64,000 bases of DNA. Source: Ktedonobacterales bacterium. GTDB taxonomy: Bacteria > Chloroflexota > Ktedonobacteria > Ktedonobacterales > Ktedonobacteraceae. The number at the start of each line of letters is the position of its first letter. Positions within the stretch are counted from its first letter, which is position 1. The DNA is taken from contig DAIDJF010000002.1 in assembly GCA_027451525.1 (NCBI GenBank), forward strand, positions 1 to 64,000, in the 5' to 3' direction. The position numbers were made by a program, and so were the translations under genes. This document shows, piece by piece, positions 1-64,000 of this stretch. Below the pieces are notes generated by a model. That model had not been told where the DNA came from, searched no databases, and saw nothing but the letters and a program-made list of their open reading frames with translations.

Positions 1-659
1 GGTCTCAAAACGCCGACGGCCATCGACTTGCATCGTGAACTCAACGCCCTTAAAGCCGAGCATCCCTGGATGTACGAGGTCTCTAAGTGCGCCTTTCAAG
101 AGGCGTTACGCGACCTTGATGCAGCCTTCAAACACTTCTTCCGCCGTGTCAAGCTCAAAAAGGAAGGGAAATGGAAGGGGAAATGTGGCTATCCCCGCTT
201 CAAGTCGAAGAAGCGTGGTCTCGGCTCCTGTCGCTTCACGGGTGCGCTCCACCTCTTTGCTGATGCCATTCAGTTGCCACGCCTGGGCCGTCTGCGCGTG
301 AAAGAGCGTGGCTATGTGCCCACGAATGCCACGATTGGCAGCGCGACGCTCAGCGAGCAAGCGGGCCGCTGGTACGTCTCGTTCTGTGTGCGGGAGGAAT
401 GCGCGGAGCCAACACGGGCAACGGGTGACGTGCTGGGCATTGATCTGGGCATCAAGACCCTGGCAACGCTTTCCGATGGACGCACCTTTGAGAACCCCAA
501 AGCCTTGAGAAGGAACCTGAAACGCTTGCGCCGCTTGTCCCGTTCGCATAGCCGCAAGGTGAAGGGCAGCAAGAACCGCAAGAAAGCACAACAGAAACTC
601 GCGAGATGGCAGAGCGCGATTACAACGCCGCTCGTGTGTTAGCAGCGTCAGCATCGTAA
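1..659 (+). pseudogene. tnpB: TnpB (IS200/IS605-type OrfB) remnant, 5' end off the window, internally deleted
   Basis: The frame is open from base 1, so the N-terminus lies off the left edge. TnpB is the RNA-guided nuclease carried by IS605/IS1341-type elements. The RuvC-I motif GIDLGIKT is present, with its catalytic Asp codon at 442-444. The frame then runs through the usual basic helical stretch and stops at 640-642 after a non-homologous tail. In another frame, bases 603-659 read ERDYNAARVLAASAS and a stop, which matches the RuvC-III end of TnpB (Asp codon 618-620). The part between, which should hold the RuvC-II Glu and the zinc-finger Cys pairs, is missing. I infer an out-of-frame internal deletion with its junction near 600-605. 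The product should be nuclease-dead. Confidence 0.85.
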
Positions 660-814
660 CCATGAAACGAAACGTACCCTGAGTTACAGGGGAACGCAAA
701 CGCCTGTGGAGAATGTCGCTCTGGCTATGGTGAAGAGCCCTAGTGAAACGACACTCGTTGAAGCAGGAACCAGACTACAACGATGGCCTGTCCATCTTTG
801 TCTAAGTTCTGGAT
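660..814 (+). mobile_element. Right end of the IS605-type element, candidate omega-RNA region
   Basis: No gene is seen between the tnpB remnant and the next start. The stretch has the character of an IS605-type right end, with short hairpin-forming segments such as AGTGAAACGACACTCG, and ends near TCTAAGTTCTGG at about 801-812. In this element class the 3' part of tnpB and the right end specify the omega-RNA, and sequence just past the boundary acts as guide. The boundary falls about 10 bases before the ribosome binding site of the next gene, so the element appears to have inserted right at that gene's leader. The exact end is inferred, not proven. Confidence 0.5.
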
Positions 815-836
815 AACGGCATAAGGAGCGATGAGC

Positions 837-2399
837 ATGACATACCATGATACGCAACCGATCCTTGTTTCATCTGAGCAGGTAGAGCAGGCATTTCGTA
901 AACTAGTGTTCGTTTTACAGCAAATTCAAAACAATCCATCTATCAAAACGTCGCGTATCCTTCCAATGTTATCAACACAAACAATTTTTCTCATCGACAC
1001 CCAACAAGAGCGTGGCAATTTTCTGGCACAACGACTCGCTACCCAGGGCTACCGTCCATTAGTCGTTACCACGCCATTAGAAGCCTACACACTGTACCTG
1101 CAAGGTGTCCACATACCATTTGCCATTATTGTAAGTGGGGAGGATGCCGCTTCTCATTTCTTTCTTCATCGCCTTATACAGCAAAGTATGCAAAAATATC
1201 ACTGGGACATGCCAATCATTCCTCTTGTATGGCTTCCCTCGACAGCACCATTCGCCTCTACACCCTCTATACAAGCAATGCAGCCTGCCATTGTACCGCC
1301 GCCCACACCAATACAACAGCCAGCATTGGCACTTCCGCCACCTATTCCCGCCGCATCCACGCTCTCTGCTGCCGCCATGCCATTGCCATCCTCTATCGCG
1401 CCAACGCCTATCGCACCAACACCAGAAATTTCTCACATTACGACGGCACCATTGACATCGACGACGGCCATACGCCCATTAACAGCAGAACCTGCGATAG
1501 AAGTGCAGATCATTGATCAGATTGAAGAACGCCCTGCCGAGAAAATTACTTTAAATGGGCAAAATCTTGGGCGTTATCAGATTATCGAACCGATTGGGAA
1601 CAAACAATTCAGTGATGTTTACCGCACATACGACCGTTTACGTGAAGAACATGTCGCGCTAAAAGCACTGCAGTTACGCGCAATTCCCGGTAAGCCACTT
1701 GAATATTCAGATGGCGAGTACAGTTTGTTTAAACAAGAAAAAGATTTACTCACCCGTCTCCAACATCCACACATCTTACCTGTCGTAAGCCACGGAAAAT
1801 CGTATGTGAGTGGTGTGCCTTTTCTCTATAAAACAATGCCTTATTGTAAGGAAGGTTCGCTCGAAAAACTGCTCCTGCAGCGTGCTACGCACACACTTAC
1901 ACTCAAAGAGGTGGGGGTTATTGTCATGCAGATTGCGAGCGCATTACAACATGCACACGAACAGGAGGTTGTCTATCGCAATTTCAAGCTGGCAAACATT
2001 TTAATCCGCGAACGTTTCAAAAACACCGATGGCTTGCATGTCTATATAGCAGACTTTGTGCTGGTTGAACAGGCTCTTCTCCCCCAGCAGATACAGGCCA
2101 CGTATCCTTACATGGCCCCAGAATGCTGGCAAGGACACTATCAACCAGCTTCAGATCAGTATGGACTGGCCGCACTAGCCTACGAGTTGCTCGTAGGACG
2201 CCCCATTTTCCAGGCCCAATCGAAGGAGATTATGAAACATCTACATCAGACGATGATTCCCCATCCACCATCGCAGTTGAACAGGAACATTCCGAAGGTC
2301 CTCGACAACGTTCTGTTACGCGCTATTGCCAAAAGGCAAGATGAACGCTTTGGCTCAGTTGCGCTTTTTGCCCGTGCCTTCCAACAATGCGTACAATAA
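837..2399 (+). CDS. Receiver-like / Ser-Thr pseudokinase fusion
   Basis: From the upstream ATG at 831 the protein has 522 residues. Residues about 50-120 look like a degenerate response-regulator receiver fold, 140-220 form a Pro/Ala/Thr-rich linker, and about 248-515 form a Hanks-type kinase domain. The kinase motifs are damaged. The Gly loop reads IGNKQFSDV with only the first Gly. The catalytic HRD is YRN (residues 382-384, so Asp becomes Asn384). DFG reads DFV. The VALK lysine (about 278) and the APE motif remain. I therefore predict a pseudokinase used for binding or scaffolding. AAGGAG at 823-828 lies 8 bases before the ATG at 837 but only 2 before the ATG at 831, so 837 is chosen. It converges on ftsH. 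Confidence 0.8.
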   Translation: MTYHDTQPILVSSEQVEQAFRKLVFVLQQIQNNPSIKTSRILPMLSTQTIFLIDTQQERGNFLAQRLATQGYRPLVVTTPLEAYTLYLQGVHIPFAIIVSGEDAASHFFLHRLIQQSMQKYHWDMPIIPLVWLPSTAPFASTPSIQAMQPAIVPPPTPIQQPALALPPPIPAASTLSAAAMPLPSSIAPTPIAPTPEISHITTAPLTSTTAIRPLTAEPAIEVQIIDQIEERPAEKITLNGQNLGRYQIIEPIGNKQFSDVYRTYDRLREEHVALKALQLRAIPGKPLEYSDGEYSLFKQEKDLLTRLQHPHILPVVSHGKSYVSGVPFLYKTMPYCKEGSLEKLLLQRATHTLTLKEVGVIVMQIASALQHAHEQEVVYRNFKLANILIRERFKNTDGLHVYIADFVLVEQALLPQQIQATYPYMAPECWQGHYQPASDQYGLAALAYELLVGRPIFQAQSKEIMKHLHQTMIPHPPSQLNRNIPKVLDNVLLRAIAKRQDERFGSVALFARAFQQCVQ

Positions 2400-2402
2400 T
2401 GT

Positions 2403-2425
2403 GGGCGTGATAAAACACGCCCTTA
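2403..2425. terminator. Short hairpin between convergent genes
   Basis: GGGCGTG (2403-2409) and CACGCCC (2416-2422) form a 7-bp stem with a 6-base loop between the pseudokinase stop and the ftsH stop. There is no long T-run. The stem resembles the GGGCGTGAT...ATCACGCCC palindromes at 6.4-6.7 kb, so it may be a relic of that repeat family serving as a bidirectional terminator. Confidence 0.45.
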
Positions 2426-4759
2426 CGCCAGTAATGTCTCAAATTGCGCGCGGTCCAGTTGTTCCTGCTCCATGAGTGTATCAGCCAGCAATTGCAGTTG
2501 TACACGGTGTTCAGTCAGCAGATTCCAGGCCATCGCCCGTCCTTCCGCGAGAATAGCACGCACTTCCGCATCAATGAGCGCGTTAAGAGCGGCCCCATTA
2601 TTGGTATGTCCAGCCATAGCTGAATTGCTTGCCGCCATAGTGTTGCGTATTACGGGAAGACGTCCCTGCGCATAGAGACGGCCAGACGCATCAACAGCTA
2701 GCCTCTGTGCCACCGCAGGTACATCAGAAGGGTCAGTTTGACGCATGTTTAAGCCAAAATCAGCCTCGGAGGGACGAAGATCCGCAAACATCACCCCCAG
2801 TTGCTTGCTCATTCCCCAGCGTGTGACCATACGACGCGCAATATCGGTAACGACCTGGAGATCGTTTTCCGCTCCAGTGGTAATACGCTCTGGCCCAAAG
2901 ATAATCTCTTCGGCGGTGCGTCCACCTAAACCGACAGCAATACGCGCCATCAAGGTCTCGCGGCTATAGTTATAGCGATCTTCCTCGGCGGTGAATTGCG
3001 TAACGCCCAGACTCTGACCACGCGGCAGAATCGTGACACGATTGACAGTATCAGCCTCCGGCAAGAGATGTGCGACCAGCGCATGGCCTCCCTCGTGGAA
3101 CGCGATGATGCGCCGCTCTTCTTCACTCATGAGCAGAGGGCGCACGCTGCCAAGTTGCACACGGGCAAGAGCATCCTCAAAACACTCGTGCGTCACGGAG
3201 ACAAAATCACGCCGCGCCGCCGACAAAGCCGCCTCATTGACCAGATTTGCCAGATCGGCCCCACTCATGCCTGTTGTCATCCGTGCCAGACGTTCCAGAC
3301 TAACCTCCTCATGTAAAGGAGTTTTGTGGGTATGAACCTTCAAAATAGCCTCACGACCAACACGGTCAGGCAATGAGACCGTAATACGGCGATCAAAACG
3401 TCCGGGACGCAGGATAGCCTTATCCAGAATATCCACGCGGTTCGTTGCCGCCAGCACCACAACAGCTTGCCGTTCATCAAAACCATCTAGCTCAACCAGC
3501 AGTTGGTTCAACGTTTGTTCACGCTCATCGTTACCATTGACACGCATAGAACGCTTACGGCCCACCGCATCAATCTCATCAATGAAAACCACGCAAGGAG
3601 CAGCTAGACGCGCCTGATTGAACAGGTCACGCACACGGCTGGCACCCACACCGACAAACATCTCGACAAACTCGGACGCGCTCATACTGAAGAATGGCAC
3701 ATTGGCCTCGCCAGCAACAGCTTTAGCAAGTAGCGTCTTGCCCGTTCCCGGTGGTCCAACCAACAATGCCCCACGTGGAATACGTGCCCCTAAGCGTTTA
3801 AATTGCTCAGGGCTGCGCAGGAAACGTACAATTTCTTCCAGGTCTGCACGTACCTCGTCAATACCTGCCACATCAGCAAAAGTGACTGGTACCTCCAGGC
3901 GCATACGCGGCGTGGGAAGTCTTGTTGCAGCACTCGCTGGCCCAGATTTCCCACTGTGTCCATTCGCACCATTTACGGTATCAACGTGTGACGTATTCGA
4001 CTCTTTAGCGCGCACAAACCGTTTGGCGCGACTTTTCCCAATCTGGTTGATGCGCTCATCCATACCGCGCATCATACGCTTGTCGCTATTTGATGATATA
4101 AACCCAACCAGTAATAGACAGAGAATGACCAGCGGCAAAAACTTCCAGACTACAGCCAGCCAACTTGCGCTCTGTTTCGGTGTCTGCGTGATTACTGTCA
4201 CATGCTTCGCCAGCAATAGAGCCGTCAATTGCGTCATACTACCAACAGGAGCCTGTGTATAGATGGCTTTTGATGGATCAAGGGTAGACTGTGTTGCGCT
4301 TGCCAGTGATGCATTATTGGGACTTACAATGCGTGCCCATGCCACATAGTCAGTATTCGCATTCGCGGCATTGACCTGCCCCACTGGGGTTACAGTGGCA
4401 GATGGGGCTGCTGTGGTTTGTCCTGTAAGGCCCTTATTTAACAACCCATTGAGCTGATTCCCTTGTATTGCGACAGCAAACACATTTCCCGTCTCAACCT
4501 GCTGCACAAAAGCACTATAGCTTATCGGTGTGACTCCCGTGGGTACGGTGGCATCCACTGTCGGTGCATTCAAATCATTCGCTATTCCAAACAACAACAC
4601 CAGTAAAATCAATAAAAGGGTACCCGTGATAAGAGATCGTTTATACGTCTTTACAAATTGCCCAACACCCCCCACCACATCTGCCTTGTTTCGCCTTGAT
4701 CGTCGCTGCCAGCGTTTCGGCACGCGCGACTTTATCCGACGATTATCCATGTTGTCCAT
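2423..4759 (-). CDS. ftsH: ATP-dependent zinc metalloprotease FtsH
   Basis: This is the membrane-anchored AAA+ protease that degrades misfolded membrane proteins and short-lived regulators. The 778-residue protein has an N-terminal membrane segment at about 43-60, a small extracytoplasmic domain, and a second membrane segment at about 203-222. The AAA domain carries Walker A GPPGTGKT (335-342), Walker B VFIDEID and the second region of homology. The protease domain has zinc motif HEGGH (555-559). The region between the first two membrane segments is Thr/Ala-rich and longer than in E. coli FtsH, as is the Gly/Ser-rich linker before the AAA domain. GAGGTGA lies just upstream of the ATG at 4759. 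Single gene, convergent with the pseudokinase. Confidence 0.97.
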
Positions 4760-5400
4760 TCATTCACCTCGCCTGAGACGGTCTGCTTTTATAGCATGAC
4801 CACCCATGACATTCGCTACCTGATTCCAAAAACTGCATTCTGTGCGCTGCTTACTAGCACGTATAGTGGGTATATCGTCCTCGATTTGCCCTCTTCCCAG
4901 TTGTGCAAGAATGCTCGCTGACTATTCCCGCGTAGAAAAATGCAGGAATAAGACCGATGAATAATTCCGTTGAAAGATACTACACGATCAGGCACGTGCT
5001 GATGTGATGGACACATGTCATAGTGTACAGGCTTCGCAATGATTGTATAGCGTATAGGTACTTTCTTCTCACTAACCATAGTGTATCAAAATATCTCTCT
5101 ATATATCAACAGATAGGAATTTTGATTGCTACGTCAATACACGATGAAAACAAGTTCACTGGCTACACGATCTGCAAAATAAGACGCGCTGAACTGAGCT
5201 TTGTAGGCATGGTCAATAGCGATAGCTCATATCGATTATCACGTTTTGTCCTCCATACCTTGATACATCTCACAATAACTTCCCCCGTCTGTTGCTAAGA
5301 TGCACGATTATGCCCGCTTCAGGTCATACATGATACAATAAGAAACGGCAAATACCGTGTATCTCTTTTGAGAAATCAGCCAATACAAGAAGGATAAACA
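4760..5400. other. 641-bp intergenic region, no gene supported
   Basis: This stretch separates the divergent ftsH and oxidoreductase genes and must hold both promoters. The short ORFs in it lack ribosome binding sites and recognisable domains. I see no repeat, RNA gene or convincing operator. The A+T content is higher than in the flanking genes. Confidence 0.6.
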
Positions 5401-6372
5401 ATGAAAGCAATACAAATTACTGAACTTGGCGGCCCTGAAGTGATGCGTCTGACTGAAGTGGAGACGCCTCAACCAAAAGCAGGCGAGGTGCTTATCAAGA
5501 TTGCGGCGGCAGGCATTAATTATGCCGACCTGATGCAGCGGCAAGGAACATATTTAACACGCACACGCACGCCTGTCATCCTGGGATTTGAAGTAGCGGG
5601 CACAATTGCAGCCTTAGGCGCAGGCGTCACACATCTACAAGAGGGGATGCGTGTTGCTGCATTTTGCGATGGTGGCTACGCGGAATATGCGCTTGCCAAT
5701 GCCAATAGCATCATTCCTATTCCCGATACGCTTGATTTCGCCCATGCAGCTGCATTCCCCGTGCAGGGCTTAACAGCCTATCAGATTTTGCGCGAGTCTG
5801 CCCATCTGCAAGCAGGAGAAAGCGTTCTTGTTCACGCGGCAGCCGGTGGCGTTGGCACGCTTGCCATCCAGATCGCGAAATTGATGGGAGCAGGCACCGT
5901 CATTGGCACAGCCAGCACAGAGGCCAAGCTTGATCTTGTCCGCAAGCTAGGTGCGGATGTCGCGATTAACTATAGCCAACCGGAGTGGGCTGAACAGGTC
6001 AAGCAAGCGACAGCAGGTAAAGGCGCGGATGTTATCATGGAGATGGTTGGGGGAGAGATTGCCGAGAAGAACCTGCAATGCCTCGCTCCATTTGGGCGTA
6101 TGGTTGTCTTTGGAGCCGCAAGTGGGCAGATGGTGCAGTTTTCCGGCCTCCAACTGATGTACAAAAATCAGGCCATTATCGGCTACTGGCTGACAGCATG
6201 GCTTAGTCGAGCAGACCGCGTCGCAGCAGCGGTTGTTGACCTCATGCAATACCTTGCAAGCGGCAAGCTCCAGATTGTCGTTGGGCAAACCTTCCCACTC
6301 GCCGAGGTTGCCGCCGCTCATCAAGCAATTGCGGAACGCAAGACAACAGGCAAGGTCGTTCTATTAGTCTAA
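5401..6372 (+). CDS. NAD(P)H:quinone oxidoreductase-like, zinc-free MDR family
   Basis: The 323-residue protein belongs to the medium-chain dehydrogenase/reductase superfamily, quinone oxidoreductase branch, which reduces quinones or enones with NADPH in the cytosol. Visible features are the N-terminal GroES-like fold, the GINYADLMQRQG segment typical of quinone reductases, and the Rossmann nucleotide-binding motif AAAGGVGTLAIQIAK at about 150. The zinc ligands of alcohol dehydrogenases are absent. The length is normal. AGAAGGA sits 6 bases before the ATG. It stands alone and the substrate is unknown. Confidence 0.88.
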   Translation: MKAIQITELGGPEVMRLTEVETPQPKAGEVLIKIAAAGINYADLMQRQGTYLTRTRTPVILGFEVAGTIAALGAGVTHLQEGMRVAAFCDGGYAEYALANANSIIPIPDTLDFAHAAAFPVQGLTAYQILRESAHLQAGESVLVHAAAGGVGTLAIQIAKLMGAGTVIGTASTEAKLDLVRKLGADVAINYSQPEWAEQVKQATAGKGADVIMEMVGGEIAEKNLQCLAPFGRMVVFGAASGQMVQFSGLQLMYKNQAIIGYWLTAWLSRADRVAAAVVDLMQYLASGKLQIVVGQTFPLAEVAAAHQAIAERKTTGKVVLLV

Positions 6373-6439
6373 ATTATGCATAGAGGGCAGGATATGATAA
6401 CAGCATTGAAAACATGAATCCGCATCCGGCATTGGTTGC

Positions 6440-6660
6440 GTAGGGGCGTGATAAATCACGCCCTCGTCCCGCATCGATCCGCCTGGGGAGCAGCGTGGCG
6501 CGGAAAGAGGGCGTGATCATCGTTTTTTAAAAAATAATGCGAACACGTCACACGGTGGTGTAGGGGCGTGATGTATCACGCCCTGCCTGTACATCGATCC
6601 GCCTGGGAGGCCGTGTGGGCGCGGGACGAGGGCGTGATGGAATCACGCCCCTACACCATA
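6440..6660. repeat. Two tandem copies of a palindromic intergenic repeat
   Basis: Copy 1 (about 6440-6516) and copy 2 (about 6560-6638) are spaced 120 bp apart. Each begins GTAGGGGCGTGAT, then two variable bases, then ATCACGCCCT. Each then has a variable 8-base stretch, the shared ATCGATCCGCCTGGG, and a GC-rich segment ending GAGGGCGTGAT. Copy 2 continues into AATCACGCCCCTACACC (6641-6657), closing a long inverted repeat with its own start. These are REP/BIME-like intergenic repeats, not CRISPR. A third, interrupted copy lies at 6686-6873. Confidence 0.8.
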
Positions 6661-6699
6661 CCCGCATTATTTTGTTGAATACGATAATCACGCCCCTAC

Positions 6700-6866
6700 T
6701 GCTCTGTCAAACTTCATTGCACCTGTTTGGGAGAGGCAGGGCGACCGCGAGGGTCGCCCCTACAATGAGACGATGCCCGTTTTCCCCGTCATCATTGTAG
6801 GAGCGAGGCTTGCCCTCGCCCTGCCCCCCACACGCCGAAAAGTGCGCAATGACGTTTGACAGAGCA
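6700..6866. mobile_element. MITE-like insertion with 23-bp terminal inverted repeats
   Basis: Left end TGCTCTGTCAAACTTCATTG (from 6700) and right end CAATGACGTTTGACAGAGCA (to 6866) are inverted repeats, matching over 23 bp with 2 mismatches. CTAC occurs directly outside both ends (6696-6699 and 6867-6870), as a 4-bp target duplication would. Removing 6700-6866 plus one CTAC restores AATCACGCCCCTACACC, identical to the intact repeat at 6641-6657. The 167-bp body has no gene. It contains an internal palindrome around GGGCGACCGCGAGGGTCGCCC. Confidence 0.75.
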
Positions 6867-6995
6867 CTACACCACCAGATGAATTTTTTCAGCACGATTA
6901 TCACACCCTGCTCTCCAACCGATGTTGGTGCCCGTCTGTTCAGAAAACGTATCGCATGACGTTTGGCAGCGTATCATACTCAAGAACAGGCACAC

Positions 6996-8123
6996 TCACG
7001 CGGCATTATGCATACCCAGGCTACGGCGAATTTCGATATAATGCACGATACCGTCACGGGTAAGCACGCCAACAAGCTGACCATTTTGTACAACAGGGAG
7101 CTCGTTTGCTCTCTGCGCAATCATCAGTTTCAATGCATCACCAATCGGCTGTTGCGGTTGAGCGACTTTCATCTGCTCCACAGGTGTCATTACAAAGCCA
7201 ACAAGCGTCTGCCCCCACTCTTCACGAGCAACCTGACGTACCTCACCTAGTGTGATAACGCCCGCAAAACGCTCGCCCTGCATCACAAACGCAGAGCGTA
7301 ATGCATGTGGGAGGAAGTAGCCATCCACAAGCCGCTGGAGCGAAATGTTCGCTGGCACAGTCTCTACATGTGTCTCCATTACCTGACTAACTACTACGCC
7401 ACGAAATGCAGTATCAAAGGCCACCTGCGCGTTCGACGATTGCGCGGCACTGAACAAGAACCAGCCCGTAAAGCCAATCCAGATCCCACTGAAGGTATTG
7501 CCCGCAAAAAAGAGCAACACTCCACAGACAATCAACAGGTAGGCAATTACCTCGCCAACGATAGTCGCAATCCGTGTGGCACGCCGGAAGTTGCCCGTGA
7601 TTTTCCAGATGATTGAGCGCAAAACACGCCCTCCATCCAGCGGGAAGCCCGGTATCAGGTTAAAAATGCCCAGTAACAGGTTTGACGCCGCCAGATAGGT
7701 AAACACAGCACCAAGCGGGGAACGCCCACCGATAAAGTAGAGAATAAGTAACGAGAGACCTCCAATCAGCAGGCTCACCAATGGGCCGACAAACGCCATT
7801 TGGAACTCTATCCCTGGACGCTCCGGCTCCTGTTCAATATTTGATACACCGCCAAAGATGAACAGAATAATACTTTTAACAGGCAATCCGCGTGAACGCG
7901 CTACCAGCGAATGTGCCAATTCGTGCAGTAATACTGAAGCAAACAGCAGCAAGGATGCCAGCATGCCCAGGAAGAGATATGCGCCTGTCGCATAGCCCGG
8001 CACAAGGGAGGGAAACCAGCCAATCGCCAATGAGATTGTCAGAAACACGACTACAATAAACCAACTGAAATTGATGTAAATGTCAATTCCTGCAATATTA
8101 CCAATACGAAATGAGCCACCCAT
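6996..8123 (-). CDS. Site-2-type intramembrane metalloprotease (M50) with CBS domains
   Basis: This is a polytopic M50 protease of the Rip3/SpoIVFB-like group, which cleaves membrane-embedded substrates. Several hydrophobic helices surround the zinc motif HELAH (in LLHELAHSLVARS) and the second active-site motif PLDGG within NLIPGFPLDGG. The C-terminal third contains a tandem CBS pair, which usually senses adenosine nucleotides. The longest frame begins at 8171, but GAGGAGA lies just before the ATG at 8123, giving MGGSFRIG as the N-terminus and 375 residues. No partner substrate is encoded nearby. Confidence 0.92.
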   Translation of the reverse strand: MGGSFRIGNIAGIDIYINFSWFIVVVFLTISLAIGWFPSLVPGYATGAYLFLGMLASLLLFASVLLHELAHSLVARSRGLPVKSIILFIFGGVSNIEQEPERPGIEFQMAFVGPLVSLLIGGLSLLILYFIGGRSPLGAVFTYLAASNLLLGIFNLIPGFPLDGGRVLRSIIWKITGNFRRATRIATIVGEVIAYLLIVCGVLLFFAGNTFSGIWIGFTGWFLFSAAQSSNAQVAFDTAFRGVVVSQVMETHVETVPANISLQRLVDGYFLPHALRSAFVMQGERFAGVITLGEVRQVAREEWGQTLVGFVMTPVEQMKVAQPQQPIGDALKLMIAQRANELPVVQNGQLVGVLTRDGIVHYIEIRRSLGMHNAA

Positions 8124-8397
8124 GATGCTCTCCTCTCTGGAACGCGCTACAGTTCCAGGCTCAACACGCAAGAGAGATCAGGCATGGGAACTGAATCTGC
8201 TTCAGCCTCAGTCTATCTCTGTCTATAAGAAATGTTCGTTACTATCCAAAACAAATGCATTCCTACGTCCTACCGTATATACGTATGGGTAGCCATCAAG
8301 GAAGCAATTTTTCTGCAACCAAAGGCGAGGATGTGACTATACATGCGATAATTACAAGAGCATACGATGTTTGAAAATACACGAAAAAGGATATGAG

Positions 8398-10308
8398 ATG
8401 GAAACAGAGACATTCACCCAACCATCTATTGGTCCGTTGACTATCGTAGTGTGCATTAAACAGGTTCCGCTCGTTTCAGCAATGCGTTTCGATCAACAGA
8501 CACGCCGCCTTGTGCGCGAGGGCGTTCCGTTAGAAATCAACGAGTTGGATGTCTACGCGCTTACCGAGGCAATCCGCTTGCGCGACCGGCACGGCGGCGC
8601 GGTGGTTGCGATTACAATGGGACCCCCACAGGCGCGTGAGGCACTGGCAACAGCCCTGGCAATGGGAGCCGACCGCGCTATTCATCTCAATGATCGCGTC
8701 TTCGCGGGTGCCGATACAGCAGCGACAGCGCGCACACTCGCGCTCGCTATCCAACAACTTTTCCCCACACCAGTTGACCTTATTTTCTGCGGTCGCCATA
8801 GCGTTGACGCGGAAACCGCGCAGGTAGGACCTGAAATTGCGGAAATGCTTGCCCTGCCACAGGTCAGCGCACTGCAAAGTGTCGAGCTACAGATCGATAA
8901 CGGACAAAAGGTTGTCATTGCGACGCGCGAGACGGATGATGGCAGCGAGAAACTGCGCGTGCCAATGCCGGCCCTACTTACAGCGGCTGAACGGCTAAAT
9001 GAAGGACTCTGGCCCAATGAACACGAGATTCGTGCCGCGAATGAGCAGGCGGGAGACCGCATTCATGTTATCACTGCCGCTGACCTCACGCTTGACCCAT
9101 TACAGATTGGTCAGGCAGGCTCGCCCACGTGGGTTGCCAATGTTGAACCAGAAACATATGTCCGTGCTGGGCGCGTGATCGCGGAAAACGACCCAGCCCG
9201 TGCGATAGACCTGTTGATCGCCGATCTTCAAGCGCACGGTCTGCTCTCCACAGGAGCAGAAAAACGAACAACAACGGCTGCACCATCAGCAACACCGCAG
9301 CGTACACAGGCACCGCTGGCGGGCAAAGCCGTCTGGGTTATTGCGGAACGCGCACGCGACGGCATCCGCCAGGTGACGCTAGAACTCTTGGGTAAAGGTA
9401 ACGCACTGGCGGCACAGATGCAAGGCGAACTGGCAGCAGTTCTGTTGGGTGGACCACACGTAGCCGAACATACGCCTCTTCTGGCCGCGTATGGAGCCGA
9501 GCGCGTCTATGTTGCCGCTGACCCCGCGCTAGAACCCTATACGACGGAGGGCTACACAGCAGTGCTGGCAAGTGCTATCGCGCAGTATCAGCCTGCCATC
9601 GTGCTGTTTGGTTCGACTGCCGACGGGCGTGACCTCGCGCCACGTGTCGCAGCCCGCCTGAATCTCGGTCTGACTGGTGATTGCATCGACCTGGACATTG
9701 ACGAGCAGCAACGTCTGCTGCAATATAAACCAGCCTTTGGCGGTAGCATCATCTCATCCATCCTCTCACACACGACACCCGCGATGGCGACACTGCGTCC
9801 CGGCATGCTCACTGCCGCGCAACCGGATTTCAGTCGTAGCGCACCGACGGAGATGCTGGCTATTCCTGATCTGGCACACTTGATACACACGCAAGTCCTT
9901 GAACGCACCTACCAGGAGATGGGTAGCGCGCAACTAGAGTCAGCCGCGACTGTGATTGGCGTGGGGATGGGCATGGCAGAACCGGAACATTATGCGCCGC
10001 TTTATCAGCTTGCCCAACAACTACATGCGGCAATTGGCGCAACTCGCAGCGTGGCTGATAAGGGCTGGCTACCCAAACAAGCACAGATCGGCCTGACAGG
10101 ACGCGCCGTCTCGCCCAATCTCTATATCGCACTCGGCATCCGTGGCGCGGCAGAGCATATCGCGGGCATACGCAAGGCAGGCTATGTCGTCTCGATCAAC
10201 AAAAATAAACGCGCCGCCATTTTCAAACATTCCGATCTCGGTGTCGTTGGCGACGCGCATGTATTACTGCCCCTGCTAATACAAAAGCTAGCCGAGGTGC
10301 TGGTCTAA
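8398..10308 (+). CDS. Electron transfer flavoprotein, fused beta and alpha subunits
   Basis: A single chain of 636 residues joins an EtfB domain (about 1-270) to an EtfA domain (about 300-636). ETFs carry electrons from acyl-CoA and other dehydrogenases to the quinone pool via FAD. EtfB is marked by CIKQVP near the start and GRHSVDAETAQVGP. EtfA ends in the FAD-binding module, with IGLTGRAVSPNLYIA, then GAAEHIAGI and INKN. Compared with the common GQTGK and GISGA motifs, this chain reads GLTGR and GIRGA, so flavin contacts may differ. The start at 8398 is chosen because AAAAAGG lies 7 bases upstream. The last 21 bases overlap the convergent S9 peptidase gene. Confidence 0.9.
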   Translation: METETFTQPSIGPLTIVVCIKQVPLVSAMRFDQQTRRLVREGVPLEINELDVYALTEAIRLRDRHGGAVVAITMGPPQAREALATALAMGADRAIHLNDRVFAGADTAATARTLALAIQQLFPTPVDLIFCGRHSVDAETAQVGPEIAEMLALPQVSALQSVELQIDNGQKVVIATRETDDGSEKLRVPMPALLTAAERLNEGLWPNEHEIRAANEQAGDRIHVITAADLTLDPLQIGQAGSPTWVANVEPETYVRAGRVIAENDPARAIDLLIADLQAHGLLSTGAEKRTTTAAPSATPQRTQAPLAGKAVWVIAERARDGIRQVTLELLGKGNALAAQMQGELAAVLLGGPHVAEHTPLLAAYGAERVYVAADPALEPYTTEGYTAVLASAIAQYQPAIVLFGSTADGRDLAPRVAARLNLGLTGDCIDLDIDEQQRLLQYKPAFGGSIISSILSHTTPAMATLRPGMLTAAQPDFSRSAPTEMLAIPDLAHLIHTQVLERTYQEMGSAQLESAATVIGVGMGMAEPEHYAPLYQLAQQLHAAIGATRSVADKGWLPKQAQIGLTGRAVSPNLYIALGIRGAAEHIAGIRKAGYVVSINKNKRAAIFKHSDLGVVGDAHVLLPLLIQKLAEVLV

Positions 10309-12117
10309 GAAACGCGCAATAGCGGGATAGGCCACCAGGCGATTAGAACGCTTGATGAGACCATGTCCCTCGTCCTCAAAACGCAGGTACTCGACAGGAA
10401 CATTGCGTTGCTTGAGTGCCTGCACGATCTGTTCCGCCTCACCGACAGGAACGCGCGGATCGTTCGCGCCGTGAATGACAAACATGGGAGCCTTGATCGC
10501 ATCGACCTTGTGAATAGGCGAAATCTGCTCTAAGAACTCGCGGTCTTGCTCCAGACTACCATATTCAGACTCGCGCAATTTACGCCGCCAGGGACCAGTG
10601 TTTTCGAGGAACGTCACAAAGTTAGCGATACCCACGATATCTACAGCCGCGGCCCAGAGGTCGGGATAGTTGGTGACAGCCGCGAGCACCATAAAGCCAC
10701 CATAACTGCCTCCCATAACAACGATTTGGCGGGGATTCGCGATGCCGCTCTCACGCAACCAGAGCGCGGCATGTTGTAAGTCCTTGACCGAGTCCATGCG
10801 CAAACGCACATCATCGAGGCTCTGATATTCATAGCCATAGCCTACGCTACCACGCACATTGGGAGCAAGCACGCCATAGCCACGCTGCACCAAATATTGA
10901 TTGACAGGATTAAAGATCGGCAGAGCCTGCCCCTCTGGCCCACCATGTACGTTTATGACTATAGGAAGTCCGCGTTGCTTATCGTGGGGCAAATAGAGAA
11001 ACGCGGGAATTTCGCGCCCATCAAAGGTGGGATACTGGACCAGGGCAGGGCGCACGAACGCGGATTGTGGGATACCGCCGAGCGAACTGCGCGTGGCACG
11101 CCAGACGATACACTCGTTCGCATCCCAGATGTAGATATCGGGCGAGTCATCGGGGCTGACGAACGTAATTGCCAGTTTGCTACCATCTTGCGACCAACTC
11201 AGATCATTGACCACGCCACCCGACAGTGTGGGTCCCTGAAGAGGTTGACGGTCAGCCCAGCCACGCGCAACATCAAACAACTCCAGATTGGAATAGCCAT
11301 TCTCGTTAATGACGCTTGCCAGACGTGTGCCGTCATGCGTGACTGCCAGTTTGTCAACATCCCAGTTGGTATCGCTCAGATAGGTCATCTCGGTTGTGGC
11401 AAGGTCCAGATAAGCAAGCGAGAGGAATTGGCGGTCACGATTGCTCAACAGGTACAGACCAGCGCGATCAGCTGACCAGGCGGGAGAAACATACAAGGAT
11501 GGACCAGTGCCCGTTGCGGGCGGCGTCAACGGACGCACAGAGCCAGAGGCGATATCTACCAGCATGAGCATATTGCGCGTATTCGAGTCATAACGTGACA
11601 CAAGCACCTGCTGCCCATCGGGTGCATAGCCCACCACATAATTGGTGCCATCTTGCTGCAAAAGCAGTTTTACCGCACCGCTCTCTATGTGACGCTCATA
11701 GACATCAAAAAAGCGTGGGTCGCGCTCATTGCTGCTATAGACGATACGTGTCCCATCGGGAGACCAATCCCCAAAGGTATAAATGGCATCAGGGTGCATC
11801 GTCAAAGCAGTAAACTCGGAACCATCCGTATTCAACGTATATAGTTGCATACGCTCGTTGCCACCTATATCAGCCGAGACCAGCATAAGAGGTGCTTTTG
11901 GCGAATAGACAACACTCCCAACGCGCTCCCCACGAAACGTCAACTGCTGAGGCCACAACTGCATTTGGGCACGCATATCGACAGGCACGCTCCAGACCTC
12001 CGCCACGCCCGTGATATCGGTTAAAAAACTGATCTGGCTACCATCAGGAGAAAAACTTGTGCCATAGGCAGATCGCACATTGAGATATCGCTCAAAGCTA
12101 TATTTTTCCGTTGTCAC
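10288..12117 (-). CDS. S9 family (prolyl oligopeptidase-type) serine peptidase
   Basis: The N-terminal ~350 residues are a WD40-like beta-propeller with repeated SPDG/S-W-S motifs that gates substrate access. The C-terminal alpha/beta hydrolase domain shows the nucleophile elbow GGSYGG, the catalytic Asp in HGANDPRVP and the His in DEGHG. This fits acylaminoacyl or dipeptidyl peptidases acting on short peptides. No signal peptide is visible, so it is probably cytosolic. The longest frame begins with TTG at 12123, directly behind AGAGGA. The GTG at 12117 has a proper 7-base spacing and is preferred (609 residues). Its 3' end overlaps the ETF gene. Confidence 0.92.
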   Translation of the reverse strand: MTTEKYSFERYLNVRSAYGTSFSPDGSQISFLTDITGVAEVWSVPVDMRAQMQLWPQQLTFRGERVGSVVYSPKAPLMLVSADIGGNERMQLYTLNTDGSEFTALTMHPDAIYTFGDWSPDGTRIVYSSNERDPRFFDVYERHIESGAVKLLLQQDGTNYVVGYAPDGQQVLVSRYDSNTRNMLMLVDIASGSVRPLTPPATGTGPSLYVSPAWSADRAGLYLLSNRDRQFLSLAYLDLATTEMTYLSDTNWDVDKLAVTHDGTRLASVINENGYSNLELFDVARGWADRQPLQGPTLSGGVVNDLSWSQDGSKLAITFVSPDDSPDIYIWDANECIVWRATRSSLGGIPQSAFVRPALVQYPTFDGREIPAFLYLPHDKQRGLPIVINVHGGPEGQALPIFNPVNQYLVQRGYGVLAPNVRGSVGYGYEYQSLDDVRLRMDSVKDLQHAALWLRESGIANPRQIVVMGGSYGGFMVLAAVTNYPDLWAAAVDIVGIANFVTFLENTGPWRRKLRESEYGSLEQDREFLEQISPIHKVDAIKAPMFVIHGANDPRVPVGEAEQIVQALKQRNVPVEYLRFEDEGHGLIKRSNRLVAYPAIARFLDQHLG

Positions 12118-12162
12118 GTACAAATCCTCTTTCTTCGTGAGATATGAGCATCGTTGCTCATC

Positions 12163-12459
12163 CTACATTTCCGCGTTATGAGAGAACCTTTTCATATGAA
12201 AGGCCATTACGCTGCCGCTCACCTCTTTTTTCCAGGCTGAACCAACTTGCGCTTGCTGTTTTTGCAGGTGCTGTTGGTACCATTTGAGGACATCCATCAG
12301 GGAATCTGGCAGCACATACGGCACATCCCGCTTTTGCGTCTTGGGATCTTTCTCAATAATACCACACCATACGCCTTCTATTTTGCCGCTTCTTGCAGGC
12401 ATAGCAAGAAGCGGTGAGGACACCGATAACATTCTTGTACGCGACACACGCCTTTCCAA
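12163..12459 (-). pseudogene. Possible remnant of a tyrosine recombinase
   Basis: This 98-codon frame has a stretch (EKDPKTQKRDVPYVLPDSL, then a helix KWYQQHLQKQQ and SAWKKE) that resembles the middle of phage-type integrases, where PKT, R, P-LP and a basic helix precede the catalytic HxxR. The catalytic Arg, His and Tyr are not seen and the frame ends soon after. No ribosome binding site is evident. I read it as a decayed integrase fragment, but a short hypothetical gene cannot be excluded. Confidence 0.3.
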
Positions 12460-12508
12460 ACAGATGTAAACTGTGCTACACTTCTATAAGAAGCTCGAAT
12501 AATGTAGT

Positions 12509-12553
12509 TCGATGCAGATAGAGAACAACACGATAGTTCTCCATCTGCATCGA
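12509..12553 (+). promoter_or_regulatory. Long hairpin in the leader of the deaminase gene
   Basis: TCGATGCAGATAGAGAAC (12509-12526) pairs with GTTCTCCATCTGCATCGA (12536-12553), 18 bp with one mismatch, around a 9-base loop. It ends 10 bases before the AGGAGGA ribosome binding site at 12564. No T-run follows. It could be a dimeric-repressor operator, a translational control hairpin, or the stub of a lost element. Confidence 0.6.
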
Positions 12554-12577
12554 TTCTGTATTCAGGAGGAAATCCTT

Positions 12578-13225
12578 GTGATTTGGCAACGTCTTTCTCT
12601 GGAGTGGCAGTATTGTGTCGAAGAGGCATGGGCGGCATATTGTTACGGTTCGCTCCCACATGGGGCCGTAGTAGTCGATGCAGAGGGTAATATAGTAGCA
12701 CGTGGACGAAACCGCATTCGCGAACTAACAGCTGAGGGCCGACAGATCTCAGGCAACCGCCTTGCGCACGCTGAAATGAATGCACTGCTTGAACTCGACT
12801 GGCATGCAGTCAATGTCTATGGATGCAAACTCTATTCGAGCATCCAGCCCTGTCCCATGTGCATCGGGGCAGTGCGTATGGCACATATGCAAGAGGTCCA
12901 CTACGCAGGACGCGACAGCGGAGCAGGTGCGACTTCACTCATTGATAAAACGCCATTCTTCGAGAGCGGTAATATCCGTGTGTTTGGCTCAGAAGACCCC
13001 GAACTAGAGATTCTCCTCATGGCGATACAAGTAGAGGCCACATTTAGCCAGGCCCACCCAAAGGCTGAGGAGTGGGTTGAGATCATGTCGCAAGGCGTCC
13101 CATTGGGACGCAAACTGGGCACAGAGATATTTGCAACAGGCATCCTCCGACAATGGAAAGAGGAGAAGAAAGAGGCCGCATTCGTCCTCGATCAACTCCA
13201 CGAACAGTTGCAAAAACTGGCATAA
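12578..13225 (+). CDS. Cytidine/deoxycytidylate deaminase-fold zinc deaminase
   Basis: This zinc-dependent nucleoside deaminase family includes TadA, guanine deaminase and the riboflavin deaminases. The zinc and catalytic motifs are intact: HAEMNALLE (His ligand and proton-shuttling Glu) and QPCPMCIGA (PCxxC). The C-terminal ~90 residues go beyond the TadA core and are helical, so this is not a plain tRNA deaminase. The substrate is unassigned. The ORF extends to an ATG at 12512, but that lies inside a hairpin. GTG at 12578 is preceded by AGGAGGA with a 7-base gap, giving 215 residues. A nucleotidyltransferase follows after 94 bases. Confidence 0.85.
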   Translation: MIWQRLSLEWQYCVEEAWAAYCYGSLPHGAVVVDAEGNIVARGRNRIRELTAEGRQISGNRLAHAEMNALLELDWHAVNVYGCKLYSSIQPCPMCIGAVRMAHMQEVHYAGRDSGAGATSLIDKTPFFESGNIRVFGSEDPELEILLMAIQVEATFSQAHPKAEEWVEIMSQGVPLGRKLGTEIFATGILRQWKEEKKEAAFVLDQLHEQLQKLA

Positions 13226-13255
13226 TCCACTTTGCTACCACAATATGCGTCACGG

Positions 13256-13286
13256 AAGGGCCGATAGTGCCACTTTTCGGCCTTTC
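13256..13286 (+). terminator. Probable terminator after the deaminase gene
   Basis: GGCCGA and TCGGCC form a 6-bp stem around an 11-base loop, followed by TTTCT. It is modest in strength but well placed, 30 bases after the stop codon. Confidence 0.45.
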
Positions 13287-13319
13287 TAGTCGCCAGCTAT
13301 TCTCTACAAGGAGGATACC

Positions 13320-14318
13320 ATGGAGATGCCGACACTCTACGTCTCGACCGACCATCCACAAGTAGACAACATTTTGCGTGGGACAATTGGCATTTTAGAA
13401 ACGCTCTTTCCCGAGCGGATACACGCTTACTATCTACACGGCAGTTTTGCCGACAACACAGGAATCGAGACAAGCGATATTGATCTATTCCTGGTACCTA
13501 AAGGCAGCTTTACACGCGAAGAACGTGAAAAAATACAGTTTGTTATGCAATGTAGTGCCCTTATCAGCCCTTATATGGTTGAGATGATCGCGGTAGATGA
13601 AGAAATATTGCTCAAGCAAGGGCACTTTCGCATTAAAGCTGCCAGCAAACTGCTGTGGGGAAAAGACCTGCGTGAGCGCATACCAGAACAGACGCTTGAT
13701 CAATATCTCCGCATGTATGCCCGCTTCCCATTTATTTATATCGCGCAGATGCTCCGTCAAAAGCCGGGAGCGATTGCCGCCCTCGCATATCCAGATGCCG
13801 ACGGGGAATTTTACGGCTACGATCAGCAGGTTCTCCCACCCGGAAATGAGCAGCAGCATAATATCAAAAAGCTGGTGACCAGTGTGTGCTGGATCGCGAC
13901 CGTTCTTGTCGCCTGGAAAGCTGGAAAGACCGTTGAGGGTAAATTAGCTAGCGTCCAGATGTATAGAAAGTACGTCCACGATCAATGGACAGCTTTTGTC
14001 GAAGAGATGTACGAAAAAGGCAACAGGCAATGGCACTATCTTGTTCCTCAAACACAAGCAGAGCGACAGCAACTCCGTGAACTCTGTGCCCAAACATTAG
14101 CATTTGAACAACACTATCTCAGGCACTATAAAAGCTATTTACTCGCCGAGTTACTTAAAGACGATCAACACAAGCTGATAGCAATCCAACATCTGAAGAA
14201 CGACATTGTCCTCGATGAAGAATGCGTTGTGACCTTGAAGGCGCTTGATCCTGGCGACAATACGCTACTGCGCAACACGATTGAAGATGCACTCTTAAAA
14301 GCACGTATCACACCGTAG
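13320..14318 (+). CDS. Nucleotidyltransferase-fold protein
   Basis: The 332-residue protein has the polymerase-beta-like nucleotidyltransferase signature HGSFADNTGIETSDIDLFLV at about residues 40-59, with GS and the two metal-binding Asp of D-I-D. The C-terminal part is helical. Such domains adenylylate small molecules or proteins (for example aminoglycoside adenylyltransferases). The acceptor here is unknown. AAGGAGG lies 7-8 bases before the ATG. No antitoxin-like partner is next to it, which argues against a MNT/HEPN toxin pair. Confidence 0.8.
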   Translation: MEMPTLYVSTDHPQVDNILRGTIGILETLFPERIHAYYLHGSFADNTGIETSDIDLFLVPKGSFTREEREKIQFVMQCSALISPYMVEMIAVDEEILLKQGHFRIKAASKLLWGKDLRERIPEQTLDQYLRMYARFPFIYIAQMLRQKPGAIAALAYPDADGEFYGYDQQVLPPGNEQQHNIKKLVTSVCWIATVLVAWKAGKTVEGKLASVQMYRKYVHDQWTAFVEEMYEKGNRQWHYLVPQTQAERQQLRELCAQTLAFEQHYLRHYKSYLLAELLKDDQHKLIAIQHLKNDIVLDEECVVTLKALDPGDNTLLRNTIEDALLKARITP

Positions 14319-14439
14319 CAAAGCAATGTTTCAGTGAATAAAACAGGGCATATTGATTGTAAGAGGGCAACGCGGATTATGAAGAGGAGAGAGCCAATTG
14401 AGACTCTCTCCCTGCTTGCTAGTGAGCGACTGAAAATGC

Positions 14440-14772
14440 CTATTCTGCTCCAGCACTACAACTGTAGACCACCTCGTAACGTGCGGGTTCAACCTTCTCA
14501 GCAATTTGTCGAATAAGCTGTAGATGAGGCATAGCTGCAGGATTACGCAACATTGCATCAAGAGCCTCTACACTCTCCCATTGTGTATAATTTGTCACCT
14601 TTGTCCCATCCAGGCTGCGGTGAAAATTAGCAGAGATGTAGCCGGGCAGAGAGCGCATCACCTTTTGATCAACATCAACCAAAATATCCAGCAATTCCTG
14701 CTGATGTTCTGGCTTGACGGTGAATACATTGATGAGAGTCAATACGTTCTCTCTGGTTGAAATCGTTACCAT
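14440..14772 (-). CDS. Antibiotic biosynthesis monooxygenase (ABM) domain protein
   Basis: The 110-residue single-domain protein has the ABM dimeric ferredoxin-like fold, with an N-terminal strand LINVFTVKPEHQQELL and the middle motif FHRSLDGTKVTNYTQWES. ABM proteins include cofactor-independent quinone-forming oxygenases of aromatic polyketide pathways, haem-degrading enzymes and stress proteins. A minimal type II polyketide cluster begins 2.4 kb away on the other strand, so a tailoring role is possible but not shown. A GGGGGA ribosome binding site precedes the ATG. Confidence 0.85.
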   Translation of the reverse strand: MVTISTRENVLTLINVFTVKPEHQQELLDILVDVDQKVMRSLPGYISANFHRSLDGTKVTNYTQWESVEALDAMLRNPAAMPHLQLIRQIAEKVEPARYEVVYSCSAGAE

Positions 14773-14816
14773 AGGAAGAATCCCCCAGTTTTCTCTAGAT
14801 CTATTGATTAAGAACG

Positions 14817-15953
14817 TCAGGAATGGTTATCTGATTGAGAAGTCGGCTTAGTACTGGTACGCAGACTGTCAACAACGAGATCAACAGGTGTACCGCTCTT
14901 TTCAGAGGAGCGCGGCAACTTGCCTTGACGGAGATTTTCGGCGAGATAAAGGGCTGCCCGTTCAGTCTGCTCTTTCATCCTATTGGATTGTTGCAGAGCA
15001 AGACGCAAATTATAGACCTCCTGTTGCAATTGCTTCATCTGTTGCAAGTCTGTTTCAATTCGTCTTAAGCTACGCATGCGTGCGAAAAGCGTATTGAGAG
15101 AATGTGCCACTCTAAAGAGCACGTTATCCTGTGAAATTGGAACCTGGACATCAACATTGCCATTAGAAAATGTCTGCAGTGCCTGCAAAATTTGCTGAAT
15201 ACCCTGATCGAGTTGGTTTTTCAACTCAATTTCCTGCTGTTGCCGTTCAATCTCTTTGCGCTCAAGTGAGGCAATTTCCTCTGCGCGGTCCAGATGTAAG
15301 ATAGCGAGGTCAGCACTACGGACGAGAATGAACGCAAAGATGGCAATAATAATCTGAATTTCAATAGCCTGAATCAGGATAGGGTTACCATTCACCAGCA
15401 TTAAATGCGCTAATTCGGGCGAAAGTTTAGGAGAATGCAGGACAAACCAGACAATTCCAATATTCAATCCCATAATAGCAAAGACCCAGCCAGGAGCAAG
15501 CATTGCCACTGCGACAATTTCAGCTTGGGCCATCAAGTCCAAAAGTGGTAAGTTACTTGGGCCAAAGCCTCCTGGGCTCGTCAGCATAGTGCCTAAAAGA
15601 CCAGCTTCGATAGTCAAGATTGCAATACAACCAGCCCATACCAGATGACCTGAACGATTCAGGAGCATCGCAAGGAGGTCTATAGCAAAAACTACCAACA
15701 AGGTTGTCACAACAGTGGAATTGCCAATTGCTCCTGGTAATGGTAAAAGCACAAGAGCGATAACGACGAGCAAAATCCAACTAGCAGTTTTGCCGCGTCG
15801 GACAACCTCGCGCTGTTTGAAAGAAACGGTAGAAGGAACATCACGTGGAGCTGTGAGACGGTACCAAATGCTCACAAAACTAAATTGACGCTCAGGTTGC
15901 TGAAACGGATCCAGTTCCTCATATGCATCAGTAAGAGACTCTCTATTTTCCAT
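14817..15953 (-). CDS. Polytopic membrane protein with cytoplasmic coiled coil
   Basis: After a soluble N-terminus of about 55 residues come roughly six hydrophobic helices (about 60-215). A strongly charged coiled coil follows, then a HAMP-like segment (LQTFSNGNVDVQVPI) and a second Gln-rich coiled coil. There is no kinase, cyclase or methyl-accepting domain, so this looks like a sensor input and relay module lacking an enzymatic output. The frame starts with TTG-ATG and the ATG at 15953 is used. No good ribosome binding site is seen at the usual distance; AAGGAGG lies about 25 bases upstream. Function unknown. Confidence 0.7.
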   Translation of the reverse strand: MENRESLTDAYEELDPFQQPERQFSFVSIWYRLTAPRDVPSTVSFKQREVVRRGKTASWILLVVIALVLLPLPGAIGNSTVVTTLLVVFAIDLLAMLLNRSGHLVWAGCIAILTIEAGLLGTMLTSPGGFGPSNLPLLDLMAQAEIVAVAMLAPGWVFAIMGLNIGIVWFVLHSPKLSPELAHLMLVNGNPILIQAIEIQIIIAIFAFILVRSADLAILHLDRAEEIASLERKEIERQQQEIELKNQLDQGIQQILQALQTFSNGNVDVQVPISQDNVLFRVAHSLNTLFARMRSLRRIETDLQQMKQLQQEVYNLRLALQQSNRMKEQTERAALYLAENLRQGKLPRSSEKSGTPVDLVVDSLRTSTKPTSQSDNHS

Positions 15954-15956
15954 CAA

Positions 15957-16330
15957 ACATACGATATTGTTATACCGTCCTCCTTAAATGTCTAGAATGT
16001 GATGTAGTTGTGTTGTGGTAGCAGACGAGTCATGATAATGTAGAATTGGCGAAACTACTATGATGTTAAGAGAATTACACAGCCGCTTCCTGCATTGAAA
16101 AGTAAACATCTTATTTTCCTGTGGGCGCTATAATGCCAATTCGTTCTCACAAATAATTGTCTATTTTCACGCATCAAAGATGAGCTTGAACATAAAATAC
16201 AGGCATCTTAATCTTAAGTCAAGTAATTAGTGTTAAATAAACCTTTTTTTCCTATAAAGGTTCTAGTATTGTAGTGTTTACTTCTATACAAACGGCTGCA
16301 TAAGAAGGTGGTCTATGTATCGCGGTGGAT
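15957..16330. other. 374-bp A+T-rich intergenic region
   Basis: This lies between the membrane protein start and the 3' end of the winged-helix gene. It should contain the membrane protein's promoter. I see no gene, repeat or clear hairpin. Confidence 0.5.
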
Positions 16331-16825
16331 TTAATTTAAGCCAACAAGGTAATAGCCATCTTTTCTTGAGCGAATGGTCAATCCTAACTGCTCTAGTTTT
16401 CGGCGCAGACTATAAAGCGCGTTGTACACGCCGCGCATCTCCACTCTACGCTGATCCGCTTCATATAAGCGTTGATGATATTCCTGGACTATATTGCTCC
16501 ACTGAATGCTGGCGACATCGTTAGAGGGGAAGATAGATTGCAGCAATATTTCATACGTACAATGATAGCTTGCTTGCAACACTTCTTGTGGGCAACAAGA
16601 AGGTGAAGCCAGCAATGGCAACAAAACGCGCATCTCTGTATCAGTAAGGATACGCTGAGCGATGACTGCCGCAATCTCTTCTTGCTGTTTAGACATGAAA
16701 GTAACGATTGGAATGGTGACATTGACTAATAGCTGGTGGCTGGGGAGCACTTCCCCTAAATCGAACAAATACAATCTATCGTTACTTGCATCTTCTAGAC
16801 GCATACAATGATTTGCTCCATACAA
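16331..16825 (-). CDS. Putative winged-helix DNA-binding protein, start uncertain
   Basis: The C-terminal segment GVYNALYSLRRKLEQLG followed by IRSRKDGYYLV resembles the recognition helix and wing of OmpR/SARP-type winged helices. The N-terminal half is not recognised. The only standard start is TTG at 16825, yet the same frame stays open for 56 more codons (to TGA at 16994-16996), and that extension reads like protein (for example YIFSIIPTSVAKWSIVQYN). Either a non-standard start is used or the 5' end has decayed. It is divergent from the polyketide genes and so is a candidate regulator of them. Confidence 0.5.
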   Translation of the reverse strand: MYGANHCMRLEDASNDRLYLFDLGEVLPSHQLLVNVTIPIVTFMSKQQEEIAAVIAQRILTDTEMRVLLPLLASPSCCPQEVLQASYHCTYEILLQSIFPSNDVASIQWSNIVQEYHQRLYEADQRRVEMRGVYNALYSLRRKLEQLGLTIRSRKDGYYLVGLN

Positions 16826-16988
16826 TATTTCAGCCTCATCATTAAATCGTATGTTTGTATTGTACTGGACAATGGACCATTTTGCAACAGAAGTTGGGAT
16901 AATAGAGAAAATATAACCAGTTAACCTTTTTTCAGGAATAAAAACAGCAAGGTCTTTTCGCCGCTTAAAATATAAAAGGATATTGATA

Positions 16989-17066
16989 ATGCATCAGACG
17001 GACAATGAGTTATCGGAAATTGAAGAACTTACCAGTGAAATCTCTGCTATGTACAAGATACAATAG
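16989..17066 (+). CDS. Candidate 25-residue acidic peptide
   Basis: ATG at 16989 is preceded by AAAAGGA (16974-16980) with an 8-base gap and opens 25 codons ending in TAG. The peptide, starting MHQTDNELSEIEELTSEI, is acidic and helical, reminiscent of RiPP leader peptides, but has no clear core. It lies 109 bases before the ketosynthase gene in the same direction, so it could be a leader ORF or a tiny gene of that operon. Coding is unproven. Confidence 0.3.
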   Translation: MHQTDNELSEIEELTSEISAMYKIQ

Positions 17067-17175
17067 CTATTGTGACAAAAGGAAGAATATCTTGAAGCAC
17101 AAATACACATCATAAAACATATTTGTCATGGTGTATTGATCTTTAGGATAGTGTTACATATCCAGAAAGGACAAG

Positions 17176-18450
17176 ATGCGTAGAGTCGTCATTTCCGGCC
17201 TAGGAGTGGTTTCTCCTGTAGGCATTGGCAAAGAAGTATTTTGGCAGAACTTGCTTAAAGGGGTATCTGGAGCGACGACGCTTGAAGATGTCACGGGATG
17301 TAGCCTTTTTGGGCATCACGAATTTGGAGCGCAGGTGGTATGTGAAGCCTCAGACTTCGACCCCAATATTCATCATGTACCTGCGGTCTACCATACCGCA
17401 GATCGTTTTATTCAATTTGCCTTTGCAGCGGCGCATCAGGCGGTGTATGACGCACAACTCAACCGTGAAGGATGGGATAAAACGCGCGCAGGGATTGCTC
17501 TAGCGACAGCGATATGTGGCACCCAGACACTTGATCTTGAGTTTACAAAAGCAACGCATATGGGACAAGACCCTTTACAAGCGGAGGGAGTTTCATCTTT
17601 TCTCTATGCTGGGGCCATGGGAAACTCGGCGGCACTTGCGCTAGGGTCCCACTACGGTTTTCAAGGTGAATGCGCCACGTTATCAACTGGCTGTATTGGT
17701 GGTTTAGACGCTATCAGCTACGCATATGACAGCATCGCGTATGGCGACCATGATCTGATGCTGGCAGGCGCATCAGAGGCACCCATTACACCCATCACGA
17801 TTGCCGCGTTTGATATCATTAACTGTCTCTCGCATCATACTGATCCTAGAACAGCATCGCGTCCTTTTAGTCGTGATCGAGACGGGTTTGTGCTTTCCGA
17901 GGGATGTGGTCTGGTCGTATTAGAAGAGCTAGAACATGCGTTAGCGCGTCACGCGCCCATCTATACCGAAATCACAGGCTACGATGTTGCTGAACATGCT
18001 GTACATATGACCGATATGTCACCAGAAGGACATGATCTGGCGCGTGCTATTCAGGGTGCACTATGCAATGCCAATCTGACACCACGCGATATCGACTTTG
18101 TAAATGCGCATGGCACATCGACGCCACAAAACGACTATTTCGAGACACTGGCATTAAAAGAAGCACTTGGTGAACATGCCTATGGACTCCCCATCAACTC
18201 AACAAAGTCGATGGTGGGACACGCCCTCGCAGCCGCCAGCGCGGTAGAAGTCGTTGCGTGTGCCATGAGCATACGCACACAGCGTATTCACCCGACGATT
18301 AACCTTGAGGACCCCGATCCTCGTTGCGATCTGGACTATGTTCCCCACCAGAGTCGTTCACAACTCATTCGTCGCATGCTAACGACGGCGAGCGGTTTTT
18401 CTGGATTACACGCGGCAATGATCCTTGAATCCTATCCGGTGGAGGCGTAA
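17176..18450 (+). CDS. Type II polyketide ketosynthase alpha (KAS II/FabF fold)
   Basis: This condensing enzyme extends the polyketide chain on an ACP by decarboxylative Claisen condensation, working as a heterodimer with the next gene product. The 424 residues keep the full thiolase-fold catalytic triad: Cys173 in STGCIGG, His312 in NAHGTSTP and His349 in KSMVGHA. AGAAAGGA precedes the ATG. Its stop overlaps the next start by one base (TAATG), implying translational coupling. The pairing with an inactive paralogue, an ACP and a cyclase-like protein marks it as type II PKS and not fatty acid synthesis. Confidence 0.93.
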   Translation: MRRVVISGLGVVSPVGIGKEVFWQNLLKGVSGATTLEDVTGCSLFGHHEFGAQVVCEASDFDPNIHHVPAVYHTADRFIQFAFAAAHQAVYDAQLNREGWDKTRAGIALATAICGTQTLDLEFTKATHMGQDPLQAEGVSSFLYAGAMGNSAALALGSHYGFQGECATLSTGCIGGLDAISYAYDSIAYGDHDLMLAGASEAPITPITIAAFDIINCLSHHTDPRTASRPFSRDRDGFVLSEGCGLVVLEELEHALARHAPIYTEITGYDVAEHAVHMTDMSPEGHDLARAIQGALCNANLTPRDIDFVNAHGTSTPQNDYFETLALKEALGEHAYGLPINSTKSMVGHALAAASAVEVVACAMSIRTQRIHPTINLEDPDPRCDLDYVPHQSRSQLIRRMLTTASGFSGLHAAMILESYPVEA

Positions 18451-19724
18451 TGACGGCGAAAATTGTAATCACAGGGATGGGGGTTATCTCTCCCTACGGT
18501 ATTGGCCCAGATATCCTTTGGGATAGCCTCATGCGTGGCGAAAGCGGGCTAAAACCATTGACCAACTTCGATACATCGCATATTCAATGCCGTGTCGGTG
18601 GTCAACTACTCGATTTCAGCCCTCAACCATATCTTCCGCCCCGTCTTACGCGGAAAATAGATCGGTTTTCCACCTTTGGTTTGATAGCTACACATCTGGC
18701 CTTACAGAACGCAGGTCTATTGCTTGATGGGAAAAAGCCAGTCTGGAGCCAACAAGAACAAGGGGGAAACCGTGTCGGCATCACGATAGGCAATAATCTC
18801 GGAGGGTGGGAATTCGCAGAGCGCGAATTGCGCAACCTCTGGCAAAAAGGGCCACGCGATGTAAGCCCTTATATGGCAACCGCCTGGTTTCCCGCGGCAG
18901 TACAGGGTAATGTCTCGATCCATTTCGGCATCAAAGGGGTAGGACGCACGTTTTTGAGTGATCGAGCCAGCAGTGCTCTGGCAATATTTCACGCCGCTGA
19001 CTGCCTGCAACGAGGCCGAGCGGATGTGATGATTGCCGGTGGCACGGAAGCTCCATTTTCACCGTATGCAGCGCTATGCTATGAGACATCTGGTCTGATG
19101 TCCAGGCAGGCCTCAACTGGTTCCACGTCCGCATATCGTCCCTTTGATCGCGCACACGATGGCCTCGTCGCAGGTGAGGGGGCTGCGTTCTTTGTGCTAG
19201 AACGTGCTGAAGACGCTGAAAAGCGCGGCGCCACCATTCTAGCAGAACTGACCGGCTGGGCCACGACGAATGATGGGTATGATCTCGTGCATGCCGCACC
19301 TGATGGGAAACGCTATGCAGACGCAATGACGCATGCCATGCAGCGAGCGGACATCACTGCCGATAAAGTTGACTGCATTTTCGCCGCTGGTTCTGCTGTA
19401 CCAGACGAGGATATTTCCGAAACGCGGGCTATCCATCAGGCATTTGGAGAGAACGCTTCCCATATTCCAGTATCGGTACCTAAATCCGCCTTTGGAAATC
19501 TCTTTGGGGCTGCATTTGCAGTCGATCTGGCGCTTGCGCTGCTCGCGATGCAACAACAGGTTATCCCAGCAGCACTGCATCTAGAACAGCCAGCACAAGA
19601 ATGTGACCTTGATTATGTAACAGCCGATCACCGTCCAGCAGCACACATCGATTGTTGTCTGCTCAATGCGCGTGGAATTGGTGGTGCCAATGCTGCCATG
19701 TGCTTGCAACGTTGGCAAGGATAA
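18450..19724 (+). CDS. Type II polyketide ketosynthase beta / chain length factor
   Basis: Also 424 residues and collinear with KS-alpha, this paralogue has lost all catalytic residues. The Cys position is Ala173 (LSDRASSA), the first His is Ala313 (FAAGSAV) and the second His is Asn350 (KSAFGN). That is the pattern of a chain length factor, which forms a heterodimer with KS-alpha and sets the polyketide length. Classical actinobacterial chain length factors usually have Gln at the Cys position, so Ala here is unusual. It is translationally coupled to KS-alpha. Confidence 0.9.
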   Translation: MTAKIVITGMGVISPYGIGPDILWDSLMRGESGLKPLTNFDTSHIQCRVGGQLLDFSPQPYLPPRLTRKIDRFSTFGLIATHLALQNAGLLLDGKKPVWSQQEQGGNRVGITIGNNLGGWEFAERELRNLWQKGPRDVSPYMATAWFPAAVQGNVSIHFGIKGVGRTFLSDRASSALAIFHAADCLQRGRADVMIAGGTEAPFSPYAALCYETSGLMSRQASTGSTSAYRPFDRAHDGLVAGEGAAFFVLERAEDAEKRGATILAELTGWATTNDGYDLVHAAPDGKRYADAMTHAMQRADITADKVDCIFAAGSAVPDEDISETRAIHQAFGENASHIPVSVPKSAFGNLFGAAFAVDLALALLAMQQQVIPAALHLEQPAQECDLDYVTADHRPAAHIDCCLLNARGIGGANAAMCLQRWQG

Positions 19725-19792
19725 ATAGACCTGCATCAATAGACTGAAACCAACATCAACTCATCGTTATCCCAACACAGGAGGACATTTTT

Positions 19793-20044
19793 ATGCCAAG
19801 TAACTTTGCACAGGAAGCCATTACATCGCATGTCGAGGAGATTTTCCACCAACAAATCGGCGATGACACAGAGCTTTTACCAGAAACAGATCTGCTCAAC
19901 GACCTGGGGATGGACTCACTTGAAATGGTTGAGTTAGGACTCAAGATGGAACGCGTTTTTGGGACAAAATTGCCTATCGCCGAACTACGTGCCTGCGTTA
20001 CCATCGAAGAGGTCATCCAACTGGTACAGCGTAAAACAGCGTAA
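19793..20044 (+). CDS. Acyl carrier protein of the type II PKS
   Basis: The 83-residue acidic four-helix carrier protein has the phosphopantetheine site DSLEMVE, with Ser42 as the attachment point in LGMDSLEM. It carries the growing polyketide between the ketosynthase heterodimer and the cyclase. AGGAGGA stands before the ATG. It sits 68 bases after KS-beta and 22 bases before the cyclase gene, consistent with a single operon. Confidence 0.93.
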   Translation: MPSNFAQEAITSHVEEIFHQQIGDDTELLPETDLLNDLGMDSLEMVELGLKMERVFGTKLPIAELRACVTIEEVIQLVQRKTA

Positions 20045-20066
20045 ATTTGAGAAAGGAGCATTTACT

Positions 20067-20528
20067 ATGCCTCGTGCATCACGCTCTATCTTTATCAAAG
20101 GGACTCCAGACGAAGTGTTTGCAATCACGAACGATATTCCGCGCTGGACCGAACTCTATACCAATATGGCTGATGCCAAAATCATTTCGTTCGAGCGAGA
20201 GGGACGCTTTGGCAAACTCGTATTCGAGCTAACCAACAAAGAAGGGCGCACATGGCGTGCCTGGCGTATTTTGGACTTTAAAGATCGTGTAGCCATGTCT
20301 CGTCGCGATGCGCCCTCATTTCCCTATGTTTTTCACCATCTCACCTGGCGTTATGAGCCAGCGGATGGGGGAACATTGATGACATGGACAGACGACTTTG
20401 AAATGGATCCAGCGTCTCCTATCAAAAACGAGGTATCGCTCCAACCCATGCTAGAACACATGGCAGAGGCACAAGAAAACTTCAAAAAAGTGATCGAAGC
20501 CCATCTGGCATCTAGTGCTCTGCATTAG
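20067..20528 (+). CDS. SRPBCC-fold polyketide cyclase/aromatase
   Basis: The 153-residue START/Bet v1-type protein resembles single-domain aromatase/cyclases of type II PKS (WhiE-ORFVI/TcmN-like). Features are the N-terminal strand RSIFIKGTPDEVFAITNDI, a conserved W in PRWTELY, and a C-terminal long helix MLEHMAEAQENFKKVIEAH. It should steer folding and aromatisation of the poly-beta-ketone. GAAAGGAG lies 8 bases upstream of the ATG at 20067; the frame extends further upstream but overlaps the ACP. Last gene of the cluster. Confidence 0.88.
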   Translation: MPRASRSIFIKGTPDEVFAITNDIPRWTELYTNMADAKIISFEREGRFGKLVFELTNKEGRTWRAWRILDFKDRVAMSRRDAPSFPYVFHHLTWRYEPADGGTLMTWTDDFEMDPASPIKNEVSLQPMLEHMAEAQENFKKVIEAHLASSALH

Positions 20529-20670
20529 AGGTAAGCGAACGGGTAAGCAGGATGAATGACAGAGCGACCGTATAGCAACAAATGGGTAGCCATGCAGTCT
20601 ATGCGTATCGGGATCGTACTGAAATTCTTCCTGTTTTCTCGCGAATGATGCCAGAGATCCATCTATAGGT

Positions 20671-21138
20671 TTAATCTGTGCCATTCCCAGTAAACAAACG
20701 CCAAAGGCCACTACGTTTTTTGGCGTTTGTGAGAATAGCTCCATCCAAGTTTGCAGAGACCAGAACGGTTCCGCGCATATCAGCCCCATTAAGATTGGCA
20801 CTTTTCAGATTAGCATAGCTCAAATCGGCTTCTTTAAGATCAACGTCAGTAAGGTCGGCAGCCATGAGATTCGCACCGCGCAGATTAGCATTCTGCAAAT
20901 TGGCAGCAGCCATGTTCGCAAGGCTGAGATCAGCCTCTTGTAAATTGGTCAACTTCAATTCAGCAAAGGTCAGAACAGCATAACTGAGATTGGCCTGGCT
21001 CAAATTAGCCAGACTCAGGTTGACACGACTCAGGTTAGCTTTGCTCAAATCTGGACGCATTTGTGGATTTTCTTTCCTCCATTGGTTCCAATACATTACG
21101 CCCTGTTTAAGGATATAAAGATGATCCGGTTTAGCCAT
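20671..21138 (-). CDS. Pentapeptide repeat protein
   Basis: About 20 tandem A(D/N)Lxx pentapeptides (for example LSKANLSRVNLSLANLSQAN) form a right-handed quadrilateral beta-helix. They are preceded by a 30-residue N-terminal module (LKQGVMYWNQWRKENP) that is common in this family and whose role is unknown. Some pentapeptide proteins mimic DNA and inhibit or protect gyrase, but nothing here shows that. The AAAGGAG motif fits the ATG at 21138 (8-base spacing) better than the ATG 6 bases upstream, giving 155 residues. Confidence 0.9.
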   Translation of the reverse strand: MAKPDHLYILKQGVMYWNQWRKENPQMRPDLSKANLSRVNLSLANLSQANLSYAVLTFAELKLTNLQEADLSLANMAAANLQNANLRGANLMAADLTDVDLKEADLSYANLKSANLNGADMRGTVLVSANLDGAILTNAKKRSGLWRLFTGNGTD

Positions 21139-21381
21139 TATCATAGCTCCTTTTCCCCGTCTGATGGCTGTATTATAAATATAGTAGCTAAAATAGAGCA
21201 AGTTTATCCCCTTTTTGGGTATTATCAGGCCAATCAGATGAATATGCTCTAGTCTCTATATAGTTTACTCTATTGCATAGCACGAAAAACACCAGCATTC
21301 TTTCTTTAGCCTTTTAAAGCAAATCCATTTCAACAACGGTAGAAGATGCCATACGCTCTCCCCCCATACAAATAGCAAGCC

Positions 21382-21410
21382 TTGACAAACATCTTCAACT
21401 CCCATATTAT
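21382..21410 (+). promoter_or_regulatory. Sigma-70-type promoter of the arsR-like operon
   Basis: TTGACA (21382-21387) and TATTAT (21405-21410) are separated by exactly 17 bases. The -10 box lies inside the left arm of the large palindrome that follows, which argues for repression by a protein bound there. Confidence 0.75.
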
Positions 21411-21447
21411 AAAGACGTTCGATATATATCGAACGTCTTTATAATAT
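21404..21447. promoter_or_regulatory. Perfect 44-bp palindromic operator
   Basis: Bases 21404-21425 (starting ATATTATAAAGACGTTCGAT) are the exact reverse complement of 21426-21447, with no spacer. The sequence begins at the -10 box and ends 42 bases before the regulator's start codon. ArsR-type dimers bind such inverted repeats, so I infer autoregulation of the downstream pair. Confidence 0.8.
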
Positions 21448-21488
21448 CGTACATACAAGATATTTGATACGGAAAAGAGCACCATAGC

Positions 21489-22145
21489 ATGTCAGAAGAG
21501 CTTCCCACCACACACAGCACACCTGAGAGTGAGCCTGTCACTATGCCAGAGCTACCGCTACGCAAGGTCATTCATACCACGCAGCAACTGAAGGCGATTG
21601 GCGACCCGATACGCACACGTATCCTCGGTATCATTCAGCAGCAACCGGCCACCGCCAAACAGATTGCAGACAGACTCAACATGGCTCCTGGCACAATCAG
21701 CCACCACTTACAGGTCCTTGAAAACGCGGGGCTGGCTCAGATTGTCGCACGGCGTGTCGTTCATGGCATCGTCGCCAAATACTACACACGCACGGCGCGC
21801 ATCTTTGTACATGACTTCTCGCCGGATATCGCGGGTGACACACCAATCGGCTTACGCATCATAAACGCGGCTCGCGATGAACTCGCGGAAACACTGACAG
21901 CGCATGGCGACGCTATTTTTAACAAAGCAGGCTTTCCGCATGCTCGCCTCTCTCCTGAGCGGGTGCGAGACTACGAAGCACGCATTTTACAGCTTGTCGA
22001 GGATTTTCTTCAGGAACCTGCCGACCCCAACGGACAGATCTATGGCCTCTGCACGGCTTTTTTTCTTGCCCCACCTTACCTTCAGGCAGCCTCGACAGCA
22101 CAGAATATCCAAACTCCAACTGCTACAGACTCTTCAGACAGTTAA
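21489..22145 (+). CDS. ArsR-type winged-helix transcriptional regulator
   Basis: The 218-residue protein has an ArsR-like HTH at about 35-95: LKAIGDPIRTRILGII, then the recognition region AKQIADRLNMAPGTISHHL. The C-terminal ~120 residues are not the metal-binding type (no Cys pair) and probably sense a ligand or mediate dimerisation. The gene lies 15 bases before an MFS transporter and behind a promoter covered by a perfect palindrome, so it most likely represses the transporter until an effector binds. No strong ribosome binding site is evident (GAAAAGAG upstream). Confidence 0.88.
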   Translation: MSEELPTTHSTPESEPVTMPELPLRKVIHTTQQLKAIGDPIRTRILGIIQQQPATAKQIADRLNMAPGTISHHLQVLENAGLAQIVARRVVHGIVAKYYTRTARIFVHDFSPDIAGDTPIGLRIINAARDELAETLTAHGDAIFNKAGFPHARLSPERVRDYEARILQLVEDFLQEPADPNGQIYGLCTAFFLAPPYLQAASTAQNIQTPTATDSSDS

Positions 22146-22160
22146 AAAAGGAGCGCAAGG

Positions 22161-23426
22161 ATGGCAACACAGCAGCCAATGAAACCGAAATTTACGCTCT
22201 CTAGCGACTTCTGGAAATACTGGACGGGCCAAACCATCTCCAATCTGGGTAGTTCCTTTACACAATTTGCCTTACCGCTGCTTGTCTATAAACTGACAGG
22301 CTCAGCGATCAATCTCGGTATTACCTCCGCTGCAACCTTCCTGCCCTATCTGCTCTTTGGCCTCGTGCTAGGCGCATGGACAGACCGCATAGATCGCAAA
22401 CGTATGATGATTGCGGTAGATATCGCCCGCACGCTCATTATTGCCACCATTCCACTCTTCGCGCTCTTGGGAATACTCTCGGTCTGGTGGATTTACGCCG
22501 TGAGTTTTCTTCATACCACGCTGACCATCTGTTTTGAGGCCGGACAATTCGCCGCCATTCCCAACCTGGTCAATCAGGACGATCTGGTGACCGCCAACGG
22601 GCGCATTCAGGCCAGTTACTCAGCCGCAGGTATCCTCGGCCCATTGCTGGCAGGTGTATTGTTGCTAGTCATGCCACTGGCTTTTCTGATGAGTTTTGAC
22701 GCGCTCTCGTTCCTGATTTCAGCTGGGTCACTCGCTCTGATTGGCATGAGTTTTAACACGATAGAAAAAGAAAAGAAAACCACGAAGATCAGCGCGGATG
22801 TGCTAGAAGGCTTACGTTATGTATTGAGGCATCCCGTTTTACGCAATATCTCGTTGATGATGGCACTAGTCAACTTTATCAGTTCAACAACCTACGCGCA
22901 ACTGGTCTTGTTCGCGCGCAATCAATTGCAGGCCACAGATACGCAAATTAGCCTGCTTTTCTCGGCAGGCAGCGTGGGAGTGGTCATTCTCGCGTTGTTG
23001 GCAGGCCCACTACGCAAACGCTGGTCCTTCAGCACGGTCGCCCTGGGAGCACTGATGACAGAAGGACTGCTCACGCTGCTTATGGCGCAAGTTCACTGGT
23101 ACTGGCTTGCAGTCATCATTTGGACCATCGCCTCTGGTCTAGGAATTCTCTTCAACATCAACACGAGCAGTCTGCGGCAAGCAATTGTGCCCAACCAGAT
23201 GCTTGGACGAGTGATTAGTATTGCCAGTGTCCTCGCGTGGTCGGCCATTCCCCTGGGTTCGTTAGCCGGCGGGTTCGCGATCAGTTGGACCAAGAACGTG
23301 GGGCTGGTCTACGGGGTAATTGGCGCGTTGGTCTTTCTCATTCCGCTCTGCTTCTCGTTTACAGCACTGGGCCACGCCGACCGCTATCTGCCCAAAGCCG
23401 AATCAGTAGCACAGGAGACGGTATAA
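22161..23426 (+). CDS. MFS transporter (MFS_3/EntS-like)
   Basis: The 421-residue protein has about 12 membrane helices and the MFS loop signature GAWTDRIDRKRMM between helices 2 and 3. The N-terminus WKYWTGQTISNLGSSFTQFALPLLVY is typical of the MFS_3 exporters that expel small molecules such as siderophores, macrolides or tetracyclines. AAAAAGGAG precedes the ATG. It is co-transcribed with the ArsR-type regulator and ends at a strong hairpin. Substrate unknown. Confidence 0.9.
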   Translation: MATQQPMKPKFTLSSDFWKYWTGQTISNLGSSFTQFALPLLVYKLTGSAINLGITSAATFLPYLLFGLVLGAWTDRIDRKRMMIAVDIARTLIIATIPLFALLGILSVWWIYAVSFLHTTLTICFEAGQFAAIPNLVNQDDLVTANGRIQASYSAAGILGPLLAGVLLLVMPLAFLMSFDALSFLISAGSLALIGMSFNTIEKEKKTTKISADVLEGLRYVLRHPVLRNISLMMALVNFISSTTYAQLVLFARNQLQATDTQISLLFSAGSVGVVILALLAGPLRKRWSFSTVALGALMTEGLLTLLMAQVHWYWLAVIIWTIASGLGILFNINTSSLRQAIVPNQMLGRVISIASVLAWSAIPLGSLAGGFAISWTKNVGLVYGVIGALVFLIPLCFSFTALGHADRYLPKAESVAQETV

Positions 23427-23430
23427 CGTA

Positions 23431-23468
23431 GTAGAGGTAGCCCTCCTGTCGAGGAGGGCTACCTCTAC
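23431..23468. terminator. Bidirectional terminator hairpin
   Basis: GTAGAGGTAGCCCTCCT (23431-23447) and its exact reverse complement (23452-23468) form a 17-bp stem with a 4-base loop between the convergent MFS and tex genes. There is no long T-run on either side. Confidence 0.75.
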
Positions 23469-23483
23469 GATGCGATAAGACGT

Positions 23484-25784
23484 TTATATGCCACGCATAC
23501 TGAGTTGCACGCGCCCACGCTGCATATCTACTTTGAGGACGCGCACCTGCACGACCTGACCGACAGCAACGACGCTGAGCGGGTCTTTCACAAAGCGATC
23601 AGCCATCTCGGAAACGTGGACGAGGCCATCTTGTTTCACGCCGATATCGACGAACGCGCCAAAGTCTACAACATTGCGCACCGTTCCCTGTAGGACCATA
23701 CCGACTTGCAGGTCTTCCATCTTGAGAACGTCCTGGCGCAAGAGAGGCGCAGGTAAGGCTTCGCGTGGGTCCAGGCCGGGTTTTTCCAGGTTTTCCAGAA
23801 TATCGCGCAAGGTTGGCAGACCTACCTGGACCTGCGTGGCAACATCAGCCCACATCTCATCTTCATTATCGCCGCTGTTCTTGCGATTGCGACTATTGCG
23901 TCCCAGACTACTTTGCAATTTGAGCAACTGGCGAAACTGCGCAATACGTTCCGCTGGCTTGAGCTTCTTATCATCGCCTCCAGGCAACATGTGCAGCAAC
24001 GCGCGTGCGGCTTTATAGCTTTCAGGGTGAATAAAGGTGTTATCGAGCGGTTCCGCGCCATTGGCAATCTTGAGGAAGCCTGCCGCCTGCACAAATGTTG
24101 CAGGCCCAACACCAGGAACCTTGAGTAGCTCTTCGCGGGTCTTAAAAGCACCATGCTCTTCGCGATACTTCACAATCGCATTAGCAACACGCGCATTAAT
24201 ACCTGATACATGTTTGAGCAACGCGGCAGAGGCCGAGTTGACCTCGACACCCGCGAAGTTGACACAGGAAACAACCACACGTTCTAACATGGAGGCCAGT
24301 TCTTTCTGATCAACATCGTGCTGATACAGGCCGACACCGACCGCCTTCGGATCAATCTTTACCAGTTCTGCCAGTGGATCCTGTAAACGGCGTGCAATTG
24401 AGATCGTGCCGCGTTGTGTGGCATCCAGCGTGGGAAACTCCTGGCGGCCCGCTTCTGAGGCCGAGTAGACCGATGCTCCCGCTTCGTTGACAATTACATA
24501 GCCGATATCTAGAGACGCATTTTCCTGTTTCAGGTCGCGTAGTAGATTCGCTACCATCTGCTCTGTCTCACGCGAGGCGGTTCCATTGCCAATCGCAATC
24601 ACCTGAATGCCATGCTTTTTTAGCAAGGCGCGCAGTTGTTGCACAGCCCGCTCTGACTGATGGAGATACATCGTGTCCGATTCGATGTATTTGCCCGTTT
24701 CATCGACAACCGTGAGTTTACAGCCCGTGCGAAAGCCAGGATCGACGCCCAAGACCTTCTTGCCACGTAGAGGCGGCTGGAGCAACAAATTGCGCAGGTT
24801 CGTGGCGAAAATCTGGATGGCATGTTCCTCGGCACGGCGCGTCATCTCAACCCGTACCTCGCGTTCCATTGCGGGGGAGAGGAGGCGTTTATACCCATCT
24901 TCCATAGCCTCTGAGAGTTGGTGCGCAAAGGGCGAGGTTGGCCTGATTGGATAGTGTGCCGTAATCTGTGCTTGAACCTGCTCATAGGGCAGGTCAACGT
25001 TCACGCGCAAAACACCTTCGCGTTCCGCACGATTCAAAGCCAGGATGCGATGCGGCACGAGTTTCGTGATATCTTCCTGAAACTCGTAATAGAGTTGATA
25101 GACGCCATTCGGGTCTTTCTCGGCAAGCTTTTCCGCATCTACAAGTTTCGCACTGAAACGCGACTGTTTGAAAAAGGTAGCACGCACATTGCCGCGCACA
25201 TTGGCATCTTCAGCAATCACTTCAGCGACGATATCACACGCTCCCGCGTAGGCTTCCAGACTGGTATCGACGCCCTTTTCAGCATCGAGGAATGGACGTG
25301 CATATTCTTCGCGCAAAGCTTCATAATCGCCTGCTGACTCCAATTGCTGCAAAATATAATCAGCCAGTGGTGCCAGCCCTTTTTCACGTGCGACACTGGC
25401 GCGTGTTTTGCGTTTGGGGCGATAGGGCAAGTAGAGGTCTTCCACCTCTTGCAACGTAGTTGCCGCCTCGATCTGCACGGCAAGCTCGGGGGTCATCTTG
25501 CCCTGACCGCCGATCAAGCGATGCACATCCAGTTTACGCTCATGCAAGGCGCGCAAGGCGGCGGAGCGGTCGGCAATAGCTTGTATCTGCACCTCGTCAA
25601 GGCTACCTGTTACTTCTTTGCGATACCGAGCGATGAAAGGAATAGTGTTCCCCTCGTCAAGTAACTCAATAGTGCGGGCAATCTGCCCACTTGCGAGTGT
25701 AAGCTCGACACTGAGCGTTTGCGCTAGTGCGGAAAGAGAGAGCGTTTCATGTAGAACAGGTATTGTTTCTGGATATTGACTCAT
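23484..25784 (-). CDS. tex: Tex-like S1 RNA-binding transcription accessory protein
   Basis: The ~766-residue protein has the full Tex architecture: helical N-terminal domain (FIARYRKEVTGSLDE), YqgF-like RNase H fold around VLGVDPGFRTGCKL, helix-hairpin-helix repeats (LLKVPGVGPATFVQ) and a C-terminal S1 domain (GMVLQGTVRNVVDFGAFVDIG). Tex binds nucleic acids at the transcription complex and is a conserved housekeeping factor. A TTG start at 25802 is also open; the ATG at 25784 with AGGA shortly upstream is preferred, though spacing is tight. Single gene. Confidence 0.95.
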   Translation of the reverse strand: MSQYPETIPVLHETLSLSALAQTLSVELTLASGQIARTIELLDEGNTIPFIARYRKEVTGSLDEVQIQAIADRSAALRALHERKLDVHRLIGGQGKMTPELAVQIEAATTLQEVEDLYLPYRPKRKTRASVAREKGLAPLADYILQQLESAGDYEALREEYARPFLDAEKGVDTSLEAYAGACDIVAEVIAEDANVRGNVRATFFKQSRFSAKLVDAEKLAEKDPNGVYQLYYEFQEDITKLVPHRILALNRAEREGVLRVNVDLPYEQVQAQITAHYPIRPTSPFAHQLSEAMEDGYKRLLSPAMEREVRVEMTRRAEEHAIQIFATNLRNLLLQPPLRGKKVLGVDPGFRTGCKLTVVDETGKYIESDTMYLHQSERAVQQLRALLKKHGIQVIAIGNGTASRETEQMVANLLRDLKQENASLDIGYVIVNEAGASVYSASEAGRQEFPTLDATQRGTISIARRLQDPLAELVKIDPKAVGVGLYQHDVDQKELASMLERVVVSCVNFAGVEVNSASAALLKHVSGINARVANAIVKYREEHGAFKTREELLKVPGVGPATFVQAAGFLKIANGAEPLDNTFIHPESYKAARALLHMLPGGDDKKLKPAERIAQFRQLLKLQSSLGRNSRNRKNSGDNEDEMWADVATQVQVGLPTLRDILENLEKPGLDPREALPAPLLRQDVLKMEDLQVGMVLQGTVRNVVDFGAFVDIGVKQDGLVHVSEMADRFVKDPLSVVAVGQVVQVRVLKVDMQRGRVQLSMRGI

Positions 25785-25965
25785 CTGTTCCTGTGTAGCC
25801 AAATAGTCAGCCTACCTTCTATAACGACGTTCAAAAAGGGAATGCCAGAGAAAATCGTACCACGCAGGTCAATACATCCGCGTACCAGCGTGTAGGAAAA
25901 GTAGAGGCAACAGGCTCTTTACGATGACGCTAAAATGGGAATATATAGGTGATGAGAGATGTTGC

Positions 25966-25993
25966 TTGCAATACAACGTATGTATGATACAAT
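25966..25993 (+). promoter_or_regulatory. Possible promoter of the sigma-70 gene
   Basis: TTGCAA (25966-25971) and TACAAT (25988-25993) with a 16-base spacer lie about 23 bases before the first ATG of the sigma gene. It is a reasonable but unproven match. Confidence 0.4.
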
Positions 25994-26015
25994 AAGCCAG
26001 GACTAGAGTGATCTC

Positions 26016-26969
26016 ATGTACATGTTGCAGGAGAAGGGCAAACACTTGGAGCAAAATGTAATGTTTGACACTGACCGCGACCACGATAAAGCAGTAGAGC
26101 AAGAACGAGAGATAGTACAAGACGCAGACCTGAGCAACTTGGCACAAAGCGATAGTTTGCGTCTCTACCTACGCGAAATTTCTCGGATCGCGCTGCTGAA
26201 CGCCGTCACAGAGTCCCGCCTTGCAGAGCGTGCAGAGCAAGGGGATAAGGAGGCACGCAACCACCTGATAGAAGCGAATCTCAGGCTAGTGGTAAGCATC
26301 GCTAAAAAGTACGTTGGACAGGGACTCTCCCTCGAAGACCTGATTGGCGAAGGGAACATTGGTCTCATACGCGCAGTTACCAAATTTGATTACCGTAAAG
26401 GGTTTCGCTTCTCCACCTATGCGACCTGGTGGATTAAACAGGCTATCACGCGCGCAATTCTCGAAGGCACGCGCGTTGTTCGCCTGCCAGTCTACATTAT
26501 GGAAGAGGTTATGCGTGTCAAACGCATGACACGTCAGCTCTATCAGGAGCTAGGACGAGAACCCAATCCCGAAATAATCGGCGAACGCCTGGGTATGACA
26601 GCGGAGCGTGTAAGTGAGCTATTGATCTGGGCGGAAAAAGTGTTTTCCCTCGACGCGCCCCTCTCAGAAGAAGAGGAAAACACTCTGGGCGACATTATAG
26701 AGGATATGCGCGAACGAGGTCCAACCGAGGTCACCGACCAGCGTCTTCTGCGTGAGGAGATCCGCAAGGTTCTAGGACAACTAACACTGCGCGAACGTCA
26801 AGTCATTGAGTTACGTTTTGGCTTGGTAGACGATCATGACCACACGCTAGAAGAAGTGGGCAAAAAACTCAAAGTTACCCGCGAGCGTGTACGCCAGATC
26901 GAGGAGCGGGCTATTCGCAAGCTACGTCATCCACAAGCCAGCCGTATTCTAAAAGATTATCTAGAGTAA
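26016..26969 (+). CDS. RNA polymerase sigma-70 factor, RpoD/group 2 type
   Basis: The 317-residue protein contains sigma regions 1.2, 2 ([20 protein letters not shown], then [15 protein letters not shown]), 3 and 4 ([15 protein letters not shown], then [20 protein letters not shown]). It ends in RILKDYLE like primary sigma factors. It lacks region 1.1, so it may be the housekeeping factor of this lineage or a group 2 relative. The start is ambiguous: ATG 26016, or ATG 26061 with GGAG 9 bases upstream. A strong terminator follows. Confidence 0.92.
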
Positions 26970-27006
26970 TCTTTTACATGGCACAGTTGACATGATAAGA
27001 CGTCCT

Positions 27007-27049
27007 AAAAAGGAACAAAGCATTTACTGGCTCTGCTTTGTTCCTTTTT
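27007..27049 (+). terminator. Strong intrinsic terminator after the sigma gene
   Basis: AAAAAGGAACAAAGC (27007-27021) pairs perfectly with GCTTTGTTCCTTTTT (27035-27049), a 15-bp stem whose 3' arm ends in a T-run. Confidence 0.85.
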
Positions 27050-27223
27050 GCGCCAATACTAAAAGAATATTTCTGCGGGGGTATGCACTTCTCTCTTCTC
27101 GCCAAATACCTCAAGAGTACTTTCGGGGTCTGAATATGATGGGCATACCACAAAAACGTTTCTTGTTAAGAAGGACAGATAAATAAGACACCCATTCTAT
27201 AAAATACATTGGGGAAATATATT

Positions 27224-28384
27224 ATGAATGAATTGGCAGGCCAAAACCTGGGTGGGTATCGCTTAGAAGAGGAGATTGGACGTGGCTCAATGGGTATGGT
27301 CTATCGCGGACGCCAGGTTGCCCTTGAGCGTGAGGTAGCGATCAAAGTACTACCCCAGGGATTGGCAAAAGATGCCTCCTATGTTGCGCGTTTTATTCGC
27401 GAAGCTCTCATTATTGCAGGACTCAATCATCCTAATATTGTACAAATTTATGATGCGGGCCAACAAAATAAATTACTCTATTTTGTAATGGAATATGTGC
27501 AGGGACCGACCCTTGCCAGCCTCTTACGTCTGGATGGCATCATTCCTATTCATCTGGCCGTCGAATATACCGCCCAAATCGCGGATGCGTTGGATTGTGC
27601 TTACAGTGAGCGGCATGTTATTCACCGCGATATAAAACCTGAAAACCTGATGCTCGACCGCTGGGGAAAAATTAAAGTCATGGACTTTGGTCTGGCCCGC
27701 GCGACTGGTCATCAGCCGATTACCGTCGCCAAAACGCTGGTTGGCAGTATTTACTATGCCTCACCTGAGCAGATTTGGGGGCAAACGCTCGATAATCGCA
27801 GCGATATTTATGCTCTGGGCGTCGTTCTCTATGAAATGGTTTGTGGTCATCGTCCATTCACGGGCCGCTCGATGCCCGAATTAACACAGGCTATTATCAA
27901 TGGCACGCCGCAACGCCCAAGCGCATATAATCCGCTCATCACTCCTGAATTAGAAGACATTATTTTGACAGCGATGGCAAAGGATAGAGAGCAACGCTAT
28001 GAAAATGCAAGTCTGCTCGCTTCTGCGTTGCGTGCGCTGCACATTCAGCCATCTGAGCCTGTATCTCCACCGCCATCGCATCCTGGCATCCCTTCAGCAT
28101 CGACACGCCAGGGACGAGAACGTATCGTTATTCATCCACCTAAACGCCCACAAGGGCATCGACCTTCCTACCTGGATGGTGGTGTGGCCGACGAGAAGCC
28201 ATCGGCACTTCCAGAGCCTCCTGTGAGCGAGCATCTCCCGCCGCCGCATAAACCGCAGATGGAGAGCAGCAAGGAACTGCAACTAACACAACCAACACAA
28301 CCAATACTATTGCCGGGTGTGAAAGCTCCACGGCACTCTCTCTGGGGCCAATTGATGCGCTGGTTCAAACGCTCTGCCCAATGA
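27224..28384 (+). CDS. Hanks-type Ser/Thr protein kinase, soluble
   Basis: The kinase domain covers about residues 10-270 with all motifs intact: Gly loop IGRGSMGMVY, VAIK lysine, catalytic HRDIKPEN, DFG and the PEQ/APE-equivalent SPEQ. The C-terminal ~115 residues are Pro/His-rich and end in a basic segment, with no membrane helix, so the enzyme is cytosolic. The start at 27224 is chosen because GGGGAAA lies 7-8 bases upstream; the TTG at 27209 overlaps that site. A HEAT repeat gene follows 95 bases later and may encode a scaffold or substrate. Confidence 0.92.
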   Translation: MNELAGQNLGGYRLEEEIGRGSMGMVYRGRQVALEREVAIKVLPQGLAKDASYVARFIREALIIAGLNHPNIVQIYDAGQQNKLLYFVMEYVQGPTLASLLRLDGIIPIHLAVEYTAQIADALDCAYSERHVIHRDIKPENLMLDRWGKIKVMDFGLARATGHQPITVAKTLVGSIYYASPEQIWGQTLDNRSDIYALGVVLYEMVCGHRPFTGRSMPELTQAIINGTPQRPSAYNPLITPELEDIILTAMAKDREQRYENASLLASALRALHIQPSEPVSPPPSHPGIPSASTRQGRERIVIHPPKRPQGHRPSYLDGGVADEKPSALPEPPVSEHLPPPHKPQMESSKELQLTQPTQPILLPGVKAPRHSLWGQLMRWFKRSAQ

Positions 28385-28479
28385 TAACGGCCATACAGGT
28401 TCATCTTCTTCCCCCGTTTTGGCGTACTAAAACCATTCAGCATCGAAAAATTTGGTAGAGCCAGTTATAAATAAATAAA

Positions 28480-30243
28480 ATGGCTTTTTCATTGTGCAAA
28501 CTAGATAATGGTATACGCTTTATGGATCAGGAACCTTTAGCCTCGTCTGCTCTTTCGCATGCCAATAGTCGCTGTTCACTACGAACCTATGCATCAGAGG
28601 AGCGGACACGCGCAGCTCTGATGCTGCTCTTGGGAACAGAGACCGAACATACAACTCGTATGCAGGCAATGCAGCGACTTGTGCGTCAGGGGCCGACTGT
28701 CCTGCCATTGTTCCTCTCGCTTCTCCATACCATGCCCGAAATCACTACACCATCGTGGCCGCAGTGGCCCCCACAATACGAATATTGTAGCCGCTTGCTA
28801 TATCGGCTGTGCCGTAAAAGCGGATTGTCACTCAACGACATCATGAGCCATGCGATTGTGCAATTGCATCCTGGGCCAGTCTTGTGGGTGACAATTTTAG
28901 AGGCCAGTAAATACAAACCGACTATGGGCGATGAACATTTATTATGCGCTGGTCTGGAGGTCGAATGGGTCACTGTACGTTACGCAGCGGCAATAGCTCT
29001 TGCCACCTTTGCCACAAAAACACCGCTCGCGCCAGAGACGCTCCATTTGCTGCAAAAGCACCAACACACACAAGAAGTCTATGAAGTGCGTCTCGCCGCT
29101 TCCTATACGTTACTCCATAGCGGAGAAGACGCAGGTCTTTGTGGCTTACTCCAACTGCTTGAGTCATCAACGCCCTCAGAGATACAGCGCGCAAGTGCCT
29201 TTGTTTTGGCAACAAAACTTGAAATGCCCCTCTCTCCCAGGCAAAAAGAAGTCTTACAGCATCATCTGCTCGCGGTACTCATTAATACACCCACCGAGAT
29301 TGCCCTCTTTGCGGCACGCGCCCTACGCCATGCCGCCTCCCCAAATCTTATTGATACATTACAGACAATGCTTTATTCAGAAGATGAACAAAATCAAATT
29401 CATATTTTAACAGCATTAGAAGCAATAGCACTTCGCGCTCCGTTACGCACATATCTGCGCCATACCATGCTTCCAGCATATCTTTTGACAGTGCTGCACA
29501 GCCAGCAACAGGCACTGCGCCATCAAGCAGCTTATACCCTGGGTGCCATTGGCGGCGAGTACATCATGGCAGCTTTTGGAACCATTCTGCTCGATCCCAC
29601 TCACCCGGGGCATCTCCAGGTTATTGAAAGCCTTAGCATCTTTCATAAGGCTCTCCATCGCACTCAGCGCACCACTATCGTTCGCTGGCTTATCTGTTGT
29701 GCGCGCCACGCGCAGGAAGAAACACAGCTCGCGGCTTTAGAAGCGTTAACACATTTACTCTGGCGCGCACGTACCCATGGTCCCAAACGAGTCTGGTATG
29801 ATCTAAGTCAGGAAATTTTGCAGGCGATGCATTTTGCATCGCTACTCCATGCGACGAGTATCCCCACGCGCCTATACACAATTGAACTGATCGGCATGCT
29901 CGATAGTTCACAAGAATTGCTCATCCCCTTATATCAAGAGCTATTGATACTTTTACAGACCGATAGAAGCAGCGATATTCGCGCAAACATTGCGCTACTC
30001 TATGGGCAGTGCATGTTTTCCGAGGCTATTCCACATCTGATTCCAGCAGTTCTTGACCAGGACGAACAGGTCGCAGGGGCAGCATTAGTCGCCTTAGAGC
30101 GCATGGCAACTTATCAAAGAGAGCTTATCGCCTACGTGATTGGCGAACTCTGCTGGTATGGCTCATCTCCCAGCCAGCCAGACGGGCCGCTGATCGCCTA
30201 CGCGCATGATCTCCATAAACGTATTCAGAGGCACCTTTCTTAG
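28480..30243 (+). CDS. HEAT-repeat protein
   Basis: The ~587-residue protein is almost wholly helical, with repeated HEAT-type pairs such as VRYAAAIALATFA, ALRHQAAYTLGAIGG and QVAGAALVALERMA. It is predicted to be a cytosolic alpha-solenoid for protein binding. No enzymatic motif, signal peptide or membrane segment is visible. Neither the ATG at 28480 nor that at 28522 has a clear ribosome binding site. Its position right after an active Ser/Thr kinase suggests a functional link, which is inference only. Confidence 0.8.
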   Translation: MAFSLCKLDNGIRFMDQEPLASSALSHANSRCSLRTYASEERTRAALMLLLGTETEHTTRMQAMQRLVRQGPTVLPLFLSLLHTMPEITTPSWPQWPPQYEYCSRLLYRLCRKSGLSLNDIMSHAIVQLHPGPVLWVTILEASKYKPTMGDEHLLCAGLEVEWVTVRYAAAIALATFATKTPLAPETLHLLQKHQHTQEVYEVRLAASYTLLHSGEDAGLCGLLQLLESSTPSEIQRASAFVLATKLEMPLSPRQKEVLQHHLLAVLINTPTEIALFAARALRHAASPNLIDTLQTMLYSEDEQNQIHILTALEAIALRAPLRTYLRHTMLPAYLLTVLHSQQQALRHQAAYTLGAIGGEYIMAAFGTILLDPTHPGHLQVIESLSIFHKALHRTQRTTIVRWLICCARHAQEETQLAALEALTHLLWRARTHGPKRVWYDLSQEILQAMHFASLLHATSIPTRLYTIELIGMLDSSQELLIPLYQELLILLQTDRSSDIRANIALLYGQCMFSEAIPHLIPAVLDQDEQVAGAALVALERMATYQRELIAYVIGELCWYGSSPSQPDGPLIAYAHDLHKRIQRHLS

Positions 30244-30351
30244 CATAAAGAGGAACATGCATAAGAAATACGTTGCACAGTTCTAGCAAAGTCAGTATAC
30301 TATACAAAGAGAAAAGTGGCTGGAAATTTTGCGTACTAAAAATGGAGAGTT

Positions 30352-31074
30352 ATGAACGCAGCACAAATTAGCATGGGAATTGCTTTTATCGCGGGATTGG
30401 TATCGTTCCTCTCGCCATGTGTGTTGCCGCTGGTTCCTATCTACCTTGCCCAACTCGTCGGTCAGACCATCTATCAGGCAGATACTGAACAAAAAGAGGT
30501 AACCCGTCTGGAAACTTTCTTGCACGCGGTAACTTTTGTTGCGGGTTTTACCCTTGCATTTATTGCGTTAGGAGCTACAGCAAGCACGCTGGGGAGCTTC
30601 CTTCATAATAACCTTATTTTCTTGCGTGAAGCGGGGGGGGTTATACTTGTTCTCATTGGTTTACACCTGACAGGTCTTTTCAAGATCCCGCTACTCTACT
30701 GGCAAAAACGCTTTGAGTTCCACCCGACCCGTCCGGGCTATGCAGCCTCGCTCTTGATCGGCGTTATCTTCGCCATCGGCTGGACACCATGCATCGGAGT
30801 GACACTTGCGCCTATTCTTGCAATGGCAGCCAATGCCACCACATTACGACAAGGCGTACTCCTCTTGCTGGCCTATTCACTCGGTCTAGGAGTTCCATTT
30901 CTTCTGCTAGGACTGGGGGTGGATCAAGGTGGCAGAGTTCTCAGATGGCTCAAACCGCACCTGAATAAGATCGAGATTGCCACAGGCATCGTAATGATTG
31001 CCGTAGGCGTTATGATTTTCTTCAATCTGCTTACATATCTCAATGGGTATTTTAATTTTGGCATCAATATATAA
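30352..31074 (+). CDS. ccdA: CcdA-type thiol:disulfide interchange membrane protein
   Basis: The 240-residue protein with six membrane helices belongs to the CcdA/DsbD-beta family, which moves reducing equivalents from cytosolic thioredoxin across the membrane for cytochrome c maturation or other extracytoplasmic thiol enzymes. The two reactive Cys lie in SFLSPCVLPLVP (helix 1) and GWTPCIGVTLAP (helix 4). GGAGA precedes the ATG. No cytochrome c maturation genes are adjacent; a thiol-stress type sigma/anti-sigma pair follows downstream, so a redox theme is plausible. Confidence 0.93.
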   Translation: MNAAQISMGIAFIAGLVSFLSPCVLPLVPIYLAQLVGQTIYQADTEQKEVTRLETFLHAVTFVAGFTLAFIALGATASTLGSFLHNNLIFLREAGGVILVLIGLHLTGLFKIPLLYWQKRFEFHPTRPGYAASLLIGVIFAIGWTPCIGVTLAPILAMAANATTLRQGVLLLLAYSLGLGVPFLLLGLGVDQGGRVLRWLKPHLNKIEIATGIVMIAVGVMIFFNLLTYLNGYFNFGINI

Positions 31075-31081
31075 GTGGAAT

Positions 31082-31139
31082 AATAGAGGGAACTTCTTGA
31101 TTTTCTGCACTCCATAGATAAAAGAAGTTCCCATCTATT
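31082..31139. terminator. Bidirectional terminator between ccdA and the anti-sigma gene
   Basis: GGGAACTTCTT (31088-31098) pairs with AAGAAGTTCCC (31122-31132), extended outward by AATAGA/TCTATT with a one-base bulge. It lies between convergent genes. Confidence 0.7.
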
Positions 31140-31223
31140 ACCATATCCTCAGCGGCACCATTCCATTATTCCCCAAAACTCAAGCGCAATTTAATGTTTA
31201 ATTGGACAACACAATAAAACATG

Positions 31224-31520
31224 CTACCCTTCGATATCGGCCTTTATCTCCATTTTAAGATCTGGAGCGAGAGAGTCCAATTCCTGGCTGGACATATGAG
31301 CTAAGCGCATAACAGTAATACGCAGATGCTCTGGTGCGCGTGCAAAACGGCAATGTTCATGTATTAAACGTTTTACACTGGTGTCTACATGAAAGCGACA
31401 CTCACAATGCGGACAGTTGGCAAGATGCTGTTGCACGATAGTAATTTCTTCGGTATTAAGTTCCCGATCAAGATACAAATGAAGACGAGCAACAGCCTCA
31501 ATACAATCTATACACTCCAT
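31224..31520 (-). CDS. Zinc anti-sigma factor, RsrA-like
   Basis: The 98-residue protein is of the ZAS/zf-HC2 type. Cys3 and Cys6 are near the N-terminus, and HLANCPHC gives the HxxxCxxC zinc motif. The segment SVKRLIHEHCRF resembles RsrA, the redox-sensitive anti-sigma that releases SigR when its thiols oxidise. AGGAG precedes the ATG. The divergent ECF sigma gene lies 480 bp away and is the likely partner. A candidate SigR-type promoter stands in front of this gene, which would give negative feedback. Confidence 0.85.
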   Translation of the reverse strand: MECIDCIEAVARLHLYLDRELNTEEITIVQQHLANCPHCECRFHVDTSVKRLIHEHCRFARAPEHLRITVMRLAHMSSQELDSLAPDLKMEIKADIEG

Positions 31521-31999
31521 AGAAAATTTCTCCTGCGTTCATACAAGCTCGTCACGTTACCTGTTCATTCTAACATAATCATAGGGGTATTTCATTCCCA
31601 AAGCTATTTCTAGTACCAGCAGCTTACCCTAAAAGGCGGATTTTGCACTCTTGTATATGGGACGTACCTCTAAAATTGCAAAAGAGCGCGAGCCTATCTT
31701 CTTTTGGCTCGCTGGGGCGTGTTCATAGCAGTATGCATATGGCAAACCTGACTTTTGTTGCGTCACATGATATACTACATTTTGTGACAGGGGAATTCCC
31801 ACACTAGTTGTGGCACACGAGGTGCGAATAAAATGGAGAAATCGCTCTAGAGAAGCGGCTCACTGATGGCAATGGAAGCTCAAGCAACACATGCTATCAT
31901 CCACTTTCCATGAGAAATGTTTCCTATGCAACCCCACCTCTTAGAGTAGAAGCACACTGTTATTGTCACAGCCTTGTTAGAGGAGAGAAATATATTTTC
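31521..31999. other. Divergent control region between anti-sigma and sigma genes
   Basis: This 479-bp region serves both genes. It holds the candidate SigR-type promoter toward the anti-sigma gene and a GGGAATTCCC palindrome at 31791-31800 on the sigma side. The sigma frame is open from 31910 but the ribosome binding site supports the later start. No other gene is seen. Confidence 0.5.
31572..31598 (-). promoter_or_regulatory. Candidate SigR-type promoter for the anti-sigma gene
   Basis: Read on the minus strand, GGAAT (31598-31594) is followed by 19 bases and then GTT (31574-31572). This matches the known SigR/SigH consensus of GGAAT, 18-19 bases, GTT. It ends about 50 bases before the anti-sigma ATG. 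Confidence 0.55.
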
Positions 32000-32665
32000 A
32001 TGTCGGAACAGCCAAAGTTTGAAGAAACACAATCATCAAACGTGACGTTTGATGAGATGGAAGCACAAGACGCATCTAAGGCGACAGCAAAGACATCCAT
32101 TCCAGCAGAGGACTTTGAAGCAGGAGTGCTGGCACAAATTGATAGTTTATATCGTACTGCCTTACGCATGACAAACAATCCCCAAGAAGCTGAAGACCTG
32201 GTTCAGGAGACGATGTTAAAGGCATTCCGCTTCTCAAATACCTATCAGCGCGGCACAAATTTACGCGCCTGGCTCTTTCGTATATTGAACACTTCGGCAA
32301 TCAACCGTTATCGTAAACAGGCGACCCATCCAAACACAACCTCACTGCCAGAAGGGGAGGATTTTTATCTCTATAACCGCATCCGTGACCTCAACGGTCA
32401 GGAATTGAATTTAGGAGCAGAGGAAGAGGTTGTCAGCAAATACCTGGATGAGGATGTCTACAAGGCACTCAACGATTTACCACCCAATTTCCGTATGGCG
32501 ATTATTTTAGCTGATATAGAAGGATTATCATATAAAGAGATTGCCGAAGCTCTACAAATCCCTATCGGGACGGTGATGAGTCGTATCTCACGCGCCCGTC
32601 GTCAGCTTCAGCAATCACTCTGGCAATATGCAAAGGATAAAGGCTATGTGCGAGAGGCTTCATAA
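32000..32665 (+). CDS. ECF sigma factor, SigR-like
   Basis: An extracytoplasmic-function-type sigma factor with region 2 (NPQEAEDLVQETMLKAFRF, then NLRAWLFRILNT) and region 4 (LPPNFRMAIILADIEGLSYK, then IPIGTVMSRISRARRQL). The wording of region 4 and the tail (YAKDKGY) is close to the thiol-stress sigma SigR, and an RsrA-like anti-sigma is encoded divergently. The frame is open from 31910; ATG 32000 is preferred because AGGAGAG lies 12 bases upstream, giving 221 residues with an acidic N-terminal extension. Confidence 0.9.
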   Translation: MSEQPKFEETQSSNVTFDEMEAQDASKATAKTSIPAEDFEAGVLAQIDSLYRTALRMTNNPQEAEDLVQETMLKAFRFSNTYQRGTNLRAWLFRILNTSAINRYRKQATHPNTTSLPEGEDFYLYNRIRDLNGQELNLGAEEEVVSKYLDEDVYKALNDLPPNFRMAIILADIEGLSYKEIAEALQIPIGTVMSRISRARRQLQQSLWQYAKDKGYVREAS

Positions 32666-32821
32666 TAAGCAATAAACATCCTTGAACACACGCACATGAA
32701 GATATATGGAACACTCTTTGTCATGTCATGTCATGTGCCCTTCTGGCCGCAGATCCTAACGAGCTAACAGTCTGTCGTTCTGGTATGCGCAGAAGAAACA
32801 TCATTCATACAGTCCCATTCT

Positions 32822-33091
32822 TTACGAGGAACGTGTTGTCCGTTGGCGTATAATCTCAACGCCAGCACGGGTAATACGAACGTTTACACAGCGTCGATCC
32901 ATGAGATCAATCGAACGAGTTGCTAACCCTTTCTTCTCTAAGCGTGCAATTGCTTTTGTCGCCGCTGCTGAACTTACCCCCAGGGCGGTTGCCAATGCAC
33001 CAACAGACCATTGTTCTCGTCGTGTAATCAACGTAAGTACCTCGACTTGACGCGGCGTTACACCAACATATTCTCTATCCGTAGTAGTCAT
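32822..33091 (-). CDS. Short MarR-like winged-helix regulator
   Basis: At 89 residues this is barely more than the MarR winged helix: VTPRQVEVLTLITRREQW, recognition helix VSSAAATKAIARLEKKG and wing DRRCVNVRITRAG. The usual flanking dimerisation helices are missing or very short, so dimerisation may differ. It starts 110 bases after the end of the sensor histidine kinase gene on the same strand, so it could belong to that operon and act as its output, but that is speculative. Confidence 0.8.
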   Translation of the reverse strand: MTTTDREYVGVTPRQVEVLTLITRREQWSVGALATALGVSSAAATKAIARLEKKGLATRSIDLMDRRCVNVRITRAGVEIIRQRTTRSS

Positions 33092-33201
33092 ACCTTCATC
33101 TCCCGCTTATTTCACTGAATAGCATATACTGTAAATATGCATTGTCAGATTGACGTTCCATAGCAGAAAGTCGGGTATGTTTCCAGGCACGATAACAGGA
33201 G

Positions 33202-36102
33202 TTATGACAAACGAGGCACAATTTGAGAATTAGCACCGCGTTGCACACGCGGCTCGATATGTTCGGTTAACGGCAGTGAGAACATAAAGCTACTGCCTTC
33301 ACCATCATGGCCAGCACTCTCCACCCAGATCTGCCCTCCCATCGCTTCGATCAAGCGTTTACAGATATAGAGGCCAAGACCAGCACCGCGCACGGGGCTA
33401 TTCATATCGCGTTCTAGGCGGACAAATCGTTCAAACAAGTGTACCTGGTCTTCAGGTGGCACACCAGAACCATAATCGCGAATAGTCACGATGGCAAAAC
33501 CTTCACGTTTCCGCGCGTGAATTTCAATTTTTGTACCAAACGGCGAATATTTCAATGCATTATTAAAAATATTCAAAATCACCTGCCGCAGACGCAGGTT
33601 ATCAGCCCACACAACAATATCTAAGGGAACATCTACCGTAACCTGGCGATGCTCATTCGCAATCAACGCCCCTAACATCTCCACGACGTGAGCAACTGCT
33701 TCGACCAACGGAACGTGCTGCAAACGAACCTTCTCCGCATCAATATGCACGCGGCTCGCGTCCATGATGTTTTCCATCATCAGAGCTAATTCATCGCAGC
33801 CACGATGAGCCTTACGAATAAAGCTAGCACGCGCGTCTTCAGATAACTCACTGCCATATTGTTCCAAAAGTTCAACATACCCCAGCACAGCCGTTAGGGG
33901 CGTGCGCAACTCGTGCGAGGTCGTTATAATAAACTGGTCTTTTAATGCATCCAACTCTTTTTGGCGTTCATACGCCGCACGGAGTTCTAACGTGATCCTG
34001 GTATTTTCTAGAGCAACTGCGCACTGGCTAGTAAACATCTCTAACACCCGAATCTCCTCTTTTGTAAAAACATGTGGGTGTTGATAGATCAGAGTGAAGA
34101 TACCAACATTTTTGTTGCCCAGCCGTAGCGGTAACCAGGCAACAGGCAAGGCTGGGACCTCGTGCAGACACGAAGGCAGGGTACTTCCCAGCCTCTCCCA
34201 ACCTGATGAAATTGCGCCGTTATGAAATATTACGTGCCAATCATGCGCTACCAGCGACAACTCCGCCTGTGGAAATAGTTGTATGCCTGCGCCAGAGGCT
34301 GCTACACGGCGAACGTTCTGCGCGTTCGGCTCACACAGCCAAACTTCAGCTACGACTGGGAGCGCATGAGACGCAACAGACGTGTAGGCCTCCGCCAAAT
34401 CTTCAACCGTGGCAAACGCTTCTTGTGGCAATATGCTCACACTGTAGAGATTGTTCAGCAACGTCGCATGTTCTCTCGCCTTCTGAGCCAGACGCGCCGT
34501 CTCTAGCAAAGGCGAGAAACGCGCAAGCAAGAGCATGATGGCATCCAGGTCAGGACCAGCGTAACGCTGATAATCGCCACGCTCACCTAGAAAGAGCAGG
34601 CCAATCATTTTTCCCTGTACGCGAATCGGCGTGACCACAATTTTTTCTTGCGCACTATCTTCATGCATGTGTTCGTTGACAGTCAGGCCAAAACGCCCCA
34701 TCAGGGATGAAGAGTGTAATTCACGTAAAAATACCGGGCGCGTAACGCTATGAAGTTGCTTGACCAACGCGAGATTCTCATGCAACCAATAGCTCTCTTT
34801 ACAGGCGGTATTAGCATGAAATACACGCACGAGCGTGTCTAGCATGGGGATACGCTTCTCTTCGCCACGCTCAGATTGAAGAGTAGGTAGCATATGATAA
34901 TAACCATCATGCTCATCCAGAACAAAGAAGCAAACATTGGCCGTTTCAAACATATGCATAGCCGATGTGATCAGCAAACGGACAACCTCATCCAGATCGA
35001 GAACTGTTTCTAACAGAAATGCGGGCATTTCTATCAGACGACGATAGTACAACGTCTCTCTATAAAAGACCCGTTCCGTAAGGAGGCGAGCAAACCACCA
35101 GACTAACGGAGCGAACAGTGCGGTCATACCCACGATCAGCAGAGCAAGCAACGAGGGCAACTGCCCCGCAAAGGCCTCAGTGATAATAACGACAACGTAG
35201 ACCAGCAACAATAACCCAACGCAACCAATAATCCAGGCAACAGCACGACGAATATAGGCATCATAGATCAGCAGTTGATAGCGCAAAATAGAGTAGCCGA
35301 GGGCAAGAGGAAACAAAATAAACGTCAGTGTGCTAAACTGCGCATTAATAGTCATGGTCTCAGAGCCAAAGATACGGGGAAGGATAGTCAAGAGAAAGAA
35401 GGGAGCAATAGCGACAATAACCCCAAGCAAAAAGAGACGTATCTGTTGCTTCTCTCGATAAGAGACTGCCAGGTAATAGGAGAGGCTGACAGTAGTGATG
35501 ATGCCAACAAGCCCTATAAATTCATAGATATAGGAAATGACAAAAAACCAATTGGGCGGTATGGGGGTTAAGACAGCGAAAAAGACATTGCAGATAAGTA
35601 GAACGCCGCCATAGAGAGCCAAAACCAGCAAATAGAACGGGGCAAAGCTATGTACCATGCGCTGGACCACCATGCGAAAATGGCTTGTTTGCCCGTTCTC
35701 CACGACAAAATAGTTGCGCGGAAAGAGGAGCAGTAGCGCGAGTAGCAGTGGGATTGCGATAACTGTGCCACAAGCTGTAGCAGAAACCAACAATCGATGT
35801 TTCTCGACAGCCCCTGTCTCACCGCCAAAGACGACGCTCATTGCCAGACAGAAGCCAAACAAAACAGACGCGATGGACCGCTCATGTCCATAGAGCCAAA
35901 CCAGGATACCGACCGCTAAAAACATCAATGATGTAAAGACAGAGAGGCCAAATTGGAACCAGATCGAGAGTAACTGCGACGAGGCGAGATGATAGAAGGT
36001 AACATATCCACATACCCCAATAAACGCGCCAAAGAAAAGAAGTGCCAATATTGCGATACCCGCCCGCCATAGCCATAAATTTGTCCCTAATATATGCTTC
36101 AT
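33202..36102 (-). CDS. Large polytopic sensor histidine kinase, ComP-like position
   Basis: The ~966-residue protein has an N-terminal membrane block of roughly ten helices (about 10-340) with little extracellular sequence. Two GAF-like regions follow, then HisKA with SHELRTPL (phospho-acceptor His730) and a HATPase domain with N box (ILNIFNNALKYSP), DYGSGVP and GLGLYICKRL. It should be an active kinase. Start 36102 (MKHILGTNLW) is preferred over 36135 because the latter sits directly on an AAGGA. It lies 43 bases after the ComQ-like gene, with the peptide gene before that, like ComP in comQXP loci, although true ComP uses a HisKA_3 domain. No response regulator is adjacent. Confidence 0.9.
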   Translation of the reverse strand: MKHILGTNLWLWRAGIAILALLFFGAFIGVCGYVTFYHLASSQLLSIWFQFGLSVFTSLMFLAVGILVWLYGHERSIASVLFGFCLAMSVVFGGETGAVEKHRLLVSATACGTVIAIPLLLALLLLFPRNYFVVENGQTSHFRMVVQRMVHSFAPFYLLVLALYGGVLLICNVFFAVLTPIPPNWFFVISYIYEFIGLVGIITTVSLSYYLAVSYREKQQIRLFLLGVIVAIAPFFLLTILPRIFGSETMTINAQFSTLTFILFPLALGYSILRYQLLIYDAYIRRAVAWIIGCVGLLLLVYVVVIITEAFAGQLPSLLALLIVGMTALFAPLVWWFARLLTERVFYRETLYYRRLIEMPAFLLETVLDLDEVVRLLITSAMHMFETANVCFFVLDEHDGYYHMLPTLQSERGEEKRIPMLDTLVRVFHANTACKESYWLHENLALVKQLHSVTRPVFLRELHSSSLMGRFGLTVNEHMHEDSAQEKIVVTPIRVQGKMIGLLFLGERGDYQRYAGPDLDAIMLLLARFSPLLETARLAQKAREHATLLNNLYSVSILPQEAFATVEDLAEAYTSVASHALPVVAEVWLCEPNAQNVRRVAASGAGIQLFPQAELSLVAHDWHVIFHNGAISSGWERLGSTLPSCLHEVPALPVAWLPLRLGNKNVGIFTLIYQHPHVFTKEEIRVLEMFTSQCAVALENTRITLELRAAYERQKELDALKDQFIITTSHELRTPLTAVLGYVELLEQYGSELSEDARASFIRKAHRGCDELALMMENIMDASRVHIDAEKVRLQHVPLVEAVAHVVEMLGALIANEHRQVTVDVPLDIVVWADNLRLRQVILNIFNNALKYSPFGTKIEIHARKREGFAIVTIRDYGSGVPPEDQVHLFERFVRLERDMNSPVRGAGLGLYICKRLIEAMGGQIWVESAGHDGEGSSFMFSLPLTEHIEPRVQRGANSQIVPRLS

Positions 36103-36145
36103 AATACATCTCACGCGGCAATTGCCACATCTCATTCCTTGAATA

Positions 36146-37216
36146 TTATGTAGAACCGAACAAGAGACGTAAAGCAGAAGAGATCGGAGAATGTTCCTCT
36201 ATCTGATACAGGTAGTCACCTGCTCTTTCGCGGTATAAGAGACAGAGTCCCCAGGTCGTAATGATCCCTTCATGTAAAAGATCTCTAGATCTCGCTTCTT
36301 CCTGATCGGAGTGCAGTGAAATATTCTGAAGCATAGCATCACTGGTCGCTGCAATCACAACTGGTAATGTTTTTTTACTACGCGACAGGTCGGTTTTTAC
36401 CAATTCCACACGTATGTTACGATCTATTCCGACGAAATCTGGTTGAGTAAGAGATACGCCTTTTACCAGCAGATGATACAGGTCATGACTGTCATTGTCA
36501 AGTTGATGAGCTATACCGAGGAGAGAACCAAGTTCAGAGAATAGGCTATAGGTTCTTTCGTCCGCTTGCCCACATAATGCGCCAAGACAGCAGGCCATCT
36601 GCATAAGAGCACCCGCTTTCCAGGCAGCAATCTCTAGACATTCTTCCTGTGTCATAGTATGGGCAGCACGCTGTTCGTCTAACAAATCTCGATGCTGTCC
36701 AGCAGTTGCGAGCAACAATGACTCATGCATACGCGCGAGCAAACGGAGCACGAGACGCGGCTCCATCCCCTCGTCTGCCAATACCAGCAGCGTGCGCTGG
36801 GCCAGGGAAAGTAAGGTCGTTGCTACATTTAACACACGCGCCGTCCCTAGTGCGTGTACAATGGAGGTCTGATCTCCGTCTTCAACGTCATCAAGGAGAT
36901 CGAGCGCACAGATGACACACTCGACCGCCACACCTACCGCACAACCATACTCCAAATTGAGCGCAGGGTTGACATGGAGAGCAATCAGTAGCGGTAATAA
37001 CGACCATACGCCATTGGGCAAATTATGCAGGGAGGATGCATGTTCCTTCTGTTCAGAAAATCCAGGGGAGAGCAATTTCCCCGGTTCCTGGAGAGCACGT
37101 TTTACATCAAGAGCGAGGGCAGGATGCAGCATGTCTATAAGACATTGAAGCCGCTTACGCAGCAACGGCTGGTAAGCGGCAAATACATCCCGCGCCTCTT
37201 GTATATTTTCACGCAT
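36146..37216 (-). CDS. ComQ-like isoprenyl transferase of the polyprenyl synthase fold
   Basis: The 356-residue all-helical protein has the trans-isoprenyl synthase landmarks. The first Asp-rich motif is DDVED (109-113) in ALDLLDDVEDGD, then GQHRDL (173-178) and a Lys (about 200) in AAWKAGALMQMA. The second Asp-rich region is NDSHD (241-245), weaker than the usual DDxxD, followed by SKKTLP. From memory, Bacillus ComQ shows a closely similar first motif and a degenerate second one, and it attaches an isoprenyl group to Trp of ComX. The gene lies between a Trp-tailed peptide gene and a sensor kinase gene. ATG 37216 is chosen over TTG 37243. A normal isoprenoid synthase is the alternative. Confidence 0.75.
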   Translation of the reverse strand: MRENIQEARDVFAAYQPLLRKRLQCLIDMLHPALALDVKRALQEPGKLLSPGFSEQKEHASSLHNLPNGVWSLLPLLIALHVNPALNLEYGCAVGVAVECVICALDLLDDVEDGDQTSIVHALGTARVLNVATTLLSLAQRTLLVLADEGMEPRLVLRLLARMHESLLLATAGQHRDLLDEQRAAHTMTQEECLEIAAWKAGALMQMACCLGALCGQADERTYSLFSELGSLLGIAHQLDNDSHDLYHLLVKGVSLTQPDFVGIDRNIRVELVKTDLSRSKKTLPVVIAATSDAMLQNISLHSDQEEARSRDLLHEGIITTWGLCLLYRERAGDYLYQIEEHSPISSALRLLFGST

Positions 37217-37313
37217 AGCATTCTCGCATTCATGAAATAACAAAGCGGTTGTATTTAAGGGTGTTCAACGGCAAGATTGAGTTTACAAGCACATTGCTTG
37301 GACTCAAGCGCGA

Positions 37314-37523
37314 TCACCAGTTGTAGTACCACCAGAATGATGGTCCTTGCTTCTCCTCATTCTCAAGCGTCAAATGAGGAACAAGACGGGTAATAACGCG
37401 CGTAACACGTGGGGAAAACCCTTCGCTGGCAATTACTGCATCAGGATGGGCCGCTAATTCACTGCGGAGGGCCGCATCTTGGGAGACGCGGTGGACAAAA
37501 TTGCGGATCTGCTGTACTTCCAT
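37314..37523 (-). CDS. Candidate isoprenylated peptide pheromone precursor, ComX-like
   Basis: The 69-residue peptide begins MEVQQIRNFVHRVSQD, has an amphipathic leader-like N-terminal region, then an acidic linker ENEEKQG and an aromatic C-terminus PSFWWYYNW. ComX precursors have a leader of similar type and a Trp close to the C-terminus that ComQ prenylates before cleavage and export. AAAGGTG lies 9 bases before ATG 37523; the longer frame to 37604 has no such site. It is the first gene of the three-gene run, 97 bases before the ComQ-like gene. Nif11-type RiPP leaders are an alternative reading. Confidence 0.65.
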   Translation of the reverse strand: MEVQQIRNFVHRVSQDAALRSELAAHPDAVIASEGFSPRVTRVITRLVPHLTLENEEKQGPSFWWYYNW

Positions 37524-37833
37524 AATTGGGCGCACCTTTCTGTTTTCAAACCTTACAACACCACATAAACCATCTTTACTATATAAGACGGGCCTCACTA
37601 CCAAAACAGACTACAAAGTACAGTACATAAGCTAACATACTAGCAAGCCACAAAGCTTGCCTTTACGGCTTAACAGTAATAATAGTACATGATAAACAGC
37701 TTAAATGCAAGAGCTTATACAGTAATTTTTTTTATATTTAAAAAGTTAAAAATGGATTGTGTTTCATGCTTATTGACGAATGCGCTCATTGTCTGTAGAA
37801 TCGAGGTGAGAATAGAGGAAAGGCAATCATCGT
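37524..37833. other. 310-bp A+T-rich divergent promoter region
   Basis: This separates the peptide gene from the queuosine salvage gene and must hold the promoters of both. It is very A+T-rich, with an 8-T run near 37727. I see no clear operator and no additional gene. Confidence 0.5.
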
Positions 37834-38883
37834 ATGACATATCTGCATTCCGAGGATGCTGAAAACAAAGCACATATGTATACATATACACTTCTCGCGC
37901 CCGACCCGCTGGAGATACTCAGCACTACACGCAACGTTTTGATGGCGAGCAGGCATGTTTGGATTAACCCAAGTGCGATTGAAGCTCTTAGCAAACAATG
38001 GATCCACGCGGGCATTACTGCCAGTACTGCAAACTCCGCATGGTACGAGCAATATCACTTTCACGATGATACCGAACGTACTGTCAACTGGATATTACTG
38101 CTCGATGCACTGAATTTTTGCTTCTGGGCGCAACAGGGCCAGACGCGCTGGACCATTGAATATCAGCACGAGTTGCTAAATGGCTATTGGGCAGAGGCGG
38201 CTTCGCTGACGCGCGCGATTGAAGAAGGCATTCCCCTTTGGGACGCCGGATACCTGAGAACTATTTCAGAAGAGACAGTAGCACATATTTTTCGTGGCAC
38301 TAGCACGACGCGCATCCCATTATTTGAGCAGCGCGTACAGAATGCGCGTGAGGTTGGACAGGTATTAGAAGAAAAATACAATGGGCAGTTTGTGCATGCA
38401 ATTGAGCAGGCTCATTACAATGCTATCGAGCTTGTACAATTACTGGCAAACGATTTTCCTTCATTTCGAGATGTTGCATCCTATCAGTCATATGAGGTAC
38501 GCTTTTTAAAACGGGCACAAATTTGTGTCGCAGACCTTTTTCATGCATTCCATGCTACACGTTGGGGCGCACTCAGCAATATTGATCAACTCACCTGCTT
38601 TGCCGATTACAAAGTTCCTCAGGTTTTGCGTCATTACAATGTGATCGAGTACACACCTGCCCTCGCACAGCGCATTGACCAGCAGGAACTTTTAGAGGCT
38701 GGGAGTGCGGAAGAGGTTGAGATTCGGGCTGTCACCGTCTGGGCCTGCGAATTACTGCGGCGTTCGCTTGAACGGCATGGCGTTTCATTAACGGCTATTG
38801 CTGTCGATCAGCAACTCTGGTTAGCTGGACAGCAAAGTGCTGCAATGCAGCCCTACCATCGCACGCGAACCATGTATTACTAA
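37834..38883 (+). CDS. Queuosine 5'-phosphate N-glycosylase (DUF2419/Qng1 family)
   Basis: The 349-residue protein matches the queuosine salvage family known from eukaryotic Qng1 (C9orf64) and bacterial homologues, which release queuine from queuosine monophosphate so that it can be reused in tRNA. Family-like stretches are the N-terminal DPLEILSTTRNVLMASRHVW, the motif ILLLDALNFCFWA and ADYKVPQVLRHYNVIEY, with acidic residues near the end (AEEVEIRAVTVWA). AGGAAAGG precedes the ATG. It lies 27 bases before murE and may share its promoter. Confidence 0.85.
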   Translation: MTYLHSEDAENKAHMYTYTLLAPDPLEILSTTRNVLMASRHVWINPSAIEALSKQWIHAGITASTANSAWYEQYHFHDDTERTVNWILLLDALNFCFWAQQGQTRWTIEYQHELLNGYWAEAASLTRAIEEGIPLWDAGYLRTISEETVAHIFRGTSTTRIPLFEQRVQNAREVGQVLEEKYNGQFVHAIEQAHYNAIELVQLLANDFPSFRDVASYQSYEVRFLKRAQICVADLFHAFHATRWGALSNIDQLTCFADYKVPQVLRHYNVIEYTPALAQRIDQQELLEAGSAEEVEIRAVTVWACELLRRSLERHGVSLTAIAVDQQLWLAGQQSAAMQPYHRTRTMYY

Positions 38884-38910
38884 CACATTTTATATTAGGA
38901 TAGGCAACAC

Positions 38911-40464
38911 ATGCAAAATATTTCCATGCAATTACATCTGCTTCTTGCGGCATTAGAAGAGCAACCCTTACATACGTATGGTCTTGACGCATCAACGCTC
39001 GCAGCTACAATACAGGGTCTGGCATATGATTCGCGTAATGTAGAGGCGGGCTATCTTTTTATCGCTGTTCCTGGGACACATACAGATGGGCAACGCTTTG
39101 TCAGCGAGGCGGCACGTAAAGGTGCGCTAGTCGCGCTTGGTGAGACTTGGACAGGGAATGAACCTCCGCCGCTTCCTTATATAGTAGTGAGCAATGTCCG
39201 TATCGCGCTGGCAAATCTTGCTTGCGCCTTCTATGGCTATCCAGCGCAGCAACTCTGTACCATCGGCGTCACGGGAACCGATGGCAAAACGACTACCAGC
39301 AACCTGATTAGTCTTATTTTAGAAGAAGCGGGCAAGCATACCGGGCTGATGACAACCGCAAACTTTCGACTCAATGGACAAGAATGGGAGAACACCACAC
39401 GCCAGAGTACGCTGGAGGCAGTAGACATTCAACGCCTCTTACGACGCATGTATGATGAAGGAGCAACGCACGTGGTCGTTGAGGCAACCTCACATGGGCT
39501 GGAACTTCATCGCGTGCGCGGCTGTGCGTTTGATGTGGGTGTCGTCACGAATATCACGCACGAGCATTTAGACTTTCATAAAACACTCGCCGCCTACCGA
39601 CGTGCTAAGGCCCGCCTGTTTGAAATGTTAGATGCCAGCCGCGATAAAGGGATTGGGAGCAAAGCTGTCGCGATTCTTAACCGCGATGATAGTAGCTATG
39701 AGATATTGAAACCTTATTGTCAGGTGCCCATTCTCGATTATGGTATCGAGACACCGGCGGCTGTGCGCGCAGTTGATATCCAATTTCTCGCACATAGCAC
39801 ACGCTTTCGTGTAGTGCTACCCGATGCAGAGGGGATCATCGAAACTCAACTGGTTGGGCGTTTTAATGTAAGTAACGCGCTGGCGGCTATTGCGGCAACC
39901 TACAATCAAGGCATCGCACTCGCAGACATCGCGCGTGGGCTGGCAAAGGTCAAGGGCGTGGCGGGACGGATGGAGCGAATTGATGAGGGGCAACCATACA
40001 CAGTCATAGTAGATTATGCCCATACTCCAGATAGTCTTGCAAAAGTATTGGACACACTCCGTCCTATTACTAAAGGGCGCATTCTTGTGGTATTTGGCTC
40101 GGCGGGTGAACGTGATCTACAAAAACGCCCGGTGATGGGGCAAATTGCAGCCCAAAAGGCTGATTTCTTCGTTATTACAGATGAGGACCCACGCGAGGAA
40201 GACCGTGAACAGATATTACAGGAGATTGCACAAGGAGCGGAAGCAGTAGGAAAACTGCAAGGGCGTGATTTTCTGTGTATCGCAGATCGCACAGAGGCAA
40301 TAGCAACCGCCCTTACCACTGCGCGAGCTGGCGATACAGTACTTCTGGCGGGCAAAGGCCACGAACAAAGCATTATCATGGGACGCGAGAAAATTCCTTG
40401 GGATGATCGTAAAGTCGCTCGTGAACAGCTTCAGCGCGTGCTGAATAGACAGCAAGGCCAATAG
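38911..40464 (+). CDS. murE: UDP-MurNAc-tripeptide synthetase (MurE)
   Basis: This Mur ligase adds the third residue to UDP-MurNAc-L-Ala-D-Glu in the cytosol. The 517 residues hold the three Mur domains: N-terminal UDP-binding, central ATPase with GVTGTDGKTTTSN and NITHEHLDFH, and C-terminal with DYAHTPDSL. The substrate-selecting loop reads DEDPREED, where meso-DAP enzymes have DNPR. The Arg is kept but Asn is Asp. Since some Ktedonobacteria are reported to have ornithine in their peptidoglycan, a different diamino acid is possible. Confidence 0.94.
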   Translation: MQNISMQLHLLLAALEEQPLHTYGLDASTLAATIQGLAYDSRNVEAGYLFIAVPGTHTDGQRFVSEAARKGALVALGETWTGNEPPPLPYIVVSNVRIALANLACAFYGYPAQQLCTIGVTGTDGKTTTSNLISLILEEAGKHTGLMTTANFRLNGQEWENTTRQSTLEAVDIQRLLRRMYDEGATHVVVEATSHGLELHRVRGCAFDVGVVTNITHEHLDFHKTLAAYRRAKARLFEMLDASRDKGIGSKAVAILNRDDSSYEILKPYCQVPILDYGIETPAAVRAVDIQFLAHSTRFRVVLPDAEGIIETQLVGRFNVSNALAAIAATYNQGIALADIARGLAKVKGVAGRMERIDEGQPYTVIVDYAHTPDSLAKVLDTLRPITKGRILVVFGSAGERDLQKRPVMGQIAAQKADFFVITDEDPREEDREQILQEIAQGAEAVGKLQGRDFLCIADRTEAIATALTTARAGDTVLLAGKGHEQSIIMGREKIPWDDRKVAREQLQRVLNRQQGQ

Positions 40465-40581
40465 AGGTGGGGAATAGACAAACCTTTTCTGAACCATATA
40501 CTATAGACGTTACAATCTATTTACCCTTGCGTTTGAAATCATGAAACACGTGTGCCATTAATGGGCATGGGAGAACATACG

Positions 40582-42573
40582 ATGCTTCTTGTCTGGTTGC
40601 TACTTATTTTTATCTTATGTACAATCATTAGCCTTGCATTTTGTGGGTTAGCCAGAGTGCTATTCCCAAAGTTTCGGAGCGGGGAACATAAACCCGGTAC
40701 GCATCGCGCAGATTTACTGGCGGGCGGGCGTGAAATTAAAACTATCGAACTACCGCTTGTAGGTGGCCCGGCATTCACGCTGGCAATTGTTTGCACAGGG
40801 GTCTTTGCTGGCTATCTGCTTCACTTTACGCACGATCAATGGACCTTATTACTCCTCGGTCTGGGAACGACCGCAGGCTATATGATTGTTGGTTTCGTTG
40901 ATGACTGGCATAAGGTTTATAGTAAAGAAGGTCTTTCCGAACGTACAAAGTTTGGCGGCCTGTTTCTTGTCTCAATGGCGGCAGCCGCTCTTTATTTTTT
41001 CCTCCTGGCGAGTGGACGTGAGTCATATAGCCCCTATAAGGATATCCCCGTATTGGGTTCGCTTTTATGCCCTACCCATACCGTGCAGCTTACCTGCGCC
41101 GTCTCGTCGGGCGTGAGCTACTTTGGCTGGCTCATCTTCTTGATGCTCATGACTGGCTTCACAGGAACCATTACCTCGCTATCCGTTGATTTCAGTGATG
41201 GGCTGGATGGCCTGGCAGGTGGTCTGGTATTTAGTACGGCCATTGCTTTCGCCATTATTGTTATTGGCATCATCAATGGCGAACACTCCGGCGGCCTCGT
41301 CTTAGAGGTTTTATCGCTCCTGTGCGCCGCGAGCGTTCTAGGCTACTTGCCCTGGAACTGGCCTTCTGCCTGGGCAGCGCGGCGTGGAACCGCCAAAAGA
41401 CGCGCGAAAATTTATATGGGTGATAGTGGCGCACTTGCCCTCGGTGGCATCCTGGCAATGATCGCTATTTTTTCCCGTCAGGAGCTACTGCTTTTCCTTG
41501 TCGGTGGCGCATTCGTGTTAGAGGGCCTTTCCGCTCTCGTTTCAGCCCGCGTTATGACCCCGTTCTTCCGTAAACGCTTGCAACTGCTACGATTTGTCAG
41601 CAGCAAAGAATTTGTGCCACACACAGAATTTCCGCTACCATTTCTGGCAACGCCACTACATCATCACTTTGATCTACTTGGCTGGGACCGCCGTCGTCTG
41701 GTATATGCGGCATGGGCACTCGGTGCCTGTTTTGCCCTCCTCGGCGTCTCCACGACTATCGCGCCATTTGTCTGGCAACGTTACCTCGGTCGTATCCTTA
41801 TTCTCATTCTAGGTTGGGGCGTATGGTCGAGTGGTTCATGGTCAAAACGCTATTTCGTTGGCAAATATCCCTTTGAAAAGACACGGCGACGGCGGCGTCT
41901 TGCCCTCTACTACGGCTATCCATACCAACTCATGGGTATTAACTTGTTCCATCGCGTCGAGGTGATTGAGGCCAATGAAGATGTCATTGAGACACCAGCA
42001 GAAGAGCTTGCCCTCTGGCAACGAATGAACATCTATGACGCGCGCGCAATGCTCGGCCTCTATTGCTATCGTGCAGGCTATTTTCCAGCCGCGCTTGCAC
42101 AATGGATGAGTATTCCGAACCGCAACCGTGTCTTACGGCCTGAAATTGCACGGCTTTCCAACGAAGTAGAGAATCGTCTCGCACTGGAAAAGCAAGAGAC
42201 ACAACCTATGCGGCGCGATGAGATTCTACGCCAGCCGCCCATCCTGGAAGGTAATCTGCCCCCTGCCGATCTTCCCAATCCCTATGAGCCAATTCATCGT
42301 GACGAAAACCTGGATAACGATCCGCCCGATAATTGGCCCCTACCTGCGGCATCATTCTCTGCCACAGAGGAGGAAGAGGATGCACGCAATCCAACGGCAA
42401 AACTCCAAAGCAATCATCATAAGGGAGAGGGAAATGGCGAAGCTTCGGCATCCGAGCCAGCACACCAATTCCTTGTCTTAGGAACATCCTCTACCCAGGT
42501 ACAATCCTCCACAGCACACACGACGCGCTCGAATTGGCTCACCCGCCTGCTACGCCCATCAACAAAGAAATAA
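40582..42573 (+). CDS. mraY: Phospho-MurNAc-pentapeptide transferase (MraY) with C-terminal extension
   Basis: MraY makes lipid I by transferring phospho-MurNAc-pentapeptide to undecaprenyl phosphate in the membrane. The motifs are present: VGFVDDWHKV, DFSDGLDGLAGG, KIYMGDSGALALGG and the family-specific PLHHHFDLLGW. After the usual ~10 helices (to about 440) comes an extra ~220-residue cytosolic tail. It has a TPR-like pair (LALWQRMNIYDARAMLGLYC) and a low-complexity Pro/acidic part. Usual MraY has about 360 residues. ATG 40582 is chosen because GGGAG lies 8 bases upstream. It follows murE by 117 bases. Confidence 0.9.
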   Translation: MLLVWLLLIFILCTIISLAFCGLARVLFPKFRSGEHKPGTHRADLLAGGREIKTIELPLVGGPAFTLAIVCTGVFAGYLLHFTHDQWTLLLLGLGTTAGYMIVGFVDDWHKVYSKEGLSERTKFGGLFLVSMAAAALYFFLLASGRESYSPYKDIPVLGSLLCPTHTVQLTCAVSSGVSYFGWLIFLMLMTGFTGTITSLSVDFSDGLDGLAGGLVFSTAIAFAIIVIGIINGEHSGGLVLEVLSLLCAASVLGYLPWNWPSAWAARRGTAKRRAKIYMGDSGALALGGILAMIAIFSRQELLLFLVGGAFVLEGLSALVSARVMTPFFRKRLQLLRFVSSKEFVPHTEFPLPFLATPLHHHFDLLGWDRRRLVYAAWALGACFALLGVSTTIAPFVWQRYLGRILILILGWGVWSSGSWSKRYFVGKYPFEKTRRRRRLALYYGYPYQLMGINLFHRVEVIEANEDVIETPAEELALWQRMNIYDARAMLGLYCYRAGYFPAALAQWMSIPNRNRVLRPEIARLSNEVENRLALEKQETQPMRRDEILRQPPILEGNLPPADLPNPYEPIHRDENLDNDPPDNWPLPAASFSATEEEEDARNPTAKLQSNHHKGEGNGEASASEPAHQFLVLGTSSTQVQSSTAHTTRSNWLTRLLRPSTKK

Positions 42574-42607
42574 ACACCATCCACTAAAGACATTATGGTT
42601 CAGATAG

Positions 42608-42655
42608 AAGTATGGGAAGAGAGAGAGTTACTACGCTACTCTCTCCCATACTTTT
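42608..42655 (+). terminator. Terminator after mraY
   Basis: AAGTATGGGA...GAGAGAGT pairs with ACTCTCTC...CCCATACTT, followed by TTACTT. It stands 35 bases after the stop codon, closing the murE-mraY unit. Confidence 0.75.
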
Positions 42656-42964
42656 ACTTATACCTCAATCTTCTGATGGGTGATATCTATTTTTTTGCTA
42701 TTTTTTCGCTTTTTACCCTTTTTGTAAAAACTATTCCCACTTTTATAGCCTATTAATACGACATGTTTCACAAAGTACTTTCAGGGCTGCAACAAATATG
42801 TTATATTCTCTACTAATTAATTTCCTTTTCATCTTTCAGGCGGGATTTCCTGATAACAAATCCACATGCCTTTAGTGAATTAGGCAATAGCAAATAAATA
42901 TTGATACGGCTACACTGGAAGAAAGCACATCTTCCAGAACTCAGTAGCAAGAAGGGAAACCCTG
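42656..42964. other. Leader/promoter region of the ATP-grasp operon
   Basis: About 300 A+T-rich bases with several T-runs. I searched for a precursor-peptide gene ahead of the ATP-grasp enzymes and found only a 17-codon ORF without a ribosome binding site. No operator is clear. Confidence 0.45.
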
Positions 42965-43903
42965 ATGCGTTTTTGTTTTATTGTTGAAGAACAATATCGA
43001 CAAGACCCGATGCCGATGGTTGTAGCTGATCAACTTCTACAATGGGGACACACGGTAGATGTCCTGGAACCCCAGGAAACAGTCACCTGTCTCTCGACAC
43101 TCGGCACACAGGGTTACGATGCATATGTGTTAAAGGCTGTTGCCGATGGTCCGGGTATGAGTATCTTAGAGGCAGCGGAAGCAATTGGCATTCCCACGAT
43201 CAACAATTCACGCGCCATCCGTCTCGTTCGCGATAAAGCTGTCGCCGCCGCATTTGCTCATGCACATGGTCTGCCCATGCCAAAGACATATTTTGTAGCA
43301 CATCCGCGCTTGCTGGCGCAAATTCCCCAGGAAGACTATCCGCTCGTCGTAAAACCTAGTAATGGTAGCTCTTGCCGGGACATTTATCGCCTTAACTCGC
43401 CTTCTGATCTGGAGATATTTCAGGCTATGGAGCCGGGTGAAAGCTTTTTTCTTGCCCAACGCTATGCTGAAAACACGGGCTTCGATATCAAAATCTATGT
43501 GACAGGTCGTGAGGTCTATGCCGCTATCGCGAAAAAATCTCCGCTGCATACGGAAGTGCAGGAGAAATTTATTCCGTTGACGCCCACGTTGCGCAAACTT
43601 GCCCTGGATGTCGGTAAAATCTTTGGCCTCGATATCTACGGGATTGACGTGGTTGAAACAGCACATGGCTATGCTGTGCTTGATATCAACGATTTCCCCA
43701 GTTTTGGCGGCGTGCCGCGTGCGGTTATGCGTATTTCAGAATACGTCCTGCATGCCGCAAAACGCGCCGAAATGCAACGCGAAGCTCGCCAACGCCGCAA
43801 CCAACTCAGGCGTAAGACCAGTCAAGACATGACACTACTCTCTAGTACATTAGTGCAAACAGGTTTTCACTCTGATCTTCAAACACTTGGCTCGACACGC
43901 TAA
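42965..43903 (+). CDS. ATP-grasp ligase, RimK-like (first of two)
   Basis: The 312-residue protein has the ATP-grasp fold. ATP-binding Lys lies in YPLVVKPSNGSSCRDIY, the middle domain in SFFLAQRYAENTGFDIKIYV, and the metal-binding end in GIDVVETAHGYAVLDINDFPSF (split here by family register). Such enzymes join a carboxylate to an amine through an acyl phosphate. AAGGGAAACC precedes the ATG. It is the first gene of a tight operon with a second ATP-grasp gene, an APH-fold gene and an ABC-FHA exporter. Substrates are unknown; a peptide-like or amino-acid-derived product is likely. Confidence 0.85.
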   Translation: MRFCFIVEEQYRQDPMPMVVADQLLQWGHTVDVLEPQETVTCLSTLGTQGYDAYVLKAVADGPGMSILEAAEAIGIPTINNSRAIRLVRDKAVAAAFAHAHGLPMPKTYFVAHPRLLAQIPQEDYPLVVKPSNGSSCRDIYRLNSPSDLEIFQAMEPGESFFLAQRYAENTGFDIKIYVTGREVYAAIAKKSPLHTEVQEKFIPLTPTLRKLALDVGKIFGLDIYGIDVVETAHGYAVLDINDFPSFGGVPRAVMRISEYVLHAAKRAEMQREARQRRNQLRRKTSQDMTLLSSTLVQTGFHSDLQTLGSTR

Positions 43904-43926
43904 ATGTATTCGTTAAGGATGTGACT

Positions 43927-44772
43927 ATGAACATTTGCCTTATTATGGATAATCCAGAAACAACACATCATCCTGTCATTAGTATTGCGTTACAACACTT
44001 GCAAAAACACCATACCGTCCGCCTGCTTGATGTACGCGAACTTACAGGAGTAGCCGCAATTGCCCAGGAACAGCAGCACGCAATAGCACACGTGTACCTG
44101 CTAAAATCTCATGCTCCACAAGCATTAGAGGTTGCTCATTATCTAGAAGAACAAGGCGCACTTGTTGTCAATAGTTGGGCGGCGTCGGTGGCATGCCAGG
44201 ATCGCGTCTTGATGACGCAACGTATGCACGCAGCACAGCTTCCCTGGCCGCGTACATGGTACTTCGCCAGCCTTGCAGAGGCCATCGAACGGCGTGCCGA
44301 GCTTGCAAGCCTTCCATTCCCTCTCATTATCAAGAGCCACTATAGCCATCGTGGTGATCTAGTTGGCAAGGTCAAAAGTATCGCTGATTTAGAGGCTTTA
44401 CTGCCTGAATGGAGCCAGGAACCGATTGTCTTGCAAACATTTGCGGCCAGTGATGGATGGGATATCAAGTTGTGGGTCATTGACCAGCACGTCTATGCGG
44501 CACGGCGGCGCACGCCATTGGAGCCAGGAGCCTCGAAAGAAGATATTCCCCTCGCGCCAGCAGATATACCCGCCGACTGGATGCAGATTACACGCGAAAT
44601 TGGTCGGGTTTTCAATCTCCGCCTCTACGGCGTTGATCTGCTCATGACCGCCAATGGGCCTATCATCGTTGATGTAAATTCATTTCCTGGCTTTCGTGGC
44701 GTCCCAGGAGCCGACACTGCACTCGTTACCTTAGTCGAGCAACTCTTGCAAGAAAGGTGGAATCATCAATGA
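43927..44772 (+). CDS. ATP-grasp ligase (second of two)
   Basis: A paralogue of the preceding gene product (282 residues) with the same motifs: FPLIIKSHYSHRGDLVGK, VLQTFAASDGWDIKLWVI and GVDLLMTANGPIIVDVN. Divergence between the two suggests different acceptors in one pathway or a heteromeric enzyme. The GTG at 43921 is too close to AAGGA; ATG 43927 has a 7-base spacing and is used. Its stop overlaps the next start (ATGA), implying coupling. Confidence 0.85.
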   Translation: MNICLIMDNPETTHHPVISIALQHLQKHHTVRLLDVRELTGVAAIAQEQQHAIAHVYLLKSHAPQALEVAHYLEEQGALVVNSWAASVACQDRVLMTQRMHAAQLPWPRTWYFASLAEAIERRAELASLPFPLIIKSHYSHRGDLVGKVKSIADLEALLPEWSQEPIVLQTFAASDGWDIKLWVIDQHVYAARRRTPLEPGASKEDIPLAPADIPADWMQITREIGRVFNLRLYGVDLLMTANGPIIVDVNSFPGFRGVPGADTALVTLVEQLLQERWNHQ

Positions 44773-46280
44773 AGCTTTCCACTGATACACATCCCTCTAT
44801 TATGCATTTACCCGCCATCGCCACCATGCTGTACCAGAGGGCGCAAATCTCCCTCTTGCCTGATGCAGACGCACAAGCGCGTATCGGCCTATTCGTGCGC
44901 TACCTCAGACGTAAAGCAGAGCGTGGGCTTGCAATCATCTACGCTGTTGATACGCTCCATCAGAAGCATACACACTCACCTGCGCGCACGATGAGTCTCA
45001 CACTTGACGAGCAGGCACTACAGGGAACACAGATTCACTTTACCTTGGAGGATGTTCAGAACGCCACAGTCGAAGTACAACCAACAGGAGTGTTACAAGT
45101 GGCGACGTTGGGACTTTCGCTGCAAGCCTTCCCAGCCGATAACCAACTCACCGCTCTTGCCGCCAGTTGCGACACCACTACGGGACAACCACTCTTTACG
45201 GCTTTACAGGAAGCGGCGCAGATACAATTGCAAGACACGACATGGCAGTTGGTCAGCGCGATCGCAGAACCGGTACGCTATAAGCCAGGGAACCGCTGCG
45301 TGATACGTTATCATCTCATACTGCGCCATGCACAAAACGAGGGTGAAGAACGAGATTTAACCATCTTTGGCAAAGTGTACGCTAATGCGACACAGGCAGA
45401 CACGGTACAATTCCTCCAACAGCAACTCTATCAAGAACAGGCCCAACAACATAGACAGCCTTTGTTACCACGTCCATTAGCGAGCATTGCCGCGCTAGGC
45501 TTAACGTTTAACGAGGCAGTGCATCCCCCAACGCCATCTGTCTCACACGCCGATGATCCCTGGGCACGCTTGCGCACTGGCACACGCGCACTGCAACCCG
45601 CGTTTGAGCGCAACAAAGGTGGCACAATTGTCCGTGTCCTCTTGCCAGAAGAAGAACTCGTCCTGACTGGACAGGCACTTGCGCGCCTCCATCTTAGTAG
45701 CGTTCGCCCTCCACAGGATACGCCACGCACAGGGGCAAAAGAGGCCAAACGGGCATTAGAACGCGCCAGACTGATCGCAAACTGGAACAAACCACAGGCA
45801 GAGCAAACGCTTCACCTTGCGCAGACGCTTGCCCAACGGCTCACCGCCTCACAACCAGAACAGTATCGTCCAGCCCATGGCGGCTTTAAGGCCAGTCAGC
45901 TACTCTTCCATAGCCATCGCGTCTTTGTCGTTGACTTTGATGGTTTTTGCCTTGCAGACCCAGCCCTGGACGTAGGTTACTTCCTGGCCTACCTGCGTCC
46001 CTCCGGCCTCTGGTACAACAAAGCAGGCATGAGACTCTGGTTTGAGCAGGCAGCTCACCTGTTTCAACGTTCCTATCAAGAGGCACTGGCAGCGGCCGGG
46101 ATGCCTCAAACAACTATTGATAGGATCTTAGAACGCGCACGTCTCTATGAGGCTGCTTTACTTTTCAAGATTGCCACACGCCGGGTTAATCGGCTCAACA
46201 GCCCACGCCCACACGAACTGACAACGATGCTCTCCGAAGTCGCCGCGTGCCTTACTGACTCAACAAGGGGGAATGCCTGA
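44769..46280 (+). CDS. Aminoglycoside phosphotransferase-fold protein, catalytic Asp missing
   Basis: The 503-residue protein has a C-terminal APH/choline-kinase fold. The catalytic loop reads PAHGGFKASQLLF, where active enzymes have HGDxxxxN: the Asp is Gly and the Asn is Gln. The following metal site VVDFDGFCLADPALDVGYF is kept. The N-terminal ~250 residues are unassigned, with KPGNRCVIRYHL resembling the Lys/Arg strand of the N-lobe. It may bind a nucleotide or sugar without phosphorylating, or use an altered mechanism. Start 44769 is supported by AGGTGGA, and the stop overlaps the next ATG by one base. Confidence 0.7.
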   Translation: MKLSTDTHPSIMHLPAIATMLYQRAQISLLPDADAQARIGLFVRYLRRKAERGLAIIYAVDTLHQKHTHSPARTMSLTLDEQALQGTQIHFTLEDVQNATVEVQPTGVLQVATLGLSLQAFPADNQLTALAASCDTTTGQPLFTALQEAAQIQLQDTTWQLVSAIAEPVRYKPGNRCVIRYHLILRHAQNEGEERDLTIFGKVYANATQADTVQFLQQQLYQEQAQQHRQPLLPRPLASIAALGLTFNEAVHPPTPSVSHADDPWARLRTGTRALQPAFERNKGGTIVRVLLPEEELVLTGQALARLHLSSVRPPQDTPRTGAKEAKRALERARLIANWNKPQAEQTLHLAQTLAQRLTASQPEQYRPAHGGFKASQLLFHSHRVFVVDFDGFCLADPALDVGYFLAYLRPSGLWYNKAGMRLWFEQAAHLFQRSYQEALAAAGMPQTTIDRILERARLYEAALLFKIATRRVNRLNSPRPHELTTMLSEVAACLTDSTRGNA

Positions 46281-48667
46281 TGTTTAAATTCCTTTTTCGT
46301 AATCTGAAAGGCTATCGCTTTCTCGTCGTTTTGACGATGTTTGCAACCGTCTTACAAGTTCTGGTCGCGCAAGGCTTGCTCTATGCAGGTAAATATATGC
46401 TCGACAAAATTACAGCGCATACTGATCCCAAGGTCGGTTTTTTGAATGGACTCATTAGCTACTTTGACTCGTTTGGCTCACGAACAGGACTACAGCCCCA
46501 AGAGACGCATACAGTTGTTGGCGTCATTCTCTTCTCTGGCTTAGCCCTGATTCTTCTCGGCTTAATCTCAGGCATTTTGACATACGTTCAGCAGTTTATG
46601 GCATCCTTTATTGCTCAAAACCTTTCAGCACGTTTACGCAAGAACCTTTTTAGCCATCTGGAACGCCTCTCTCTCGACTGGCATGGCAAACAAAAAAAGG
46701 GGGATATTGTACAGCGCGTCACGGGTGATATTGCCAACATCGAAAAACTTGTGACCGATGGTCTGGTAGACCTCTTGGGCGGTATCCTCACGCTGATTAC
46801 CGCAATCATCGTAATGCTTTCCCTCAGCGTCCCTTTTACAGTGCTCTCTGTTGTCATTGTGCCCGCTCTCTTTCTGGTTGTTTTTACCTACACACGGAGC
46901 ATTAAAGCGGCGAGTAAAACAGCATCTAAGGCTGCAGGCGAAGTAGCAAACGTGGCGGTTGAAGATATAGGCGCAATTACCGTTCTTAAAGCATTTACGC
47001 TCGAAGAACGCGAGGCTATGCGCTTTAAGAAGTATACGGATAAAACTCGTGAGGCTGGTTTACGCGCTGGTGGACTGCAAGCGCAATTTACGCCCCTTGT
47101 CACCTTTCTCGTTGCGACTGGTACAGCAGTTATCACGGGTGTGGGCTACTATGTCTCCGTTGGCAATCCCTTTCATGTGCTGTTTATCTCTATTCCAGCC
47201 GCCTCGATTACCGTCGGCACAGTTGCAGTCTTCATCGGCAACGTCAACAACCTGTTCCAGCCCATGAAAGACCTCTCTAAATTGACGAACGTTGCGACAA
47301 GCGCGGCAGCAGGGGCGGAACGCATTCAAGAGGTGCTCGATCAAGCACCAGAAGTGATCGAGAACAGTGCTCCCTACTATGGTCCCACGAAACTCAAAGG
47401 CGATATCCTGTTTGAAAATGTAGTTTTCGGCTATACGAAAGATCGCCCTATTCTCAAAGGGATTAACCTGCATATTCCTGCGGGACGAAAAGTGGCCCTG
47501 GTTGGTCTTTCTGGTGGTGGCAAGACTACGCTCGTCAAGCTCATTCCGCGTTTTTATGAGATGCAGGATGGATCCCTGCGCCTGGATGGCATGGACAACC
47601 GCATGTATCCGCTCAATATTCTGCGCCAAAATGTGAGTATGGTCTTGCAAGAATCGGTACTCTTCGAGGGAACCATTCAAGAAAATATTGAGATTGGACG
47701 GCCAGGAGCGAGCGAAGCTGAGATCATAGAAGCGGCGAAGAAGGCCAATATTCATGATGTCATCGTTAACCGTCTCGGCGGCTATGATCGTACGTTACGC
47801 GAGCAAGGCCGTGACCTCTCTGGCGGTCAGCGTCAACGCATGGCAATCGCACGCGCGATCTTACGCGATGCACCAATCCTGATCTTAGATGAACCAACGG
47901 CGAGTCTGGATGTTGAGTCAGAAGCCGAAGTGATGCATGCCTTGGACAAACTGGTGATTGGACGCACCGTATTGATGATTTCACATCGATTGAGCACCTT
48001 GGGCAATGTTGATGAAATCATTGTTTTGAAAGATGGACGCATTGTTGAACAAGGCTCATTTAAGGAGCTTAAACGCAAAGGCGGCGTTTTTGCAGGCCTG
48101 CTAGAAGAACAGAATCGCTATAACGTAGAACGCGAGGGCGAGAAATCTATTCTGCGCTCTGGCTTTGTGGAAATTCCCAAGTTGCGCGATCAGCAGCAAA
48201 TGCCGATTAGACCACCTATCGCGCCAGTTCCCCCAGTTGCACCAATACCACCGCAGCCTGTTAACCCAAGATATGCACCGCAGGCACCGCAGCAAGGGAT
48301 ATATAATGGGCAAGGTGCTGGGCAGGTACCACTACCACGTCCGGTGACGCCCGTTGCCGAAATTGGGAGCCATACTGCGCATATCCTGATCGAAATTGAT
48401 GGGAAAATTATCAAAGAGCAGATATTGGATAAACCGCTTTTGACAATAGGACGATTATCAGGCAACGACATTCAAATACCCAATCAGCGCGTCTCGCGTC
48501 TGCATGCCAAATTACATCTGGAACATGGTGCCTGGATTATCGAAGATGCAGATAGCGTCAATGGTCTGATCTATCAGGGCAACCGTATCGAACGGCATAA
48601 CCTCCATAATGGAGATCGCATTTATGTAGCTCCGACAGTAGCCCTGCTCTACAAGAATCAAGCGTAA
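46280..48667 (+). CDS. ABC exporter (permease-ATPase) with C-terminal FHA domain
   Basis: The 795-residue half-transporter has six membrane helices (about 10-330). The ATPase has Walker A GLSGGGKTT, signature LSGGQRQRMAIARA, Walker B ILILDEPTASLD and H-loop SHRLST. A Pro-rich linker (about 640-690) leads to a complete FHA domain with IGRLSGNDIQI, VSRLHAKL and SVNG. FHA domains bind phosphothreonine, so transport is probably controlled by a Ser/Thr kinase; Mycobacterium Rv1747 is a known ABC-FHA example. As the last gene of the ATP-grasp operon, it likely exports the operon's product. Confidence 0.93.
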   Translation: MFKFLFRNLKGYRFLVVLTMFATVLQVLVAQGLLYAGKYMLDKITAHTDPKVGFLNGLISYFDSFGSRTGLQPQETHTVVGVILFSGLALILLGLISGILTYVQQFMASFIAQNLSARLRKNLFSHLERLSLDWHGKQKKGDIVQRVTGDIANIEKLVTDGLVDLLGGILTLITAIIVMLSLSVPFTVLSVVIVPALFLVVFTYTRSIKAASKTASKAAGEVANVAVEDIGAITVLKAFTLEEREAMRFKKYTDKTREAGLRAGGLQAQFTPLVTFLVATGTAVITGVGYYVSVGNPFHVLFISIPAASITVGTVAVFIGNVNNLFQPMKDLSKLTNVATSAAAGAERIQEVLDQAPEVIENSAPYYGPTKLKGDILFENVVFGYTKDRPILKGINLHIPAGRKVALVGLSGGGKTTLVKLIPRFYEMQDGSLRLDGMDNRMYPLNILRQNVSMVLQESVLFEGTIQENIEIGRPGASEAEIIEAAKKANIHDVIVNRLGGYDRTLREQGRDLSGGQRQRMAIARAILRDAPILILDEPTASLDVESEAEVMHALDKLVIGRTVLMISHRLSTLGNVDEIIVLKDGRIVEQGSFKELKRKGGVFAGLLEEQNRYNVEREGEKSILRSGFVEIPKLRDQQQMPIRPPIAPVPPVAPIPPQPVNPRYAPQAPQQGIYNGQGAGQVPLPRPVTPVAEIGSHTAHILIEIDGKIIKEQILDKPLLTIGRLSGNDIQIPNQRVSRLHAKLHLEHGAWIIEDADSVNGLIYQGNRIERHNLHNGDRIYVAPTVALLYKNQA

Positions 48668-48681
48668 ACAGAGTCAAAACC

Positions 48682-48732
48682 AAACAAGCGAGGTACCTCT
48701 GGATGATATCAGAGCATCTCGCTTGTTTTCTT
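48682..48732 (+). terminator. Terminator of the ATP-grasp/ABC operon
   Basis: AAACAAGCGAG (from 48682) pairs with CTCGCTTGTTT (to 48728), with an inner CCTCTG/CAGAG stem, followed by TCTT. Confidence 0.75.
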
Positions 48733-48821
48733 GCTTAGAAAGCGAGTAGCCCCGAACGAAGAGACTGCGACGTCTTATTGCATGTATAACCATTTTTATT
48801 AAGAACAGGATCACACATTTT

Positions 48822-50156
48822 ATGAATCAACCGGGTTCGACCTCCAAGAGTGCTGAAATTACTGCATCCCCTCCCCCACAGGCACAAGAAAAACGGGGTA
48901 TACAAACATTTCGCGCGTTGCGTTATCGCAATTTTACCCTGCTCTGGGTGAGTTTAATCGTATCGTCTGTGGGAACCTGGATGCAAATTGTTGCACAAAG
49001 CCTGCTTGTCTTGAAGATCACACATGGCTCTTCCCTCGCCCTCGGCGTCGTCGCCCTGGCACAAGCATCATCCTTCTTTATTTTTGCTCTGATCGGCGGA
49101 AGCATCGCCGACCGTAGTGATAAACGACGCTTCTTGCTCGTCACACAGAGTCTTTCTATGTTACTGGCCTTCCTCTTAGGAATTTTGACCTTGAGTGGGA
49201 TCATTCAGGTATGGATGATTGTCATCCTTGCCTTCTGCTCTGGCACCATACTCAGCTTCGATCAACCGGCCCGCTCGGCTTTAGTTCCTGTGCTAGTACC
49301 GCGCGAAGACTTGATGAACGCAATTTCGTTACAATCCATTGTCTTCAATGGCGCAGCCGTATTAGGTCCTGCACTGGCTGGCATCATGATTGGCGTTTTT
49401 AGCTACCTTGGACAACAGAGTAGTTTCAATAACGCACTCATCGGGTATGCAGGCAACTTTTTCTTAAACGGCATCAGTTTTCTCGGCGTGCTGGTCGTTC
49501 TTTTCCTTTTGCGCATCCCAAAAGAAGCGGCGGAGATGAGCATGGACAGACGTGGACCACTGCTCGACTCTATTCGTGCTTCATTAGGGGCTGTGAGGCG
49601 TGATAGCGCACTGCCCTGGGTGCTCTCTGGTTATGGCGCGCTTCTCTTCTTTGGTCCATCAGGCACACTCATTTTGCCAATCTTTGCAACACAAATTCTG
49701 CATCTGAATCCATTTCAGCTAGGGCTACTCTTCTCGGCCTCAGGTCTTGGCACAGTTATTGGCGCATTGATTGTGGCTTCACTGGGAGATTTCCAGCATA
49801 AAGGCTGGCTGCTTCTGATCTCATTTCTGATCTGGTCCGGTGCATTGCTGCTCTTTGCTTTGAGCCAGGTGCTCTTGCTCTCTGCTCTCGCGTTGCTCTT
49901 CTTCGGCATCGCACAAAATGGTGTCGGGGCAACAACGATCACGCTCATGCAGACACGAGTTCCACCACAGATGCGTGGGCGCGTCATGAGCCTTAACACG
50001 CTCTTTATCATGGGCGTGCGCCCTCTTGGCGACTTTCCAGCAGGCGCGCTGATTGCACTTATTGGCGGTCCTTTAACGGTAATCATTTGCGCCAGCATCG
50101 TCGGTGTCTACAGTTGTTACTTGTTAGCAGCCCGCCCAATCATTCGTCAATTATAA
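48822..50156 (+). CDS. MFS transporter (MFS_3/EntS-like)
   Basis: The 444-residue protein has about 12 membrane helices, an N-terminus RYRNFTLLWVSLIVSSVGTW and the loop motif GGSIADRSDKRRF. A second copy-like motif, RVPPQMRGRVMSL, stands in the C-terminal half. It belongs to the same exporter group as the transporter at 22 kb but is clearly diverged from it. It follows the ABC-FHA operon behind a terminator and so is probably transcribed separately. Substrate unknown. Confidence 0.9.
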   Translation: MNQPGSTSKSAEITASPPPQAQEKRGIQTFRALRYRNFTLLWVSLIVSSVGTWMQIVAQSLLVLKITHGSSLALGVVALAQASSFFIFALIGGSIADRSDKRRFLLVTQSLSMLLAFLLGILTLSGIIQVWMIVILAFCSGTILSFDQPARSALVPVLVPREDLMNAISLQSIVFNGAAVLGPALAGIMIGVFSYLGQQSSFNNALIGYAGNFFLNGISFLGVLVVLFLLRIPKEAAEMSMDRRGPLLDSIRASLGAVRRDSALPWVLSGYGALLFFGPSGTLILPIFATQILHLNPFQLGLLFSASGLGTVIGALIVASLGDFQHKGWLLLISFLIWSGALLLFALSQVLLLSALALLFFGIAQNGVGATTITLMQTRVPPQMRGRVMSLNTLFIMGVRPLGDFPAGALIALIGGPLTVIICASIVGVYSCYLLAARPIIRQL

Positions 50157-50173
50157 ACACTCACAGGCTTTGC

Positions 50174-50236
50174 GCATAGATTAGCGACAAGCCACACATA
50201 CATGTTAAACATGTGTGTTCTTGCGCTAATCTATGC
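50174..50236. terminator. Long bidirectional terminator overlapping a coding end
   Basis: GCATAGATTAGCG (50174-50186) and CGCTAATCTATGC (50224-50236) form a perfect 13-bp outer stem, and the inner ACACATACATGT/ACATGTGTGT forms a second stem. The 3' arm covers the stop codon and last codons of the CHAT gene. Confidence 0.8.
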
Positions 50237-53200
50237 CATACTGCTTTGTATATTCGCTATAGGTATCTTCGAGGTCATGCGTATGAACGAGTTCGTGAAC
50301 CCGTTGCTGTAACTGTTGACGTGCCACATGCCCCAAACGTTGATCCAGGGCCAGGGCATGAACCCAGCGATCAAGCGCATCCAGATACCGCTTTTGCACC
50401 ACATATAATGCTCCCTGGCGACGCAGTACCGCACAGTGTTCAGCGGGGGTATCCAGTTCAATAGCGATTGTTAACGCCTGGGTGTAAAAACGTTCAGCCT
50501 CGTTCAGGCGTTGCATCATACGCGCAACATCGCCGCGTCCCCGCAAGGCGCGACCCTCAACCTGTCTGGCCCCTTGCTCTTGTGCAAATGCCAGTGCCTG
50601 TTCGTACAATTCTTCCGCGTTCAAATAGTCTGCGTCATCAAAGGCAATCGCCCCTAACGAGTTGAGCACTCGTGCCTGATCGACACGATCACCGAGCAGA
50701 GCAAACAACTCTTGAGCCTCTTCATAGGCCGCGCGCGCTTTTCCCACTTCGCCGCGCTCGCGCTGTACATCACCCATCGCACGTAAAGCCCAACCTGTAC
50801 CACGCTTACTCCCATATTCACGGAAAATACCTATCGCCTCGCTACAGATTTTTTCCGCGTGCTCCAGACGGCCCTGATCGGTGTAGACGATCCCTTTATC
50901 AGCCAGAACCCAGGCTTGTTTTTCACGCAAGCCCAACTCGCCAAAGAGGTGCAGAGCCTCTTCATAATCGTTCAATGCTTTTGTATATTGTCCCAACGCC
51001 TCATACACGGTGCCACGATCCCGTAGTGAGGCAGCACAACCTTCTTTGTTTGCAAGATTGCGAAAACTTGTCAGAGCCAACTCAAAATGACCTAGCGCAT
51101 CATAGTAATTGCCATATCCACGACTGACCTCACCCGTCACTAACTGCATCCAGGCCTCGCCAGAGGGGTTACTGCTATCACGGAAGAGCTTCAACGCCTC
51201 CTGCGCATAAATACCAGCCTGCTGAAAATTCCCCTCTTCACGGAAAAGCATGGCTAGCTCATATAAGGCCCAACCAGCCTCATTGCGTTCCTGTTGTGCT
51301 TGATGGAAATCCAGACTGCTACGGAGACAGGCCTCTGCCTCCGCGTACTGACCCAGGTGACGATAAATAGCTCCTAGGCAGCACTGTATCTGTCCCTCTA
51401 CCGTCTTATTGCCCAACCGCGATGCATGGACACTGGCACGTCGTAGAATTGCGAGCAACGCTGGCACATGGCCTCGTCCCCCTAAGCTCCAGGAGGCGCG
51501 GACTGCAATACGCACCGCATCCTGCAAATCCTGCACCTCGCCCGCACTTTCAAGATGCTCAAAGGCCGCGAACCACTCTTCTGGGCTAGGCTGTGGCAGG
51601 CTAAGATAATAGTTTGCCACAAGGCGATGGACGCGCCTGCGCTCATCTAGCGGTAGACGCGAAAGCGCAAAGTAACGCACCTGCGGATGAATGGTATAGA
51701 CGCGCCCATCAAATTGAATAAAAGAGGCCTGTACCAGTTCATCACGTGCGCCGCGCCAGTTTTGCGCTAATTCGGATGATAGGCTCGCAGTCTCGCCAAA
51801 TTTGTGCTCTGAGGAGAGGTCACTCACAGCAGTTTGCGTTTCCGGTGCCACCAGGAGCATAATCTGCTCCCGGCTAAAAGGGAGTTGGAAAGCCGCCAGA
51901 TAGCAGAGCAACAATTGAGCTAACGGCGTTAAACGACTATAGGCGACAGAGAGAACCGCGAGAATGCCCGCAAGAGGCGTGTTACGCAACTCATCACGCA
52001 CCTCCTCTAGCGAACGTGTGGCGGCCTCTGGTGTATATACTTTGCCACCAATCGAACGGGCAGTACCGAAGATAAGAGCCGCGCCGAGGGGATAGCCAGC
52101 AAGCAGCGTACAAATTTCGCGCAGAGTGGTCTGTTGTTTGGGATCATCCAGATGGATACGCTGATCTAGACCACTTGTAGATGCCAGATCGGAAAATAAG
52201 GCCATCAAGTCTGCATCTACCATTTTCTCCACGCGATATTCATACCAGCGACAATGGGAACCTTCCAGCACTAACATCGTCTCAGGGTTTGAGCGCGAGG
52301 TGACCAGCACGACAACCTCCTGCGGCAATGCGCACAGAAATTGCAGCCATGTCTCTAATTCGGCATGCTCTTTAATTTCCTCAAAACTATCTATGAGCAG
52401 CAAGCAAGGCAATTCGCGGCTTGCCAGTGAATGAAACACACTAATCACAGTGCGCGCGCGCAGACGTAGATCTGCTGCATATCCCGTTTTATTGGCCCCA
52501 TGTAATGCGTGTAATATTTCAATCAAGGCTTCGCCAAAGGTTTTTCCACCCTGGAGCGAGATACCAATTACGCCGCCTGGGAAACGCTCGCGATTACGAC
52601 GCGCAACTTCACATGCCAGGGCACTTTTCCCGATTCCTGCCGGACCCGTTAATGCAATATGATGTGTGCCAGCATGCAATTTGATATGCAGATGCGCATT
52701 TTCGATCCGTTCACCCTTAGCTGCAGCCACCAGAGCATTCAGATCACGTAATTCTTGCTCACGCCCAATAAAGGCGAGCGGTGGCCCCAAATGCTCAAGC
52801 AGATCGTGCTCTTCAGCGGCATCTTGCTTGGCTAGCAGGGATACAGGACCTTCCTGGCCTTCGGCCACATGGCGATAGAGTACTGGGATAAACCAGCTTT
52901 TCTGCTGCATTGGAAGCAGAGCCTGCCGCGCACGGGTTAGCCCTTCTTCCAAGGTTCTTCCATCAGCCAAAGCCTCATAAAAATGATAGACAAACGTGGG
53001 GCTAAGATCATCTTGTAAGGAGAACGGCATCGCAATCACAGCTGGAACCTGGGCCGTAACCAATGCTGTTGCCAGTGTTGCATCAACAGCAGCACGCCGC
53101 TGATGATGGACCTGCTCATGTGCAACAGTAGCCGTTTCACAAGCTGAAAAGACGGCAAGACGGACATCACTACTGAGCAGAAGCTCGCGGAGCGATTGTG

Positions 53201-54095
53201 CATCAATATACCGTCTGCCCCCCTCATCGTTACAGAAACAGAGGTATGTTTGCGTTTTTACCCGTGCAAGAGAGCTTCCACAGACGACACAGCGGCGGGC
53301 ATCAGGTTCGTTAAGCGTATCGCACGTATCTTCAGGACACATACGTCCATACGCTCCATGCCCATCAAAATGCACAACATAGCATGGAACTGCGGTCTCG
53401 CGATCATCCAGCAGACCAGCCCCGCCATAGGAGGTAAAATAGCGGACAAGTTCATCAAACGTTGGCGGCTCCAAACGATCCAAAAGGACCTGATTTGTCT
53501 CGGTCAATCCCGCCAGACCACGCTCTAACGCTTCATAGCTGCGTTCGATTTCAAGCGGCGCGCAGTCGCTCGGCGATGCACCAATATAGAGTACGCGAAA
53601 AGGGGGACGGATAGGAAGTTCGCAACCCACAGGCAGATCGGAACGCAATAAAGCGCGTGTCAACGTAAAGATGCCCGCCCCAAGCAGAAAGTGATCACCA
53701 TTGTGCAAAAGTTCCCAGGGATAACGAATAAATTCATCGCACCCAGGATCAAAGCTAAATGTTAGGGCGACAGTTCCACGCCGCTGTAACGTGCGTTGAA
53801 TGACGCCACGTAACATCGCGCGCACGGAAACGTCCGTTGGAGATTGATCTTGATGCTTGACATCTGTGAAGTTCTCTCCACAAAGCGAGAGAAATAAGCG
53901 ATATCCAATTTCTCGTAGTTCCCGATTGTTACTCTCCAGAGTGTTTAGCTTTTTCTGTAACGCGGTTAACTGTTTACTAGTGTACGGAGGAATAAAGTTG
54001 CCTGTCACAGTCCTGCCGGACCAACTCTCTTTTACCTGTACCGCGAAAGTTGCGTTTTCTCGACATTGAAACCGTAAATTTACTGTCTCGCCCAT
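50226..54095 (-). CDS. CHAT protease - zinc ribbon - STAND NTPase - TPR protein
   Basis: The 1289-residue protein has several parts in order. An N-terminal strand-rich region leads into a CHAT (caspase-like) domain with the catalytic pair His246 (HFDGHG) and Cys319 (FSACETA). A probable zinc-binding insertion lies between them (C253, C258, C269, C272). A STAND/NB-ARC-like NTPase follows, with Walker A GPAGIGKS (484-491) and Walker B CLLLIDSF. About ten TPRs (about 880-1280) end the chain. Such proteins sense a ligand through TPRs, oligomerise with NTP and release protease activity; related CHAT systems act in antiviral defence. No partner substrate gene is adjacent. The ribosome binding site is weak (TTGGGG). 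Confidence 0.88.
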   Translation of the reverse strand: MGETVNLRFQCRENATFAVQVKESWSGRTVTGNFIPPYTSKQLTALQKKLNTLESNNRELREIGYRLFLSLCGENFTDVKHQDQSPTDVSVRAMLRGVIQRTLQRRGTVALTFSFDPGCDEFIRYPWELLHNGDHFLLGAGIFTLTRALLRSDLPVGCELPIRPPFRVLYIGASPSDCAPLEIERSYEALERGLAGLTETNQVLLDRLEPPTFDELVRYFTSYGGAGLLDDRETAVPCYVVHFDGHGAYGRMCPEDTCDTLNEPDARRCVVCGSSLARVKTQTYLCFCNDEGGRRYIDAQSLRELLLSSDVRLAVFSACETATVAHEQVHHQRRAAVDATLATALVTAQVPAVIAMPFSLQDDLSPTFVYHFYEALADGRTLEEGLTRARQALLPMQQKSWFIPVLYRHVAEGQEGPVSLLAKQDAAEEHDLLEHLGPPLAFIGREQELRDLNALVAAAKGERIENAHLHIKLHAGTHHIALTGPAGIGKSALACEVARRNRERFPGGVIGISLQGGKTFGEALIEILHALHGANKTGYAADLRLRARTVISVFHSLASRELPCLLLIDSFEEIKEHAELETWLQFLCALPQEVVVLVTSRSNPETMLVLEGSHCRWYEYRVEKMVDADLMALFSDLASTSGLDQRIHLDDPKQQTTLREICTLLAGYPLGAALIFGTARSIGGKVYTPEAATRSLEEVRDELRNTPLAGILAVLSVAYSRLTPLAQLLLCYLAAFQLPFSREQIMLLVAPETQTAVSDLSSEHKFGETASLSSELAQNWRGARDELVQASFIQFDGRVYTIHPQVRYFALSRLPLDERRRVHRLVANYYLSLPQPSPEEWFAAFEHLESAGEVQDLQDAVRIAVRASWSLGGRGHVPALLAILRRASVHASRLGNKTVEGQIQCCLGAIYRHLGQYAEAEACLRSSLDFHQAQQERNEAGWALYELAMLFREEGNFQQAGIYAQEALKLFRDSSNPSGEAWMQLVTGEVSRGYGNYYDALGHFELALTSFRNLANKEGCAASLRDRGTVYEALGQYTKALNDYEEALHLFGELGLREKQAWVLADKGIVYTDQGRLEHAEKICSEAIGIFREYGSKRGTGWALRAMGDVQRERGEVGKARAAYEEAQELFALLGDRVDQARVLNSLGAIAFDDADYLNAEELYEQALAFAQEQGARQVEGRALRGRGDVARMMQRLNEAERFYTQALTIAIELDTPAEHCAVLRRQGALYVVQKRYLDALDRWVHALALDQRLGHVARQQLQQRVHELVHTHDLEDTYSEYTKQYGID

Positions 54096-54120
54096 AACCC
54101 CAATATTGCTTTCGGTCTCA

Positions 54121-54152
54121 TCGGCGGCTCTCCATCTATTGTGCGCCGCCGA
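54121..54152. other. GC-rich hairpin upstream of the CHAT gene
   Basis: TCGGCGGC (54121-54128) and GCCGCCGA (54145-54152) form a perfect 8-bp stem in the 131-bp gap between the obg stop and the CHAT start. No T-run follows. It may end obg transcription or lie in the CHAT mRNA leader. Confidence 0.45.
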
Positions 54153-54226
54153 AATAGCACATGCATCCTTAGTATAGCATACTTCGCTTCCTTTATGTTG
54201 TGCTTATCACGAGACCGCAAACACTA

Positions 54227-55537
54227 TTATTCACCCCAATAGAGTTCAGTCTTGTTAAAGCGTACAAGATCCCCGACTTGTACTCCTGCATCCTCCAGAG
54301 CTTTTGTCACACCCATCTTTTGCAAGGTCATCTGGAGACGGTCCATACTCTCTTCACTTTCGATATCCGTCATGCTCACAGCGCGCTCGACGCGCTTACC
54401 ACGCACAATATAGACCCCTTTCTCTTTCGAGACAGTAAAGGCATCCTCTGGCTGTGGGCGCAAGACAGGTCCTTGCATGTCAGCGAGCGGCTCTGCTGCG
54501 GCTTTCTCCATTTCCTCGCGCAAAATCTCTTGTAAACGGTGGAGTGCGAATTGCATGAGTTCAACCGTACCCTGGTGCGCCATCGCCGAAATGGCAAACA
54601 CTGGATAGCCAGCCTCTTCTGCCTGCTGTTTCAATCTGGGCCAATGCTCCTGTGCCTCAGGTGTATCTATCTTATTTAAGACCACCACCTGCGGGCGAGA
54701 AGCCAGATGCTCATCATATTCGCGCAATTCTTTACTAATCGTAAGAAAATCTTGCCAGGGGTCTCTATCTAGCGCAGCTCCATCCAGGATATGGAGAAGT
54801 AAGCGCGTCCGTTGTACGTGGCGCAAAAATTCATGCCCTAGCCCAACGCCTTGAGCCGCACCCTCAATCAGCCCAGGGATATCCGCAAGGACAAAACCGC
54901 TGCCATCGCCTCTACGGACATCGCCAACCTCAACAACACCAAGATTGGGCGTGATCGTCGTAAATGGATAATCAGCAATCTTGGGTTGCGCGGCCGTCAC
55001 GACTGACAACAGCGTTGATTTGCCTGCATTGGGATATCCCACGAGGCCAACATCGGCAATCAGGCGCAGTTCAAGCGTGATCCAACGTTCCTCACCCGGC
55101 TCACCCTTCTGGGCTTCTTTCGGTGCTTGATGCGTTGAGGTCGCAAAATGCGGATTTCCCAGTCCGCCACGTCCGCCGCGTGCAACCATAACCTGTTGTC
55201 CAGGGTCTACAAGATCAGCCAACATTTCCTTGCTTTCGGCATCACGTATGATGGTTCCGCAGGGAACTGAAAGTACAATATCTTCCCCTTTCGCGCCGTG
55301 CATCTTTTGGCGCATCCCCGCCTCGCCACTGGTCGCCTTAAAATGATGGCGATAACGATAATCAATGAGCGTATTCAGGCTATTGGTTGCTTCAATATAC
55401 ACGCTCCCACCGCGACCACCATCGCCACCGTCTGGGCCTCCATTTGGCACGAACTTTTCACGGCGAAAATGCATTGAGCCATTCCCACCATCGCCCGCCT
55501 TTACATAAATTTTTGCATGATCGTAAAACATACTCAT
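54227..55537 (-). CDS. obg: GTPase Obg/CgtA
   Basis: This ribosome-associated GTPase is needed for 50S assembly and stress control. The 436 residues show the Gly-rich Obg fold (GGDGGRGGSVY), the G domain with GYPNAGKST (G1), DIPGLIEGAA (G3) and NKID (G4), and a C-terminal OCT domain (VYIVRGKRVERAV). Length and order are standard for the Obg-OCT type. Both ATG 55537 and ATG 55531 are possible behind CAGGGATAG. No rpmA/rplU genes are adjacent. Confidence 0.97.
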   Translation of the reverse strand: MSMFYDHAKIYVKAGDGGNGSMHFRREKFVPNGGPDGGDGGRGGSVYIEATNSLNTLIDYRYRHHFKATSGEAGMRQKMHGAKGEDIVLSVPCGTIIRDAESKEMLADLVDPGQQVMVARGGRGGLGNPHFATSTHQAPKEAQKGEPGEERWITLELRLIADVGLVGYPNAGKSTLLSVVTAAQPKIADYPFTTITPNLGVVEVGDVRRGDGSGFVLADIPGLIEGAAQGVGLGHEFLRHVQRTRLLLHILDGAALDRDPWQDFLTISKELREYDEHLASRPQVVVLNKIDTPEAQEHWPRLKQQAEEAGYPVFAISAMAHQGTVELMQFALHRLQEILREEMEKAAAEPLADMQGPVLRPQPEDAFTVSKEKGVYIVRGKRVERAVSMTDIESEESMDRLQMTLQKMGVTKALEDAGVQVGDLVRFNKTELYWGE

Positions 55538-55654
55538 CTATCCCTGATCTGATCTGATTGGATTTTTCTTGATTCTTGAACGCAGTGCAAAGCAGTATAT
55601 CATATCAGCAACAAGGATGCTACATGTGGTCGAGCAAACATCAGCATCAACAAA

Positions 55655-55682
55655 GAACAGGGGCAACTAGCTACCCCTGTTC
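55655..55682. terminator. Terminator hairpin after dps
   Basis: GAACAGGGG (55655-55663) pairs with CCCCTGTTC (55674-55682), 9 bp with a 10-base loop. It lies between the dps stop and the obg promoter region. Confidence 0.65.
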
Positions 55683-55706
55683 TCGCCTAAATTTTTCCAG
55701 ACACTC

Positions 55707-56321
55707 CTAGCGGCTTTTGTTGTCGTCACTATAAAGTAGTGGCGTATCCACAAGATGCTGTGAGATGAACCAGAGTTGAAGCTCATGCACACGCAATACA
55801 TCGGAAACGAGCAGATCATTGGTTCCATAGTCCTTATTCTGGCTGGTTGTTTCAATTGCATCACGCAAGGTCTTAATGATCGAGGTATGAGCATTCGCGG
55901 TACGCGACAGCATAGCGGGAATATCCTCTTCGCCCTTCGGCGGTCGCTCAATGCGCGTCATCTCGGCAACATCAAATGGCATACCCGTCGTCACACCGCC
56001 AAGAGTTTGTACACGCTCCGCTATCAGATCTACCGTTTTCAGAATTTCTTCTGCATGTTTGTCCAGCAGAAGATGCAATTGATAAAATGTTGGGCCTGTC
56101 ACCTGCCAGTGGTGTTTCTTATACAGGTTGTAAATTGTAATCGAATCGGCAAGGAGCTGATTGAGCAGACTCACATTCTGGCGCACCGCTTCTTCCGAAA
56201 GACCGAGCGGGACAAAATGCTGCTGACCATAACGTTGAATTTCATATGAACGCTGCTGCAAATTGGGCTGTGCCTCAGGGGCAGTCGTTTGTCCACTACG
56301 GGCATGTGGCCGTGTCGTCAT
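55707..56321 (-). CDS. dps: Dps-family ferritin-like DNA protection protein
   Basis: The 204-residue protein is somewhat longer than typical Dps because of a ~40-residue N-terminal tail rich in basic and Gln residues. The ferroxidase ligands at the subunit interface are visible in KKHHWQVTG and LLLDKHAEEILKTVD. Dps forms dodecamers that store iron, remove peroxide and can bind DNA. AAGGAAGAAT precedes the ATG. It is transcribed alone and ends at a hairpin. Confidence 0.93.
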   Translation of the reverse strand: MTTRPHARSGQTTAPEAQPNLQQRSYEIQRYGQQHFVPLGLSEEAVRQNVSLLNQLLADSITIYNLYKKHHWQVTGPTFYQLHLLLDKHAEEILKTVDLIAERVQTLGGVTTGMPFDVAEMTRIERPPKGEEDIPAMLSRTANAHTSIIKTLRDAIETTSQNKDYGTNDLLVSDVLRVHELQLWFISQHLVDTPLLYSDDNKSR

Positions 56322-56423
56322 TACTCATTCTTCCTTTCATTGCATATATCGTGTTGCAATACTTGTTAAATTACTTTGTTTCACTACCTAATTAACACGA
56401 TTATCCTATGAAAGGTGTTTCAG

Positions 56424-58034
56424 TTACGCATCCCTCTCTTTATTCCAATGTTTTGACGGTGTCTTTGTTGGGAGCGACTTTTTCGCTGAACTGGATGATG
56501 GCCGTGGACCAACAAAACGGGGAAAGGTTGTGACATCATTCGGCAACACAATCAGATTCCAGATACCAGAGTTACGATATGTGTTATCACACCGCCCACT
56601 GTGGGACAAACAATAGGTGCCTGTAATAGTTCCGTTGTCCTCAACCTGCCCCGTAAATACGATTGAGACATTATTCTCATAATTTGAAGCAAGCAACTGT
56701 AGGACATTACCCGGGAAAAGCATTCCCTGCACCACTACGTTGCTATGGCGACTCCACAATGTCAAAGTGCCATGCAACAATGGGCCATCTTGTTGCAATT
56801 GCGTTAAGGTGATCACCTCTCTGCTCCTTGGACTGACAGCAGTGTTCGTGAGTATGCCACTATAACTACTGGCAAGGTGAGGATAATTCGCAACCCCCGC
56901 AATTGCCGGTAAAAGGGTGTGCCCTGTTTGGATGGCGGGTTTTACAACCGACGCAGGCAACGATAACGATGATACAGACGCACTAGAACGCGGTAAAAGC
57001 AAAAATAAATCCGTGCAGAAAACAATCCCGATACTAACAGCAAGGAGCGCAAGCAGCACGTGTGTCTTTTTTGTAGAGCTTTGCGGCAGAACTTTTTCAC
57101 CGCTTGCTCGCGCACTTAATGGCATCATGACAGCAGGCAACGGCGTTGAGATACATGTTTCGTCAAAGGGTTCATGCGCGCTCTGTGCAGTATACTCAGG
57201 ACATGCCTGTCCAACAAAGGCGGACCAGAATTGCTCAATGGTCGCGAAACGCTCTTTACTGTCAATCGCCAATCCACGTTCAATCGCCCATGCAGCGGAT
57301 GGTGGAATAGTTGGCAAGAAATACGACAACGGCTTGAGTTGTTCATGCTCTTTCTCCGTGATCCGAACAAGAGCATCTGGCGGCACAACGCCCGTCAATA
57401 AGGTATACAGCGTAGCGGCAAGCCCATAAATATCTGTACGTGGGCTGGTGCCACTGGTGTATTGTTCTGGTGCCGCATACCCAGGAGAACACCGCCGCAC
57501 CGTGGTTGTTGTCGAGTCACGAGCATATTCTTTCGCGATCCCGAAGTCAACAAGTACACCACCACGGCTAGAGGCAGGAATGAGAATATTGGCAGGTTTA
57601 ATATCGCGATGGATAATAGGAAGCGGTTGCTGATGCAGGTATACCAGTGCGTCAATAATGGGAGCCATCATGTGTATGACTTGGGGGAAAGAAAAACGTT
57701 TTTCTGGCTGCTGCTGGCGTAACGTTTCCAAATCTGGCCCGTCAATATAATCCATCAGCATATAAGCGCGATAGCCGCTTTCGTCTTCAAAGAAACGATA
57801 GACATGCGGCAAGGTTGGATGATCAAGACGTTTTAAGAGTTCACATTCAAAGAAGAAGTGTTCTCGTTCTTGATGATTTAGCGCAATTACTTCTTTAAGA
57901 GCAAACAGATTGCCCTCGACACGCAGATCTTTGACTAAATAAACGGCCCCAAAACCTCCCACGCCTAAAATGTCCTCTATTTGATATCTATTTTTTAGAA
58001 GACTTTGGCGGGGAAGTGTCTGCATTATTTCCAT
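56424..58034 (-). CDS. Transmembrane Hanks-type Ser/Thr protein kinase
   Basis: The 536-residue protein has an active kinase domain (about 15-275): LGVGGFGAVY, ALKE lysine, HRDIKPAN, VDFGIAKEY and the PEQ motif. A juxtamembrane linker follows, then one membrane helix (THVLLALLAVSIGIVF, about 325-345) and a ~180-residue extracytoplasmic domain predicted to be beta-rich. The outer domain has two Cys near the end (TYCLSHSGRCDN) that could form a disulfide. It lacks PASTA repeats, so it is not a classic PknB. GAGGTGATAGC precedes the ATG. A possible kinase for the FHA protein in this window. Confidence 0.92.
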   Translation of the reverse strand: MEIMQTLPRQSLLKNRYQIEDILGVGGFGAVYLVKDLRVEGNLFALKEVIALNHQEREHFFFECELLKRLDHPTLPHVYRFFEDESGYRAYMLMDYIDGPDLETLRQQQPEKRFSFPQVIHMMAPIIDALVYLHQQPLPIIHRDIKPANILIPASSRGGVLVDFGIAKEYARDSTTTTVRRCSPGYAAPEQYTSGTSPRTDIYGLAATLYTLLTGVVPPDALVRITEKEHEQLKPLSYFLPTIPPSAAWAIERGLAIDSKERFATIEQFWSAFVGQACPEYTAQSAHEPFDETCISTPLPAVMMPLSARASGEKVLPQSSTKKTHVLLALLAVSIGIVFCTDLFLLLPRSSASVSSLSLPASVVKPAIQTGHTLLPAIAGVANYPHLASSYSGILTNTAVSPRSREVITLTQLQQDGPLLHGTLTLWSRHSNVVVQGMLFPGNVLQLLASNYENNVSIVFTGQVEDNGTITGTYCLSHSGRCDNTYRNSGIWNLIVLPNDVTTFPRFVGPRPSSSSAKKSLPTKTPSKHWNKERDA

Positions 58035-58128
58035 GCTATCACCTCAGCAAGTATATATTACATTTTCTAGAAGTATAAAAGAAGCAAGAGGTGATAGCAA
58101 GCTCAAGTGGACAAAAAGTTATTAACGC

Positions 58129-59463
58129 CTATAGCAAATGTTGCATTATCTCTGCATTTTCGGGCAGTTTCGAGGTATCAAAAGTGATCAGGCGTGCCCC
58201 ACGCTGAAAAGTGAGATATGCCCAGGCCCATTGAAAGAGCACCAGCAAACGATTGCGAAATCCAATCAAGAACACAATATGCACGGCTAGCCAGAGAAGC
58301 CAGCCCACAAAACCTGTTAAACGTAACCAGCCGAAGTCTGCAAGCCCGAAAGAACGTCCGATAGTGGCAAGATTCCCCTTATTGTGATAATGGAAGGCGG
58401 CGGGTTTATCTGCCTTATGTAGAGATGCGTTGATCACAGAGGCAACATAACGCCCCTCTTGCATTGCCACAGGCGCGACACCAGGTAATGGCCTCCCATC
58501 CTGTATGACACTAGCAGTATCGCCAATCACAAAAACATTAGCGGCATTCGGCAGTGACAGATCATCCTGCACGTTGACACGCCCTGCTCGGTCTACATTG
58601 GCGTGTAGCCATTGCCCGGCGGGTGACGCGGCCACACCAGCCGTCCAGATAACGGTTTTTGCCGCTAAGAAGTTCCCCGCTATATTCACGCCATCCTCTG
58701 TAATATTCTGCACAGCGGCATTCGTTCTCACCTCTACGCCAAGTTGATGCAAAGCCTTTTGCGCCTGACCTGCCATTTTTTCGGGGAAGGCCGGGAGGAT
58801 TCTTGGAGCAGCCTCTACCAGGATAATACGCGCAGAGGCCGGATCAATCTGCCTGAAATCGGATGCTAACGCCTTATGCGCGAGTTCAGCAATCGCACCC
58901 GCCATTTCAACACCCGTGGGACCTGCACCAACAAGCACAAAGGTTAAAAGCGCACGCTGTCGCTCGCTATCAGTTTCTATTTCAGCCGCTTCAAAAGCCA
59001 ATAAAATTTTTCGTCGCAGTGATGTCGCATCAATAATACTTTTCAATCCAGGGGCATACTGCTCCCACTCATCATGCCCAAAGTAGCTATGGCGCGAACC
59101 AGTCGCAATCACCAGATAAGCATAGGACACGACATGATCTTGCATTATCACTTGCTGAGCTTGAAGATCAATTCCGGTGACCTCTGCCATTATCACTTTC
59201 GTATTTTTTTGTTTACGCAAGATATGGCGAATCGGCGCGGAGATATCCGCAGGCGATAAACCCGCCGTTGCCACCTGATAGAGCAGCGGTTGAAAGAGGT
59301 GATGATTATTACGATCTATCACAGTAATCTGGGCTGGCGCATCCTTCAACGCTTGCGCAACCTGTATACCGCCAAAACCAGCCCCGATGATGACGATATG
59401 CGGCTTATCTTGCGCTTGTTGTGGAGCACCATCTCTATGGTCGCGTTCCTGAAGAGATGTCAT
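58129..59463 (-). CDS. ndh: Type II NADH:quinone dehydrogenase (NDH-2)
   Basis: The 444-residue FAD enzyme oxidises NADH and reduces quinone at the inner membrane face without pumping protons. FAD-binding GAGFGG is near the N-terminus, the NAD site lies in FVLVGAGPTGVEMAGA, and the second FAD motif is FVIGDTAS. A C-terminal hydrophobic segment (GFVGWLLWLAVHIVFLIGF) would anchor it to the membrane. The length matches the family. It stands alone. Confidence 0.93.
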   Translation of the reverse strand: MTSLQERDHRDGAPQQAQDKPHIVIIGAGFGGIQVAQALKDAPAQITVIDRNNHHLFQPLLYQVATAGLSPADISAPIRHILRKQKNTKVIMAEVTGIDLQAQQVIMQDHVVSYAYLVIATGSRHSYFGHDEWEQYAPGLKSIIDATSLRRKILLAFEAAEIETDSERQRALLTFVLVGAGPTGVEMAGAIAELAHKALASDFRQIDPASARIILVEAAPRILPAFPEKMAGQAQKALHQLGVEVRTNAAVQNITEDGVNIAGNFLAAKTVIWTAGVAASPAGQWLHANVDRAGRVNVQDDLSLPNAANVFVIGDTASVIQDGRPLPGVAPVAMQEGRYVASVINASLHKADKPAAFHYHNKGNLATIGRSFGLADFGWLRLTGFVGWLLWLAVHIVFLIGFRNRLLVLFQWAWAYLTFQRGARLITFDTSKLPENAEIMQHLL

Positions 59464-59596
59464 CGTCTATGCATTCCTCTACTAATCTCTATGCTACAAC
59501 CTTCATCTAGCTTTATATCATTTCGATATACCCATAGCATACAAACAGAATTTTATCGCGCTCCATTCCAAAACAGGCTTCCCTTTCACACAAGAA

Positions 59597-59638
59597 AGAC
59601 GCCAGCAATACTTCTCAGGTATTGTTGGCGTCTCTCTT
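59597..59638. terminator. Terminator hairpin beside the tRNA gene
   Basis: AGACGCCAGCAATAC (59597-59611) pairs with GTATTGTTGGCGTCT (59619-59633), 15 bp with one G-T pair and a 7-base loop. On the minus strand it lies 16 bases downstream of the tRNA and is followed by TTTCTT. Confidence 0.8.
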
Positions 59639-59648
59639 TTTTCTTCGA

Positions 59649-59721
59649 TGGGCCCACCTGGATTCGAACCAGGGACCAACCAGTTATGAGCCGGCTGCTC
59701 TCACCGCTGAGCTATAGGCCC
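59649..59721 (-). tRNA. tRNA with CAU anticodon, probably tRNA-Ile2
   Basis: Read on the minus strand, the 73-nt sequence starts GGGCCTATAGCTCAG and folds as a cloverleaf with anticodon loop CTCATAA (anticodon bases 59686-59688), T-loop TTCGAAT and acceptor GGGCC/GGCCC. A CAU anticodon means initiator Met, elongator Met or Ile2 (modified to lysidine). The perfectly paired first acceptor base rules against initiator, and GGGCC acceptors are typical of Ile. CCA is not encoded. The anticodon stem has two G-U pairs. Confidence 0.88.
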
Positions 59722-60174
59722 TCGTATGCGATGCAATTGTAACATATTCCCGATGAACTGTGAAGAGGGTAATTCGCCTCTTTTTCAAAATCACATAAAG
59801 ATCACAGCTTTATAAAGAGATAAGCATTTCTAGTCCTAAATAGTGATTTTTCACTCACCCAATTGAGACAATGTATGCTATAATAGCATCAGTCACATGC
59901 ATGGCTCTGTTTCGGTTATTTTAGAACGGAAATAGAACTAGAGATTGAGGCATCACCCGTGCAGAGAGAAAAGGGCGCGATATGCGACCGCAATATGTTT
60001 TAACTGCACTATACCTGGGAGAGCAGCACAGAATAACGTCTTTATCTATGTCATTGGCACAGCGAGGGGCAACATCTTTTTTCTGTCGCATACTCTGCCT
60101 CAATCCAACACTGCATATAGGGCCGCGCTTTCTGCACAAGCACGCGCGGTCTCAAATTTTTCAGGGAGCATTCA
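59722..60174. other. 453-bp region with a long leader before the oxidoreductase operon
   Basis: An extended -10 element TGCTATAAT (59876-59884) is the best promoter candidate and would give a leader of about 285 bases. A short AGAGG/CCTCT hairpin with T5 is at about 59772-59787. The small ORFs in the leader have no ribosome binding site. I do not recognise a riboswitch. Confidence 0.4.
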
Positions 60175-61956
60175 ATGGAGAATGAAGTAACAATCCGTAT
60201 TGGAGGTGAATCGGGCGAAGGTACAATCTCTGGTGGAGATATCCTTGCCCAGGCAGCCTCACGCTGGGGGTATCATGTATATACCTTCCGCACCTTTCCG
60301 GCTGAAATTCTCGGCGGTCCCTGTATGTTTCAGGTCCGCATTAGTGGCCAGCCGGTAAAGTCAATGGGCGACTACGCAGACGTACTGGTCTGTCTTAACA
60401 AAGAAGCCTATGATCGTAATGTGAGCGAACTGCGCAAAGGCGGCGTACTCGTCTATGACCCATCCGACTTTACCCCGGACACGGGTGACTATATTGCATA
60501 TGCAGTTCCATTCAATGAGATCGCACGCAAAGAGGTCCAGCTTTTCCAGACGAAGAATATGGTCATGTTGGGTGCAATCTCTGGTTTGTTCGGTCCTCCG
60601 CTGGAAGCAATTTCCCAGTTGGTAGAGTCGAAATTCTCCAAATCGCGCAAATCGAACGCGACTTTAATGGAGAAAAACAGATTAGCTCTGGATATAGCGC
60701 AAAAGTATGTCACAGAGAGAATCACCAAACAAGACCCCTACCATCTTGGAAGCGTTGAGAAGGCGGACCGCGTTGTATTGAACGGTAACCAAGCCGTAGT
60801 AGCTGGTGCGCTAGCAGCGAATTGTCGGTTCTTCGCGGGCTATCCCATCACCCCAGCCAGTGACATCATGGAGGGGTTGGCAAAAGAGTTGCCGCAAGTC
60901 GGTGGCACATTCATGCAAGCGGAAGATGAGATGGCAGCACTCGCCTCTGTGCTTGGAGCCTCTTACGGCGGGGCACGCTCGATGACTGCAACTTCCGGTC
61001 CTGGTCTCTCGTTGATGGCCGAATTAATTGGTCTGGCATCCATGTCTGAATTGCCTGCGGTGATCATCGACGCTCAGCGTGCTGGCCCAAGTACAGGTAT
61101 GCCTACCAAGATGGAACAATCCGATCTGAGTTTTGCCCTTAGCGCGGGTCATGGCGATACACCACGTATCGTTGTTGCACCAACCGATGTGGCTGACTGC
61201 TACAGGCTCACCATCCAGGCATTCAACATGGCAGAACGCTACCAGATGCCCGTGCTATTCCTCACGGACCAGTCACTCACCGCGCGTGTGGAGAGCGTCG
61301 ATCGTAGCGTCTTCCAGCCAATGGAATTGCAAGATCGTGTTGCCTATACCAACGGGCATAGCGCAAATGGTCACACAGATGCACACGTGCCTGAGAAAGT
61401 GGCTGTTGGGGCAGGTGCCCATGAGTATCAACGCTATGCCGATACTGACAGCGGCATCTCACCTATCAGCATGCCTGGTATGGATGGTGGAGCATATGTA
61501 GCAACGGGCCTGGAGCATGATGTCCATGGTCATCCTGACTATGAGCCAGACGATCATACGTTGATGATGCAGAAACGCTACCGCAAACTCGCCACTGCTG
61601 CCGAGGAACTGCCCAAACCACAACGTTATGGTGACGACAATGCCACTATTGGTCTGATCGGCTGGGGTTCTACAGAAGGGGCGATTCAGGAAGCAGTAGA
61701 TCGCGCACGGGCGAAAGGCTATAAAGTTGCCTCGATGCATCTGCGTATTCTCTCCCCACTAGCCGATGACACCATCCAGGCGTTCATCAAGTCCGTACAA
61801 AAAGTGATTGTGCCGGAGTGCAACTACTCTGGACAACTTGCGAATCTTCTAGGCGCAAAATATGCCCTGCAACCCATCCGAGTCAATAAGTTCGGTGGCA
61901 TTCCCTTTACCGCTGGAGATATTGAGAAGGTCATCGAGGAGGTAAGCCAGTCATGA
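60175..61956 (+). CDS. 2-oxoacid:ferredoxin oxidoreductase, fused gamma-alpha subunit
   Basis: The 593-residue subunit joins an N-terminal gamma domain (GGESGEGTISGGDILAQA, about 1-185) to the alpha pyrimidine-binding domain (FFAGYPITPASDIMEGLA, about 215 on), as in KorA-type 2-oxoglutarate enzymes. With the beta subunit it oxidatively decarboxylates a 2-oxoacid to acyl-CoA and reduces ferredoxin. A His/Gly-rich insertion at about 395-465 before the C-terminal domain is unusual. CAGGGAGC precedes the ATG. It overlaps the beta gene by 4 bases (ATGA). Confidence 0.92.
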   Translation: MENEVTIRIGGESGEGTISGGDILAQAASRWGYHVYTFRTFPAEILGGPCMFQVRISGQPVKSMGDYADVLVCLNKEAYDRNVSELRKGGVLVYDPSDFTPDTGDYIAYAVPFNEIARKEVQLFQTKNMVMLGAISGLFGPPLEAISQLVESKFSKSRKSNATLMEKNRLALDIAQKYVTERITKQDPYHLGSVEKADRVVLNGNQAVVAGALAANCRFFAGYPITPASDIMEGLAKELPQVGGTFMQAEDEMAALASVLGASYGGARSMTATSGPGLSLMAELIGLASMSELPAVIIDAQRAGPSTGMPTKMEQSDLSFALSAGHGDTPRIVVAPTDVADCYRLTIQAFNMAERYQMPVLFLTDQSLTARVESVDRSVFQPMELQDRVAYTNGHSANGHTDAHVPEKVAVGAGAHEYQRYADTDSGISPISMPGMDGGAYVATGLEHDVHGHPDYEPDDHTLMMQKRYRKLATAAEELPKPQRYGDDNATIGLIGWGSTEGAIQEAVDRARAKGYKVASMHLRILSPLADDTIQAFIKSVQKVIVPECNYSGQLANLLGAKYALQPIRVNKFGGIPFTAGDIEKVIEEVSQS

Positions 61957-62798
61957 CGCAAGTACTCATTAACCCGACGCCCAAAGACTACAAGAGTGAG
62001 GTAAAACCAACCTGGTGTCCAGGCTGCGGCGACTTTGGCGTATTGAATGCCACATATCGCAGCATGGCAAATATGAAACTTGTGCCCGATCAAACAGTTG
62101 TTGTTTCGGGTATCGGATGCTCTAGCCGCTTCCCTCACTTTATGAAAACCTTCGGGTTCCATAGCGTTCATGGACGCGCCCTCCCGGTTGCGCAAGGCTT
62201 AAAGATGTCACGTCCAGACCTCACCGTTGTAGCAGTCGGTGGAGATGGCGACTTCTTCAGCATTGGCGCAGGACATCTCGTTCACGCCGCACTGCGCAAC
62301 ATTGATATTACGGTTGTCGTGATGGATAACGAGATTTATGGTCTGACAAAAGGCCAGACTTCGCCAACTTCGCCACATGGGCATGTGACCAAATCAACGC
62401 CCTATGGCTTGCTAGCCTCTCAGTTCAATCCCATCGCCACTGCTCTCGCGCTTAACGTAAGCTTTGTCGCGCGTGGCTATTCAGCCAAACCGAAAGAGCT
62501 GGCGGCACTGATTGAACAGGGCATACAACATAAGGGCTTCTCGTTCATTCACGCGCTCAGCCCCTGCCCGACATTCTACCGCACATTTGATGCCTGGGAT
62601 GCCTCGGTCACACCTATTCCCGCCGATCATGACCCGCACAACCGCATGCAGGCCATGAATATGGCAATGGAAACTGAGAAACCGTTTATCGGCCTCTTCT
62701 ATCAAGAAGACCGCCCTACAATGGATGAAGCCGCCCATCAACTGGTCAAGGAATCCAAGCCATTTGAAATCGGAAGCTACATCCAGCGTTACGCATAA
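61953..62798 (+). CDS. 2-oxoacid:ferredoxin oxidoreductase, beta subunit
   Basis: The 281-residue TPP-binding subunit has WCPGCGDFGV (Cys for the Fe-S cluster), GIGCSSRFPHF, the Mg-TPP motif GGDGDFFSIG with DNEIYGLTKGQ, and a third Cys in SPCPTFY. The pattern fits 2-oxoglutarate:ferredoxin oxidoreductase (KorB) better than pyruvate enzymes, but the substrate is not certain. It is coupled to the alpha gene. A strong terminator follows. No ferredoxin gene is nearby. Confidence 0.92.
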   Translation: MTQVLINPTPKDYKSEVKPTWCPGCGDFGVLNATYRSMANMKLVPDQTVVVSGIGCSSRFPHFMKTFGFHSVHGRALPVAQGLKMSRPDLTVVAVGGDGDFFSIGAGHLVHAALRNIDITVVVMDNEIYGLTKGQTSPTSPHGHVTKSTPYGLLASQFNPIATALALNVSFVARGYSAKPKELAALIEQGIQHKGFSFIHALSPCPTFYRTFDAWDASVTPIPADHDPHNRMQAMNMAMETEKPFIGLFYQEDRPTMDEAAHQLVKESKPFEIGSYIQRYA

Positions 62799-62818
62799 AC
62801 GCAAGGTTGACATAAAAA

Positions 62819-62850
62819 ATAGGGGGCATATGTAAACATATGCCCCCTAT
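62819..62850 (+). terminator. Intrinsic terminator of the oxidoreductase operon
   Basis: ATAGGGGGCATATGT (62819-62833) pairs perfectly with ACATATGCCCCCTAT (62836-62850) around a 2-base gap. It also faces the convergent zinc-ribbon gene. Confidence 0.85.
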
Positions 62851-62883
62851 CTATATAATCTTCCACTAGCCACCCAGAACGGC

Positions 62884-63111
62884 TTAGAATACCTCTGTTT
62901 CAGTCATCGCGGTGGTGTTGAGCGCATTAGCAACTGCCTGTGAGAATTTTTCGCCGCATTCTCGACAAAACAGTCCACTCTCGTTATGATATCTTCCACC
63001 AATAGCGGTCAACTGTCGCTCAGCAGGCTTACCACACCATTCACAGACACTTCCGCGCGGCGCAAAATCGACAGAAACGGGACGACGAAATTCATTGATT
63101 GGCATTGACAT
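62884..63111 (-). CDS. Small zinc-ribbon protein
   Basis: The 75-residue protein has two Cys pairs, CEWC and CREC, 24 residues apart, as in rubredoxin-like or treble-clef zinc ribbons. The ribbon is followed by a helix and a Thr-rich tail. The function is not recognised. AGGAGGG lies 5-6 bases before ATG 63111, so the longer frame to 63198 is rejected. It is divergent from the urease genes, with 327 bases between them. Confidence 0.7.
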   Translation of the reverse strand: MSMPINEFRRPVSVDFAPRGSVCEWCGKPAERQLTAIGGRYHNESGLFCRECGEKFSQAVANALNTTAMTETEVF

Positions 63112-63438
63112 AGGAACCCTCCTGGGTGGTGCAGATCGTGTGCGACCTTCATACGCATAACAACTTGATGGCACACAAAAGGATAGTGTATGAGGCAATC
63201 TCGGTAAAACGCTACCTGGACTCCCAATACGTCATCCATGACAGCGCATCATCGCCTGGAGCCGCGTTGCTCCTGCTCCGTACCGTTGGGGAACATTCCT
63301 GTCACCTGTGTAATGTAGACTATACCATACTTTTCGCAAATCTGCCAGAGCAAGCGCGTCTGCAACAACATTGTTCATGCTGTTCCAACACGCTTGCTTT
63401 TCTCACCCGTCTTAATCTAGAGAAAAAAGAGGTTTTTT
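63112..63438. other. 327-bp divergent region before urease
   Basis: This should hold promoters for the zinc-ribbon gene and the urease operon. A frame of 134 codons crosses it but overlaps the urease start in another frame and has no domain. Nothing else is recognised. Confidence 0.5.
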
Positions 63439-64000
63439 ATGAAGCTCACACCAAAAGAACTAGATCGCTTAACCATTTTTACCCTCGCGGAGATGGCACG
63501 CAAGCGACTTGCACGTGGTATCAAACTTAATTACCCGGAAGCAGTTGCCCTCATTTCTGATGAAGTGATGGAAGAGGCACGAGCCGGGCGCAACTATGAT
63601 GAGGTTGTTGAACATGGGCAACATGTCTTAACCACAGAAGAGGTGATGGATGGCGTACCTACACTCTTAAGCACACTTGCAGTAGAACCCGTATTTGATG
63701 ATGGTACAAAGCTCGTTCTTCTCCACGACCCTATCCGTTCTAAAACAGATACGATGCCCACGGCATCATTCTCTACAATGCGTACAGCGACAGAGGCATC
63801 TCCAACTCTGACCATCAATGCAGGCCGACCGACGATCATGCTCACCGTCGTCAATACCTCTGACCACCCCGTGCAGGTAACCTCACATATGCCATTCTGG
63901 GAGATCAATCCACGTATGCAATTTGATCGTGAGCAGGCCCAGGGCTATCGTTTAGACATTCCCGCAGGAGGCGCGGTGCGTTGGGAAGCAGGAGAAACCA
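63439..64000 (+). CDS. Urease gamma-beta fusion, partial at the right edge
   Basis: The frame is open to the end of the window. Residues 1-100 are the urease gamma subunit ([20 protein letters not shown], then [13 protein letters not shown] and VMDGVPTLL). After a ~30-residue linker comes the beta subunit ([27 protein letters not shown], then [16 protein letters not shown], given here as separate pieces). Fused gamma-beta subunits are known in several bacteria. The usual GSHxHFxE of beta reads TSHMPFWE here, so one His is Pro. AGAGG precedes the ATG. The catalytic alpha subunit and accessory genes should lie to the right. Confidence 0.9.

Follow-up and report, generated by a model that had tools for sequence, protein, structure and literature searches.

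Does signalling by a prenylated-tryptophan peptide of the ComQXP type, which published reports place only in Bacillus and its relatives, also exist in the Chloroflexota? The question is raised by three adjacent genes, here named X (precursor peptide), Q (enzyme), and P (kinase), in a 64-kb stretch of DNA from a Ktedonobacterales bacterium (the window). To our knowledge, no peptide pheromone is known in Ktedonobacteria or other Chloroflexota. A published census placed no comQXPA-like loci outside Firmicutes (PMC4008528), and a later survey showed the kinase/regulator pair alone in Chloroflexi (PMC8895600). Our own literature search, the scope of which did not include subscription papers (among them recent reviews and the ChrPC paper), found neither X nor Q described from Chloroflexota, and no account of ComQX wired to c-di-GMP.

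The X-Q-P cassette and its chromosomal setting

The cassette occupies 33202-37523 of the window and consists of three minus-strand genes, transcribed in the order X, Q, P and followed by a small regulator gene:

37314..37523, minus strand: X, precursor peptide of 69 aa with an ATG start (MEVQQIRNFVHRVSQDAALRSELAAHPDAVIASEGFSPRVTRVITRLVPHLTLENEEKQGPSFWWYYNW); supported by its ORF, purifying selection, and homologues adjoining Q in relatives
36146..37243, minus strand: Q, putative ComQ-like prenyltransferase of the isoprenoid-synthase fold; supported by Pfam PF00348 and an AF2 model
33202..36135, minus strand: P, sensor histidine kinase; supported by Pfam HATPase_c, HisKA, and GAF
32822..33091, minus strand: MarR-type winged-helix protein of 89 aa (MarR Pfam 2e-14), 111 nt downstream of P

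The longest ORF of Q has 365 aa from a TTG at 37243, with an internal ATG at 37216 as the likelier start; that of P has 977 aa from an ATG at 36135, with a probable start at the ATG at 36102. With the two internal starts, the X-Q and Q-P gaps are 97 and 43 nt, exactly as the first-pass annotation had given them. Its description of three co-directional genes in the order peptide, enzyme, kinase is correct because ORFs and starts, Pfam matches, and ten AlphaFold2 helices agree: the 69-residue peptide does have a Trp-rich end (SFWWYYNW), the polyprenyl-synthase fold proposed for Q is matched by Pfam polyprenyl_synt (PF00348) at 4e-15, the kinase carries HATPase_c (1e-27), HisKA (7e-11), and GAF, the combination assigned to it, and the roughly ten-helix sensor is modeled as ten long helices in residues 1-378 of P.

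The X-Q-P arrangement is not due to chance, as the genes recur together in many related genomes. The synteny in other Ktedonobacteria that was proposed as a check is found, with order and strand kept in Ktedonosporobacter, Thermogemmatispora, and brp13, among others. The cassette lies in a conserved block that reads CcdA, zf-HC2, sigma factor, MarR, P, Q, X, queuosine salvage, murE, and a mraY-like gene, with the first three flanking it on one side and the last three on the other, and the same chromosomal block is present in at least nine related genomes of several genera. Because the cassette sits in a conserved multi-genus chromosomal block, recent transfer of a Bacillus ComQ and assembly contamination are both disfavoured. 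On the CcdA side, positions 31224-31520 and 31910-32665 of the window hold an ECF-type sigma factor and a divergently read zf-HC2-like small protein, which flank the cassette and are conserved in several genera.

The MarR-type gene likewise stands beside P in at least seven other loci (L034, L035, L038, L041, L042, L044, and L045), and also in three loci (L100, L101, and L102) that have lost X and Q from an otherwise intact block, with P and the MarR gene retained. Its product is possibly an output or feedback regulator, for which it is the best local candidate. P remains under purifying selection in these three loci, and their genomes have another Q-type gene elsewhere (L046, L047, and L048). 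The receptors left without X and Q may be signal-blind, or they may be eavesdropping receivers.

The enzyme Q and the peptide X

Two short motifs of Q bear on its function:

36878..36892, minus strand: first Asp-rich motif (FARM) DDVED, D118-D122, inside LDLLDDVEDGD
36482..36505, minus strand: pseudo-SARM Q247-L-D-N250-D251-S-H-D254 (QLDNDSHD), with ND replacing DD

ComQ needs the FARM and the N/G-D of the pseudo-SARM; mutagenesis showed that NDxxx/GDxxx is required for Trp isoprenylation, and activity drops drastically when the N is replaced by D (PMC5331326). The ComQ-like motifs ascribed to Q in the first-pass annotation are present, and Q does not carry the HDDxxD and QxxDD motifs of ordinary trans-isoprenyl diphosphate synthases. 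The ND form of the second motif is found in 31/31 Chloroflexota Q loci, counting those with a readable motif and with X and/or a ComP-type receptor adjoining, and in none of 21 ordinary synthases, all of which have DD. The residue preceding the FARM in Chloroflexota Q enzymes is not His, unlike the ordinary HDD. We did not use the conserved Gln in front of the SARM as a marker, since ordinary synthases carry it too.

A tree of 45 proteins, including 12 Firmicutes ComQ and 20 Chloroflexota enzymes, separates the ordinary synthases with support of 100/99 and unites the 12 ComQ proteins at 100/100. The Chloroflexota enzymes lie between these groups, 18 of the 20 together at 93/91 and two (L079 and L108) unplaced. 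Within this tree Q was not found in the ComQ clade, and it falls outside the ordinary synthases as well; the clustering with FPP/GGPP synthases that would have refuted the first-pass reading was looked for and did not appear. Judged by motifs and phylogeny, Q is a ComQ-like enzyme of its own clade and not a Bacillus ComQ, recent transfer of which the tree does not support; whether Q and ComQ share a common prenyltransferase ancestor remains unresolved.

Fold comparison is less informative. The AF2 model of Q (pLDDT 85.6) matches isoprenoid-synthase folds in the PDB, including the Trp prenyltransferase Ord1; the best PDB matches are GGPP synthases, and the model resembles ordinary synthases as much as it does Ord1. 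Predicted fold similarity hence does not decide the function of Q, as prenyltransferases cannot be separated from synthases in this way. Together with the Pfam polyprenyl_synt match, these GGPP synthase hits are what could be said for an ordinary-synthase reading of Q, in which an isoprenyl diphosphate synthase has come to lie by accident between a kinase gene and a small ORF with no relation to it. We give this explanation almost no credence: both catalytic sites are changed in all members, which form a separate clade, the genome encodes two further synthases, both canonical, and X is kept across diverged genomes. Motifs and tree largely rule it out.

Several Q-related genes elsewhere should be recorded. 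The Q frame is broken, by pseudogenization or sequencing error, in Ktedonosporobacter rubrisoli (L036, 7050-8115) and in L048 (6181-7083). Locus L046 encodes, at 6968-8002, a ComQ-like enzyme with an ND pseudo-SARM and has no recognisable X and no adjoining receptor. A polyprenyl synthetase family gene on a plasmid of the cyanobacterium Acaryochloris (L058, 5833-6780) matched the ComQ probe; its second motif is DD, and it is left unclassified.

The peptide X can be divided as follows:

37374..37523, minus strand: leader, residues 1-50, NHLP-clan-like; NCBIfam NF038399 matches mainly among homologues
37317..37373, minus strand: variable tail, residues 51-69, whose Trp column does not vary in alignments A3 and A4
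37329-37334, minus strand: Trp64 and Trp65, candidate prenylation sites in the Trp column of the alignments
37317-37319, minus strand: Trp69, the C-terminal residue and a candidate prenylation site

Compared with its same-genus homologue, X has a dN of 0.089 and a dS of 1.32, and 29 of the 42 base differences fall at third codon positions; Thermogemmatispora-type pairs show a similar pattern dominated by third-position changes. By this codon evidence X is a real gene under purifying selection. Independent of the tail, we built a profile from residues 1-51 alone of four X peptides (start codons in other genomes were inferred from alignment, and some are GTG) and iterated it over every stop-to-stop frame in 26 Q loci and in 18 ordinary-synthase loci that served as controls, at a cut-off of E 1e-3 or better. 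All 15 ORFs retrieved lie in Q loci and none in the 18 controls, so X is kept beside Q in relatives; its absence there was the other outcome that would have counted against the first-pass reading. Every one of the 15 has a Trp within its last six residues, although tails played no part in the selection; the chance of this is about 9% per peptide at 1.5-1.6% Trp, or 3e-9 for eight independent cases. The leader-only search with its control loci and the codon-level selection rule out X as a chance small ORF.

The leader matches NF038399 (Os1348 family NHLP clan) in 10 of 11 scanned Chloroflexota X peptides at E<=1, with a best value of 3.5e-8. For the window X itself the value is merely 0.029, and that against the Nif11 leader is 0.0018, below the curated cut-off; both are weak. 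No match of X to Pfam ComX (PF05952) was found. X does fit the ComQXPA pattern of a short precursor with Trp near the C terminus and a variable tail.

Which Trp would be modified is undecided among the three. W64/W65 form the column common to other X peptides, most Chloroflexota relatives have their Trp two to three positions from the end, and ComQ tolerates Trp at these positions in vitro (PMC5331326); W69 would suit the C-terminal rule of PalQ. Q might also modify X otherwise than by ComX-type prenylation of indole C3, at another position, with another chain, or through Trp-directed cyclisation. The separate clade of Q leaves room for this, as does PalQ, which shows that position and regiochemistry vary within this enzyme group (PMC13290415). 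We nevertheless regard it as very improbable, given that the characterised trans-IDS-like peptide prenyltransferases all target Trp (PMC13290415) and that Q has the FARM/ND combination of ComQ.

The putative receptor P and its relatives

P comprises an N-terminal sensor and a C-terminal transmitter:

35029..36102, minus strand: ten-helix membrane sensor domain, homologous to the ComP membrane domain, without the PDZ-like loop
33265..33942, minus strand: HisKA + HATPase_c transmitter, from Pfam

Aligned with 12 ComP N-termini by hhalign, the P sensor scores 97.7% (E 2e-12 over 328 columns), and two unrelated membrane proteins used as controls score 0.2%. On this profile evidence, the membrane domain of P is homologous to that of Firmicutes ComP. 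The alignment begins after the PDZ-like loop of ComP, which is missing in the window P and present in relatives such as L111, L114, and L124. The transmitter of the window P is of the HisKA class and not of the HisKA_3 class. Among all kinases of its own genome, P has no sensor paralogue at E<=1e-20, because it matched solely their kinase cores. A search with a ComA-type receiver HMM found no response regulator near P or elsewhere in the window.

Across 61 related genomes the P-type sensor domain is mostly single-copy and mostly adjoins Q. Because a few carriers have no Q nearby, the sensor domain alone is no proof of peptide sensing. One protein (L107, 1935-4385) joins PDZ, a ComP-like membrane domain, and GAF to a phosphatase of the SpoIIE type, and no Q was found in its neighbourhood; the ComP-like sensor domain also occurs away from Q loci.

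Annotated loci were found with a first ComQ probe, an approximate sequence used solely for that purpose. A scan of named genomes located Chloroflexota loci in Ktedonosporobacter rubrisoli, Ktedonobacteria brp13, Thermogemmatispora, Dictyobacter arantiisoli, and a Dehalococcoidia MAG (SURF_40), and further loci in Bacillus, Paenibacillus, Domibacillus, Sporosarcina, and Halobacillus, most with the ComQXPA layout; a draw of 400 genomes of the phylum added more Chloroflexota loci. Chloroflexota receptors adjoining X and/or Q carry the following outputs:

HisKA: the window, Ktedonobacteria, L079, L114
HisKA_3 with an adjacent LuxR-type regulator: L111, L113
As L111 and L113, with HisKA_3 not called: L120
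HisKA hybrid kinase with receiver: L121, L122, L124
HD-GYP: L108 5200-8751; L110 1-3150
HD-GYP + GGDEF: L109 2370-6900, with intact HD, HHExxDGxGYP, and GGDEF motifs
GGDEF + EAL: L123 5447-9643, cut by the contig end

As a set, the c-di-GMP-type receptors match ComP membrane domains at 99.7%. L108, L109, L110, and L123 each directly adjoin a ComQ-like gene, and three of the four also a Trp-tailed peptide; in L110 no X is visible because the locus begins inside Q. It seems somewhat more probable than not that prenyl-Trp signalling is old and phylum-wide in Chloroflexota, with one ComP-type sensor serving many outputs, and that the peptide of some lineages has direct control over the synthesis or degradation of c-di-GMP instead of a phosphorelay.

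Proposed signalling and comparison with known systems

Taken together, we consider it likely that the locus is a ComQXP-type prenyl-tryptophan peptide signalling system, in a variant outside Firmicutes, with prenylation, processing, export, sensing, and output all inferred. This reading rests on gene content, motifs, homologies, and conservation, without chemistry, expression, or secretion data, and roles in quorum sensing and development are likewise inference. The ComQXP likeness proposed in the first-pass annotation holds for the Trp tail, the ND pseudo-SARM, and the ComP-homologous sensor; it does not extend to the clade of Q, which is its own, or to X, which lacks the Pfam ComX match.

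In such a system, Q would bind the helical NHLP-like leader of the ribosomal precursor X, hold geranyl, farnesyl, or geranylgeranyl diphosphate at its trans-isoprenyl-diphosphate-synthase-like DDVED motif, and, at the ND pseudo-SARM site, prenylate with it a Trp close to the C terminus of X. The tail would then be cleaved and released through a route that is not identified; we saw no dedicated exporter and no dedicated protease. The ten-helix ComP-type domain of P would sense the tail and signal, via HisKA phosphotransfer, to a regulator whose gene lies elsewhere, perhaps with the neighbouring MarR-type protein also involved.

Alternatively, X could be a prenylated RiPP that serves some purpose other than communication, for instance as an antimicrobial or metallophore, and P merely its self-regulating sensor as in lantibiotic clusters. 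The leader of X does resemble the NHLP RiPP clan, weakly in the window X and consistently among its homologues, and PalX has been described simply as a RiPP with its role untested (PMC10853753). This alternative is nonetheless unlikely, though it cannot be dismissed: the conserved unit contains no transporter, immunity, or further tailoring genes, the sensor of P has its homologue in ComP, a pheromone receptor, and the three genomes that keep P without in-place X and Q fit a receptor for an external signal better.

If the signalling reading is true, a prenylated-Trp peptide language would exist in the multicellular, sporulating Ktedonobacteria and in other Chloroflexota. What is new here is a prenyl-peptide-type cassette outside Firmicutes, together with its phylum-wide spread and exchange of outputs. 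The Chloroflexota Q enzymes would form a ready list, with varied Trp positions, for peptide lipidation; the exchanged receptor outputs would offer a test of how a single sensor can control kinases as well as c-di-GMP enzymes; and genomes with the receptor and lost signal genes would be natural cases of possible eavesdropping.

Among known proteins and systems, the free-Trp/indole farnesyltransferase Ord1 (PDB 9v4g) shares the isoprenoid-synthase fold and is among the best sequence and fold matches of Q, but according to the literature it acts on free tryptophan, with no peptide partner. Plasmid pBM700 of Priestia megaterium (L057) has the X-Q-P order and the ND pseudo-SARM, in a locus of a small ORF, an isoprenoid enzyme, an ATP-binding kinase, and a response regulator; it differs in being plasmid-borne, in Firmicutes, and with the response regulator adjacent. 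ComQXPA of Bacillus subtilis and relatives shares the Trp-tailed precursor, the enzyme with FARM and ND/GD pseudo-SARM, and a kinase with a homologous membrane sensor. Its order, however, is Q-X-P; the window X has no ComX-family leader, Q forms a separate clade, and P lacks the PDZ-like loop and has HisKA + GAF in place of HisKA_3. No ComA-like gene is adjacent in the window, whereas a LuxR-type neighbour is present in the Chloroflexota loci L111 and L113.

Among characterised systems, PalX/PalQ/PalP of Paenibacillus alvei (PMC10853753), not mentioned in the first-pass annotation, comes closest in design. That system belongs to Firmicutes and has another gene order, and PalQ accepts only a C-terminal Trp, unlike the position seen in most Chloroflexota X peptides. 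It too consists of three genes, encoding a precursor with a Trp end and an NHLP-type leader (a type to which the window X itself shows only a weak match), a Trp prenyltransferase of the isoprenoid-synthase fold, and a histidine kinase (PMC10853753), and the window X, like PalX, ends in a C-terminal Trp (W69).
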